The position numbers and the translations under genes were made by a program. Positions 1 through 64,000 of a stretch of 64,000 bases of DNA are shown here, piece by piece; the stretch's first letter is position 1, and every line of letters starts with the position of its first letter. The stretch is from Agelas oroides (Eukaryota; Porifera; Demospongiae; Agelasida; Agelasidae): the NCBI GenBank assembly GCA_949130485.1, contig OX422204.1, positions 4,526,015-4,590,014 on the forward strand. The letters are read 5' to 3'. The notes beneath the pieces are model-generated. The model ran no database searches. It was not told the origin of the DNA and saw nothing but the letters and a program-made list of their open reading frames with translations.

Positions 1-86
1 TCAAGGGTGGGAAAAAATCAAGGAAATATGGTAACTCTGATCTGTTTACATCTTCATCAAAATCAGCCAATTTACAATCTATTACT

Positions 87-600
87 GTAGTTTCGTGAAA
101 GAGCGTCCACCCCCTACTTTAGGCCCAATTTCCTGTATAGGGTCAACGTTTGTTCGAATGAGCGCCCACCCTAGAGCGAGTATCACATGGCTAATGAGTG
201 CACACGTGGAGTTTGAGAAGCACATCCCCAAGTTCTATGTATATCTGAGGTAAGAAACTTTGTGTGTTATACTTCACCGAAGGTTACTACAAAGCAGCTT
301 TGCGTAGATGAACATAGCTAACGCAGTGCGCACTGTGAGGTAAATTATGCTTACATCAGTGGTGCCGTTCAGAGTGTTGTGTGCTGTCAGGATGTAACTT
401 CAAAGCGACTGGTGGTTCCGATGTATGTTACTGCTTGTCCAATTATTTGCTTCAAGCCGAATTCAAGGGCATCGAGTCACTGTAAACACGAAAGGGTGCT
501 CTTTCATGGTTAAATGCGAAAGCATTCGAAAGAGCACGCACCCCCCTCTCTGGTGGACTTGTAAGGTGCTTCGCCCATGGGTGCTCTTTCATGAGACTAC
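87..600. mobile_element. Inverted-repeat (foldback/MITE-like) element
   Basis: The ends are inverted copies of about 19 bases (gtagtttcgtgaaagagcg on the left; its reverse complement with three mismatches on the right). The same gtgctctttcatg / cgaaagagcac motif recurs inside as a smaller hairpin near 487-534. No coding capacity is recognised. No clear target duplication was found, so the superfamily is unassigned. Confidence 0.5.
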
Positions 601-1296
601 GGTACTTATAGCTACCTGAAGTAATACTAAATGCTGTTTACTCCCTGCATGCATTTAAGGTTACGATGAACAAGCTGTGCACGCGCTTATTTATAATTAT
701 ATTCATGATGTATACCGCAAGTCCGAATACATTCCTACCGTTACTAACTTTGTGTCAATTCTAGCGAACTGCTTTTATTTTCTGCGGAAGATAACAGCTC
801 TACGGCCTTCTGTACTAAATTTTTGAGGTTGACTCGTCAAGTTTTGCCAAAAATGTTCTGGACAAACCGTCAAAAAATGCTGTGTTGGTCGCGGGTTACG
901 AAGAATGCTACTCAAAATTTTATGTAGCGCCCACATTTCGAGTGCTGCTTGAAAATTGCCATCGACTCGACCTAGATACTTGTGTTAGGAGACTAGTAAC
1001 CAAAAACCGTGAGTTTGAGGGCCGTCAGTAAGCAGATATTTGACGCAAAAGAGCTTATGTGAAGGCTTTGTTCTGGATGGTGTGGATTATAAGCTGCTAG
1101 AGCTGTTATGACCAAAACAGCATTATGTATAGCCTGGTCTTTGGTATCTCCATAGGCTTTTGAAGCGCTAAAATACCTGCAAGCACTCTAGAGTTATAAC
1201 TCTGACATTCAAGCGCATTTATTGAATTCTGAGATAAGACAGGTTGTTCATTGTAACCTTAAGGAAAAGCTTCATGTTTGGCAAGCTACCTCTTAA
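601..1296. other. Intergenic, no recognised feature
   Basis: About 700 bases without a convincing reading frame, repeat or RNA. I see nothing here beyond ordinary AT-rich intergenic sequence. Confidence 0.4.
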
Positions 1297-1300
1297 TTAA

Positions 1301-1500
1301 CCCTCGGCGCGCATGCGCACCAAGGGTTACGGTAGTTGTCCTGTGTGTCTGTCTGTCTGTCTGTCTGTCTGTCCGTTTTCTCTATTCTGCCTTCTCGTGC
1401 TTTTAGGCGTTCAACGATAGGTATCAGCAGCTACAGCGCGGAAAATGCAGTAAAACTAAAAAGCCGTTTTCTTTAAAACTGTTTAGTTCAAAAGTTAGAA
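1301..1500 (+). mobile_element. Solo left end of a piggyBac-type element with (TCTG)n
   Basis: TTAA at 1297-1300 is followed by CCCTCGGCGCGCATGCGC, then an imperfect inverted copy of the terminus (ccaagggtta), then a (TCTG)n tract at about 1341-1375. The same arrangement starts the complete element at 29369. TTAA followed by CCC is the hallmark of piggyBac termini. No matching right end (GGG then TTAA) was found downstream, so this copy is truncated; its right limit is a guess. Confidence 0.5.
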
Positions 1501-1732
1501 GCGTTAACTTATAAACTTATGGCAACTAAGTCAGCCATTTTCTTCACGTGCAATGTTTCCGTATACCTCTCCGTAACACGTACGTAGCGGTAATGTGTGA
1601 TCACGTGACTTGGAGCACGCGGTATAGTGGGATTTTTCCGTCGAACTTGGACGTTTGTGACTGTCTTTTACGAGAGGTTCAGAAAGGTATGCCCACAGTG
1701 TAATACTGTAGTGCACGTGAAGAGGTCAGTTT

Positions 1733-2150
1733 GTGACGGTGGCCATGGGCTTCGCATCTAAGAAAAGGAAAGCACAGTGTACTGCTGTTGGGGAGCCTGA
1801 AAACGGTGTGAAACGTAGAAAAGCCTTACTGTCTGAGGAAGAGTTATTAATGGGGAAAGAGAGAGACAAAGTCCGCAAAGCGAGTAAGAGAGCTTCTGAA
1901 ACACGTGAGCAGACTTTGCACAGGCAAGAACAGAACTGAACACATCTGGCAAGCATGAGAGCTTCTATTGTTCACGAGACAGTGATCGATTCTAGTCAAC
2001 ACACAAGTACAATCACATGCACTGCTGCGCTGAGGGCTTGGCACTTCAGTGCCTTTCATTGGCCCATTGACAATCCATGCAGGGAGGCTTTGAGTAAGAA
2101 TTATACACTGCATGGCAGCATTTTAAAATTCAAATTTTGCTTGTTCTAAA
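1733..2150 (+). pseudogene. Basic transposon-protein N-terminal fragment, broken
   Basis: An open frame of 68 codons rich in Lys and Arg (AMGFASKKRKAQ start, then a charged stretch ending TLHRQEQN) is stopped by TGA at 1937-1939 and continues in the same frame to about 2147. The charged 'ASETxEQTLHRQEQN...MRAS' pattern is of the kind I associate with N-termini of Helitron-like or PIF1-like multicopy proteins in sponges and cnidarians, recalled rather than searched. The stop fits a CGA to TGA change. No helicase or Rep motif follows, so this is at best a relic. Confidence 0.3.
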
Positions 2151-2404
2151 CAGGGCATGTGTGCAGTCATCCCACCCTGTTGCCAAGAGCTTCCTTGTCA
2201 ACACTATCAATGACAAGTTTCTCTCGTGAGCATGTGATTGATTTCTGATCATGCATGTGCATAAGAAGTAAAGGGTAAAGGGTATGTCATGTGCTGTATC
2301 CATACATCGTAGATATACATGTATATTTATGTACATACTATGTGATTATTTTACCATCCTGAAACATGGTTGTTTTGCATGTGAAGTATACTGATCGATA
2401 CACG

Positions 2405-2725
2405 TATGTTTACAAGCATGTAGCAAGGTTGTACCAACCCTGCAGGAATCACCTGCTTATTTACAACCTTGTGACTACCTTGTTACAACCTTGAAACCGG
2501 CTAGTGGGCGCGAAAAATCCAGGGTTTGGACAACCTTCTGGCAAGGTTGTCACTACCTTGTCACAACCTTGTACCAACCATGCGACAACCTTGTTCCAAC
2601 CTTACCACTACCTTGTTGCCAGGGAGTTACAAGGTTGGTACAAGCTGGCCACAATGTTGTCAATACATGGTATAAAGATGGCTGTACTACCTTGTGACAA
2701 GGTTGTCACAACCTAGTTTTTTCTA
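2405..2725. repeat. Degenerate repeat built from acaaccttg / caaggttgt
   Basis: The 9-mer acaaccttg and its complement caaggttgt recur more than a dozen times with irregular spacing, giving many overlapping short palindromes. The open frames across it are products of the repeat and are not genes. Confidence 0.7.
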
Positions 2726-2960
2726 TATGACATGGGTATATACTACTTGGGTACTCCTTGTGCACATCCTGTATAGCAAGCCTGGGCACTCCTTGTACAC
2801 CAGAGGGATACTGCTTGGACACATTTTGTACACTAGAGGAGTACTGCTTGGATACTGCTGGTATACACTAGAGTTACTGCTTGGACACTTCTTGTGCTAA
2901 GCTTGCAAACTAATAACCACTAGCTTGAGCACTACTTGTACACTACCTGCATTTTGTGCA
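2726..2960. repeat. Degenerate tandem repeat (gtacactagaggagtactgc)
   Basis: Units resembling 'ctactgcttggacactccttgtacac' follow each other with many substitutions. The tract directly adjoins the acaaccttg repeat and shares the 'cttg' core, so both may descend from one expanding satellite. Confidence 0.5.
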
Positions 2961-3342
2961 CTTCTACATTATAATACAAAATGTGAAGGTCAACAGACAA
3001 AATAATAATCAGGCAGGCAATAAAAACACAATATAACAATCCCATTAAAGACCTAATTACAGTTTTGGTCCTTGTGGATTCTTGACCTTAATCTTGTGAG
3101 TATCTGTGAAATGATTTGAGCAATACGGGATTACAAATTAATGACACATGAATATGCACAATACGGTTGTCTAGTAACAAACTGTTTGTGACTCTACCCA
3201 TACCCACTGGTTAACAAAATTTGAATACTTATACCTTGATCCGTAGATGCTTGCCCAGTCTATAAAATAGACTTTAGTGATTGAAAAGCTGTGAGTCACA
3301 TTTACCCATGCAATGCCAACACTTCTGCACATGTACGTACAT

Positions 3343-3596
3343 ACATGTGTTGCAGTCCCAGGTAGAAACTGAACACTATTCCGTTGTGTATTTCGATCGT
3401 GTTGCCGCGTTCGAAGCACTGTGGTGCAGAACTTCTGTAAAGGGTGGGGCTCATACGCACAACGTACATGCATGAATACCTGATAAGTCTATGTAGCGCA
3501 CATGAGCCCCGTGCGCTACAGCACTTCAAATGTGGTAACATGGTCAAAATACACAACGGAATAATGTTCAATTTCTATCCGGGACTGCCACATGTA
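3343..3596. mobile_element. Foldback element with ~100-base arms
   Basis: The left arm (3352 to about 3452, from gcagtccc) and the reverse complement of the right arm (about 3490-3588) align through gaacactattccgttgtgtat and beyond, at roughly four matches in five by eye. The two arms leave only a short loop. Overlapping open frames on both strands mirror each other because of this symmetry and are not genes. Confidence 0.65.
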
Positions 3597-3981
3597 ACCA
3601 AATACCATGACTTTATAAGCTATTGGTACTGAGAATGAACACCTGGCCTCATTCATAAGCTGGAAGTATACTTACTATCAATAAAAAATGCCAGGTAAAG
3701 AAATCAGGTCCTGGAGAGTGGCATCCTAACTGTACAAGACTGGCAGTTGAGCACTTAGGGTGGGTGTTGAGGGAAATACAGCAATCAGCCTCTCAACTCA
3801 CCCCTTTGGCAATTTCATCCCTGTAATGCACTCGATGTAGTATATTATGGTTACGGGATACAGTTTGTTCATAACGTTCAACTGCACATGCGCACGGATG
3901 ACTCTCCATGGACTTTGAATTGATGCGATTAGTGCTATCAAGTATCTTTCTTTTTCGAACCAAAAATAGTGTTCAGTATCT

Positions 3982-4302
3982 ATGGATCCAAAGAGACCTA
4001 GTTACCAATGTACTGTACAATGGACAATGCAGGGCCTGACGGAGCCATTCTTTGATATCGTTGGCTGCTGTAATTTTACAGAGGTGAAAAGTCGTGAGGC
4101 GAGTAAAGTTTTACTGGACAACGGGCTAGTTCTCAAAAACCGAATGAAATTTGCAACAAAACGCTCCATCTGGCCCTCGAGTACGTTGAAAACTGTCGAT
4201 CTAGAGTATTGTTCATCGCTTTCGGTTGCTTGGATGGTCAGATTTTGGTTCAAAAGTTTGCAAAATTCGACCGAAGAGAAGGTACACATTACTTACACTT
4301 AG
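3982..4302 (+). CDS. Unrecognised 106-codon open frame
   Basis: An ATG-started frame with no family I recognise. A nearly coextensive open frame exists on the opposite strand, so at least one is spurious. The plus-strand frame passes a plausible splice donor (gagaag|gtacac at about 4281), so it could be a first exon, but no acceptor or partner exon was found. No signal peptide, membrane segment or motif is visible. Treat as hypothetical. Confidence 0.15.
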   Translation: MDPKRPSYQCTVQWTMQGLTEPFFDIVGCCNFTEVKSREASKVLLDNGLVLKNRMKFATKRSIWPSSTLKTVDLEYCSSLSVAWMVRFWFKSLQNSTEEKVHITYT

Positions 4303-4765
4303 AACGTGCCTCTGGTCATTGAAACATAACGGCTCAGATTCTTCAGCCAATGTAGTCACCACTAAACTCTTTGATTGCTAAAATTGTGCATATAGAAAAA
4401 ATGAATAAAAGTGTGTCCATGCTATTATATTTCTATTACATTCTTACCCTCCACTCTGCTCTGTACTTCTTTGCCTCTGCTTTAGACAATTGTATTTTCT
4501 CTCATCATCCTGCACTTTCTTGATGTCTTAGACTCCCATACTTGTGCTGCACTGCTGATGGTAGAAAACCACAAAGTTGAAATCAACATTACAATACAAA
4601 CTAGTGTACATTACAAACCTTTCATTTGTTCCTGTGTGCATGTCAGGTTTTAGTCTCCATTTCAATCTTTCACCTTATTCCAGAATTGAACATTGCAACA
4701 GTACACTAAAGGTAAAGCAACAAGAAGATTAGCAAAGCATAGAGGTCTGGCCAATCTATACTCAG
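4303..4765. other. Intergenic, no recognised feature
   Basis: No supported gene, repeat or RNA was seen in this stretch. Confidence 0.35.
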
Positions 4766-4913
4766 CAGGTTGCCGTGTCAGGGAGGAGCCGCAACACAGG
4801 TACACATCCAGTCGTCCCTGCCGGCCAGACCGCACTCGGCAGGTCGCCGTGTCAGGGAGGAGCCGCAACACAGGTACACATGCGGTCATCCCTGCAGGCC
4901 AGACCGCACTCAT
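4766..4913. repeat. Tandem duplication, two 74 bp units
   Basis: The unit starting caggttgccgtgtcaggg at 4766 is repeated at 4840 with a few substitutions. Both copies contain gccgcaacacaggtacacat. The short open frames crossing it repeat the same peptide twice and are a by-product. Confidence 0.75.
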
Positions 4914-5513
4914 TAAAATGTGTATATGGTAGTACAAGCTCACCTCTCTTGATGCAATCTTCATCCAAGGCACTATAAATCACCACAACTTTACCCTAAA
5001 AGGAACGGTCAGAAAAATAAGGATAGTCACACAAGCCAAGGGGTTGTCAACAATAACGGGGGCTACTTACTGCAAGATTCTTTGCCACACATCTCTTTTT
5101 CTCCCCAGATGAAAGGCATGACTCACTCTACTTTTCTCGAATCATTTCCATCAGTAGTAGACGACGTGATCTGTGATCCGCCGCTGTACGGTATGGGTTC
5201 CACGATCAGTTTCGGGCTTACAAATCACTCCAGACTCACTGGTTGTTGAAAGGTCACCGTCGGAAAGCTGAATCAGACTTAAAGTACCCCTCTAGGTTTG
5301 GGCACTTGCAATTGGTAGGTAAGATGAACGGTTACATAGTCCGTTCAGGTTCCCACATAGAGAAGAGAATCGTCTAGTGGGAATTCTCCAAGCCACAAGA
5401 GAACGCCAAGTCTAAACCGCAATCCCACAAGGTAAGTATCTGTGCATGTGTAAGATTCGCCCTTGGATACTCACAACTTGGACACTTCTTGGACACTATT
5501 TTATTACATAATA

Positions 5514-5653
5514 GTTAGACGCTGAGTTCGAGGGATCTACGTGATTTAGAAACCCGAGGGCCCGAGGCTGTAGCGACCCAAGCACAGTGAGGGCGCTACT
5601 AAGGGCCCGAGGGTTTCTAAAGAGCGTAGATCCCGTTGGACGAAGCGTCTAAC
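5514..5653. mobile_element. 140 bp near-perfect palindromic MITE
   Basis: gttagacgct at the left end and agcgtctaac at the right end are exact inverted copies. Pairing continues inward (gggatctacg / cgtagatccc, gaaacccgagggccc / gggcccgagggtttc). The whole unit would fold into one long hairpin. It has no coding capacity. Confidence 0.75.
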
Positions 5654-6065
5654 TTATTTAGAGTATAGCAACAACGGGTTGGCAACGACGCATTTCGAGT
5701 TGATTTATTGGCGACTTGTTGCCGATTTTGTTGCCGGCCATACAGTAGCGCTGTGGATATGTAAAACATAACGCTTGTAAACAACAGACTACTATATGCT
5801 TGCTGCTCTGGTAAGCACTCACAGCACGTGTGAGGAGGGCCAGAGCACGCAGTTCGCTCCGCCCAGTGAATTAGCTAAACCGCCACTCCCACAGGCGTCG
5901 TTATTGGTAAGGACTATCAAACGAAGCTTCACCTCAAACTTTACAGCAACAAATCAGGCAGACAGTCATGATGTCAACCTCCATTTTCGAAAATTAATGT
6001 TATCCTTGGTTACCGTTGCTCGCTGTTGCTATACCATACTATCAGTATCAGTTGCACAGTAACTC

Positions 6066-6172
6066 TAGAGGGAAAGGATCTATCGTAGATCCCTTAACCT
6101 CAGAGGAAGGATCTATCGTAGATCCCTTAACCTCAGAGGAAGGATCTATCATAGATACTTTCCCTCGAGTCT
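6066..6172. repeat. 33 bp tandem repeat, about 2.6 copies, in a foldback
   Basis: Units beginning ggatctatcgtagatcc start at 6076, 6109 and 6142. Each unit contains its own palindrome (ggatcta..tagatcc). The flanks ctagagggaaag and ctttccctcgag are inverted copies, so the array sits inside a small foldback element. Confidence 0.7.
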
Positions 6173-6236
6173 CTATGAGATTAGTTACTTGGTATTGACC
6201 AATCAAATTTCAGTATTGTTGGTAGCTATACTCTAA

Positions 6237-6320
6237 ATAATTAGCCTCGTTCCAAGGCCCCGCCCAGCTTTCCGTCGCTTGCAGTACGGAAAAGCGGTAG
6301 AGGGCCTGGGATAATTTATC
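6237..6320. repeat. GCCTCGTTCC-type dispersed repeat fragment
   Basis: Begins agcctcgttccaagg and carries cgtcgcttgcagtacg, shared with the complete small hairpin at 34148-34246. It appears to be a diverged or partial copy of the same family. Confidence 0.4.
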
Positions 6321-6504
6321 ACGTGAGTGATGTAAGGGTAGAAAGAAGGGTAGAGAGGACTTAATTGAGCGTAGGCGGATCATCGATGTGCCCACGCATG
6401 TAATTGCGGATCGATTGATAATCAACAGTACACGTAGCCGTGTTTTAGTAGGAGCCTGTTCTGGCAGTTTTTTTTTGTTGAACAATAATGGCAGAGAAGA
6501 CTTG

Positions 6505-7014
6505 AGTGGTACACTGAGCAGCCAGCTGGTGAGAGTAAAATCAAGGAGTTCATGAAAACAATTGCAAAAAAGGCTGGCCTTGACAACAGTGGCAAAAGAT
6601 TCACAAACCACAGTGTACGAAAGACACTGGTGCGTAAACTGCAAAAGGGAGGAAATGACAAAATCACAGCAATCACTGGGCACAAAAGTGAACAAAGCAT
6701 AGCAGAGTATGCTGACACTGATTTAGAAGACCATCGAAGAATCAGTCTTCTAATCAGCCACAATGCTGCTCCTCCTCAGCCAACAGTACCCCATTCCAGC
6801 CCATACAATCAGCCTGCAGCCTATTCACCAGGGTGTTAATCCACCCACGTTTATGTTCAATGGTTGCACTGTAAACATCACCTGCACAAGTACAGTACAA
6901 ACACAATGGATATCATGCATCCGACTACCTGTCCTTCTCGTAAGAGAAATCGAGCATTTATTGATGACTCAGATGAGGACTGTACACTCGAGCATTATTT
7001 TATGAATTTATTAT
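6505..7014 (+). pseudogene. Tyrosine recombinase (Crypton-type) C-terminal fragment
   Basis: The frame open from about 6505 (ATG at 6552) reads the C-terminal half of a DNA-cutting tyrosine recombinase. The box FTNHSVRKTLVRKL supplies the H-x-x-R pair, and GHKSEQSIAEYADTD supplies the terminal tyrosine nucleophile. This type of domain drives Crypton transposons and related eukaryotic recombinases. The frame stops at 6837-6839, but a second frame downstream encodes a basic then acidic tail (RKRNRAF, DDSDED) like the end of such proteins, so a frameshift is likely. The N-terminal half, including the first catalytic arginine, is missing. No element ends were identified. A decayed, truncated copy, not an active enzyme. 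Confidence 0.7.
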
Positions 7015-7769
7015 AATAGCTGAAACACTTGTGACCTACATAACTGTCCATATCACTGTATCAAAGTGAACTGACCGATGACTTTATCAATGTTGAAATT
7101 ATGTCCTGAAGTAAGCCTATAAGTAAAGACTTAAAAATGTAAAAAGATGTAGGGATGGCATGCCAATTAAAAAGTATGCAAACAAGGTAGGGATAATGCA
7201 TGAAAGCAAAGGTCAACATATTGGCAAAGCCCCATACCTACATGTTTTTCACACTACAGCTGATGCAATGCTGCTAGATCATATTAGCCTCGCTCCTGAG
7301 CCGGCATATGGGAGAAGGAAAGTGGCCTGGGGACGAGGCTAAAACCATGCCACATGCTTTAACTACACTTACTACCATAGGTCTGCAGTCTACTCCAACT
7401 CACTTAAGTTGTTGAAGAGGTTCCATATAACATAATGCTACCAATGACTGACTTCATGTTTTGTACATGTTTTGTCCTCTTTTTGTACATATATGATGAT
7501 GTTATTGAATACATCACTTCATATACTATAAAACGCGTATTCTCAGTTCAGCCGATATTCAAGTTACAACCACCCTCTCCCACCCCGTCCAGATAAGGGA
7601 GGTTCTACTGTACATGCCTCAAACCTCCCTAATAAAAGTTCTGGCTATGGACTTGATTAGTCTTTTACCAGCACCCATAAAAATTTGAACCATGCATTAT
7701 ATTAAAATAGGTACAATACTCCATTGATGGAGCAATTAACCTACTTGTATCCTAATAATCTTTCTACAG
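7015..7769. other. Non-coding sequence upstream of the first visible Rab5-like exon
   Basis: This is presumably intron of the Rab5-like gene, because the exon at 7770 starts with a splice acceptor. I looked for the P-loop, switch I and WDTAGQE exons here and further upstream and did not find them. A short GCCTCG...CGAGGC hairpin lies at about 7286-7342. Confidence 0.4.
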
Positions 7770-10700
7770 GACACATTCACCAAGGCAAGAACATGGGTTG
7801 ATGCGCTCAAGTCTTCTGCAAGCCCTGGCATTGTCATTGCTCTAGCAGGAAACAAAGCAGATCTGGAAGCACATAGAATGGTAGACAGTAAGGTGAGCTG
7901 CAGTTCTTTGAGCCCTCACTACGTATTCTGGTTTAAATGGGCATGGTCAGTGGTGCAGATAGACCAACTCACGGTGGCTGAATCCGTTAAGGCTGTAAAG
8001 TATGGAGGATGAGTCAAGAAGCACAACACAAACTGGTACAGCAAGAAGCGATAAGCAATCTCAAAGGAGCAGTCATCGACAAAGGTTACGAATTTTCCAG
8101 CCAAATTCTGCTTCCGCAAACAACCAGGAGGGACGAACGGCAATGGAGATGGAGAATTCGTAATATTTTGAGTGCATAACAGAGGCTTTTTTGGAAAGTA
8201 CCCTTTGCTTTTTGAGAAACAGTCTGTTCCGCCAAAACCCCACTTACCACACAAATAGGTGCGTGCAAGGGGAATCCCAGATAAACACTTACATTTTTTG
8301 TTCTTTCATTCATAGAAAAGGACCTTTATAGTGATATTTAAAATGACTCTGTATCTGAGAATCTGGCTACATTAGTGAATATTGCATTTGTGAATAGATT
8401 TATAGTGAGAACCAGGGCTGGTATGATTTTATACTCATATGCATGTTTGATAGGAGTACATGATTTTGGTATAACTGCATACTAAGCCACTGAACCATGC
8501 AAGCAACTAGCTAGCATGTGCATACATTAATGCCTACCTTTGATCTCTAATGTGCATGGGCACGATGGCCTGCATGAGAATGAGCAGTTATCATATTTAA
8601 CATAATTGTGCTTTACTTTTCTGTATCAGGAAGCCAAAGCATATGCGGAGGAGAAGGATTTGATTTTTTTTGAGACTTCTGCAAAGACAGACATGAATGT
8701 TGAAGAAATCTTCAGGGCAATTGGTATGACACACATTAAGATGAAAAAGTGTGTCTACTTCAGATCAGGGTTGTAGCTTAGTGGTCAGGCTTAAGCCCAA
8801 AACAGTACAGTGGCCTTGGAATGCAAGAAGTTCGGTTCAAAGCTCATTTTAAATCTTGATTCACAGGTCTAAAGCTCAATTCATAGCTCGATTCACAGGT
8901 CCAAAGTTTGATTTGCAGGTCTAAAGCTCAATTCATAGCTCGATTCACAGGTCCAAAGTTTGATTTGCAGGTCTAAAGCTCAATTCATAGCTCGATTCAC
9001 AGGTCCAAAGTTTGATTTGCAGACCTGAAGCTCAATTCATAGCTCGATTCACAGGTCCAAAGTTTGATTTGCAGGTCTAAAGCTCAATTCATTGCTCGAT
9101 TCACAGGTCCAAAGTTTGATTTGCAGACCTGAAGCTTGATTCATAGCTCGATTTGAAGCTTGATTTGTAGCTCAATTTGTACCTCCATTTGTAGCTTGAT
9201 TTGTAGCTCTATTTGTAGCTCGATTTTTAGCTCAGTTCGTAGCTTGATTTGTAGCTCAGTTCGTAGCTCGATTTGTAGCTAGGTTCAAAGCTTAATTTGG
9301 ATTTGTGGATTCACCGTGTTGATTCACAAATTAGTTACAGGACCCCGCCCACGTACCTAGGGAAGATGAGACAAACCACGCGCTGCAATACAAGTGACAC
9401 CCTACTATACAACATGCATAGGAGCCAAGGAAAAGGTGCCTTTCATACATGCTATGAGCAACCTGATGGAAGAAAGTATGTAAAGCTGAATTTAGTGACT
9501 GTAAGTTACCCAGGTTTCTCCTTATCAAGAGCAAGATTGAGTAACGGTTAAAGACTGACAGGTGGATCACATTAAAAGAAATCATTGATTAAAAGTATAC
9601 CATGCATTTAGTAAATAGTGTAGAGAGATGACTTGTAGTGACAGAAATTACATTAGTATATGCGAGTTTTCAACATCAACTATATTTGGTGATGGAAATA
9701 CTTCTGTGCAGTCTGTATGATCAAAGTTCCAGATGTGCTCAGCAATGTAGTTTCTAGTGATATCATTGAGCACATTGCATCTGCAAGCTAAGAAGATAAT
9801 GCCAAACTCTGTAGAGTGCATTAACACCTTGTTTATTAGGCAGAGCATTTTTACACAAATCATGTCAGTGGCGGATGTAGGATTTGAAAAGGGGGGTTCC
9901 AGTGTGCACTTGATCGGTATACTTGGTGAAGTGTAATAAAGTGCGCCCGCTAGGGTGGTGTGGGGGCATGCCCCCCCAGGAAAATTTTTGATTTCAGACC
10001 TTCTGAGATTGTTTCTGGTGCCGTTTTGGGATGAAATAGCAAGAGTTGGACGACCTACTGCCAAATCTAGTCATTGTGTTTGAAGCCTTTAAATGCTCGC
10101 AGGCGTGGCCCGCTTCACTCCGCAGAGGCTGCAAAGCAGCTGTGAGGCGCGGGAAAAAAGAAAATTTTAGCTAGCTACTGTACTCGTTCAGTCGTTGCTC
10201 TGTGGAGCTGAGAGATACGAATACTAATTGTGTGTCATCGGATCCTTAGCTATTTGCTATGGTATTCGGGTTAGTGTGGGCTGTAGTGTATGTAGTTACG
10301 TTTGCGCAGACTTACTAAGTATACGTGAAGGCAGCCCTTCAAAAGGGGGGTTCCATGGAACCGATGGAACCCCCTCTAGATCCGCCACTGCATGTGTCCA
10401 TGAGGGAGCTTACACAAGAAAATACTATTTACAGGCTCAATATGATGACACACACAATAACATACCCCTTCCACCAAAGATTTCTTGGAATGACCTCCCC
10501 CATCAGTCTCCAACCATGAGTTAATCCTACTCTTGCTAAGCAGAAGAAACCCAGCTCTAACCTTTTTCTCTTCTAGCTACCCATTAGTCTTGCATAGTAC
10601 CTCTAAAGTTGGCTCTGGTCACTTGAAAGCCATCTTTTTCCCAGTTCCAGTGCCTGTTGAAGATTCATAGTTACCTCACCTAACTCGAATTTGTTGACAA

Positions 10701-12111
10701 AGCGGCAAACTGGTTGGTGCCTATTGGGTGGTAGAGGTGGGCCGAGTGTGGCTTGTATTCTCAGGACATAGTTAGCCTAACCTCACAACAGGAAAACAAA
10801 CCTGGGCGGGACCTGGGGCGGCTACTTGGCATGTGCTGCGAACCGAGCTACAAACCAAGCTACAAACTGAGCTACAAATTGAGCTATGAACCGAGCTAAA
10901 AACCAAGCTACAAGTCAAGCTATTAACTGAGCTACGAATCGAGCTTTGAAACAAGCTTTTGGTCTGTGAATCGAGATTCGGACCTGTGAATTGAGCTGTG
11001 AACTGACTTATTACACTCCAGGGCCACCGTAAAACAGTAACTTTCGTTCCCACCAACTTCTAGCTTTAATCTCAAGAGTATGCCCCATCACCCCTCTATC
11101 TTGTGCGTGGTTATGCATCACTCATCACCATGGCTGTATCAGTCGAAAATGAGAGGAGAAGGTCTGGTAACGTTCAGCCAATTTCCTGGACTTCATTAAC
11201 GTAGATTGGCTTCTGGGGAGAATTTTCCAACTGCCAATCACATTGCAGAAAACACTATCTGTACTTGCAACACCAGAAATCCTTGACTACTTTAGCACAA
11301 TGACACAGCACACAGGGGAGTATGCCCCCAGACTCGCCTAGTTGTTGCATGTTCAGTACAGACATACTAGTAATAACCCAACCACTTCAAATTTGATGAC
11401 TAGGGCCCTGATACATTACATAAAGAGATTGATGGCTGATGGTTGCCCATGGCTGGAGCTCACTTTTCAAATCACTGGCAGCTTAGGGGTCCTGGGTTTG
11501 ATTCACTGGCTTTTCACTTTCCTGTCACTCACCTCATAACATGAAGTGTGTTTGTTTCCAGCTGAGGCAAAACACACTGTACTCGAGCATTTAGAATCTA
11601 CACTTTGTCTACTGTGCTGAAACTACAATTTGTTCAAGCAAGCAGCTCAGTGCTGCTCTGCAGATCCTGTGTTTAGATTCACCCCATGATGGTAAAAGAT
11701 GTAGTACCACTGGCATGACATCTGCCATTGCTTGATGATGTTTGCTATCACTGCTGAGATAAGTATGAGCTGGGTACTACTTTTTGTCTGTCTACTGTCA
11801 CCCCACCGTCCTTCTCCTTCCAGTCAAGAAGCTTCCAAAGACTGTATTTACTCAGCAAACAGTGGAATTGGATGGGAGAAGTCTACGTGTCCAAGGTGCA
11901 GAAACACAATCACAAAAGGTAGGTGGGGGGAAGGTTGGTTCAAGAATACCCCTGGTCAAGTCTAGTGTGGTTACTTCACACTTATGCCCACATATTGTAG
12001 ATCTAGTCAGTTACATTTTGTGCATGAGAGGTGGGGAAGAATAAAAAAGCTGGAGGTGATCATATATAGTTGTATGTCTCTTCTTCACAGACCAAAAAGA
12101 AATGGTGCTAA
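7770..12111 (+). CDS. Rab5: Rab5-like small GTPase, 3' four exons
   Basis: Rab5 is a membrane-anchored GTPase that governs early endosome fusion. Four exons join without a phase break: 7770-7892 (phase 0), 8630-8723 (ends phase 1), 11824-11918, and 12091-12111 with stop TAA. Exon one carries the G4 guanine-specificity box in LAGNKADL, a sequence diagnostic for Rab5. Exon two carries the G5 box ETSAK followed by [10 protein letters not shown]. Exon three begins VKKLPK, as in Rab5 after the last helix. The P-loop, switch I and switch II exons were not found and should lie upstream. The reconstructed C-terminus ends KKKWC with a single cysteine, whereas Rab5 proteins normally end in a double cysteine for geranylgeranylation; the last exon may be mis-spliced or the gene a divergent paralogue. 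The intron between exons two and three, about 3.1 kb, is filled by inserted elements. Rab22/31 is a less likely alternative. Confidence 0.85.
7893..8629. other. Rab5-like gene intron
   Basis: Bounded by donor gtgagc and acceptor ctgtatcag. A 111-codon minus-strand frame at 7919-8254 resembles no family I know and has no supporting context, so I do not call it a gene. Confidence 0.7.
8868..9145. repeat. 52 bp minisatellite, about five copies
   Basis: Units starting at 8868, 8920, 8972, 9024 and 9076 read tctaaagctcaattcatagc, then tcgattcacaggtccaaag, then a gtttgatttgc tail, with minor changes (acctgaagc in some). The array grades into shorter gtagctcgattt units up to about 9290. Confidence 0.85.
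9866..10390. mobile_element. 525 bp DNA element, 5 bp target duplication catgt
   Basis: Ends cagtggcggat and atccgccactg are inverted copies. The flanks catgt (9861-9865 and 10391-10395) are identical. A palindrome gggggcatgccccc lies near 9962-9975, followed by caggaaaatttttgatttc. The same core recurs in the elements at 36426 and about 37650. No coding sequence is recognised. Confidence 0.75.
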
Positions 12112-12640
12112 AGTTCGTGAATTTAATTTTGAAAGACTGGACACTTGCTCACATTTTGATATTTTTACAAGTGTACAAACAATTAGGCCACTCCAAGTTG
12201 TACTTGTGTTTCTGGTCCTCCACCCTTATATGTACGGACTGTTCCAACGTATGAGCATCCCCATAAATGTGCATGCACAGAAGCTGTGCACACTGGAATT
12301 CAAAGCTCCATAGTCAGTGCAGGTGAGAGCTTTATTTTTCCTTTTTCCAGTCTTGGCTGCACCTGGTTTTGATGAGATTGTGTTTCAAGCTAAATTATAG
12401 TGATATTTTGGGAGTTTTATACAGTACTTATCTCCATAGCTGCAAGATAAAATCTCGGAATGGCCTGGGAAGGAAGCTAACTTGTGTTGCTGATGTAGGG
12501 AAATCCTATAGGACTAGAAACAGAGGCACAACTTGAATTGGCCATGTATGTGTACTATTTATGCATGTTCTTGTGGTATATGCATCATATTTTTCATGTT
12601 TGTTTTATTTTGACAGTATAGCATCCTAGCGTTTAGTGTA
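12112..12640. other. 3' flank of the Rab5-like gene
   Basis: Follows the stop at 12109-12111 and should contain the 3' UTR. No strong polyadenylation signal was identified and nothing else was recognised. Confidence 0.4.
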
Positions 12641-12658
12641 CATGCATGAACAGCTATC

Positions 12659-14129
12659 ATGTATAACTTGCTAGCTGAACAAAAATGGCTCACCTGTAGT
12701 AACAGGATTACCAGGCCACTTCTACGAGCAGAATATCAACAACTAAGACGAAAGTTTGACTCCTTGGTTAGGAAGACTAAGAGAAAATGGTCGAACAGGA
12801 CTTGGGAGTTCCTGGATTCATCGCTACTGGGAGGTCCACAAACATTTTGGAACCAGCTAAGGAAACACACTGGACTGGGGAAGAAGAGGTCTCCCAAAAT
12901 CCCAATGGAGGTCATTGATGGGCAGAGGATTCTCACTAACAAGGAAGATGTGGTACACTGATTGCAACCCTCTTAAACAGAAGTGAGAATCCTATCCCCT
13001 CTAGTCATACAAACAAAGCTAGTAAAACTGAGTTTTTACCCCATCCAAATGAGACTTCCCCTCCTGATATGACTGAAGAGGCCTTGCAAGATACAATACA
13101 CCAGGACTTAGTGAAATGGGCACTCCTATGTCAGAAGAATGGCAAAGCAGTGGGTGCTGATGGATTGCCTGCGGAGGTGATCAAAAATCAAGTATGCTGT
13201 ACCTTTTTTCAAAGTCTCTTCTCTGCCTGTCTAAAGAATCTCTATATTCCCACAGTTTGGCATCATGGAATTATTACCCCAATACCAAAGAACAAAGCAA
13301 GTGACCCTAGAACACAAACTACAGAGGAATATCACTTCTCTCAGTACCATACAAGGCCTTTTGTTCAATTCTGAACCAATACATCCTAGAGTGGGCAGAA
13401 TATGCAGGGATCCTGTGCGAGGAACAAAATGGCTTTAGAGCTGGAAGGAGCTGTTTAGAACACATCTTCAGTCTTACTAGTATCATTGAATGCCGAAAGA
13501 AAATGCAGAAACCAACTTTTGCTTGTTTAGTAAAGCTTATGATAATGTCAAACATGGACTGCTATGGAAGAAATTGCAAGACATGAAATTTCCTGATAAA
13601 ATGTTGCAGATGTTGAAGTGCATATACCAAAAAAATATCAACTGTGTGAGAGTGAATGAGAGTTTCACTAAACCCTTCAGGGTCTCAACAGGTCTACGGC
13701 AAGGGTGTGTGCTATCACCAATTCTGTTCAATTTGTTTGTAAATGACCTCCCACTGGCTCCCAGCTTCTATCGCAGCCACTAATGAAGGGGTTCAGTTTG
13801 GAGACAGCACAATATCCAGTCTGCTATATGCCGATGATCTTGTCATGATAGCAGATAGTGAACGGGCCTTGCAGACACTACTTGGGGAAGTCCATGAATG
13901 GTGTTCCTTATGGAGCATCAAAGTTAACAGCAACAAGTCGGCTATAGTCCATTTCCGCCTACGTTCTCACCCCCTAACTTCAGCAAGTTTTACACTAGGA
14001 GAACTGGTTATTCCAATCTCCAGTCACTATATATATTTAGGCATACCTCTTGATGATCACCTGACTTTCCAGATGGCTGTGTATACACAAATTGAAAAAG
14101 CTCCCTGCTCCTTTTGTAGAGTGCTGTAG
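12659..14129 (+). pseudogene. LINE (non-LTR retrotransposon) reverse transcriptase, dead
   Basis: Reverse transcriptase of a non-LTR element, spread over several frames. In order: a pre-RT segment (12659-12961); the fingers motif ending ITPIPKN (13069-13290); NGFRAGRS (about 13425-13455); AYDNVKHGLLW (about 13535); GLRQGCVLSPILFNLFVND (about 13690-13750); and the catalytic LLYADDLVMIAD (YADD at 13827-13838). At least three frame changes and an early stop near 12959 separate these blocks. No endonuclease domain was seen upstream, so the copy is probably 5'-truncated, as is usual for LINEs. The clade was not resolved; CR1-, I- or RTE-related groups are all possible. Confidence 0.85.
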
Positions 14130-14844
14130 TGTCAGTAGCTGTGAGTAGTGCGTGATGCCTGCTTGTGAAAGCAAGCTTGTGTCTAGAAGCAGCAGAAAGG
14201 CCACAGTGGCCAAGACTGTATTTGTTGAGTAGGCCCAGGTCTCGCGGCCGTATGCCTAGCCTAGTTGGTGACCGTGGCCAGGTGCTTCGAGTGTTGGGCT
14301 GGGCTTTAACTAGAATACGCAATTTATCGTTGGTGCTAGAGTAAGCGATCGGTACTCGGACACCACCAATAATCGGACACTTGTACACGGAGAAATAAGC
14401 CACGCAGATAATCGGTTATACCACGGAAACGAAGGCTGGGCCCACTGAATCTGGTAACTGAAAAATGGAGCTCGAGCGTCAATTCCGGCTTGCAAGGAAG
14501 CGATTTATAGTAACAGTCCGTAACGTTCGATAATCGGCTACGAGTTACGTATTTTCGGACGTCGTTTCCTGTCCCTTCTCTGAAGCATCTTTCGGCAAGA
14601 TTTTTGCACCATCGGGGAGCTACAAGACCCTGCTGCTGCACGCCTGGTATTTGTCACCATAGCTCCCTTGGGCGCTGAAGGGTATCGCTGAAATGTTGAG
14701 GGGTCGCTCCCTCAATGATCGGACAGTAAATTTTCGCAGTTTTTCGCTGTGGACACCCCAAGCCACACATTAGGCTTACGATACCGGTATCATCGGAATG
14801 TACAGGTCCTCGCCAACGTAACGGTACAAGTCGCGTTTTTATAG
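14130..14844. other. Repeat-like intergenic DNA with recurrent tcggac
   Basis: Contains aatcggac, gatcggac and related motifs several times between 14345 and 14730. Open frames on the minus strand here match no family I recognise. It may be a decayed element but no ends were found. Confidence 0.3.
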
Positions 14845-15205
14845 TAGCGAGTCCAAATGATATTCATAACAGTGAAAAATTGCGTAACCCTTTTTGGAGC
14901 GGAAGTGCTATATTGAATGCGGCACCGTTGATTGTGTCTTGCAAAAACCCGCACCCACAGTCGAAATTTCGGCCAATAGCCTTGCAACGCACATCAAATT
15001 GAAGCGCTTTCGTTCTTCTTTTCAATTCTGCTGGTAAGAACAATCATTTTTTAAAAATTCTACCTTTTTTTGGGTGTTTTAGCCGCTTTTTACAAATTTC
15101 ACTGGACTTCTAAGGTATATGCAACTTTTACCATGGGAAATAGGTTTCTTAAGATGCAGATATCAATTTTTTTGGGTTGTATTTGCCGTCAAAACAGTCA
15201 CACTA
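14845..15205 (+). repeat. Copy 1 of the 5' region of the decayed 26-31 kb gene family
   Basis: Aligns along about 350 bases with 26207-26560: tagcgagtccaaatga, gcggaagtgc, ggcaccgttg, the splice-donor-like ctgctggtaagaac, gttttagccgctttt, ccatggga..aggtttctt and tttaccgtc/atttgccgtc. The downstream coding part of the family is absent here, since the sequence diverges after about 15205. This shows that the 5' region is multicopy. Confidence 0.8.
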
Positions 15206-15210
15206 CTGTG

Positions 15211-15945
15211 GCAACCAGCAAAAGCTCAGGACATTGCAAGCGAGTGTCACTCCAGTACAGTCATTTTCTGCTGAAACTTACTTTATTCCCATTAGGATTA
15301 CCAAAGGACCTCAGCTGATCTCAGAAATAAACATTCCACTCCTGATACCTGAGTGGTGGAGGCTGTGTGCTGACCTAAGAACTGCATAGGCTTGTGTATG
15401 TGGCAACGAGTCTGTTCATGTATAATAGAGCTAAAGAGTGTATGAAATCCACAACTGTAGCTGCTGGGAGATAAAGTGGGCCCACAGAATGATGGAGGAG
15501 AGAAGGGAGTGTTTGCAGTTGCAAAGAAGATGGACTATTAAGAGATGCGCAAACAAGAATGTGATGGTGAATGACCAGTGACTGGGTTGAAGGGAATAGG
15601 TGGACAAGCCGTACTGCCCTTCCTAGAGACTCAAGGCACTAAGGTGCAGATTATGATGACCATGCATGTTGGTGACTCCTGTCTGCAGGTTTGGGGACTC
15701 ACTGGTAGCTGCACTTAGACTTATTAGCCAAAACAAACGTCATTTTCATCATCAGAGTCATCCCCATAGACAGCTCTTGAAAGAAACAAACTTTAAACAT
15801 CTACCATAATATGCACTGATACCACTGCTGTGAGCTGTTGTGCTCCAAAAAAGGCTAGGATATCATAGCACAGGACTGATTTACATCCCCAGAAAATTTA
15901 AAACTGGATGAGGTGTTGTATGTACTTGATCTTTAAATGATGTTG
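15211..15945. other. Intergenic, no recognised feature
   Basis: No supported gene or repeat was recognised between the two dispersed repeats. Confidence 0.35.
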
Positions 15946-16144
15946 CGCGGTGCCACCCTCTCCATTGAAATTTGTTGTAAAAAGTGGGTACGGTACCATT
16001 TGACTTCGGAAAGCCATATCTTGGGGTAAAATATAGGTAACCCAGGCAATATGCATATCGTTCAATTGCTCTAAGGCTGCTCTTTAAGCCTGTATTAATA
16101 ACTTTTCTCGATTGTGAAAATTTGTTTTTTCTTTGGACACGCTA
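15946..16144. repeat. Dispersed repeat A, copy 1 (uninterrupted)
   Basis: From cgcggtgccaccctctcc to ggacacgcta. It aligns with 34350-34855, where a 299 bp element interrupts it. Here the target aatatgca is intact at 16048-16055. The repeat ends exactly where BEL gag sequence starts. Confidence 0.8.
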
Positions 16145-16965
16145 CCAGTCTGCTATCCATCTCAACCCGACCTCTCTGATGTTGATAAATTCAGCTATCT
16201 GCGATCCCTCCTTGACAGCACAGCCTCGATGCTATCGCTGGGCTTACCCTCTCTTCTGCCAACTATCAGCAAGCCATCGAGTTCCTTTGTAAGCGGTTTG
16301 GAAACAACCAAGTCATCATCTCCAACCACATGGACACTCTCATGAACATGGATGCTGTCTCCTCTGACCGTCACCTCAGGGACCTGTGTCGGCTCTACGA
16401 CAAAACTGAATCACATGTACACAGTCTGAAGTCGCTGGGGATTGAAGCTACGTCTTACGGAGCTCTACTCTCACCTGTACTCCTGGCCAAGTTGCCCCTG
16501 GAATTGAGACTTATTGTCAGTAGGAAGGTATCTGACTCTCACCTAGATATGGATGCACTACTTACTACTTTTGAGGAGGAATTGACAGCCCGAGAGAGAG
16601 CGAATCCTCGGTCTACCAGACGAAGTCAAGAAAGGGTGCATCACACTTCCTCTACCCTGTTTTCTGGTTCCCGAGATTCGAATGCCGAGTGTTCCTATTG
16701 TCAGCAATCTCATTTGCCTACAAACTGCTCTTCTGTGACTGATGTTGCTGTCTGTAAGCAGATCCTCAAGACCAGTGGCCGGTGCTTCAATTGTCTCCGC
16801 CGAAATCATGTTTCTCGTGATTGCAAGTCCTCCTCTAGATGCCAGAAGTGCAAGAGGAAACACCACACTTCCATCTGTGATGCTAATTGCAGCCAACCTC
16901 GTCACACTTCCATCCGTGATTCTAGTTCCAGCCAACCTAAGAGCTTGGCACACCCAATTGGATCT
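16145..16965 (+). pseudogene. BEL/Pao gag fragment with three zinc knuckles
   Basis: The structural protein of a BEL/Pao retroelement. The frame changes once near 16165 and again near 16230 before the long open stretch from 16330. Three Cys/His knuckle-like motifs follow each other: CSYCQQSHLPTNC (about 16690), CFNCLRRNHVSRDC (about 16783) and CQKCKRKHHTSIC (about 16840). The N-terminus is missing and the C-terminal part is cut by the insertion that begins near 16968. Confidence 0.85.
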
Positions 16966-16967
16966 GG

Positions 16968-17806
16968 GCTGGACCCAGGGGGTAGGTACAAAACCTGGAC
17001 TCTGGACTCTGGACTGGACCATGGACTGGACTATGGACTGGATTATGGACTCGATTTTGGACTTAATTTTAGATTGGAAAGCAGAATCTACTAACCTCAC
17101 GTTTCCAGGCCTTCTAACCGTCCACTTTTTGATTACTTGCAGTCTTGTGCCAAAGGTTGTGATTATACAGATTCCTATGGATGTTTTCAGTATATATGTC
17201 AGTGTTTAAAGTCTAGACAATGCATTAAGATAGAGCAAGAAGGCTGAGGTGTTGGGTAGTGAGTGTATCTGCTCAGGCAATGTGATTGTACAGCCAGTCT
17301 ACCCCAAGCTCACATTCCCATCACCATTTGCAAATTATAGGCAGTGTACTCGACAGCTGAAGTCACCGAGGCTTCCAGTCTGGCTGTTGCAAGGCTTGCT
17401 TCTACTCCTCTGCCATGAGTCCAGTAGCTCAGTGGTAAGAGCATCTGACTAGAGTATTCACAAGGTCCCAGGTTCGACTCCCAGCTGGATCTCTTTCCTT
17501 TCCCACTAAAGCTTACATTAGGCGTTATAATGCAACTCCTTGCCAACTAGCTGAGCTGGGAGGCTGTATGAGCAGAGTGATGGCTTAAACCAACCAGCCA
17601 GTCTTGCTAAAAGCTGCACAAATATCCGTTCCTACTGTTATGCCAATCCCCTGCTTATTGGGCAATCCAGCATTCATAGTCTTTTTTAGAGCTAGAACAC
17701 TATCGAGTCCAAAATCGAGTCCAAAATCGAGTCAATCCAGTCCATAGTCCAGTCCATGGTTCAGTCCAGAGTCCAGAGTCCAGGTTTTGTACCTACCCGG
17801 ACCCAG
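16968..17806. mobile_element. ~840 bp insertion in BEL with tandem-repeat inverted termini
   Basis: The left arm runs from ggacccagggggtaggtac into cctggactctggactctgg, atggactggactatgg and tcgattttgg (to about 17075). The right arm (about 17700-17806) is the reverse complement of the same series. Gag reads up to the left edge and BEL sequence resumes after the right edge, so this is an insertion. A tRNA-like segment lies inside. No transposase was found. Confidence 0.7.
17421..17492 (+). repeat. tRNA-like sequence (probable SINE head or tRNA pseudogene)
   Basis: tccagtagctcagtggtaag supplies a good A box with a paired D arm (GCTC..GAGC), and ggttcgactcc supplies a B box. The outer stem pairs at about six of seven positions. 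The anticodon stem does not pair, so this is not a working tRNA. It sits inside the insertion in BEL. Confidence 0.55.
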
Positions 17807-17859
17807 GAGCGGCCCCGTATCAACCGAGTACAACTTCTAGCAACCTCTGTTCTGACAAC

Positions 17860-19990
17860 TTACGGGCCGTGTTCCTCCAGACAGCTCGCGCAGTAATCCA
17901 CAATCCAAGCAATTCTCACATCTCCCTTGAAGTCCACCTCCTCCTCGAGCGTTCTGGGAATTGGAAGCCCTAGGAATCCGAGACGAAGAGAGGACGCTCT
18001 ATGATGACTTCACTGGAGTTGTTAAGTTTGAGAATGGGAGGTACAAGGTCCCCCTACCATGGAGAGAATTCCATGATCCGTTGCCAGACAACTACCAGCT
18101 GAGCGTAAACAGACTCCAAGGCTTGCTTCGCCGGCTCAAACAAGATCCAGCTATCCTCAAGGAATATGATGCCATAATCCAAGACCAGCTGAGAAAGGGA
18201 ATCATTGAAGCCGTACCAGCAGGCAAAACTCCTCCAAAGTCCACACACTATTTACCACACCATGCCATTGTGCGTCAGGACAAGTCTACAATGAAGGTGC
18301 GTGTAGTGTACGCCAAGATTGCCAACAGTCCATGCCTCAATGACTGTCTTCTGAAGGGTCCGAAATTCGATCAACTCATCTTCGACCTTTTGGTACGATT
18401 TCGATCGCACAAGATAGCTCTCACCGCAGATTTGGAGAAGGTATTTCTGATGGTGTCTGTGGATGAAGCCGACAGTGATGTCTTGCAATTCATCTGGGTG
18501 GAGGATACCTCGAAGGATCCATCTGACCTGAAAGTTTACTGATTTACCCGAGTTGTGTTTGGGGTCTCATCAAGTCCCTTCCTCCTCAACGCCACCATAC
18601 GTTTCCACTTAGAGAAGTACCTGGAGACAAGTGAAGGCTTGGTTCAGCATCTGCTCTGTTCCACATACGTTGATGACATCATATCTGGTGGACCCGCTGA
18701 AGATGAAGCTTTCAATTTATACACGGCATCCAAGAAGATCTTCTGTGAGGGAGGATTCAACCTGAGAAAGTTTCTGACCAACTCCAAACATCTTCAAGAG
18801 AGAATTGACCTCCAAGAGAGTCCAAAACCCAACAGTTCACCACTGCAGGATGAGCCAACCTTCTCAGAGACCACTCCCGGAGTCTCCCAATCCCCAGAAA
18901 TGGAAGAACACAAGGTCTTGGGAGTACCATGGAACCCAGAGTCAGACAAACCCATCTTTGGGGTCACTGACCTTGCTCGAGTTGCTCTCGACCTACACCC
19001 AACTAAACGAAATCTTGTCAGTCTTATCAGCAAGTTCTATGATCCTCTTGGATTTCTCTCTCCAGTAATCATCAGATTTAAGATCCTCTTTCAGAAGCTC
19101 TGTCAGTGCAAGTCTGACTGGGATGATGTCATCCCTGAAGGGCTGGTAGAAGAATGGAGGGGCTTGATCTCAGATCTCAACGAAGCTCAGCCTATATCTC
19201 TCCCGAGAAGCTACCTCTATGATATTACCGACCACATAACTTCAATTACACTCTGTGGGTTCTGCGATGCATCTATCAAGGCCTTCGCTGCTGTAGTCTA
19301 TCTCCTTCTAAGAACCAAAACCCACAGTGTGGTCAGATTCGTTGCTGCCAAGACGAGAGTAGCACCCTTACAATCTCAAACGATCCCTCGACTGGGATTG
19401 TTGTCCACCTTTCTGAAGCTTGTGGTCTCTATACACAACAGTCTTCAACCTCAGATGGCTCCTCTGGATGTAAGGTGTTACACTGATTCACTAGTTGCAC
19501 TCTACTGGATCCATGGCAAGGATAAGGAGTGGAAACCCTTTGTCCAGAATCGAGTAAGAGAGATATGACGCAATGTTCATCCCGATCTTTGGAACCACTG
19601 CCCAGGGAAAACCAATCCTGCTGACCTGCCCTCTAGGGGGCTCAGTATACTGGAGCTATCCGTCAGTCAGTTGTGGCGAGCGGGTCCTGAGTGGCTAAGT
19701 CTGGACTCCCCAATCTCTTCTGACATCGAACCTACACCTATGCCAGAGCTGTGCTTGCCAGAGTTAAAGACCAGTAGCAAATTGTCTCACAATCTGTTGG
19801 CCACCCAGAGGAGGCCCACTGTTGGAGATCTGATGTCCTGTGAAGACTTCAGCTCCCTTCAAAGGTTACTCAGAGTCACTGCATACGTCCTGAGAGCAGT
19901 GAACCGCTTCAAGGCCAAGCGGAAGTCTGACTCAATTCTTCCAATCACACTGACCCCTCAAGCTTTGGATCACCCATGCACAGAATGAGC
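17860..19990 (+). pseudogene. BEL/Pao pol: protease remnant, reverse transcriptase, RNase H region
   Basis: A short piece typical of the start of the BEL protease region (QTARAVIHNP near 17880) is followed within about 70 bases by the pre-RT motif FWELEALGI, so most of the protease has been deleted. Reverse transcriptase follows: YLPHHAIVRQ, RVVYA, LTADLEKVF, FGVSSSPFLL and the catalytic YVDD at 18666-18677. The RNase H/connection part includes FCDAS, RCYTDSLVALYW and PADLPSRG. In-frame stops interrupt at 18540-18542 and 19566-19568. The element cannot make its own enzymes. Confidence 0.9.
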
Positions 19991-20985
19991 TAGTCCTCCA
20001 GAAGGATTTTGATGCTCTGAGACGTCTATTTGGCCTATTCCTCGATGACAAAGGATTGTGGAGATGTGGCGGCCAGCTACGGAACACCGACATTCCAAGC
20101 ATCCAGTCCTGCTGCCCAGAAAGCACTCCTTAACTACCCTCGTAGCTCGCAATGCTCATCAACATGTGAGTCACAATGGGGTGAAAGAGACCCTTACAGA
20201 AGTCCGACGAAGGTACTGGGTCGTGAGAGGCCGGAGCTTCATCCGAGCTATAATACACAGATGTACAACCTGCAAGAAACATGAAGGAGCTCCATTCAAT
20301 GGTCCTCCACCTCTGCCAGAATTTAGAGTCAAGGAAGACCCAGCTTTCACCTATACGGGTGTGGATTTTGCAGCCCCCCTGTCTGTTCGAAAGGGATCTT
20401 CCAGTGGCAGCACTAAGGTGTGGATCTGTTTATTCACTTGCTTAGTCACTCGAGCCATCCATTTGGACATTGTACCCAATCTATCCACCATGACGTTCAT
20501 TCGGTGTCTGAAGCAATTCACAGCGAGACGAGGCCTACCCCGCAAGTTTCTGTCCGATAATGGAAAGACGTTCAAGGCTGCTGCAAAATTCCTTAGTGTC
20601 GTTTTCAAAGACGAGACTATTCAAGAACACCTGGTTAACCAAGGAAGCCAGTGGATTTTCAATGTGCATCTTGTGGTTGGCTGAAGACTCCTGAACCTTC
20701 CTGATTACTTGGGACATGTCTGCGATCCCGGAGATGAAGACTTTGAGGTTAACGCTAGCCAACTGACAAAGCGGGTGAAGCATCTTGCCAGCGTTCTGAA
20801 CCACTTTTGGAGAAGGTGGAGGTCAGAGTACCTAAACGAGCTCAGAGAGAGCTACCGCTACTCAGCGAAGAGGACTCTGAGTCGCCCTTCTGCGGAGATG
20901 TTGTTATCGATGCTCTACCACGTGGGCTCTGGAAACTTGGACGGATCCAAGAGATCCTCTCCAGTCGCGATGGGCTGAAACATAA
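19990..20985 (+). pseudogene. BEL/Pao integrase and C-terminal domain, internally deleted
   Basis: Two compensating frameshifts lie between 19980 and 20080. The zinc-binding H-H-C-C module is visible at about 20155-20290 (HQHVSHNG ... CTTCKKHEG). The first catalytic Asp is in YTGVDFAAPL and the second in LSDNGKTF. Right after QWIFN, near 20660, the sequence jumps to RLLNLPDYLGH (about 20685), so the segment that carries the catalytic Glu is missing. The C-terminal WRRWRSEYLNELRE motif follows at about 20812, with a frame change near 20890. Confidence 0.85.
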
Positions 20986-21125
20986 AGGGAGATGGGGATG
21001 GGGCATTTATGGCTTAAATGGATGGGGCATTTTATGGCTTAAATGGGTGGGGCATTTATGGCTTAAATGGGTGTGGCATTTATGACAAATTGGTGGGGCA
21101 TTTATGGCTCAAATGGATGGGGTGG
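20985..21125. repeat. ~24 bp minisatellite, five to six copies
   Basis: Units of the form gggtggggcatttatggctt with aaat between them, slightly variable in length. The array interrupts the tail of the BEL element just after its C-terminal domain. Confidence 0.75.
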
Positions 21126-22225
21126 TTTAATAGTTACTGTTTTTGGGAGATATGCTCAAAAAATACTGGTCTTCAGGGGAGTACCCTTTCCGGTCCTCGC
21201 ATGACCACGGGTTTCGGTCCCTTTGAACTCCCAACCCGTGGCCTACTGCAGAAAGGGCGGGACCACTCCCTGCCTAAGGTTTGCTTTGAGGAGCCCAGCT
21301 TTTGGTTGGCACATAGTGCTATGGGCATTCACAGTGCTATAAATATTCAAATTACTAAACAAATTGGGGGTGGGGCTCAATGGGTGGAGTTATCATATTA
21401 ACTTATAATAACTAGGGGATGGGCGAACGGTTAACGTACGGGATGCACCTGCCTCCATTTCAGATGTTCGCATCTCAGCCCCAGTTGAAGAGCATGAAGG
21501 AACCTGAGAGACTCCCCATGCGTGCTACAGCCAAGAGAGCTAATGAGAAAATAAAGGCTTGGATTTGAGAGCTACAGGACTAATCTGACGGAAACAGCGA
21601 GTTTAACTGGTACTGTGAATTTGCATAAATACACTGTTAAGGATTGTAATAATATATCTATTGTGATCTCTATTTGAGTTCGTATCACCTCAGTTGACCA
21701 CGTTTGTCAATGGGGGGAGGATGTTGGAACTGAGCTGATTATGTAATTTTTAATTTTCGGGTCACGTGACCAGACACATGGCTCTTGTTAAATCGTTCTG
21801 AAGTGTTTCATTGTGAATCTTAGTGTGTCTGGTTGAATTGCTAGCTGTTGACTAAGACAGTTGGGACAGAAGCTAGAATTTAACTTGTACCGCGAGCAAC
21901 GAAAACATTTGTCAAAAACACTCGACAATGGAGCTAAACGAAAGAGATGGCTCACTAAAAACATGCCCAGAAGATGCTTGCTACAGTGTGTTTAAACGAG
22001 TATAAAAACATACATTCATTCATACATACATACACAAATGTGCACATTTTACATCTATCAGCCTTGCACTAAGGCGCTTAGCAAATACAATTAGAGTAAG
22101 GTAAGTGTCGAACACAAGTAGCTGCAAACTGGCATTGAAATTAGTTAGGGAATGCTCTTTACAAACAACCGGACTCTGCATGTAAATATCCTGCTATCAG
22201 AGAAATACATATTATTGTATCTTGG

Positions 22226-25168
22226 TTACAAATACCAATCAATTCTGTGGTCACTGGTTTCTGTTTTGTACTTTTTTGGCAGCCACAGTATTTGCAATGT
22301 CTGATTGTGTTTGAGATTGCTAATCAGCTGGTGAACCCCCTCTTCCATGACTGAGTCATCATACAGGTTGAGTTCCTCCAGTGATGTATTGTGCTGTAAC
22401 ATGACTGATATTGAGGAGGCTCCCTCCACACCAATTGGGTTGTGCTTAAGGTTCAGACGTTTCAGAGTTGAGTTCTTGCAGAGCGCACCTGCTAGTTCAC
22501 TAGCCCCTTGGCCATTGATGTGGCAGTCATCTAACCACAACCATGTCATTGTGCGGTGCTCTCTAAGTACTGATGCTAAGCTGACCACATTTGCAGTGTT
22601 AAAGTAAGAGTTTGAAATGTTCAGTTCCGTCAAAGAACTGTTGTCACTGAGTCCAGTGATAATGCTGATTATACACTCTGAGGACAAGTTGTTCTGGTCA
22701 ATGCGAAGGGATTGAAGTGAGTGACTGGATTTTAGTAGTTCACATAGGGCCACACAATCTGGCACCCGTATCCCAGTGTTTTGCAGCCGCAGTCGTTCCA
22801 TCCCACTGCCACAGAGTGCCTTGATCACCTCCACAGCACCACCACTCCCTATTGGGTTCTCATCCAACCTAAGCTTCCCCAACCTAGACATTGATGGCAC
22901 TACTTCTGCCAGCAAGTCACATGCACTCCCATCCAGTTGATTGTTAAACAGCTCCAGCTGTATCATATTCTGTAGTATGTGTGGAGGAATTCTAACAAAT
23001 GACTGCATACTTTTGGAGGTGATGTCATTGCTACTGAAGTAGGCATAAGAGAAGTGGCCTCTGCATTCAGTTCCCACAGGTGCAGCACATCCCTGGCAAA
23101 ACAATTCAAACTTTTCATCATCAAGTGAAGATCTACTAAAGTCCAGTTTCCAAGGGCAGTTGGAATGAGAGATGGCATAGCCTGTCACGTAGTAGTCCAG
23201 GGGAGTCCAGGAGTAGTACGGCCAGACAACCATCTCATCTAAGCCCAGAGTTTTGATAGTCACTGAAACATCTTTTGCTTCAAAAATAAAGTGAAAGTAG
23301 ATAAGGTTTGTGTTGTCACTCAACCCCCTAGTAATATCAGGAGTTATGTTTGCTAACCTTGTTAGTCCAGCCACAAACCTCATAGTCATTTTGAAAGTGC
23401 TACTATCAAGAAGTTCTTGAACCAGTCTAGTCTGTTTGTGTGCAGGAAGTTGTGAGATGTGGATGGCAGCTAAGTATTCCTGCAGTGTCAAGTGGATGAA
23501 ATGGTAGGAGGGGGCTCTGCCTTCAGTGTACAGTTGAGGGACTTCCTGCAACAGGCCGAGTGGAGCAAACTCAGACGGAAGGTGGGCTACAGAGAAAACC
23601 AACTGTTGCCTGTTCAGTATACCCTCATAGGCCATTCTGCACAGGCCCTGGAATTGATTGTGCACATCTGCAGGGAGGTCATTGAAGGTGGTTACCTTTA
23701 TCCGCTGTTTGTACTGCCCTGGGTGTGTTGAGAGGTAATTTACCAGGGTTTTGAGGGTAAAGGTAGTATACAGTTCAGTCATAGTGGTAGGAGGGGATAA
23801 CTCAACGTGATGGTTCCATGTAAACACTTCTGCTGACATCTTTGCTGTGATGGGTGTGTACATGGCTGCCTTGATAACAGGATTAGATGAGAGATAGTCA
23901 GTAAATTTGGCAGCAAACAAACTAGGATCTGCTGCAGTTTTGGCTTTGCTGATGTATTGAGTAATCTGGTCATTTGTGAATGTCAGGATCTCCACATGCT
24001 GGGCAATTTGATTTTCACAGTCCTGTCTGAGGTGCTGACTGGCCCAGGGCCTGCTTGTGACAAACTTGGTTGCAAGGGGTAGGATTCTATCGTGGATAAG
24101 GTCAAGGAACACAGAGGCCTTCTCTCGCAGCTCATGATCCAATTCGTCCCATGCCTCCAGCCAGATGGCCACTCCCTGGCCCTGATGGCTGGTGACCTGC
24201 TGGACCACAGCCTCCTGGAGCTCTGAGTCTGGGTGATAGAAGAGGTCCAAGAGGCTCTTGGCCACATTCAGGGTGTAGTCCCGCAGTGGGAGGAGGAGGA
24301 GCAAGGAACAGTCCTGTAGAACCTCACCCCTGCCCCACTTTCTGCAGAACTCCCAGCTGAAGGTTGTTTTGCCCACACCAGGGGCTCCTTCAATCAGAAT
24401 CAGCTTCTGTTGGTGATGAATTGAGAGTTTGCCAACTTCTTCAAATTTGATTGGAGACTTTTTGTAAAATTCAGTCCCTAGGGAACCGACATCATCCATA
24501 TCCCCTCGTAGGTACCGTCTTGTGAACTCATCTACACTGACTTTCTCTTTCTCAATTTTGGCTAGTTTGAAGGGGAGCGGTTTCTGGGGTAGTGGACTTG
24601 AGCTGAGAGTTTGGGGAGACTTCTCAGATATGTACAGCTCCCTGAGGAAAGTGCTATATTTGAATGTTGCAGAGCTGTACATGTCGTGTCCAACAGGAGT
24701 AGTCATCTGTACAGGTAACGACAAGAGAGGGACAGGTCTGGATGGGGTGACTTGGGAAAGTTGTGAGTACGCAGGATGGGTAGCACCAGGCATGGTAGTT
24801 GTAGCTGCTACATATGGAGTCACAGTTGGTAGTGGTGATGAAAGATGGGTGGAATCACCTTGTGTTGAACAGTACTTGTGTTCCAAGTCCGCAGCCAGCT
24901 TTACTTCACCAACAATATTTAGGGCATTGATAATGTTGGTCCAGGTAGGGTGTGAGTATTTCAGCCATCTTGTTAGAGTTTCTTTAAAACAGTCAGTGGG
25001 GTCACTGTACTGCTTGTTGATGGCATCCAGTGTGCAAATGCTCACTCCTAGCTGCACACCAATATCTTTCCACTTTCCCCGCACATTGTTCAACTCTTTC
25101 ATTACAACACGCAAGTCAGCAACACTTAACAGAGGCCCTGGGTTGGTCTGTATGTCTCCACTCCACAT
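22226..25168 (-). CDS. NLR-type receptor: 2A-like peptide, Death-fold, NACHT, LRRs
   Basis: A 980-residue, single-exon intracellular sensor of the NLR class, which binds nucleotide through NACHT and oligomerises to signal. Residues 4-12 read GDIQTNPGP, a 2A-like ribosome-skipping motif (usual consensus D-V/I-E-x-N-P-G-P, here with Gln for Glu). Residues about 16-98 look like a Death-fold domain, with a Ser/Thr/Pro-rich linker to about 200. NACHT follows: Walker A GAPGVGKTT (261-269), Walker B region IWLEAWDEL (335-343, Glu where the usual LDGxDE has Asp), sensor TSRPW (371-375) and the HLTLQEYLAA box (559-568). About seven leucine-rich repeats run from 730 to 970. ATG at 25166-25168 is the only available start, but the frame stays open upstream to a stop near 25315 without another ATG, and full 2A activity usually needs residues upstream of GD. 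The true start may therefore be in an upstream exon. The gene is otherwise intact. Confidence 0.9.
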   Translation of the reverse strand: MWSGDIQTNPGPLLSVADLRVVMKELNNVRGKWKDIGVQLGVSICTLDAINKQYSDPTDCFKETLTRWLKYSHPTWTNIINALNIVGEVKLAADLEHKYCSTQGDSTHLSSPLPTVTPYVAATTTMPGATHPAYSQLSQVTPSRPVPLLSLPVQMTTPVGHDMYSSATFKYSTFLRELYISEKSPQTLSSSPLPQKPLPFKLAKIEKEKVSVDEFTRRYLRGDMDDVGSLGTEFYKKSPIKFEEVGKLSIHHQQKLILIEGAPGVGKTTFSWEFCRKWGRGEVLQDCSLLLLLPLRDYTLNVAKSLLDLFYHPDSELQEAVVQQVTSHQGQGVAIWLEAWDELDHELREKASVFLDLIHDRILPLATKFVTSRPWASQHLRQDCENQIAQHVEILTFTNDQITQYISKAKTAADPSLFAAKFTDYLSSNPVIKAAMYTPITAKMSAEVFTWNHHVELSPPTTMTELYTTFTLKTLVNYLSTHPGQYKQRIKVTTFNDLPADVHNQFQGLCRMAYEGILNRQQLVFSVAHLPSEFAPLGLLQEVPQLYTEGRAPSYHFIHLTLQEYLAAIHISQLPAHKQTRLVQELLDSSTFKMTMRFVAGLTRLANITPDITRGLSDNTNLIYFHFIFEAKDVSVTIKTLGLDEMVVWPYYSWTPLDYYVTGYAISHSNCPWKLDFSRSSLDDEKFELFCQGCAAPVGTECRGHFSYAYFSSNDITSKSMQSFVRIPPHILQNMIQLELFNNQLDGSACDLLAEVVPSMSRLGKLRLDENPIGSGGAVEVIKALCGSGMERLRLQNTGIRVPDCVALCELLKSSHSLQSLRIDQNNLSSECIISIITGLSDNSSLTELNISNSYFNTANVVSLASVLREHRTMTWLWLDDCHINGQGASELAGALCKNSTLKRLNLKHNPIGVEGASSISVMLQHNTSLEELNLYDDSVMEEGVHQLISNLKHNQTLQILWLPKKYKTETSDHRIDWYL

Positions 25169-25316
25169 GACACAACGTACTACAGAACCGAGAACTGTGT
25201 ACGAATTGTTTGTTCTCAGGTCGTCACAGGGCCGTCTGCAAAGGGGTATATACTTGGCTGGATGCTAACCTCACGGTACACTGATTTACCGTGATCGACT
25301 GCTGGCAATAGTGAAA
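25169..25316 (-). other. In-frame extension upstream of the NLR start
   Basis: Reading the minus strand, the NLR frame remains open for about 48 codons before ATG and ends at a TGA near 25315. It contains no ATG. A pyrimidine-rich tract followed by a cag lies near its far end (gtttcactattgccag), so a spliced upstream exon could feed into this frame. The residues just before the start are mostly hydrophobic, as in the upstream part of known 2A peptides. Confidence 0.5.
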
Positions 25317-25335
25317 CTCAGGCATGAACCACACC

Positions 25336-26198
25336 ATAGATAATAGAGCCAAATGGATTGGCAACGGCAAAAAAATTTACGGCCAAACCCGGGCAAAACG
25401 CAGATGACGTCACGTCCTATCCTTGGTACGGCACACCCATTGAAGTTACGGTGAGCAGGCATGTCAGGAAATGCTTACTAACAGGCTTATCTCCTGTGTA
25501 GGGTATTGTACGGTAGGTCCAAGCGTATCTATCGATTATTGCACAGTATCTGCATGCTCTGGTAAATAATTGTGCTATGCTTGGCTGTGAATTAATTGTT
25601 ATGCAACGTAGAAACGCTAAAATAATAGTTTTGTAGTTTTTTCTGGAAACTAAACAAGGCTATCCCATGTTGCAAGCGGTCATAACGTGTAAGCAATAGC
25701 CAAGAATGCAATAGAATGGCGTATTTATCTGTAATACAACACACAGTTTCGTGCGAGGCCTTGAAGGGTGTAAATAATGTGAAAAGTCTTGTAGTTTTCT
25801 AGAAAGATCGGTGCACTAGGTTAGGTCAAGTCTGCTGGTACAGATTAGCAGTAGATTGGCAAGTGCAATGCTGACAAAACAAGGGGTCTGCAGCGATTGT
25901 GTGCACTTTTCCCTGGCCTTCTGCACAGGTGGCTACAGCAGTCTCAAAGAACACATCGATCTCTCCTGGTTGTCTCCAGGCCTACTGATAACTCCAAGGA
26001 CCGTTTCGCACTCCTCCTTAACAGCAGCAGTCTGCCAGGCACTACTTGACATCTGGGGAAGCAGAAAGCAGACATAACTGTCGCTCTCGTGCAGTCGGCG
26101 CTTACAGTCATTGCCGCGTTCGTCTGCATCACGTGACCGTAACGAGGATTGTACGTAAAATTATTGTCGTTGCCAACCATTTGGCTCTATTATCTATG
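25336..26198. mobile_element. 863 bp P-like non-autonomous element, 7 bp target duplication accacac
   Basis: Both ends begin catagataatagagccaaat and stay inverted for about 45 bases with few mismatches. Flanks accacac at 25329-25335 and 26199-26205 are identical. The terminal catagataatagag is shared with the element at 61015-62366, which also has a 7 bp duplication and a P-transposase-like remnant. A 73-codon frame at 25856-26077 is not recognised. The element lies about 170 bp upstream of the NLR start. Confidence 0.8.
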
Positions 26199-26206
26199 AC
26201 CACACC

Positions 26207-26747
26207 TAGCGAGTCCAAATGACAATGGGAAATTGCGTAACCGTAATTAAGCGGAAGTGCCCTATATAAATGTGGCACCGTTGTATGTGATTTCAAAAAC
26301 GCGCGACCACGATCGAATTTCCAGCCGATTGTTTAGCAGCGCATACCAATTTGAAGGTCATAGACTCCTCTTTCTATTTCTGCTGGTAAGAACATACCTG
26401 TGTAAAATTTTATGAAAGCATTTTTGTGTTTTAGCCGCTTTTCGCACGTTTTTCTGTCCTTGTAGGGTATTTCCAGCTCTTACCATGGGATAGGGGTTTC
26501 TTGGGGTGTAGATTTCATTTATTTTGGTTCTGTTTACCGTCTTGACAGTCTAACTGCGGTGGTATACCGTTTTTAAAGCTATTCTGTTAAGTTAAAGCTT
26601 GGGAGTGGAATTATCTGACACCTCAATATTGTTAACAGTGGTCAGGGCTATGGCCAAACCTAGATCAAACGTTATGCTCAGTAGCTCAACTCTAATTATA
26701 TCCCAATTGATTCTGGGAGTAATCTTAATTGTCTTCACATTTTACAG
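26207..26747 (+). promoter_or_regulatory. Multicopy 5' region of the decayed gene, with a non-coding exon
   Basis: Bases 26207-26560 are the second copy of the repeat at 14845-15205. A donor ctgctg|gtaagaac at 26385/26386 is conserved between the copies and pairs with the acceptor ttttacag at 26740-26747. Exon 1 therefore ends at 26385 and is non-coding. A cctatataaatg TATA-like box lies near 26265-26276, upstream of that donor. Confidence 0.55.
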
Positions 26748-29368
26748 GGAAGATGGCCCAATATCCTGGAAAGTATTGCCAAATTCTCAAGATAACATCC
26801 AGGAATCTTATCAAGAATCACATACAGGAAATTCCAATGAAGCGAATTACGAATGGTCTTCTTGTTGAACTGATACGACACCAAAAATTGCAAAAGATGC
26901 CTGCCAAAACACTTCTGAAATGGCTGGAGCTACTTTATGGACAAAACTGGCCACAGTATCCACCTGCCGAACTTACTTTGTTAAAATCTCTCTCTGTTCT
27001 CTACCAGAAACATCACAGACTTGTTATTCACAGGGATTCTGAAAAGCTCAATGAGTTCTGCCTTTCTACTTACTGTCTACCTAAGCCTATGAAGGTTCCA
27101 GTAGAGCAAACTGCAACGCAAGAGTCTGCATTTAAAAAGACAAAGCGGCGTTTGTTGTTTCGCCGCCAGCAATATCAAACCTATCAAAACATTATCAGAG
27201 AACTAGCAAGAGAATTGCACTCAACCCAACAGGGTGCTATGCTACTAGAGGCAAGAGTAAGGACCCTAGAATCAAGGGTGCAAAGGGGTCACATGAGCAC
27301 AAGGAACATCCACAAACGTGAAAAACGAAAGGCGGCAATGCTTGCTAGGCAAAAGAAACAAATTGTAGCTTTTGCAAATGAAACTGAAAAACTTAAGGCT
27401 ACTCTAAAGAAAGAGCAGCAAACTCACAAAAGACAGGCAAAATCAGCAAAGACCACGCTTCATAACTACAGAAAAGCTAGCCAGAGAACACGACAGAAGT
27501 ACAAATCACGCTTACACCGGGTGAAAGTAAAACCAGCAACAGTAGCTCTGGAAACTTCTGATGACAGTGATGATCCCAGTGATGTTTTCAGTGATACTGT
27601 AGACAGAGTGAAGGTACTTGAAGTTAAGGTTGATGAACTTAGTGAAGCTTTGGAAGAGGTGAGATCGAAAAAGGTCCACACCATGGATGCAAGCCATTAC
27701 AATCACAAGATTAGGGAGTGTTGTATGAAACTTATGAGCCACAATGTTAGTATTCGAAATGTTGATGCTTGCGTTAGAGCTGTCCTTGATCTGGTTGAGC
27801 GTGAAGTAGACCAACTTCCAAAGAAGTCAACTGTTGCAAACATGATGGTGGAAGCACAATCATTAGCTCACCTTCAGCTGTCCGATGAACTTCCCAAACA
27901 AGCTACCAATACTCTTCATTCTGATGGAACGACCAAGTTTGGAGAGAAGTTTGGGGGGTTCCAAGTGACTACACAAGAGTCCTCTTACACACTGTGTCTT
28001 ACAGAAATGAAAGCTGGTGGTGCAAAGGACTTCAAGGAAGTGCTTGAGCAAGCTTTATCCAACATTGAAGCCACATGTTGTGCTGTTGGACATCCAGGAG
28101 ATCATCATGTTAGCAAAGCAAAGAAAATTTGGCCTCCTTGAAGAACACTATGTCTGATCGTCATGTTGTTGAAAAGAATTTCAATGAGCTTCTTGAAGCA
28201 TATAGAGCTGAGATTCTTCCAGATGTCATTGAAGGCTGGAATGACCTCACATCAAATCAACAAGCTTCACTTTCAAAGATGAACAATTTCTTTTGTGGTC
28301 TTCACTTCCTGGTAGCACTAGCTGATGCTGCAGCTGCCACTTTGCAACAGTGGGAATCCCTTCATTAGGATGAAGATGATTGTTCTTCTGGATCAGGAAC
28401 TATACGATTGATTCGTACTGCATGTAAAGCAGTACAGAAGCAGTGTTCACAGCAAGCTGGCTGCCATGTGATGTTTAGGACTTATCTCAAGACCCAGGGA
28501 GTTACAGAATTTCCAATTGCAAAGTTTGAAGGGAACAGATTCAATATTGTGTTTTACAATGCGGCTGGTATCTACTATCTTCGTCACCACCTTGTCAGAT
28601 ATCTGGAGGAAGTTCACCACACCCAGAATAAGCTATTACAAGCTGTGCTCCGTGATCTCAAACACCCCCTCTACTTAACAGGATGTCGTGCTCTGGGTAT
28701 AGTTCGTAAGTGCATTACCAGTCCACTGTGGAGAATTCTTGAGTCACCATTGAGTATGAGTGAGCTTGGACAGGAATATCAGAGAATGCGTACACAATTT
28801 CTTGACTGGTCAAATGATGCTTCTAACCTACTGGAAGGTAAAGGTCTTGAACAAGTTAATGATGAAGATAAGGTGTTTCACGAGCTAGTGCACGGTGGAG
28901 ATGACAGTTCACAGGTGTTAGAACTGCTTCAGATGTTGTGCAGATCATTTAGCCTCGTATCTGAGCGCTTGTTGGGCGACCATTTGCAAGAAGGTGTGTA
29001 CGATAAAACTCTTGCTGAAGACCTGGACAATGAAACTGCAACTGTTCCCAAGACAAATGCCCGCAGCGAACGTGACTTCGCTATACTGGATAGGTAAGAA
29101 ACTATGCATGTGCATCCCTAATATAATGTGGAAGTGGCATGCATATGGTAGAAAAGCCAGTTGCAAAATGTGAACTGTGCACATGAATATAATTATGTGG
29201 CAAACTTCTTTACAGGCTGAATTGAGAAGCCTAGCCACATAATTGTATTTATGTGCACAACTTTTTGGTTCACGTTTTGCAAGGTCAACGCAAAACTGTC
29301 TGCTGGACTACAAATGAGCCTAGGGTAGGTCCCCCCCCTCCCTGAAGGATCTGAAGACCAGTAATTAA

Positions 29369-30428
29369 CCCTCGGCGCGCATGCGCAGCGAGGGTTACAG
29401 TACTTCGTTTGTCTGTGTGTCTGTCTGTGTGTCTGTCTGTCTGTGTGTTACAACTAGCTTGGCTTACCAGGCGGCTAAATCTCTGAAGTTTGAACACAGA
29501 TAGGCTTTAAACTGAATGAGGATGTGTTTAAATTGAGCCGATTTCGCCAAGAACGTTTCGTTCAAGAGTTATGCTGCGATTCGTTTGCCACGGCGAGCGC
29601 TAGTTGTAGCCTCGTTCCCCAGTCAATCCGCAAGCGTACAGACACGCCCAACTTTTAATTACATGGGCGGTAACATCCGGTTGACAGACACGACGCTGAT
29701 GGGAACAATGGAGATGGTAGTTGTTTGAAGAATGAAGTCACGTGTGAGGTAGTCTCATTCCTAAACTCTCTCTTTGAAAATGAGAGGAGGAGAGAGTGTC
29801 CCAGGCTCCCCCGGAACGCGAATATGTATCGCATTTTTCTACGTAAGCATGACGTAATCAAAATAGGACTAAAACAGAAAGGCAACGTTTTGCGCGTTGT
29901 TCAACCAACTATACGTTCAACGCTCGGTGTGTATGATATTCAACCCCCGATAACTAGATACATGTAATAAGTTTGCCGCTACCTTCGCTCTTCTTCCTGT
30001 TCTGAGTCTCGGGTACGCCCACGCGCAATTAAGGTCGTTCATGCATGGTCAATACTGCTACAATATGTATGTACATGCATGCTCAATACTGCTACAATAT
30101 GTATGTACATGCATGGTCAATACTGCTACAATATGTATGTACAGGCATGGTCAATACTGCTACAATATGTATGTAAGGCATGGTACATATCCAGGATTAC
30201 CAGGGAGTATCCCACAGATTCCCTACTCACTATACATGCTCACTACATTAGGGAGGGGTTTGTTGGGGGAAGGTAAAGAAAGGGATAGTAGGACAACTTG
30301 GGACACTGTTATCCTGTACGACTTTGTGTAGTCTCAGCTAGCTATCTAGTGTACCATCATACCGCATGAATTTCCTTCGCCTACTTAGCTATGTCCTGTG
30401 ACTCTGCATTAATATTATGCGCCGAGGG
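29369..30428. mobile_element. 1060 bp piggyBac-type non-autonomous element
   Basis: TTAA at 29365-29368 and 30429-30432 flank ends CCCTCGGCGC and GCGCCGAGGG, an exact inverted pair. TTAA targets with CCC/GGG ends are the piggyBac signature. A subterminal inverted copy (agcgagggtta) and a (TCTG)n tract follow the left end, as at 1301. No transposase was recognised. It occupies most of the intron of the decayed gene. Confidence 0.85.
30040..30185. repeat. 34 bp minisatellite, four copies
   Basis: Units of ggtcaatactgctacaatat followed by gtatgtacatgcat recur almost without change, inside the piggyBac-type element. Open frames across it repeat the same peptide and are by-products. Confidence 0.85.
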
Positions 30429-31413
30429 TTAAGCACTTCAGTGCTATTCATTTACTTAGCATTTTGGACTTTATTTTTACAAAGCTATTCCTGGTAGCTC
30501 ATTTTCCTGGAAATATGTGCTCCCTTCAGTATCAATACCAAGAAAGAAGCCTCTCAGTATGGGAGTAACAGGAAAGGGATGCAATTGAATTTGAAATCTC
30601 ATAAGCTGGTTTGGCATATGTGTGGATTGGTACACATTCATAATTTATATCTTATTTGCCTTCACCTACAGAATGATGAGAGAAAAGCCCAACTGCTCTA
30701 TGGTTGCAATGGAAAGTATTATTATGTTCAGACAAAACAAAACAGCACAATGGCTAAAATTGAAAAGTGATGAGGAGAAGAAGCAGCTCTTTAAAGCTTG
30801 CATCAAACTTGGTCGGGAACAAAGGCAACTCTACAAACAGAGGAAGCACGCAATAGAAACACACTGAGAGAGGCAGATTCTACAAAGAGAACAAACTCGC
30901 ATTAAGAAGAAAAATGCTGAGAAGGAAAAGAAACTCCAAATTTGTACCCAGATTTCACAGGATGGTTTTTGGACTTCGAGAGACAATGCGACATCGAAGC
31001 TTGCAAAGAAATCATCTGAAACTCGTAGAAAGCAGACACTGAAAACACAGCTCAAGTTCAGGCAGGTTGTGCTGAAGCAAACCTTTCCAGACAAGTCAGT
31101 GTTTCAGTATTCAAAGGCAGGAAAACAACTGACCTCCTTTGAGCTCCTTCAGAACTTGTGCAAACTGATGGAGGCTTCACCTTGTCCAACGGAATCTGAG
31201 ATTTTGGCTGATCTGAAACTACTTGTTGGAACTCGCATTTCACATAGGTTTGAGGATGAAAACGGTGACTTAACATGGTACAAAGGGCTGGTTGTGGGAA
31301 AAATTCCTGACAGTGAGCTGTTTGAAGTCATCTACTTTGGTGAAGAGGAAGTTTATGAGTTTGAGCTATTAGAGGATTTCCACAAGGGTGACCTTAAGCT
31401 CCTATACAAGTAG

Positions 31414-31849
31414 AACCATGCAGCAATATTCCAGAACTGGAACTCCCTAAAATGGTCTTGTTAAACTGCTTTTTTGGCAAACAACATACTATTTTTTATT
31501 GCAATGTAGAGTGCTCTGAAGGTATTTATATGGTCTCTAGAACTGAAATCGAAGTTTATTTGGCAACTAACCCCTCATAATCAATTCATTAGAGTCAGGA
31601 TCTGAAGTCATAACACAATTTGCACGAACTTATCTGCATGATGAAAAATTAATGTTCATCACTTTTCAACCTTGTTGGTGAACTGAGATTCCAGCATGAA
31701 GATTGAAGTAAGGAGAACAGTGCCTTGGTATCTTTGAACCACTTCTGGTTGAGAATATATAGTCTTGACCACTGACATTGCCATCTAAGGAGTTCCAACA
31801 CAGTGGGTTTTATCAAACTGGTGATACACCATCACTGGTAGGAAATGGT
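31414..31849. other. 3' flank of the decayed gene
   Basis: Follows the terminal TAG at 31411-31413. No further exon, polyadenylation signal or repeat was clearly seen. Confidence 0.35.
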
Positions 31850-32040
31850 TACTGTACTTTGCAGGTAGGTTGTCAGAAGGAAACTGACACCATAATTATA
31901 TCTGTGGTTGACTCAAGTCTTTTGAAGAAACCATAAAATGTAACTGTCAGTCTTTGTAGCCTATGAAGTCTTTGATTAACCAGGTAAGCCACAAGTTTAC
32001 TTCATTCTTGTAACCTACCTGCAAAGCACAGTATTATAGG
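31850..32040. mobile_element. Small inverted-repeat element
   Basis: Left ttactgtactttgcaggtag and right ctacctgcaaagcacagtat are inverted copies about 140 bases apart. No coding sequence or target duplication was identified. Confidence 0.45.
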
Positions 32041-32177
32041 ACTTGTATTGATGTGTGTGCAAAGAAACCACCTCAGGGTAAATGCCTAAGGAAATGGTTG
32101 CTAGGCAACTAGCAACAGTACTAGATTTACTATAACTGAATCATGGTACAAGCTGTACAGTGGGTTTCACACCACAG

Positions 32178-32268
32178 TAAATAAGAGTTATATTCCCCAA
32201 ACGGGGTAGCATGAGCCCGAACGGCGAATGCTGTTCCATCTGGGGAATGTAACTTATTTGTTGGATGT
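32178..32268. mobile_element. Short hairpin element
   Basis: aaataagagttatattcccc and ggggaatgtaacttatttg are inverted copies around agcatgagcccgaacggcg / ggcgaatgct. The unit is about 90 bases and would fold into a single hairpin. Confidence 0.5.
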
Positions 32269-32269
32269 T

Positions 32270-33689
32270 ACCCTAGCAACCCACTACCACATCCATTATC
32301 ACCTCTACCTATTCCACTTCGTGTTACTCAGTGACGGTTGCAGAGCTGCCAGGTTACCTGGGCAGGCGACACGTGCGGTGGAGCCACTATATTACAGCTG
32401 AGTTTCTGTGCAATATAGTGACCAGAATTTTACCCGGGCTTGCCCGGGTCTGAAACTGCCTATGGTTTTACTCAAGTTCAAAAACTTGGTTGCTAAGCAA
32501 CATCCAACAAGTTACCATGCACTCACCAGCCTCCCTCTGACACTGTTTAACCCATACTATATTTTCTACAGGTTCTTGCACTGCATAGATAACCTGTGCT
32601 TTATCACCATCATTTGTCCTTGCAGTGCACTACAAAGAATAATTTACCATGAAGTCAACTACAAGTAGCAATATTATTTACATTATGAATGAATGTTTTT
32701 TTTTGTTTCATTTTATAAATAGATGAGTGATATAATGTGTGCACAAAAAAGGGGGTGTTCCCTGTCCATAGTACAAATTCCCAGGTCCTCACACAGCTTT
32801 GCGGAATTGAAACCCTGAAACATAATTTCACATCAGCAAAATAATCACAAAGCATTAACTTTTCTAAACAGAAAGGCAAGGACTTACTGCTCACTGCTTG
32901 GTGTGTGCATGAGATCATCCCTCGTCTGTGTGGTAAGTTGTCTGTTGTTATTCTCCTTGCTGTTTGCTTTGGTGCACCCATGCATAATCAATCTCTCCCT
33001 ATGTAACTCACATATGATCATGAGACTCTCCCCACTTTTCAATGCTGCAAGAGGCTAAAAAAAACAATGGGCAGGGGCTGGAAACAAGGCTACATGTATG
33101 CACATATAGCCTTGTTCTCAGATCACTTACAGAGGGAGAAGGCTGGTTGAATCTTACAATGTGATCCGTGGCACAGACATGAGCTAGATATCATCACATT
33201 GTCTATGCATAACCTAGCAAAGACTGATCTAGACTTTGTAGTAGCCATGAAGACAGGCAAAGTGCTAGCAGAGAGCCCGGGGCACATATCTGACGTTGCT
33301 ACGAAGGGGTAATTTACTGAGCAACATGCGTAAACTATTTAGCAGTGAGAATGTTTAGCTTGTTATAGAGAGGCACTTTGGAGTTGTAATGCCAACAGCC
33401 ACTCTTGAACAGTTAAGCTTCAAATTTAGAGGTAGGATCTGCATCTCTCCTGGAAGTTGTCTTGTTTAACTTAATTCGTTAACTGATTCTGCAAACTTTG
33501 TCAAAACCTCCGCTGTGTTGTGAACTGTGTGCTAAGATTCACCAGGTCTTCTCTTTCACTGTAAGTGAAAAAAAAATCTGCAGACAGGGAAGGCCTGGGA
33601 ATGAGGCTATGCACAAACACATTCCATACAGCTTTAGGACACATAATTGTAAGCCAAATCCAAGTGGTGGTCACTTGTATGTTGCCTCT
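32270..33689. other. Intergenic, no supported gene
   Basis: Contains a minus-strand frame at 32655-32981 and a plus-strand frame at 33498-33818, neither with a recognisable family. The second runs into dispersed repeat C and is doubtful. Fragments of the CCTTGTTCTCAG/GCCTCGTTCCCAG-type repeat occur near 33088-33150. Confidence 0.35.
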
Positions 33690-33699
33690 GAAGTGTTTG

Positions 33700-33945
33700 C
33701 AACCAGGATTAAGATTTTTGATTGGAAAAAAGTGTTTGATCGCTTGATCATTCCCTTCCGAAGCTCTTCATCACTTGATTCAAAGGTCAAATCGCAGCCG
33801 CTGTTCTTGATCTGTTAATTTTTGCAGTTTGGAGGTTGCCTTGATCCCTTGATTGGGTCTCAAAAAGGGCTTTGATCACTTGATTCAATTTTGATCCCAG
33901 TTGCAAACGCTTCAACATGGGACATATAAGTGACTACTCCTTACA
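33700..33945. repeat. Dispersed repeat C, copy 1 (empty site)
   Basis: Rich in ttgatc / cttgattc words. It aligns with about 47275-47515 plus 48095-48110: ctttgatcacttgattcaat, ttttgatccc, caaacgcttcaa and gggacatataagtgactact. Here the target TA in gacatataag is uninterrupted, while copy 2 carries a 577 bp element at that point. Confidence 0.7.
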
Positions 33946-34147
33946 ATCCACTGTCTGCTATGTGTGCAAGTGTTTACCTGAGGAAAACTTGACATAGCTA
34001 CTTGACCAAGGAGTGCTTTTCTAATGTTTCAACCTGTGCTGTAAAAATATCCAATTTTATCCCTTATGAAAGTTAGCAGGCTCACCTCCAAGACACCAGG
34101 ACTCTCAATACACGTTGCATTAATGATCTAGCTGAGAAAAAAAACTG

Positions 34148-34246
34148 TTTGGCCTCGTTCCCAGTCCTCTATCGTCGCTTGCAGTACGCTCCGCTTCCCT
34201 GATTGCAGCGACAATAGCTGTGATGGAGGACTGGAACGAGGCCAAA
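34148..34246. mobile_element. ~99 bp GCCTCGTTCCCAG hairpin element
   Basis: tttggcctcgttcccagtcc and its near-exact reverse complement (gaggactggaacgaggccaaa) form the ends. The middle contains cgtcgcttgcagtacg, also seen near 6262. Related fragments occur at about 7286, 29609 and 47920, so this is a dispersed small family. Confidence 0.65.
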
Positions 34247-34349
34247 CCTTTTTACGTTCCCAGTAGTCTCATGCCTAGCACCATATTACGTCTGGGCACG
34301 TTTCTCGGCTGTTCGAGCTGTTATTATTACATAATTGTTGAATAACGTA

Positions 34350-34855
34350 CGCGGTGCCGCCCTCTCCATTGAAAATTTTCGCGAAAAGTGGGTACGGTAG
34401 CGTTCAACTTTGGAAAACCATATCTTGGGGAAAAATGCACGTAACCCAGGCAATATGCACAGTGGCGTAGCTAGAAGCTGACAGTTGGTAGGGCACAAGT
34501 ACTACAGACTGGGAACGAGACATGTACTTGGGTAGGCGTGGTTTGTAGACACATGTCTGTCGTACTCAGTAGACGAAGAGAAGCCCAGCGTGCCTGGCGG
34601 TTGCTCGAATGAAGCTACGTACGTACAGCACTGTTACACTGGCGGTTGTGTAGCTCCAGTAAGTGAGAAAGCCGGACGGTAGGGCTCCAGTTGGTAGGGC
34701 ACTTGCAGCAGTTGGTAGGGCCTAGGCCCTACCAGGCCCTACCTTAGCTACGCCACTGAATATGCATATTGTTCAGTTGCTCTAAGGCTGCTCTTTAAGC
34801 CTGCACTGTTAACTTTTTGAAATTCCCCAAAAAATTTTTTCGTTTGGACACGCTA
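34350..34855. repeat. Dispersed repeat A, copy 2, interrupted
   Basis: Aligns with 15946-16144 from gcggtgccgccctctcc to ggacacgcta, but is split by the 299 bp element at 34460-34758. Confidence 0.8.
34460..34758. mobile_element. 299 bp hAT-type MITE, 8 bp target duplication aatatgca
   Basis: Ends cagtggcgtagcta and tagctacgccactg are inverted copies. aatatgca occurs at 34452-34459 and 34759-34766 and only once (16048-16055) in the empty repeat A copy. Eight-base duplications with CAG..CTG ends fit hAT. Internal gttggtagggc words repeat. No coding sequence. Confidence 0.88.
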
Positions 34856-34859
34856 TTTA

Positions 34860-35630
34860 TAGGTTGCATGGTTCTCGAGATACAATTGTTCCTGATTCAT
34901 GCATTTCAGAAAGTGGTAGCACCGTGTTTCCGTGAACTAGGCTGGCATAAAAGCAGGAGAAACAGCTGTAGCTCAATAACCACGCAACGTATAAAGTAGC
35001 TTTGAACAAAAGCTGGCACACATTGATTTGAGATACATTGGTGGTTGGGACGCTACCTACAGTGAGTGTGTAGATGCGTCTATCGAGTGGCAATTTTAGG
35101 TTCATGAATATATTAATGAGCCACTAAAACCCTTTTTAAAATTAGGCAAAGCAAGATTGCCCTAAAGCAAACCCTAATCCTCAAACTAGAAGTAACCCTG
35201 GTCCTGACCGTAACCCGGGTTTATGTTTTCGTTGACCTCCGCCGAGTGACGACCGTGCCACCTTAACTATGGGAAATTGTTGGTGAGTGTATTTATTGTG
35301 TGCTTGATCAGTCTCTCCATCACCTCTCTGTATTCCCAAAACTTGAAAAACTCCCTTCTTCTTAGACTGCAGACAGTGACAATGCTAACAGATACACTTT
35401 TGTTCCATAACACTAGCAATCCTACAAACGGTGCCAAAATATAGTGGATGTCATATACTTCAATATGTATGAAGGAAATTGTTTTGTTGCCCCTAGTGAT
35501 GAGTAACGGCGGTGTGACATGGAGACAAAGTTTGAACTACTTGAGTAAGCTATCTTGATCCGTAGTTGACTGTGTATTTCACATTTGTGACTTGAAAGAG
35601 TTAAGGTAGAGGGAGGGGGGGGGACCAATT
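34860..35630. other. Intergenic, no supported gene
   Basis: Short frames on both strands near 34817-35105 overlap each other and have no family. Nothing else was recognised. Confidence 0.35.
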
Positions 35631-35632
35631 AT

Positions 35633-35755
35633 GGCTAGGGGGGACTGTTTACAGCGCTGTAGATGGTCCCAGGGGTGACCGTTCATGGTGCTATGGATGG
35701 TCCAGGGGGACCAAGTATTATGCTGTGGATGGTCCGGGGGGACCCTCATATCATG
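35633..35755. repeat. ~40 bp minisatellite (ctgtggatggtccggggggacc)
   Basis: Three to four units of the type gctatggatggtccaggggg then a variable accaagtattat. Similar ggggggacc words recur at 54762-54900. Confidence 0.6.
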
Positions 35756-35933
35756 GGCTACTTATAAATTGGAGGTGTGCAAGCAGGTCTGTAAAGGTGT
35801 GATGAGTAAAGCTAAGTGCTTTATGGTAAGGAAGCCCAGTACAGGTGAGACAATGCCTAAATCAGCCAATCAGATTGTGACTCCCAAAATTCCACCTGAG
35901 GTACAAAATTTTATACTAGCTATATTCACTAAT

Positions 35934-35954
35934 CCCCCCCCCCCCCCCCCCCCC
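35934..35954. repeat. Poly-C tract
   Basis: A run of 21 C on the plus strand. Such runs are unstable and prone to assembly error. Confidence 0.9.
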
Positions 35955-35975
35955 TCCTTCCTCAGAGATATATAG

Positions 35976-36420
35976 CGTTATTTGGAGTATTCAACTTTGA
36001 ACCAGTAAATGACTCAAAATCATGCCAGTTTTGTGTACCAGGGACTTGTAATTTCACTAGCTAGATCAACTTCCACAGCAATAAAGGAACAGACTGGTGA
36101 ATTATAAGTACAAGCTGTACCCCACTGGAATGCAATTTGTTGGATGATGCAACCATTTTTCAGCAAATCATTTGAAATAGCTTTCGTAAAGTGTGCATAC
36201 TCAATGAGAAGTTAAGCTAGAGAGTTCTCTACAGCTCCCGCAGTAGCAGAAAATATGTGCTTGCTCTCTGTCCCCATTTTCAAGACTGTTAAATGCAAAC
36301 AGTGATGTAATGTGTTGTGTGACAAATGCTACAACGTACAATGTATCACCTTCAGTATTGCAAAGGATTTGGTGACTCTTTAATATTTTCATGTGCACTC
36401 GAAATACAGTAATGTGTAAC
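35976..36420. other. Intergenic, no recognised feature
   Basis: No supported gene or repeat was seen between the poly-C tract and the 625 bp element. Confidence 0.35.
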
Positions 36421-36425
36421 TGTTA

Positions 36426-37050
36426 CAGGCCCGTAGCCAGGATTTGTAGAAGGGGGGTTACATGGATGTCTGATTTGTATGTAGCTATGCTTGCATAAGC
36501 ATGCAAGACTAGGGGGGTCTGGGGGCATGCTAGCTCCCCAGGAAATTTTTTAGAAATTAGATGCTCTGAGATTGCTTCTGAAGCCATTTTGGGACAGAAG
36601 CAGAGCTGTAGTAGCTACATGGCTCGTGGAGTATTTCATCCAATTTTTGGCTGTCCATGTGTGCATTTGCTAAGCCAGCTGACTTCGAATTTCCATGAGA
36701 GAAGGTATACTAAGTTTGGCAGAACAGCAGGTGGGATGACATCACTAGAGGGACAACTGAACTAGCGATTTATTTACGCACGTATTTATGCGTGTCCTTC
36801 CATCACAGCGGCGTAAAGAACTTAGCTATACGCGCACGTTCCGCACTGGTCCTCCATGAACAAACTCGCATAGCTGCAACCAGACACGTTTGAACAGCGG
36901 TGATTCTCAAAAGCAACGAGACTAGTGGAAAAGTTTCAAACGGTAGGACATTTAAAATGTACAGCAAGTTAAGCGGTGAATATAAAATCTTTTGGAAGTC
37001 AAAAGGGGGGTTTGCTCGAACGCCCTTGAACCCCCCCGCCTACGGGCCTG
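36426..37050. mobile_element. 625 bp DNA element, 5 bp target duplication tgtta
   Basis: Ends caggcccgtag and ctacgggcctg are inverted copies. tgtta flanks it at 36421-36425 and 37051-37055. The gtctgggggcatgctagctc core followed by aggaaattttttagaaatt matches the core of the 9866 element. No coding sequence. Confidence 0.8.
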
Positions 37051-37649
37051 TGTTACCAAACTAGTAGTAGGTCATAGAAGACAACTCATCACATTTGCCT
37101 ATAGTTTGCTGCTAGAAGTCTACTGGACAACAAAACTGCCTGAGACACAGCCGTGAGATGTACCTGGGGCACAATTCTGCATACCATCCACTTACATATC
37201 CCTTACAAATACCCTTATCTCCCTGTTTTGCACAGTGTGTGACTGGGAGATATGGTACCGCCCTAACTGGTCATGTGACTTCCGGTGCAACCTGCACGGC
37301 CGGCCTGCAGTACCGTGAAGTCAGGCGAGTCACTAGCGCTCTTGTCGGTTGCCTACGTCAGTCTCGTGGTGGACCTAGCGCTAAACGCGGAGGTTTACCG
37401 CGCGCTTAGGGCATGTAGCTACTCCGACACAGCGCACATCTCTATATGAATCACTGCTTCATGTCCTGCAATTATAAAACTCTCGAATCTGCAGCTCCGT
37501 CGGACAGTTCCGTGGCAGTGTCTCACATACACAAAGGCTGATTCCGAAGGGGAGGGGGCTCCGAGAAACGACCGTACGATGAATCGCCTTAGTTACAGTC
37601 CAGTTGCCATAAATTTTGCATGGTAATATGGTGGTCTCCGACGGCCTCA

Positions 37650-37828
37650 GAAGCACTCTCATATGGTCTAAGTTTTCCTGGGGGAGCATGCCCCAGACCC
37701 CCCTAGAACGCTGTGCGTTGTACGTGTGCAAAGAAAAATTCCACGCACTGCGTGCGTCGCATGGCCAACCCCCACTCTACTAGTGTGTGTCCCCCCCTTC
37801 CTCAACCTCTGGATCCGCCCCTGCTACT
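37650..37828. mobile_element. Partial element of the same 5 bp family
   Basis: Carries cctgggggagcatgccccag and ends ctctggatccgcccctg, the right terminus of this family. A matching left terminus was not found, so it is truncated or rearranged. Confidence 0.5.
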
Positions 37829-37829
37829 T

Positions 37830-38225
37830 TGCTGAAGTAGCCTGCCTGCATACTGGTGAAGTTTTACTCCAAGTTGTTTAGCTGAAATGCAACCATGCGA
37901 ACTGAGGGAAATCAGAACTGATTGTAAAATTTGACCATGAATACTTACGAAAAAGAACATCCCCATACCAAGGCCTTCCAATCATGTGTTAGTTTCTTGC
38001 AGTATGCCTGGCAAGTACTGGAATAAGAAGGACTGAGGCTAACAAAACTGTATACGTACAAAAATGACTACATACAACACAACAGCATTGAGTTCTTGCA
38101 TGTAAGCATCATATATTAGGTCTTCCACGTGGGAGGATACGACAGGCAGATCTTGACTGAAGCTTCTACACTTCTCAATCTGCAAAGAGAAATATAGAAA
38201 AGTTCCCTATCAACTCCGTCTCATG
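37830..38225. other. Intergenic, no recognised feature
   Basis: No supported gene or repeat was seen here. Confidence 0.35.
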
Positions 38226-38228
38226 CCC

Positions 38229-38789
38229 AGATTATTTTCGGCACGTGCAGAGAAAAAAAGTCTGGTCAATGGCCTATTCCATTTTTGATCCAAGTGCCAT
38301 GATGGTGGCACTCCAATCACATTGCTTCATGTGAATGACATCACATACTGCAATAACTAATTTTAGGAAGGCTAGGCGGTTGAAGCGCTATCTGAAGACT
38401 AAGCCAGGCAGAACTAGAGAACAGACTAGCAAAGGAATGCCAAGACTTCTGTGAACGGCGGTGTGCGTTTCTGAGCTTGACAACTGGCAGTGTGAAGTTC
38501 CTGAGCTTCAAATGTCGATAAGATTGTCCAAGATTGTCCCAGCTTTCTGATGTTGACAGAGGCTTCAAGTTTTGTGAATCTCCATTTCTTGGTGTTGGGA
38601 AGCTCTGAGAAGGATAATCCCTGCAGCGAGCTATCTCTTTTGAGCTCTTTAATAGTTTCAAGCTTTGTGTGACATCACGTAATGCTTTTTGATGTTGCGT
38701 CACCAATTTTTAAACCACATGAAACAAAAACGGAATAGGCCGTTGACCAGACTATTTTTTCCCTTCCCATGTGGAAAAACAGTCTGGGA
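38229..38789. mobile_element. ~560 bp inverted-repeat element
   Basis: Left cccagattattttc...agtctggtcaatggcctatt and right aataggccgttgaccagact...acagtctggg are inverted copies over about 65 bases. The inner 121-codon minus frame is not recognised. A target duplication could not be fixed. Confidence 0.65.
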
Positions 38790-39410
38790 ACAAGACTAAT
38801 CAACTCCTGCACATTTGTGATAACAGGACACCTGCGTATACATACCAAATAAAGGTAGTAAAGTCATGTGCATAGGATTAAGGATGAGTAGCAGGTGAAT
38901 CTCTACCATTAAGGACCGGTCTTAGCATGTTCATGCATGACGCTTACCTGCAGCAACTCGCAGCCTGCCTTGTCATGTGGCCATCAGACTCGTAGCATAG
39001 ACTTATGTAATTTGCCGTGTGTGCTGCAAATGCATTCAACTTGAGTCGTCTTCGCACCCGGTCTCTTAATGCTACAGTCTGGCAACCAGGGGGGGGGGGG
39101 GGGGTAGGACAAGGTTATGTGCACAAAAGATCAAATTCTAAAGTTGGTCAATGGAAGCTTGGTAATAGACATAGTATCATGGCGTACGGTAGTACGCCAT
39201 ATGTAGGGATGACCCCGAAAAAAAATGGCGGCCACATTCAAAGTGCACAAATGACACGCTCGAAATGTCCGCGTTAGATAAGTCAACGGCCTCCATGAGC
39301 CATATCAGACATTATCGAGTGCTTCCATGGGCAACAGGATCGTTAAATTTGCTGGAAAGCATCGCTAAGTACCTGACAGTCAAGTCGCTAAAAAAGGCAA
39401 ATCGTCTATC
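38790..39410. other. Intergenic with poly-G run
   Basis: A run of 16 G lies at 39089-39104. The frames crossing it have no family. Nothing else was recognised. Confidence 0.4.
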
Positions 39411-39415
39411 TTCTG

Positions 39416-39416
<1 letters not shown>

Positions 39417-39446
<30 letters not shown>

Positions 39447-39471
39447 CTTCTTCTTCTTCTTCTTCTTCTTT
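39417..39471. repeat. (CTT)n microsatellite
   Basis: About 18 uninterrupted TTC units on the plus strand. Poly-Phe and poly-Lys frames across it are artefacts. Confidence 0.95.
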
Positions 39472-39839
39472 TGCTCACCACGATAGCACGACAACGGCTG
39501 AAGCTATTACAACGATTCAAACGCGAAAGATCAGCATAAATTACTGGGTATTGTACCCACCACTCATCGTTCTCAAAGAAAGAAGTCGAATTAATCGGCG
39601 ATTTTCAGGTAACCCCACGCTTATGCTTGCTGCTATACGCCATTTTGTTAGAATAGAATATTCATAGCGATTACGTCAACAGAAGTTCAACAGCTACAGC
39701 ACGTGAAGTTGGCATGCAGCTGCGGTTATTCTACTTCCGTAGAGAACTTGACGATCGATTGATTCCCAAACGATTGCATATGTTGCTACTTTCATACAGC
39801 AGTTGACGTACTTGTGCTGGATTTGACAAGGAACGCAGT

Positions 39840-40001
39840 ATGCGTAACGTCCACAAGAAACGGGCGCGGGATAAGCAGAACTATCTGCGAAACAAAGAAA
39901 GCAAAAGGCAAGCGTCCCGTAACAAGTACTGGAAGAACCCGGAAAAACACTCTTACTCTCCAAGGGTTCCTTTACCACAGTTATGCCTTACCTCTTTATG
40001 A
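39840..40001 (+). pseudogene. Short basic fragment, Helitron/PIF1-like N-terminus type
   Basis: A 53-codon frame (too short for usual cut-offs) with MRNVHKKRARDKQNYLRNKE followed by RNKYWKNPEK. The alternating K/R-Y-x-x-NPE pattern is of the kind I associate with N-termini of multicopy helicase-type transposon proteins; this is recall, not a search. The frame is open upstream for a few codons. No further domain follows, so it is a relic or a chance match. Confidence 0.3.
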
Positions 40002-40352
40002 CCTATGTACCTGCCACCCACCATACACAACCTACACACACCTGCCCACAATGTATAACCAGCTATAGAAACTGTTCCTTGGACAACACACAACATACAG
40101 TGTTACAACCCTGTCATACAACAGAACAGGTAGACAGTCATGTATATACCACAGTGCCTTAGAACAACCACTCACACACACATGCACATACCCAATTAGA
40201 CAACAGTTACACCCATGATTCCATTGTCAAGTGGATAAGTGCAAACAGCTAACATCCTCCAGAAATCCATCAACATCAACAATAAACTACATAACAAGTC
40301 ATTTCACTTGGGGTGTGGTTACACAACAACAACAAAAAAACAACAGAAACAA

Positions 40353-41024
40353 GTCACAAAAAGTTTGCCAAACGCAAACAAGCACATGTAGGGATGAAAT
40401 CCTCAAAAACCAACCAAACAAGACGGGAACGACACCACAATACTTTTACACCATCCCTACATCTTGTGCCATTTTGCCACCTGTACACAACACAAAACCC
40501 TCTACATTTGTACTTATTAGCCCACACCAACCACAAACAAACATAGTACTTCACTCCATTCAACTATCTCACAAAATAACCCATCCTTCACAAAGCATTA
40601 CAAAATTACCACTACTCACTTCACAGCCACCTGTATACAAGACAACCCATATCTATCATGCTAAACAGGCATAAAACTTAACAACATAATGCACATTCCA
40701 ACATAACACACACACTCACCACTCCTCACTCACTCCACACCTTCTACACACAACTTGGACCATACCTGCTACACTCAGTAGCAACCACCAACAACACAAC
40801 ATACTCACTATGCACAACACACCCACGCCACACCCTTCCATCTACAAGACAACCCTCTTCTACACACAACTAAAAAACAAATACAAACACACAGTTTTGG
40901 CAAAATGGCACAAGATGTAGGGATGGTGTAAAAGTATTGTGGTGTCGTTCCCGTCTTGTTTGGTTGGTTTTTGAGGATTTCATCCCTACATGTGCTTGTT
41001 TGCGTTTGGCAAACTTTTTTGTGA
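40353..41024. mobile_element. Inverted-repeat element with ~126 bp near-identical arms and G-poor centre
   Basis: 40353-40478 and 40899-41024 are near-identical in opposite orientation (gtcacaaaaagtttgccaaa ... gccattttgcc). Near-identity implies recent origin or gene conversion. The ~420 bases between have only about 20 G on the plus strand by hand count. The 147- and 131-codon frames crossing this stretch are by-products of the composition and symmetry. Confidence 0.8.
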
Positions 41025-41219
41025 CTTTTATGAATAGAAATTGCTCCTGGATTGATCCCCAAGTGCAACACCCGATGAGGAAGCAGATTAAGTAGAGCAC
41101 TTAGTCGATCTAAGCTTATCTTCAAAGTTCCGACCACAACATGAGGGGTTCCGCCAGGCCACATCTTAACTAACTTAATTATAAACTGTTTATTGGATGC
41201 CAATGCCGACAGGAAATGG

Positions 41220-43766
41220 GGAAAATCCCCAATTTTACAAACGGTGAACAGTTTGAGAGTCCCAAACAGACTGTTTGCTACTAGTTTAACAAGACAAAGA
41301 TGTCCATCAGCTTGGATTCCAGGTTAGTCGACCTTGAAAGTACAGGGTTCTCTGCCACCTTAATGAATTTCTGGATGCTGATGACTGCATTATAAGGCAT
41401 ACGATTGTTCCAACCATGCATTATGAGTTCTAATTGCCAAGTCTCATGGGTTATCACTGTCTGTCTTTTTTTTTTGATACCTGTGTTATACACCTTTGAT
41501 ACCCTCAGTACAGAGGCTTTATGAACAAATCACGGATGACATGCTTCTTCTCCAACAAGGCAGTAGGTAAGCTTAGCTACTACACTGCCAATGAAACCAG
41601 TTATTGTAAACAGAATGCATGGTTACCCTGGTGTCAGAGAAGCTGAAGAGACAGTGGGTGTACTTTGGTATTGGAAGCTCACCGCCTGTGTCTGCCACTT
41701 TGGAAGTGAGTGATAGTGCACCAACACAGTGGACAAATTCTCCTTTCCCTCTTTCTCCTCTCATCCTGATCCTCTACTCTCAGTCTAGGCTGAGCTACCA
41801 TCTATGTGTAACCAGTAGCCGTCTTACCCTCAGTGCAGAGGCTTTATGAACAAGTCACGGGTAAGCTTAGCTATAGTACACTGCAAATAAAACCAGTTGT
41901 TGTAAACAGAATGCATGGTAACCCTGGTGTCAGAGAAGCTGACCAGACAGTGGGTTTACTGCCACTTTGGAAGTGAGTGATAGTACACCAACACAGTGGG
42001 CAAATTCTCCTTTCCCTCTTTCTCCTCTCATCCTGATCCTCTACTCTTTCCCCTCCTCCCCCACTTCAGACCTCCATACAAGTCACTTCACTGCCTACTC
42101 TAAGCATCCCACAACAATTGTGCGTGGCAACCAGAGAGGCAGCTGCCATCATCAGAGGAGCTTAGAGACAATGGTTACTATGACGTTACTTCCTGCAAGA
42201 TACGTACTGTTAGCAGTCTAATTTCAAGTGGTCAACACACAATGAGGTAGATTTTTCATTTGGTTTGATTTGCCACCATGTGCACTCTGTGATGGGATTT
42301 TCTGCTGAGGGCCATTAAGGACTAAGGTCCAAGCTATTGACGCTGTATTATTAAATATTGTAAAGCAACTTTTTTGCAATATGAACATGCTTAAAGTGAT
42401 TGTTTACTGTTCTTACGTGTATCTCCACCCCTAGCGTTTTCCCAGATATCTGTTCCAAAGTGCTGCCACGAGCAAAATATGCCACACCCATCATGCATTT
42501 AACCATTTAAACTCTATAGTGTACTTTGGGCATAGCATACTCCGCACTTAGATGATGTTCTTTTCCCAGGGTGAAAGTGGTGAGTGTGAGAAAGAGTACA
42601 GCACCGTCCTTCACAGCTCTGAGTCTCACAAGCCTGCTACAGGCATTTATTTAATTAGAAGTATAACCAAGGCTAATTACATTGACAGTGAGTAAGCAAG
42701 CTAACTTGACCATCTTACACAACTCACGGGTAGTAAGTAATCACAGAACATCTGTGAGTGAGTCAGTTCTAGTATGTATGGCTCTCTCACAGATGTTCTG
42801 AAGGTTACCCATGAGTAGACTGCAAAAACAAAATTGGTTGTTTTAACCACTGAGTGGTTGCCTGGTTTCAGACGAGCTGAAGAGACAGTGGTATATTTTG
42901 CTAATTGTACATGAATAACAGAGAGGAAGCTTCCCAGACTATTGTACAAATCATGTTCTTGTAACCACTGAACATGCACCTTTGAAAGGGGTCACACCTG
43001 CATGCATGTGGCAAAGAGCATGCAATAACAACACATGATCTTGCTGATATAGTACCCACTGAACATCTACTATTGTAGTGACCATCTCACAGATGTTCTG
43101 AGGGTTGTCAGCTGTAAAGTATGATTTGGGCTCAGATTGCTTATGTAATTAGCAGCTTAAGCCTCTAATACTCAATAAACTTCTCATAACCACTGTCTCC
43201 TCAGCTTGTCTGCAACCAGGGTAACCACCCAGTGGTTAAAACAACCAATTATTTTTGCAGTGATATATAACCCTCGGAACATGGGCGTTTTCTTAGTAGG
43301 AGTATGTACTCCTACTCAGAGAATGTATACTCAGACTACCATGGGTATAGGTATTGCACAACTGTCTTGGATGTGTGCTACTTACATATTAACGAAGAAG
43401 CCTATGTTCACAGTAGAAACATTGCTTACTGGTAATTAACCCTTGGCGCGCATGCGCAGCTGCCACACCCATCATGCATTTAACCATTTAAACTCTATAG
43501 TGCACTTTGGTCACATCATACTCCACACTTAGATGATATTCTTTCCTAGGGTGAAAATGGTGAGTGTGAGAATGAGGTACCATTTCAATTGGCATGAGTT
43601 GCCACCATGTGCACTCTGTGAAGGGATTTTCTGCTGAAGGCCATGGGTCCAAGGCTATTGACGCTGTATTATTGCAAAGCAACTTTTTTTGCTATATGAA
43701 CATGCTTAAAGCAATTGTTTGCTGTTCTTACGTGTAGCTCTACTCCTAACGTTTACCCAGACATCA
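41220..43766. repeat. Nested repeat cluster, left part
   Basis: Two forward modules (about 41580-41880 and 41860-42245) share aatgcatggttaccctggtg, gtgagtgatagtgca and tgccactttggaag with the tandem units to the right. The block ccatcatgcatttaaccatt recurs at about 42490 and 43470. Inverted arms around acagatgttctgaaggtt and tgaccaccactgagtggtt-type words lie at about 42780-42905 and 43075-43255. A 20-odd base piggyBac-type terminus (ttaacccttggcgcgcatgc) sits at 43437. No gene. Confidence 0.6.
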
Positions 43767-45082
43767 GTTCCAAAGTGCTGCCACGGGCAAAATATCCCAC
43801 ACCCATCATGCATTCAACCATTTAAACTCTATAGTGCACTTTGGTCACATCATACTCTGCACTCACCTCATAGTGTGTTAACCACTTGAAATATAGACTG
43901 CCAACAGTATGTAGCTATCTTGCAGGAAGTAACATAATAGTAACCATTGTCTTTCAGCTCCTCTGACCTCTCTGGTTGCCACTTGCAATTGTTGTGGGAT
44001 GCTTAGAGTAGGCAGTGTAGTGACCTGTGTTGAGCTCTGAAGTGGGGGAGGAGGGGAAAGAGGATGAGAGGACAAAGATGAAAGGAGCCACTGTGTTGGT
44101 GCACTATCACTCACTTCTAAAGTGGCAGGCACAGGCGGTGAACTCCCAATACCAAAGTAAAGCAACTGTCTATGTCCACAGTAGAAACATTGCGTACAGG
44201 TAATTAAGGCAGTTTCAGTACATGTTCAAGCTGATACTTGCTGAAGGTCCCATGCATTGAATCATTTTAATTACCTTGTTTAGCAACACACTTGACAGCA
44301 TTTTCGACATCCTTTTCACATAGTGGTTCTCAGGACTTGAAAAGAAGTTTCGTGGTTGTTTCTTTGCTGCATTCAAGATGGAACACAGTAAAAACAGATT
44401 GGTTCTTCTAACTGCACACACAAGCACTGGGGGGGTGACTGTACTCTAATATTTAACTCAAATGGTGGCCCCATGCGTTGAGCCATTGGACTACGAAAAG
44501 GATGATGAATCTACAGTTACACTAACTCAGTAAATGGGGCTGCTCAGTCTAGGCTAAGGTACCTTCTATGTATAGCCAGTAGGTGTCTTACCCTCAGTGC
44601 AGAGGCTTTATGAACAAGTCATGGCTGGCATGCTTCTTCTCCGACAAGGCAGTAGGTAAGCTTAGCTACTACACTGCAAATGAAACCAGTTGTTTCAAAC
44701 AGAATGCATGGTTACCCTGGTGTCAGAGAAGCTGACGACACTGTGAGTTTATGGTATTGGGAGCTCACCACCTGTGTCTGCCACTTTGGAAGTGAGTGAT
44801 AGTGCATCATCACAGTGGCTCCTTTCCCTCTTTGTCCTCTCATCCTGATCCTCTACTCTTTCCCCTCCTCCCCCACTTCAGACCTCAATACAAGTCACTA
44901 CACTGCCTACTCTAAGCATCCCACAACAATTGCACGTGGCAACCGGAGAGGCAGCTGCCCTCATCAGAGGAGCTGAGAGACAATGGTTACTATGACGTTA
45001 CTTCCTGCAAGATACGTACTGTTGGCAGTCTAATTTCAAGTGGTCAACACACAATGAGGTAGGTTTTTATTTGGCTTGATTT
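43767..45082. repeat. 1316 bp tandem unit, copy 1
   Basis: Starts gttccaaagtgctgccacgg. It contains an inverted pair of ~300 bp arms: 43864-44165 and the reverse-sense match at about 44745-45060 (tgccactttggaagtgagtg ... caacacacaatgaggt). The short frames of 95 and 70 codons recur in copy 2 because of the duplication. Confidence 0.85.
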
Positions 45083-46398
45083 GTTCCAAAGTGCTGCCAC
45101 GGGCAAAATATCCCACACCCATCATGCATTCAACCATTTAAACTCTATAGTGCACTTTGGTCACATCATACTCCGCACTCACCTCATAGTGTGTTAACCA
45201 CTTGAAATACAGACTGCCAACAGTATGTAGCTATCTTGCAGGAAGTAACATAATAGTAACCATTGTCTTTCAGCTCCTCTGACCTCTCTGGTTGCCACTT
45301 GCAATTGTTGTGGGATGCTTAGAGTAGGCAGTGTAGTGACCTGTGTTGAGCTCTGAAGTGGGGGAGGAGGGGAAAGAGGATGAGAGGACAAAGATGAAAG
45401 GAGCCACTGTGTTGGTGCACTATCACTCACTTCTAAAGTGGCAGGCACAGGCAGTGAACTCCCAATACCAAAGTAAAGCAACTGTCTATGTCCACAGTAG
45501 AAACATTGCGTACAGGTAATTAAGGCAGTTTCAGTACATGTTCAAGCTGATACTTGCTGAAGGTCCCATGCATTGAATCATTTTAATTACCTTGTTTAGC
45601 AACACACTTGACAGCATTTTCGACATCCTTTTCACATAGTGGTTCTCAGGACTTGAAAAGAAGTTTCGTGGTTGTTTCTTTGCTGCATTCAAGGTGGAAC
45701 ACAGTAAAAACAGATTGGTTCTTCTAACTGCACACACAAGCACTGGGGAGGGGGGGGGTGTGACTGTACTCTAATATTTAATTCAAATGGTGGCCCCATG
45801 CGTTGAGCCATTGGACTACGAAAGGGATGATGAATCTACAGTTACACTAACTCAGTAAATGGGGCTGCTCAGTCTAGGCTAAGGTACCTTCTATGTATAG
45901 CCAGTAGGTGTCTTACCCTCAGTGCAGAGGCTTTATGAACAAGTCATGGCTGGCATGCTTCTTCTCCGACAAGGCAGTAGGTAAGCTTAGCTACTACACT
46001 GCAAATGAAACCAGTTGTTTCAAACAGAATGCATGGTTACCCTGGTGTCTGAGAAGCTGACGACACTGTGAGTTTATGGTATTGGGAGCTCACCACCTGT
46101 GTCTGCCACTTTGGAAGTGAGTGATAGTGCATCATCACAGTGGCTCCTTTCCCTCTTTGTCCTCTCATCCTGATCCCCTACTCTTTCCCCTCCTCCCCCA
46201 CTTCAGACTTCAATACAGGTCACTACACTGCCTACTCTAAGCATCCCACAACAATTGCACGTGGCAACCGGAGAGGCAGCTGCCCTCATCAGAGGAGCTG
46301 AGAGACAATGGTTACTATGACGTTACTTCCTGCAAGATACGTACTGTTGGCAGTCTACTTTCAAGTGGTCAACACACAATGATGTTTTATTTGGCTTG
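45083..46398. repeat. 1316 bp tandem unit, copy 2
   Basis: Nearly identical to copy 1; the differences are scattered substitutions and a longer G run near 45746. The offset between equivalent frames (43878 and 45194) is also 1316, confirming the period. Confidence 0.88.
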
Positions 46399-47260
46399 AT
46401 TTGCCACCAGAGCTACTAGACTGCAAATGAAACCAGTCGTTTTATACAGAATGCATGGTTACCCTGGTGTCAGAGAAGCTGACGAGAAAGTGGGTTTACT
46501 GGGAGCTCACCTCCTGTGTCTGCCACTTTGGAAGTGAGTGATAGTGCATCAACACAGTGGACAGATTCTCCTTTCCCTCTTTCTCCTCTCATCCTGATCC
46601 TCTACTTTTCCATCTCCTCCCCAACTTTAGACCTCAACACAGGTCACTACACTGCCTACTCTAAGCATCCCACAACAATTGCGCCTGGCAACCAGAGAGG
46701 AAGCTGCCCTCATCAGAGGTGCTGGGAGACAATGGTTACTATAATGTTACTTCCTGCAAGATAGTGCTATCGGCAGTCTAATTTCAAGTGGTCAACACAC
46801 AATGAGGTACGTTTTTATTTGGCTTGATTTGTTCCAAAGTGCTGCCATGGGCAAAATATGCCACACCCATCATGCATTTAACCCTTTAAACTCTATAGTG
46901 CACTTTGGTCACATCATACTCCGCACTGAGATGATATGTATTCTTTTCCCAGGGTGAAGGTGGTGAGTGTGAGAAGGGTACAGCACCCTCCTTCACAGCT
47001 CTGAGTCTCACAAGCCCGCTACAGGCATTTCTTTACTTAGAAGGCTAATCACATTGACAGTGTGGAAGAAAACTAACTTGACTATCCTACAACCCATAGG
47101 TATAGTAAGTAATCACAGAACATTTGTGAGTGGGTCAGTTCTAGTATGTATGGCTCCCATAGTGTGTGAGGTAAGCTGTTACCTACTAAGACCAAGAGTT
47201 TACCACAGTGCAATAAACTCCTTCTAACAGCAAGGGGTAGTCACTTACATTGCCGCCTAT
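46399..47260. repeat. Nested repeat cluster, right part
   Basis: One more forward module (about 46420-46805) and a third gttccaaagtgctgcc block at 46831 continue the cluster. Then a segment parallel to 42580-42780 (cacagctctgagtctcacaa) follows. Confidence 0.6.
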
Positions 47261-47274
47261 TCAAGCGTTTGTGA

Positions 47275-48115
47275 CGGGGATCAATGTTTTCGGCAAAACG
47301 TATGCTTAATCACTTGATAGTTTGATTCCTTTTGAGGCTCTTGAGTGCTTGATTTTCAAAGGGTCAAAGTCAAATTGCAACTGTGTGTTCTTGATCCATT
47401 GATTTTAGCATTTCGGAGGTCTCCTTGATCGCTTGTTCCCTTGATCGTTAGCCAAAAGTGGCTTTGATTGCATGATTCAATTTTATCCCGGTCACAAACA
47501 CTCCAATGCAGGACATACCGTATAGCGGGTTATTTTCGTGGGGTGCTAATTTTCGTTATTTTCATGACTAGCCCAGGTGTCACGAAATTTTGCACCCACG
47601 AAGTTTTCCACCTGCACTATAAACTGCTAGTACTGCTGCTTAGGTAGGGCTCTGTTTCGCTACATTAACTGCGCCCTGTTGACAGTGCCCCATGTCCACA
47701 GGGTCCTCCATGAAGTAAACAGCAAAGTGAAGAAGGCGGAGACACGAGCAAAAGACGAGACTAGTACCTCTCTCGTTTACTACGGAAGGCAGCAGCCATA
47801 CTAAACGGATCAGCACAGATGCTATTCTTGCGTTGAATAGCCTCCCAAATATCTTTATGGACGTGGTAGCCTCTCTCTCACGCACGACTAGCCCCTGATT
47901 TTTCAAGCGCCTGGGTACGAGGCTAACGCACGACCCGCTGCCGAAGCGCTACGTCGATCGCACACGTGTTCAAAGGTTAAAGTTCATATTACCGCCCATC
48001 GTGCCACGAAATTTAAAACCACGAAATTTAATTCTGGGGGCCTTATCGAGCTTTTCACGAGAATTTCCACCCACGAAAATAACCCGCTATACGGTATAAG
48101 TGACTACCTCTAGTA
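47275..48115. repeat. Dispersed repeat C, copy 2, interrupted
   Basis: Aligns with 33700-33945 through catgattcaattttatcccg and ggacata, then resumes as tataagtgactacct after the inserted element. Confidence 0.7.
47518..48094. mobile_element. 577 bp MITE with TA target duplication
   Basis: Ends ccgtatagcgggttattttc and gaaaataacccgctatacgg are exact inverted copies. TA flanks both sides (47516-47517, 48095-48096), and copy 1 of repeat C has the undisturbed site. A TA duplication suggests a Tc1/mariner-type mobiliser. The inner 88-codon minus frame is not recognised. Confidence 0.85.
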
Positions 48116-49655
48116 AGACTATAAGGTCCCACGATTCTGCATGTTTTTGTGGGTCACTATGACGAAGTGTAGCCTCCTTCCCAGACTATCAGTGTATCCT
48201 CACTTGCAAGCCTATTAGTGGAGGCTGAAAATGAGTTACTCAGGGCATGTAGTCATGTAGCTATCATTGTTGTTTGCTGTTTCAACAAGCACTAAATTGT
48301 TGGCATTTTGAGATCAAAGATTTAAATTTTGCAATTATGACATTCTTTGGTAGTAAGCACCATTCTATTTGACAAGAAATATCACTCGGAGCATGAGACA
48401 TTTGAGAGTATGGCATTGAGACTACTTTGGGAGTATACACTTTGACAGATTGTGCATGATTCAGTTTGGAAGAGCAATTTTCACTATGTACGCTAGAGTT
48501 TAGAATTCTTGTTAGAATTTTGCAGATCATGTTTTCTGTTCTGATTTGATGTATGCCTTCCAGCAACTGTTTTGCATGACTTCTGAGGGACAATTTTCCA
48601 GTATCTTAAACAATGTGGTCAAGTGAAACCATGCCCAAAATGCTCATACAAAATTTGTTCTTGTAACCCAGATTGTAGGTAAACATTTAATGGCCGATTT
48701 GCACTATAGGATCACGTGATTACTGCCACGCCCCTCTGGGGGTCAGCTCCTTCTTGTTTTCCGCACAAAATGTATGGGAAATGACTACCAAGGTCTATAA
48801 AATAGCTTGTCGCTCGTGTACAGCGTGTCCCCCAGCCATCGTTTTGAGATTATCTATTCCAGATACGATAAGCTCTGCTACCGTATATAGCCAATACGTT
48901 AAAGCTCTTCATACGCGGCAAAAACACGGCAAATTCTACTGCCATGATTGCGAAACAGCGGCTAGACCAATGTACTTCAACAGCTAGCGAACATGATGTT
49001 CCCAGGGTTTAACTGTACAGCAGGACCCACATAGTCACTAAGTTGAAAGTACTGTCGTGGAACCATGACCATCATAATCCCACCCTCAAATTTTAATAAC
49101 TCACACACCTACAATACACATCCCCACACAACTACAAGCACATACACAACCAGAGTCAGGCTGTGCACAGGAAGAGAGGCTAGAACAAGTATCAAAGTGC
49201 CTGGAAACAGTGCTAGCAATACGCCAAGTCGTTCACAGAAGCTGGAATGTCCAATCGTAACTCAGGTCTGTGGTCTTCGTCAACCCCATTCATGGATGGT
49301 TAGCTGCCCCACTCTCCACTCTGGTGATAAGCATGCTTCATCAGGAAATCAGTGTACCTACATAGACACAATGACGTCTATAAAGTATATTTCTTGCAGA
49401 TGACTCCACACAGAAACTCTTATGCCAACAGTAACTAGCTAGATTTGAAGAACTGTTTGTACAGCAGCTGAAACTGGCTTCATCTCTCTGCACCCACCCA
49501 TTAATAACGTGTACAGAAAGGCTAACAGCCAGGCTTTCACGGCTTTTGGCTCACCTGAGTCGGCTGGCATCCTGGAGTCACTGCGCCATCTTTCTGAAAA
49601 CGCATGAAGACTTTAGCCTAAAGACATCCTGCTGTCGTGTAAGCTTAATTGCACT
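48116..49655. other. Intergenic, no supported gene
   Basis: Frames at 48282-48593 (minus), 48754-48987 and 49065-49403 (plus) have no family I recognise. The 48754 frame has several Cys pairs (CRSC, CHDC) but no domain could be assigned. No ends of mobile elements were fixed here. Confidence 0.3.
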
Positions 49656-49660
49656 GAAAT

Positions 49661-49771
49661 AGGGTGTTATGTTACACCCCTGGGGCACTTAGGCATCGTT
49701 AATAAAAATTTTCTTTGAAGTTTTTAATAACTGGGATGCCTAAGTGCCTCAGGAGTGTAACGTAACACCCT
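49661..49771. mobile_element. 111 bp hairpin MITE
   Basis: agggtgttatgttacacccc and the reverse complement of cgtaacaccct pair over about 35 bases (gcacttaggcat is shared by both arms), with a short AT-rich loop (taataaaaatttt). Confidence 0.7.
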
Positions 49772-50740
49772 GTTTTTAACAGTGTGCTGCTCTTCCGTGA
49801 TGCATCAAGTATGTTTTATCAGTCTGCAAAAAGAAATCCAAACCAAAGAACTGGGGACCATACATGTCCATTCTGGACAGCTATTATGGCTATATGCAAG
49901 CACAAGCTACATGAGTTTTATTGTAGGTAGTGGCTATATAAGAGGATCTCTGCTGTGCATTGGAAAACTATTCACGAGTAATTTCTGCTACTGTGAATAG
50001 CCATGCTGCTACTCTCTGTTGTCTCTGAGCAACCTGCTTTATCTGCTGTAGGTAGCAACTTGTGGCAGCTTACAGAAAACAAGTCAGTTACCATGCATGC
50101 TGTAAAGCAAAATCTTCAAGCAGGGTCCCCACGTCGAAGTGGAAAGTGAGGAAATGTTTTCCCTCATGGTTTGTGTTTTATCCGCCATTGACCGCCCTTG
50201 CGGTAGCAGAGCAGTGCCGTACCTAGCATAGGGGGTGCCCACACCCCCAGAGAATTTGAGATAATCCCGCACGTACTGACCGTGCCTATCGATGGCTGTG
50301 TTATTGTTCGCTAGTCTCGTAAGCCAGACCCACGACCACAGCGTGGGTCGCTTTGAGTATATACGTGCCCAGTGCACTATACTGAAAGCGATCTGCGCTG
50401 TGATGCTATGCGTGCATGCGTTGACTTGTGCATGCATACCACTACTATGGTATACTGAGTTATTATTACAGAGGCGTAGATACGTAAATTAATATTCGTA
50501 ACCTGCATACCATGAATTAGCTCAAGCTAGCCTCGTCCTATGGGAGTGAGTCTAAAGTCAAGCAGCCTCTTTGTTGCATCAGTCTGATATGCAGTTACAT
50601 GCATTTCCGATTAAATTTTGTACATTATAAGGTGATCGAAAATCTTGGCAGTGAGATGGCTCGGTACGAAGCTAATGTAGATTTTCAAGGAGACTACCAC
50701 AAGCGACGAAAGCTAGCCGGTGTCATAAAAGTACGCACAC
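49772..50740. other. Intergenic, no supported gene
   Basis: No recognised family. A short hairpin gacccacgaccacagcgtgggtc lies near 50327-50349. Confidence 0.35.
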
Positions 50741-50749
50741 CCCGTAAAT

Positions 50750-51850
50750 ATGGGTGGCTCTTATTGCCACCGACTCGGTGGCCACGAAAGGGCTATTGAC
50801 ACCGACCTCCGTTCCAAGCTTTCTCCCCATCTAGGCTACAGTACAGTCACCTATCACGTCATATGACAGTTGCAGAATGCAGAAAGAACAGTTCAGCAGT
50901 TTTGAGAAGCTGGAAGCAGGAAGCTGTTGTAGAATAGACTCATGTTGAGATACGAACAAAACACATGAGAGGTTTAATAGAGAAGTGATCATACAATAAA
51001 TTCCTCAATGCTGGCATGAACCAGCGTATCCAATGCATGTTTGTCATGCAGGATTTTGTGATTTCAGGGATACATTTAATTATGAATCACTTTATATAGT
51101 GAAATCACTGTATTTTGTCTCTATTATTGGTTGTCAGCTAGGTAAAGTGTTTTCAAAGAATGCACTGTCAATGCACTTGGTGATATATTGTGACCTTGCG
51201 CACAACTAAGAAGTTTCTCAGTCTTGCGTTTCCTACGTCCAGCAGCAATCTTTGCTGTAGTCTAAAGATGCTTCAAATTTGTATGACAATTTACACCTTG
51301 CATTAACTATGACCAGCACAAGACAAATTTCTGAAACGTCTAAAGAATAGTGAATTCAATCTGAACCCAGGCAATGAAATCCTTGTAAGACCACTCTCAG
51401 AAATTCATTTCAAGCGCATTTCTTTGGCCCTTTACCAGACAGGGGACAGTGAGGATAAATGATACCATTTTACTCATGTTGAGATCAAAACTGCAAAGAA
51501 TGTATCTGGTTTACGGCTCTGCAAATCAAATGTCATGTTGACTGAGAATTGTCACAAAATTTTAGTGTATACTTAGCATGTTACTGATAACAGCAAATTT
51601 CTTCAGCCTAAATGGCTTTTCTGGCCTTCCACTTGCATTTCAACAGCTTGCCGTTTAATAATCTGGAGGGAGAGGTAATGTATTGAACCAGAATACCGGA
51701 AATTACGTTATTGCTGACTGAGATGCCGTGATTTTTAACAAGCTGCCGAAACAGCTCGTCTGTCATCCGCTTACAATTTATAGGTGATTGGACCATAGTG
51801 TGGAAGAGGGCAGTGGGAGGGAAAGCTTGGAACGGAGGTCGGTGTCAATA
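50750..51850. mobile_element. Inverted-repeat segment, left component of a composite
   Basis: attgacaccgacctccgttc followed by caagctttc near 50789-50820 is the exact inverse of gaaagcttg then gaacggaggtcggtgtcaat near 51822-51848. Weaker pairing extends inward (tcacctat / ataggtga). This suggests an element that adjoins, or forms part of, the larger one to the right. Confidence 0.5.
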
Positions 51851-51851
51851 G

Positions 51852-53225
51852 GGGACGGCATAAGTTCACACCGTTTGAAACGGTTACGTCATAATTGAAT
51901 GTGTGCCACACCCTCTGTGTACTTAGACGAATGGCCATGATGACAGCAGAGTTCAAAACGACGCCAGCAAGACTCCAGGTTGAAAGAGACTCCATCCGTC
52001 AGGTGATTGTTAACAACAAATAACTCCAACCTGTCTGGCTAGGCACGAAAGCACTGCCACTGAAGTGAACAAGAAATTAGAATTAGAATCATTCGCCACC
52101 GTTCTGTTGTCTCCAGTAGAAGTCACTGCCAGAAAGAGCAAGTTCTGAAAATATTGCTAGTTACCGGACCTTGTAAGAAATCACTGACACACTGAGTCCA
52201 ATAATTGATTTTACAGAAGAGAGGTGACTCAATGAGGCATGCATTGCTCATTTTTCACAAGGATGGATGCAACTAAATTGTGACCTGACAATTTAAACAA
52301 CTGTCAACCATAGCCTTGTTCATACATATTCCCAGACGTTCTCCATTCCAGCATTTACAGTATGACACAAGAAGTGATCAAAATGGGAAGATCCGAGGCT
52401 ACTTCAACTAGAGTAGCATACAGTTGTACATCATTCACAATCATGTGCATCTAGACCATTGTAATAGTAGATCAAAACATTTTTGTTGTATGATCACATT
52501 GATATGAAAGTAATAATGACATAACTCACATAAGGTCTTTAACTCAGGTCCATCACAGATGAGTTTGAGCCTGGTGCCCAGGCTTTTAGTCATATAGGAG
52601 GCTAGAAATGGTGTATACTTATAGTTGACATATTTACGTCCAGTAGCTACCACCTCCACTAGGCTCCAGTGAATCAGTTTCTCCACTATGTGGTGTCACC
52701 ATGATAGCTACTATACATTAGTCCTTTATAATTGTCCATGATGTCATAGGTTGATGGGACATGGCATCGCGGTTCGTGCTTGGTCTTGTTGGCATCTGTC
52801 CTGACTCATCGTCTTTGGGCCATTTCTACTGTCAGACAGTCAACAGCATAAGCTAGTTCTTCATGAAGTTCTGATTGCTTCACAAACCTTTTCCTTGTGA
52901 TTTTAATACCAGGATGCTGAACTGTACAAGTGCACCCTATCATTGTTACTGGCAGTTAATACTTCTACTGGAGACAACAGAACGGTGGCAAATGATTCTC
53001 ATTACTGATTTTTTGTTCACTTCAATGGCAGTGCCTTCAAGCCTAGCCATACAGGTTGAGGTTCTTTGTTGTTAACAATCACCTGACGGATGGAGTCTCT
53101 TTCAATCTGGAGTCTTGCTGGAGTCGTTCTGTTTCATGGCCATTCGTCTAAGTACACAGAGGGTGTGGCACACATTCAATTATGACGTAACCGTTTCAAA
53201 CGGTGTGAACTTACGCCGTCCTGTG
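51852..53225. mobile_element. ~1.4 kb element with ~285 bp inverted repeats
   Basis: The left arm (about 51852-52135) and right arm (about 52940-53224) are inverted copies, with shared gtttgaaacggttacgtcat, actccatccgtcaggtgatt and ccaccgttctgttgtctcca. Beyond the right arm, tgccaccggaagtcggtgtc repeats words from 50760. No transposase was recognised in the ~800 base centre; an 81-codon minus frame there has no family. Confidence 0.7.
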
Positions 53226-53285
53226 TCAATAGCAATTCCGTTGCTCTTATTGCCACCGGAAGTCGGTGTCAATAGAGACGGCCTA

Positions 53286-53455
53286 TAACTTTTCACGTCA
53301 TTTTTGTACAGTTATTGTGTGTGCATGTCAGGATGTTTTGTCATCTCTAGCAGTGCGGTCTATGTAATAAATATACGTTAGCTATAGGAAGGCGACTCTT
53401 ATGTAAGTAGAGGTAGCTTACCCACATGCCTACGTTTACGTGTAAAGTTTCACCG
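53286..53455. other. Intergenic spacer
   Basis: Nothing recognised. Confidence 0.3.
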
Positions 53456-53775
53456 AATGCATGAGATGCCTATTTTCACAGGGATACCTATCCACAGGCA
53501 AAATCTCAATGTTTGCATGGGATGCCTTCTTTTTACATAGGATGCCTATACTCATTGTTAGAATGGGCAAACTTTTATTGTTTGCACAGGGTGCCTATTT
53601 TCACAGCGGGATACCCACATTTACTGTGAAAATAGGCACCCGGATGCCTATATTCACGTAAATATAGGCATCGGGATGCCTATTTTTACGTGAAAACATA
53701 GATAATATACCCTCTATGGTGAAAATAGTCATCCGGGATGCCTATATTTGGGGATGCCTATATTCACTTGACACC
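53456..53775. repeat. Degenerate repeat of gggatgcctat(a/t)ttcac
   Basis: More than ten units of ggatgcctattttcac with inverted forms (gtgaaaataggca, gtaaatataggcat) mixed in, so many short hairpins are possible. The 66-codon frame over it is not a gene. Confidence 0.7.
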
Positions 53776-54750
53776 GGGCGGTCTCCTGGGAACGACGACG
53801 ATGTCAGTATAATCTGTTTCCCACTATAATTGAATATTGTACTGGAGGGTAGGTAAGGTCTGAGAACAAGGCTAGGATATTATAGCTACACCGTTGAAAA
53901 TAGGCAGTCTAAAGGTGCGGGCATGCATAGACCTATAGTATAAATAGACCCTAGTCAAATTTTAAATGGAGATGGTTTCCAGTGTTCCAGTAGCTCTTCC
54001 AGTAGTGCTTCTCTGTATGCCTCAGAATACAACAGAATGTGCCTCAGAATACACCAGAATGTGCCTCAGAACACCCAAAATTATCATAACTTCCTGGGGG
54101 AGCATGCATGCGGTCCGACCTGCACCACAAGCGAGTTCCGCTTGCTGCTGTCTTGTGCGCTTGATAGAGCTAGACTACTACACCATGGCGGATAGCTGTA
54201 ACTAACCTGCATTGTAATAGCGAGTGCATGGGCATGTTTGTTGTCATAGGCTAGCCTAGGCCTATACGACTACCGTCAAAACATGTCAAAAGCCTCGTAT
54301 TCCGCCATCGTACCGCGAGCGTATTGAGAGAAGGCAGATATCAAAAATGTTATCACAGCGCTAATATTTCCTAGGAAATTTTATCTCCAAGCCGGGGTCC
54401 CTAATACGGTAATGTTGGAGCAAGAGTTGGACAAAACGCCCGACGAAACTTATACGGCATTTTCTGCGCTGGTTGGTTGGCCGAACATTGGTCCGGCGGC
54501 CGCCGGACCTGCCAGACCTGCTCCTACGGCCCTGTAAAGAGGTGGTACCACACAGAGTCCTGCATCAATGTACCACGTATAGCAGTCTTTCTAGCAACAC
54601 TATATACATGGTACGGCAACCGTTTTTTGATGTGTAACACTGCACAACTTGTTTATGTTTATTCCTGTATATTATATATTTTATCATGGTCATGCTCACT
54701 TTGTACAGATATTATACTTAAATTGTTAACTAACTTGTTAGCAATAACAA
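53776..54750. other. Intergenic, no supported gene
   Basis: The frame at 54477-54761 (94 codons) has a Cys-rich start and a hydrophobic end but no recognisable family. A fragment cctgggggagcatgc at about 54092 belongs to the 5 bp element family. Confidence 0.3.
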
Positions 54751-54751
54751 T

Positions 54752-54900
54752 GCCATACTGAGGGGGGACCAAAATTTTCAAGGTAGGACCGTCTTGGCTG
54801 GATGCTTCTGGGGGGACCAAAATTTTCAGGGTAGGACCAATTTTACCTGAAAGAATGGTCCGGGGGACCATTTTTTTCAGCAGAAATTTTGGTCCCCTTT
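54752..54900. repeat. ggggggaccaaaattttcagg repeat, three units
   Basis: ggggggaccaaaattttca then (a/g)ggtaggacc recurs twice directly, and an inverted-sense copy (aattttggtcccc) closes the block. Confidence 0.6.
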
Positions 54901-54904
54901 AGCC

Positions 54905-55179
54905 ACACAATGATCAATTTCCTGTCATTAGACAGCTGCGCGTGCTGTGTAAACTCGGTATTCAGCATGCAAACACAGTGTTTACACAGTCTGAACTCAG
55001 TGGTTTCACCCCATTGTGGCTTCTGTAAGGATGCTTAGTGGCTTCCGTTGTTCCGCAGCATTTAAAAGCAGCGAACACGTTGCCGAAGACGACTCTCCAT
55101 CGACTGGTCGCTTATCAAAGACGATAGTACCGACGTTTTCCTGGAGTACCATCAATACACTACCAAGACCTCAGCGGAG
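54905..55179 (+). promoter_or_regulatory. Upstream region of the astacin-SRCR gene
   Basis: The 275 bases before the start codon carry tttaaaagcagcg near 55059, a possible weak TATA-type element. The ATG lies in a gagatgaag context. No factor site is asserted. Confidence 0.3.
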
Positions 55180-58100
55180 ATGAAGAGACTTTTCATTCTC
55201 GGCATTCTGACTGGAGTGCTGCTGGTAGCTGAGTGTTACCCAGGTTAGCCCGCCCCCAAATGCATTGATGTTAATATCGCATGTGACGACGCGTGTGCAC
55301 GTAGCGCGAAGGAGGTGGTCTTGTTTAGAGCCTATATTTTGTATATGCATAGTACAGAAACAGCTGTTGCCTAGTAACGCAGCAATGAGTACAGATTATG
55401 ATATATGCTGCACAGCGCCCCCTAGAAATTATGTGTAATACTTGCGCACAATGATTTGCACTCCTGCAATCATGCACAATTATTGTACGAGGGTACTAAA
55501 TATTACACGCAAAATGGCGCAGGACGTCATTTGTAGGAATTACACACATACACACATAAATAGTAACATTACGTGCCTCACGCTAATGCAAAAACAGCTT
55601 AGAGGCTGTACGCAACAGTAGTAGCGTGCCACTCTAATGCATTCGGCAACTCTCGATCTGTACTCAACTCTAGTAACGTGCCTCACGCCTAGGCTAATGC
55701 GTTCCGCAATAAAGAGATGTAACAGGACGTCAGCGAAAACAGGACAGAAATAATTGACCCATGCAGCTAGAATTTTAGGCATGTTTACGAGGTTTACAGA
55801 GATTTTATAACAATAGGATATGCATTGAGCTAGATACCAGTTACAGTAGAAGGGGCAGGTATTTTATCCTCAAAATATCAAGAGCACATCAAGCCCACGC
55901 TGCTTCCCAAATATATTTCAGTGATGATTGTTCCACATTATAGAATAAGATGTAGCTACCCAAAGCATCAGTAACTGACAATGTGAACTTATGCAATCTA
56001 TGCACATATCTATTACTGGCAGTTCAAGATTTGGCTGATCAGAAAGCAAGAATCCAGAATTCAACAGCAGATAGTGGTGGAAGTGTTCAAGAGCAAAGGC
56101 GTGATAAGCCTGAGGATCAACTAAAGTTGATTATGACAGCTGATGCACTTCATTCTCGACCACAGAACAGAACCAAGCTTCCCCTTCAAACTAAAAAACC
56201 AGGTGAAGTGTGAGCACAATCCCCGCATGTTTGCAGTGCAAAGCTGTCATGGTACTTATCCCAGCATGCACGGGTATATTTCAAGTGTTTAACATATTTA
56301 AGGCAGTATTCATGCGACATAGCTAGTAGACTTATTTCAACAACTGCTGCTGTAAATAGCAAAGTAAGTATAAATGGATGCAGCTTAACACTGCATCATG
56401 ATACTGCACCTGTATCATAAATTGTAGCATTGGGTAACTATAGCTAGCTCCTCGTGTTTGTTATATAGCCTCTGTGGATAATGGAGAAACATCAGAGCTC
56501 CTTCAAGAGATAAACCATCTACTGTCCAAAGAAGCAGAGGCTAAAGAATGTAGGTTTTAAAATTATACACTCAAAACACTAGTAATTTGAAAGCATAGTC
56601 AAATGATAATGCTGGGTCTCAAACTAAATAGGTTATTAGTAACCTATTTTGTTGTAATAAATATGTGGGGGTGAGTAAATAGATTTTACTGAAAACATTG
56701 TGTACTCATTGGAGCATCTTCAAATTTTTAATCAGCTGTGACTCATGAATTTCGTATTATACGTACTCTTAATGTTGTGTACATAATATTGTCTATTCTT
56801 GAGTATCCATTGATTTGAAAATGCATGCAACCTACTGTTTTTTCTAGAATCCATGACGATGCCATACATAGCCAGGCACCATAGTATCACACAATCTGGA
56901 AATTGCATAAATATGTCTTAATTTTACATTAATGAATTTCAAAGTATTTGTCATCAAGAAACTTTGAAAATGGCCATCAACTTGTATTTCAATAGTGTTC
57001 AGTATACCAATATTTATATAAAGTCGATCTTTTTATACAGTTGAGGCACCAAAGCATGTGAAGGATAAAGAAGAGTTATTTGAGGGAGACATCAAGCTAA
57101 CCCCAGAGCAGAAAGCTATCCTGCAATCAGATGATGCTACTATAGAGAACTGGAGGAGAGCTGCACAGAAGTGGCAGCGAGATGGCATACCTTACGTTCT
57201 GGATAGCAGTCTGTGTATGTTACCAATCAAGTAATAGACTTACTTTAATAACTACATCATGTGATTGCATGCAGCACAGCACTATTATAATAGTTGTGCA
57301 CTTAGAGTGAAGTACATAGCTTCCGAGCCATCATTAGCTCACATCACATATTCAGGGTGCAGCCGTTATAGTGGCCAACTGACTTCACAGTAATGACATG
57401 AAAGCATTGAGAATGGTTGCCTTAACAGGATAGTTTTGTAAGAGACTGCAAAAGGAGAGATAAAACCCACAGAGGATCACCACACACAACAGCAAGCTGA
57501 TCTATTGGAGGACCATATGACACTAGCATGCATGTAAATGTACATTGCCTCGTGGGTTAAGAAAACAGAGCATATGCAAGGAGGCATTGGTTTACGTGGT
57601 AAGTGGAGCATGATAGTATGATGGTTGTCGTCTAATCCCATTTTGTCTAATCCCATTTCGTCTAGCAAAAAGTGCACATGTCCCATTTCGTCTAAATTTT
57701 TGTTGTTGTTGTTGTTGTTGTTTTTTTTTGTCAGTGAGAATACAGAATCAGAGTGGTTGATGTATAATCTTACTAAAATGACACCCAATTACTAAAGGCT
57801 TTAACCAATTCACTGAGAGTGTAGTCGCCCGCCTCATACTTCTCCTTAATGGTCAATCAAGCCTTCTGTACTTCCTTCTCCTCCTGACTGGTAGTCCTGG
57901 TTCTGGGACAGTCAAAAGGCAAGGCTAAAGTTGTCAACAAATATTTAGACAAAAAATGCAAGTCAAAATATCTGAAGTTGTCAACAAAAATATAAAGTTG
58001 TCAAAAAAAAAAATTTAGATGAAATGGGATTAGATGAAATGGCCTTAAATCGTATGATGTACCCTGCTTTCTTTTGCCTGGCAATCGAATGGTTAGATCA

Positions 58101-61100
58101 TTGTAACCACTATTACCATTAAATTAACAAACTCCTGTTTTTGCATCCTTGTAGTAGGTATCCTGTGATATCACAATGATTATGTAGCTACCCACAAATG
58201 AATTGTAGTGATGGATAATTCCGAGCGAAGCGAGGCTATACTAGGGTTCAATTGAGATTTTTCGTCGTCGTCGCCGTCGTCGTCCGGAAGTTGGCCTAAA
58301 AACTTCCATATCTCAAGAATGGTGTACGGGATCACTATCAGACTGGCAGGCATGAAAGCTCTACATGTACCTGTTACTAAACAACAGTGCACAAACTGTG
58401 TCGGTAGCCCAAGGGAAACAGATGCTGCAGCGAGATATCCGTAAAACACGGATTTCTCCAGAACGGTAGGCACAACAGCTATCAAACTTACTAGTATGAC
58501 AGTTCCACCTGTGAGCAACCAACGGCAGACAAATAGCGACTGTACCACAAGACAAACACGTTCTTTGTCCTAGCAACTCAAGCTTACAACAGGAGCCATT
58601 TTTACATGGTAAGAGTGGTCTGGTTCCCAGGATACATGGTCGTTTGCACAATGTGTATCCCTAGTTTATGTCTCACTTACCAACAAACTTAGAATAGGTG
58701 TTGCCTGCCTTGGGATGGCATGTAGACTTGTACTGTATAACGTGGTGTTTTTGTACACAATAAGCACTGTAACACTTCGTTTTTTTTGTACTGTCCCATT
58801 CTCGTTCGCACAATTTGACTAAAAACTTTTCGCAAAGTAGAAAAGTTGAGTAAAATCTTGCAAATATTTAGCACGGTGCCTAAATACAGACAGCACATTC
58901 TCAAACTTTTATCAGTAAATGCCTATAAATTTGCATCATTTTCCTTCAAAACTGATGCAGATGCCTAAATTTAACACATCCAAGACACAAATTACTTAAC
59001 AGGCCGATATTTAGGCAGACCATGTTATTTAGTGCACACTTTAGTCTACCTCCATATCATGGCTGCGTAAATTTAGGCACGCATTGCTATAGATTAGTTC
59101 AAACTGAAGACCTTATCAATTATGGCTGCCTAAATTTAGGCACCTTACGTACTTAAAATTTGATTAAAGTGCCTAAAGTTCCTGCAAAATAGAATGGAAT
59201 GATAAAAATACAGTGTGTTACTGTGCTCAATTTGAAGCCACAGCATGGAAGAAGATAATGATATTTTTATTACATTAAAAGCACTGTTCTTATACATATT
59301 ATGTACACTACTGCAGTACAATTCTTAAGGTATAAGACCAGTAGAACAGTATCCAGTATCCACTTTGTTCACCGTGCTTCATGCCCGATGACGTCATACT
59401 GAGGTCTGTTATCTGCCCTGTAGCACTGGCTATAGTGTATGGAGGTAGTGAGGCATGACATTGGCAGGTGCATTAGTGCATGCAATACACATTAGACAGA
59501 GTAGTGCACACATGCAGTCGTCAGCAGTATAGCTCATAGCCAAATTGTTCGGGCTTAGCGTTACAGTTAGGTTAGGGTTACAGTTAGGTTAGGGTTAGGT
59601 CTAGGACTCCTTCCTCATTTCTATGTTAAAATGAGATGGACATCTTCATCTTGCCCTCCTGGCCTGCGCTACTTTGTTGGTGTCAGATGTCTGTGTGACA
59701 TTATCAGACATGAAGCATGGTGAAGAAAGTGGGCTCCATCCAGTACCCAGTAATGTACCACTTTCACTAGTTCTACATTTGATGACATAAGTACAAAATG
59801 TTAACATCATGAAACCTTCTCTGCACTCAGTTGTCTTCTTTGCACACATTTTACAGCAACTGGAGCTGTGAATGCAATCTCAGACTCAATTCAGGAGTAC
59901 CATACACACACATGTCTACGATTTAGACAAAAGACGAGTGGAGATAATAACTATTTCAGATTCTTCAGCGGGGATGGGTAAGTCAATGCTAATCTTACTA
60001 TCAAGATTGATTACTTTTGGAGACCATTATATGATCATTTTGACATTAACACTTCACAGATGTTGGTCTTACGTTGGAATGATAGGTGGAAGTCAGGATA
60101 TCTCAATTGCACCTGGTTGTACTGATCTCATTCCCATCCATGAGATTTTTCATGCCTTGGGGCGCTGGCATGAGCAATCACGACCAGATCGTGATAACTT
60201 TGTTACAGTCAACGTGAATAATGTTCCTACAGGTAATGATGCAGGCCATATTAGCTACACACCACATGCATTCTATAGTCGCTATATACATGCTAGTGTG
60301 GTGCTACTACTATTGTCATGAATTTACATGAGACTATTAGTTGTATAACAAAACAATCGTGCGTACCTTGATGTTATAATTATCTACTAATCCTATTCAT
60401 ACATTTTAAACAGATAACCAACACAACTTCAACAAATATGCCCAATCGCAAGCTGATGTGCAGGGCATCCCATATGACTTTGACTCCATTATGCACTATG
60501 GAGCATATGACTTTGCAATAGATCGCAGTGTGCCAGTCATTCAACCTCGAGACAGCTCCATCAGTCTCAGTAGGCTTGGACAAAGAAGCAGATTATCTCC
60601 TTATGACATCATGCAAGTCAACATCCGGTACTGCCCAGGTATGGATAAGGCCCTTCCAACTTGTATTCCTGTTTCTGGTCCGGGGTTTTCCCTGGCAATG
60701 ACGCGGGCGGGCGGGGACTTGGCAACCTAGAAACCAAGTACTTCGAGACAAAACACTACAGTTCTCTGACGCCATACACAACAGCCAAGTGAGATACCTG
60801 CAAAAAGGCACAAAAGAATGAATAAAACGTACAAATATGACAGACAGTTTCATATTTTGCTTAATTATCTAGGCTGATGGTGATCGATTTACAGCTCACG
60901 GCGAATCCATCATACTGTGCATGCGCAGAAGTCGAGTTGCTGAAATTGCGTAAGGCGTAATTATTGATGCGGGCGGAGGACCAGAAACAGGAATACCACT
61001 TGGAAGGGCCTAATCATAGATAATAGAGACTCGTAACCGGGATTGGAAACGCGGAGCGGAAGTCGCATGTAACACAATACATTAACACACGGGCACTCCG

Positions 61101-63990
61101 CGTTGCACAGGAAGTGTTGAATTTTTCACCTTTTGGACGCAGCTGCTACAAGATTCAGAGACGACCAGAGGGAGAAAGAAGACTGCTTTCCGCACTTGGG
61201 TGGTGAATGCGTTGCTGGGAGGTAAGCAAGATGACTGTCTGGGAGGCATAATTTCGTAGTGTGCATTAATTTGGGTAGCTGTTGTTCAAATACGCGTTTA
61301 ATGATGTGGTGATTGGGAGTTGAGTGTGGAATGGGCATGAATTTTGCTCTTTGTGTACCTATATTTCCCCTTGAGTAAGTCTTTCTTGGTGTTTGAGCCT
61401 TCCCTTAGATTAGTCTGAGTGTGGGCTTTGTGATGATGCCAAGTTTGTGAGCATTCTGCTCCTCTAAGTTATACTATGCTCAAAGAAAGTGTGAATCTCT
61501 GATGTACTGTGGCTCTAGTTTTCCCTCAACTTTCTGTACCTCTCATGGGGCTGTTTAATGCCTTAATGGAAAGAATTTGGTGTTTGCATGATCTTCCACC
61601 TTTCTGTTATGGACTCAGACCATTGTGATATTTGGGGACACTTGTGATCCTGTGATATATTGGAAAGTTTATGATAATATATTATGTTTCCACGGACTCA
61701 ATGTATTTGGTTTGCAATCGTACAGGATGGGAAGAAAGTTCAGGCTTCACCACAAGAAGAAGCATTATGACCCAAGTTCTCTTGTAGTATCTATTCCCCT
61801 GAGTGCTAGAGAAATTCTTTGGCCTACAGCGACAGCGAGGAAGAGTGAACGAGAACCCTAACGTGCAGGAGTTCTGTAAGAACACTCAGGCTCTCAGGGT
61901 CATAAACTGTTCATGCCTGGGCCCTGTCAAAGGCAACTGCAGGGGAAGCAACAAGAAGGAGATGACTGCAGCTGACTTGGAGAAGGAGAACCAGCCTCTC
62001 AGGAAGAGAAAAGCCACTAGGCCTACAAAGGGAAAACAGTCACTGACACAATAATTCTGTACATGTATTATTATTAACCAGTGCACTTTGATGACAACCA
62101 CCATACAAGTCATGAGAACTATAGCCATTACATGTTGTCTTGTGTAGTTAGTTTCCGTCTGAGGGACTTGGATTTACCAGAGTCATCGCGCTGTCGTGCT
62201 TGAACCGCCATCTACCTTCCAGATCAGCTTCACAACCAACAACAGATATCCTTGTTCAAGTTTATTTACGCTAAATTAGAAAGGCATTCACTTCCGGAGC
62301 GCAACGCGGAGTGTAGTGCGAAATATCAGCGTTTCCAATCCCGGTTACGAGTCTCTATTATCTATGGCCTAATGCACTAGCAGTACCGCAATGCTATAAT
62401 GTTTTGCGTGAACTTGACTTTTGCGAATCTAGCGAGCGCTGACGGCATGGAAAAGAAAAGATCGCAATAATTAAACTTGTGGGGGTGGCTTTTGATACGT
62501 GTGGCGGAAACGTTGACGTCGAACCAAATGAGCGTTACCTGGCTGTTCCAGGAGAAGCAGCGGCAATGGATGTTTCCGGCCTTGTGTAGTATAACAACAG
62601 TGAAAGTAGCAGAATAAGTTTCACTGTTAGATGAGTACCGGTATTCGCCAGTATTTCAGTCCGACTAAGCGACTTCCCACCCACAAGGACACTGGGATCG
62701 GAGCGGTTGCAACTCGCGAAGCAAACGGAGGCGCGAAGCGTGTGTTGGAGAAGCAAGCCAGCCAACAGAGCGCTAAGAAGCTTAAACGATATACCAACTT
62801 CTCTGACACCGACAGAGCCGAGATTGGCTGATACGCAGCTGAATATGAGAATGCCACTGCTCAACTTTATACTATAGGGTAGATGCTGGTATTATGAGAC
62901 GGTACCAATTATGGGTTTCATACTTTACCAAGGTTTGCAGATATTGATACCTTGCCTAAACATTAGTGATATCATTCTACCTCACTTTCTATAGTGAATG
63001 CTTGTAATGCCTATACTGTTCATGTTTTATTATGGTTTAAACTTTGTGATATATTTTTTCCCCCAAATTTCAATTAGCAAACTTTGTTTTGAAAAATTTG
63101 TGCTGCTGAAAAACCAGAGATATGATCGGAAAGGAAAACAGTTCCAGTAAAACCTTCTATGTTCAAAGTGTGTGACTTCATGGCAAAAAGCTGCTAGAAA
63201 TGAAAATGATTATATTTTTCAAGTAGGTGTCTCATAATAGGTACCATGTCTCATAATAGCTACAATAAGGTGTGTAACAAAATTAATAGCTAAGTCAATA
63301 TAGTGAGACTGAACACCAATATACTTTTTATTACTGAATAGCATAGGTACATAATGTTGAATCTGTGCACTAACATCAAACATCAAAAGTTGTTGCTTTT
63401 TCTCAGTGAATTGAATACAATTGTGTCTCATATATGGGGCGTTTACCCTATATTGTTACTACGCGCGCGTGCTTGTAAAAGTTGAGGGAGGGGGCTTATC
63501 GCTCATTCGCAAAGATTAGATCGCAAATTACTTAAAAATGGCATGCAAATCGCAAAAGGTTTCTTACCGTAGCAGTAAAATGTTATGTACATAGGTACAC
63601 GCATATATACATGCATTGTCACTTCATAATAGCATGAACTATATGTTAATAGATAACCATTTTATACTTATACAGAGTATGTAGTCCAACTACGTGGAGG
63701 CTCAAATAAGCGAGAGGGACGTGTGGAAGTTAATCTCCGGGGTGCAGAATGGGGCACTGTCTGTGACGATTACTTTGACATCAATGATGCCAATGTTTTC
63801 TGCAAGTTTCTGGGATTCCCTGGGGCCACAGCGGCATATCACAGAGCACACTTTGGAGAAGGAAGTGGCTTTATCTCGCTTGATAATCTTCACTGTGCTG
63901 GCTCCGAAGTGACACCATTTCACTGCCCTCATAATGGATTTGGAATTCACAACTGCCGGCATAGTGAAGACGCTGGTGTTCAGTGCACAT
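55180..63990 (+). CDS. Secreted astacin metalloprotease with SRCR domain (5' part, runs off the window)
   Basis: An extracellular zinc endopeptidase. Eight exons keep phase throughout: 55180-55243, 56023-56202, 56469-56549, 57041-57214, 59857-59977, 60060-60232, 60414-60638 and 63676-63990. Exon 1 encodes a signal peptide (MKRLFILGILTGVLLVAECY). Exons 2-4 encode a charged propeptide ending LFEGDIKLTPEQ, then IPYVLDSSL, the N-terminal part of the catalytic domain. Exon 5 holds the TCLRF core. Exon 6 has the zinc-binding and catalytic motif HEIFHALGRWHEQSRPDR. Exon 7 has the Met-turn SIMHYGAYDF. Exon 8 is a full scavenger-receptor cysteine-rich domain (GRVEVNLRGAEWGTVCDD ... GVQCT). A donor gtaagc follows at 63991, so more exons lie beyond. 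All active-site residues are present, so it should be functional. In animals astacins process matrix and growth factors; pairing with SRCR suggests surface or microbe binding, which is inference. Confidence 0.93.
55244..56022. other. Astacin gene intron 1
   Basis: Donor gttagc, acceptor ctggcag. It contains repeated cgtgcctcacgc words near 55574 and 55677, but no defined element. Confidence 0.75.
57625..58047. mobile_element. Inverted-repeat MITE (tctaatcccatttcgtcta)
   Basis: cgtctaatcccattttgtct repeated at the left end and tttagatgaaatgggattag with a second copy at the right end are inverted. (TTG)n and T/A runs lie next to the inner ends. The Asn-rich minus-strand frame near 57700 comes from the TTG repeat. 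Confidence 0.6.
58205..58650. repeat. Probable dispersed repeat with gcgaagcgaggct and (CGTCGT)n
   Basis: Starts near ccgagcgaagcgaggctata, followed by a cgtcgtcgtcgccgtcgtcg tract. Frames of 122 and 96 codons on the minus strand include hydrophobic stretches but no family. I regard it as a dispersed repeat by its style, not by a second copy in this window. Confidence 0.35.
58905..59180. repeat. Scattered gcctaaatttaggca palindromes
   Basis: At least eight occurrences of gcctaaa or tttaggc, several as full palindromes (tgcctaaatttaggca). Spacing is irregular. Confidence 0.5.
59562..59608. repeat. Telomere-like short tract
   Basis: cagttaggttagggttacag and gttaggttagggttaggtc contain several TTAGGG/TTAGG words. 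The tract is short and impure, so it is more likely a chance or relic interstitial tract than a telomere. Confidence 0.4.
60649..61010. mobile_element. 362 bp MITE, TAA target duplication (PIF/Harbinger-like)
   Basis: Ends ggcccttccaacttgtattc and the inverse at the right (gaataccacttggaagggcc) pair over about 33 bases. TAA flanks both sides (60646-60648, 61011-61013). A TWA duplication fits PIF/Harbinger. It starts about 10 bases after the exon 7 splice donor. Confidence 0.75.
61015..62366. mobile_element. 1352 bp P-like element, 7 bp target duplication gcctaat
   Basis: The ends are identical inverted copies for about 38 bases, beginning catagataatagagactcg. gcctaat flanks it at 61008-61014 and 62367-62373. 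The terminal catagataatagag is shared with 25336-26198. It lies in the intron before the SRCR exon, and its left duplication overlaps the TAA of the neighbouring MITE. Confidence 0.88.
61725..62053 (+). pseudogene. P-type transposase C-terminal remnant
   Basis: Inside the P-like element. The frame from 61803 (opening codon GTG, so not a true start) reads LEKFFGLQRQRG, then NENPNVQEF, then NTQALRV and GNCRG, ending at TAA 62052-62054. This resembles the conserved tail of P-element/THAP9-type transposases, where LE-x-FFG and N-P-x-x-x-x-F are typical. The preceding stretch VVSIPLS is in a different frame (61731-61815), which suggests a one-base shift. The THAP DNA-binding and catalytic core regions are absent, so the element is non-autonomous. 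Confidence 0.55.
62631..62875 (+). pseudogene. Transposase N-terminal fragment (helix-turn-helix type)
   Basis: The frame starts MSTGIRQYFSPTKRLPTHKD and continues with a basic stretch, then RYTNFSDTDRAEIG. After TGA at 62829-62831 the same frame gives YAAEYENATAQL. The pattern 'ytnFsdxdRaxIgxYAAExxNa' is like the first helix-turn-helix of pogo/Tc1-type transposases in cnidarians and sponges, by recall. Everything beyond is lost. Low certainty. Confidence 0.35.
62876..63675. other. Remainder of the astacin gene intron 7
   Basis: AT-rich. ctcataatag occurs near 63229 and 63249, and a (cg)n-like tactacgcgcgcgtgcttg lies near 63459. No exon or element ends were recognised. The acceptor is tatacag before 63676. 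Confidence 0.5.
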
Positions 63991-64000
63991 GTAAGCCATG

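Follow-up and report, generated by a model that had tools for sequence, protein, structure and literature searches.

A probable remnant of a leader-2A module at the start of a sponge Death-NACHT-LRR gene, many of whose relatives carry the module upstream

The window, by which we mean the whole 64,000-nt stretch of Agelas oroides DNA that was analysed, carries on its reverse strand an open reading frame for a 980-residue protein whose translated N-terminus is MWSGDIQTNPGPLLSVADL. The earlier note had placed a 2A-like motif at the start of this frame, before a Death domain, and both the translation and Pfam searches bear this out. The features of the gene are as follows.

22226..25168, minus strand: Death-NACHT-LRR open reading frame, single exon, 980 codons plus stop
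25133..25168, minus strand: MWSGDIQTNPGP, a 2A-derived remnant that opens the frame; its Gln is position 14 in 2A numbering
24884..25114, minus strand: Death domain, residues 19-95 (Pfam, relative L061, FADD profile match, structure model)
23939..24403, minus strand: NACHT domain, residues 256-410 (Pfam)
22406..22477, minus strand: best LRR_6 match, residues 898-921, marking the LRR region (Pfam)

Pfam identified the NACHT domain with an E-value of 5.9e-16 and gave one LRR_6 match above its cut-off. The Death match (E 2.6e-4) scored 21.5 bits, slightly below the cut-off of 22.6; the Death domain of relative L061 scored 33.9 bits, which supports the Death fold of the window protein. Profile comparison of the window domain with the PDB returned FADD (E 1.6e-5), and its structure model (pLDDT 88.5) had FADD and Fas death domains as top PDB matches in Foldseek, with weak E-values (best 0.015, TM 0.67). 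As Death, NACHT and LRR domains are all present, the gene is classed as an NLR of the Death-NACHT-LRR type. No relatives of the whole protein were found in prokaryote genome contigs or in viral contigs. The pattern [DG][VI][EQ]xNPG matches the window once, at the start of this frame; NPGP is translated at three other places, in frames that measure 13, 29 and 41 codons from stop to stop.

We searched the 259-Mb genome (141 contigs) with the pattern GD[VI][EQ]xNPGP and obtained 169 sites, compared with none for a reversed-pattern control and about 0.02 expected genome-wide from base composition. A site was counted as immune-linked when it had a leader (described below), or a match to a related NLR, Death or NACHT sequence within 8-12 kb downstream, a definition that may admit a few sites by proximity only. 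By these thresholds 82 of the 169 sites are linked and 87 are not; 68 sites in the genome follow one of two conserved leaders. The core has Glu at 161 of the 169 sites and at 81 of the 82 linked ones, all of them sites that had been found by the core pattern. Gln at position 14 occurs at the other eight, namely the window copy among the 82 linked sites and seven of the 87 others. Three Gln variants share the peptide GDVQPNPGP and nearly identical core DNA (L059 at C1:12985645, C1:19036226 and C12:3995835). They apparently belong to one element family, going by L059, the one that was read, and they hint that Gln is tolerated given a suitable upstream run. All five non-immune 2A loci that were scanned (L056-L060) matched a PHD finger (three scoring above the Pfam cut-off, two below it), with the 2A preceding the open reading frames. 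One of them (L057:1210-3024) also contains DUF6570, a domain that we take to be linked to Helitron-type elements, and the five loci look like mobile elements.

A protein search, in which the best candidates were scored, yielded at least 47 related NLR loci, one of them that of the window. A 2A site lies on the same strand within 12 kb upstream in 36 of the 47, and in none on the opposite strand; 33 loci have one site, three have two and 11 lack one, and no two of the 36 share their nearest site. Similarly, for 69 of 149 Death matches the 8 kb upstream contain a site on the same strand, and for none is there one on the opposite strand (the best 150 of 829 candidates were scored and the window's own was left out). 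Among Pfam NACHT matches (the best 105 of 314 candidates) only seven of 105 have a site within 12 kb, so the arrangement is a feature of certain NLR families and not universal. Five of the 11 site-less loci lie on contig C17 and two on C4, in families of 40-42% identity; the other four are closer relatives (three on C1, one on C21). Decay of a former 2A was considered for the three on C1 and rejected, as neither a leader nor a near-miss core was found in the 1.4-3.4 kb upstream of them. Leader-2A sites also form a cluster at C9:646744-5078052, where 14 have Death matches 1.6-7.7 kb downstream.

The earlier note had let its reading hang in part on the conservation of NPGP in paralogues, and had drawn a parallel with sea urchin NLR proteins. 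A 2A core is present upstream of 35 of the other 46 related NLR loci, so this check comes out in the note's favour. The parallel is an apt one. According to Roulston et al. (2016, PMC4981915), 2A-like sequences occur in 85 of 241 sea urchin NLRs; a 26-residue example gave about 80% skipping by a qualitative estimate, mutation of Leu-13 or Leu-14 reduced skipping, and when skipping was blocked the sequence sent a reporter to the exocytic pathway.

In the relatives the 2A usually terminates a leader of about 130-165 codons that carries a Leu run, for example VVRVVVLLLLLMSGDIETNPGP. Among 30 leader frames that were fetched, 17 have a recognisable MP(I/L/S)(S/R) start, and the length from this start to the end of NPGP is 133-165 codons in 16 of them and 65 in one. 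At four of the five loci L050-L054 (the exception is L052) the frame opens with an MP-type ATG right behind a stop codon; shorter leader frames occur at L044, L046-L049, L055 and L018. The last ten residues upstream of the core include at least three consecutive Leu in all 30 frames and at least four in 27, and all 30 have Ser, Ala or Cys before GD, so that the relatives contain a Leu-rich hexapeptide. A GTRAG donor follows NPGP by one codon and one base at 24 of the 26 loci read, and the six introned Death exons that were inspected by eye re-enter the frame behind an acceptor of the form CAG or TAG. The hydrophobicity next to the 2A and the linkage to NLR genes hold in the relatives, yet the 2A mostly sits behind a long leader.

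A query consisting of the leader without its Leu run or core (L034:1069-1452) gave 65 matches, three of which have an internal stop. An intact core lies behind 62 of the 65, at 61 distinct sites, and is in frame with the leader in 61 of these 62 despite a spacing that ranges from about 40 to 260 nt; the matches lacking a core are at C1:3098212, C10:8409674 and C21:6925522. A second type of leader was found on contig C3. It had no match in common with the first leader in either search, and each of its seven matches has an in-frame 2A with a Death match directly behind. At two loci (L064 and L065; C3:14118300-14119400 and C3:15625900-15627000) the second leader, the 2A and the Death domain form a single open frame. 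Summed pairwise dN/dS of the leaders was 0.41-0.61 in three groups (15 of the 17 aligned), indicating moderate constraint. In the core it was 0.10 or lower, with synonymous positions varying while the residues hold, a value biased by the choice of sites by their core. The leader had no Pfam match (L034 was scanned) and no relative in the PDB or in viral contigs, and its structure model was poor (pLDDT 47.6). From the open frame, the in-frame spacing and the dN/dS of 0.41-0.61 we infer that the leader is translated in the relatives. The modules, their linkage, frame and conservation are seen in the sequence, and skipping, targeting and splicing in these genes are putative. The leader-2A of the relatives looks like a maintained StopGo front end.

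The window copy lacks the leader and Leu run of this module. In a tree its Death domain groups with those of L061, L031, L062 and L063 (98/97), and with the last three alone at 82/69. These four sister genes retain the leader, the Leu run and Glu, with the Death domain in the same open frame. DNA homology between the window and the sisters starts at 25167 (L031, L062), 25163 (L063) and 25162 (L061), placing the break no more than two codons ahead of SGD. The features upstream of this break are as follows.

25169..25264, minus strand: in-frame open stretch upstream of the ATG, 32 codons, no Met, without significant leader homology
25169..25331, minus strand: upstream DNA at the position of the relatives' leader and Leu run; no other genome match
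25335..26198, no strand assigned: insertion with 22-nt perfect terminal inverted repeats, bounding the region upstream of the NLR

When the 163 bp upstream of the frame were searched against the genome they matched themselves alone, and comparison of 30 leader frames with the 64-kb window revealed no convincing leader; the single non-motif match at E <=0.05 was 13 residues of L046 at 33578-33616 (E 0.035). The L050 leader resembles the upstream peptide in an ungapped comparison (p 0.002, about 0.06 after 29 tests; one of 29 leaders), so the Leu run may have diverged rather than been replaced. The insertion is flanked by an 8-bp duplication, ACCACACC, at 25328-25335 and 26199-26206 (by eye); going by the length of this duplication, we take the insertion to be hAT-like. 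Elsewhere in the window, fragments of a Pao-type LTR retrotransposon (Peptidase_A17 and integrase matches, with weak ones of the zinc-knuckle gag-like kind) lie at 16330-20684 on the plus strand, and two open reading frames of 462 and 208 residues at 26753-29097, also on the plus strand, had no Pfam match at E 0.01.

In 2A (StopGo) sequences Glu14 is nearly invariant and stacks on rRNA, and upstream motifs, including a Leu-rich class, are needed (Li et al. 2026, PMC12846837). The window octapeptide DIQTNPGP departs from the core (D/G/C/N)(V/I)ExNPGP by having Gln for Glu. The upstream hexapeptide is also missing: M-W-S-G is all that precedes the motif from the ATG, and the upstream frame would extend this to VVRCVMWSG. 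Hydropathy, averaged over the best 12 of the 20 residues that precede GD, was 1.47 in the window copy, as compared to 1.78-3.84 in 29 loci (L048, too short, was left out). The copy has no strong hydrophobic run, unlike the signal of the sea urchin NLR 2A. Since the hexapeptide, the hydrophobic stretch and a leader in the 64-kb window are all missing, the two-location switch that the earlier note proposed for this gene is unlikely, and with its upstream context gone the copy should yield one product.

The remainder of the gene is altered as well. A mid-domain of about 240 residues separates Death from NACHT in 12 of 12 relatives covered from the 2A to the LRR region; it is conserved, has no Pfam match (L023:802-1548 and relatives) and is absent from the window copy, as is the intron that precedes it. 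Hence, the gene is intact in that its frame is open but not in its domain content, and its single exon is real but a derived state, the relatives having introns and the extra domain. A processed retrocopy was considered as the cause of the single exon and set aside; no poly-A was seen by eye in the 700 bp past the stop. As the sister genes already fuse the 2A and Death domain, one junction that removed the second intron together with the mid-domain may explain the single exon. The window NACHT domain is nearest to that of L003 (78% identity; the L061 NACHT is 68% identical) and the Death domain lies with the L061 group, so the gene may be a mosaic. Pairwise dN/dS was 0.29-0.37 for NACHT-LRR against four relatives and 0.35-0.37 for the Death domain against two; the frame therefore looks constrained, although such values are blind to timing relative to the loss of the leader. 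Taken together, the window copy looks like a derived, damaged member of the leader-2A family.

The probability that the NPGP of the window frame is a chance match is negligible. Its Gln does deviate from the consensus, but only about 5e-6 matches are expected per window and the surrounding DNA is homologous to the 2A-Death frames of the relatives. This homology, the 169-to-none control and the base-composition expectation rule out a chance origin, and the view that the motif is 2A-derived holds up. A different possibility, raised by the earlier note, is that the window 2A is weakly active, with Gln lowering skipping so as to give a tuned mixture of two products. The E14Q change does lower activity (to 56% or 26%, as cited in Li et al. 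2026, PMC12846837), NPGP and D-I are retained, and Gln is also found at seven of the 87 non-immune sites, three of them with the near-identical core GDVQPNPGP. However, only four residues, none of them Leu, lie between the ATG and the octapeptide, and when characteristic upstream residues are changed, activity is nearly lost in almost every case (PMC12846837). Even an active copy would shed an 11-residue peptide without a strong hydrophobic stretch. The lowering effect of Gln is supported, the mixture in the window copy is not, and we consider weak activity unlikely.

Two further explanations were weighed. An unseen upstream exon could supply a leader and Leu run by splicing and so restore a full 2A. 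The 32 codons that are open upstream in frame, and an acceptor-like TTCTGTAG that was seen by eye close upstream of the ATG, would fit such an exon. Against it, apart from the L046 segment none of the 30 leader frames had a non-motif match in the window at E <=0.05, the leader, 2A and Death domain are one open frame in the four sister genes, and the break falls within the 2A rather than at any exon edge of the relatives; we regard this explanation as highly improbable. It is also conceivable that the NLR 2As are passive baggage of mobile elements and inactive in the receptors. That 87 of the 169 sites have no immune link, and that PHD fingers were matched at all five scanned non-immune sites, three above the Pfam cut-off, speaks in its favour. 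This is nonetheless quite unlikely, because an intact core is found behind 62 of 65 matches to the first leader and seven of seven to the second, and because core residues hold (dN/dS 0.10 or lower, although the sites were chosen by their core).

We conclude that the window motif is probably a genuine but eroded remnant of a leader-2A module widespread in this NLR family; the relatives are predicted to switch, and the window 2A to skip little or not at all. In the relatives one mRNA would encode the leader, the Leu-rich 2A and Death-NACHT-LRR. At SGDIExNPG/P the ribosome would mostly skip the Gly-Pro bond, freeing a leader of about 150 residues and leaving a cytosolic NLR whose first residue is Pro. 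If skipping failed, the hydrophobic leader would stay on and could tether the receptor or route it to membranes, as the shorter sea urchin NLR 2A does with reporters. It is by analogy with the sea urchin NLR 2A that we expect the relatives to skip and to give a leader, a cytosolic NLR and a membrane-linked minority. The window gene would have arisen from a sub-family with the 2A and Death domain in one exon. A change no more than two codons before SGD may have swapped the leader and Leu run for unrelated DNA, Glu14 would have become Gln, and the joining of the Death tail to NACHT would have deleted an intron and the mid-domain. The predicted product is one cytosolic protein with a 12-residue vestige.

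A broader proposal is put forward tentatively, as one that may well prove wrong. Dozens of Death-NACHT-LRR receptors in several NLR families could carry, on an exon, a StopGo front end that selection maintains, and single genes such as the window's would drop out of this arrangement. The mRNA would be effectively bicistronic, giving a conserved leader of about 150 residues, a receptor in the cytosol and, as a minor product, a membrane-linked fusion, with two dissimilar leaders in use. If the module is active, the location of a large receptor family would be set by recoding during translation and not by splicing or proteolysis, and the leader would be a second product with a testable role. The window copy offers a natural broken example for comparison.

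Odon and colleagues reportedly described, in 2013, 2A sequences in non-LTR retrotransposons. The NLR modules share the core with these, and the host genome itself has PHD-finger-like open reading frames with a 2A (L056-L060), but the NLR modules differ from the retrotransposon sequences in their link to immune genes and in having leaders of their own. According to Li et al. (2026, PMC12846837), cellular coding sequences very rarely contain StopGo. The relatives resemble Leu-rich motifs 2 and 6 of that study (LLLLSG-like, with D at position 12) in having a Leu run, S/A/C-G and D(V/I)ExNPGP, whereas the window copy differs from this class at the position 14 Glu and in the upstream hexapeptide. 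In domain order and expansion the genes are like the NLRD class (Death-NACHT-LRR) of the sponge Dysidea avara (PMC12909245); unlike what we find in the host NLRs, the main text of that report does not contain the terms "2A-like", "skipping" or "signal peptide".

Among the literature matches listed there was no report of a 2A in sponge NLRs, and the survey of Rao et al. (2025, Cell Rep 44:115822) may list some. The closest parallel is SpNLR2A of Strongylocentrotus purpuratus (PMC4981915), where, as here, a core and a hydrophobic run lie N-terminal of NLRs in many members of an expanded family. Skipping and a signal function were shown with reporters for SpNLR2A alone, the relatives described here being known from sequence. 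In addition, SpNLR2A is an N-terminal segment of 26 residues, whereas the relatives have a conserved leader, usually about 130-165 codons including the 2A, with an intron usually next; the window copy differs further in having Gln and in lacking the leader and hydrophobic run. An NLR-linked 2A was already known from the sea urchin; what is new, to our knowledge, is that the leader is long and exon-borne, that it is tightly coupled to the core, and that the arrangement reaches this scale in another genome.
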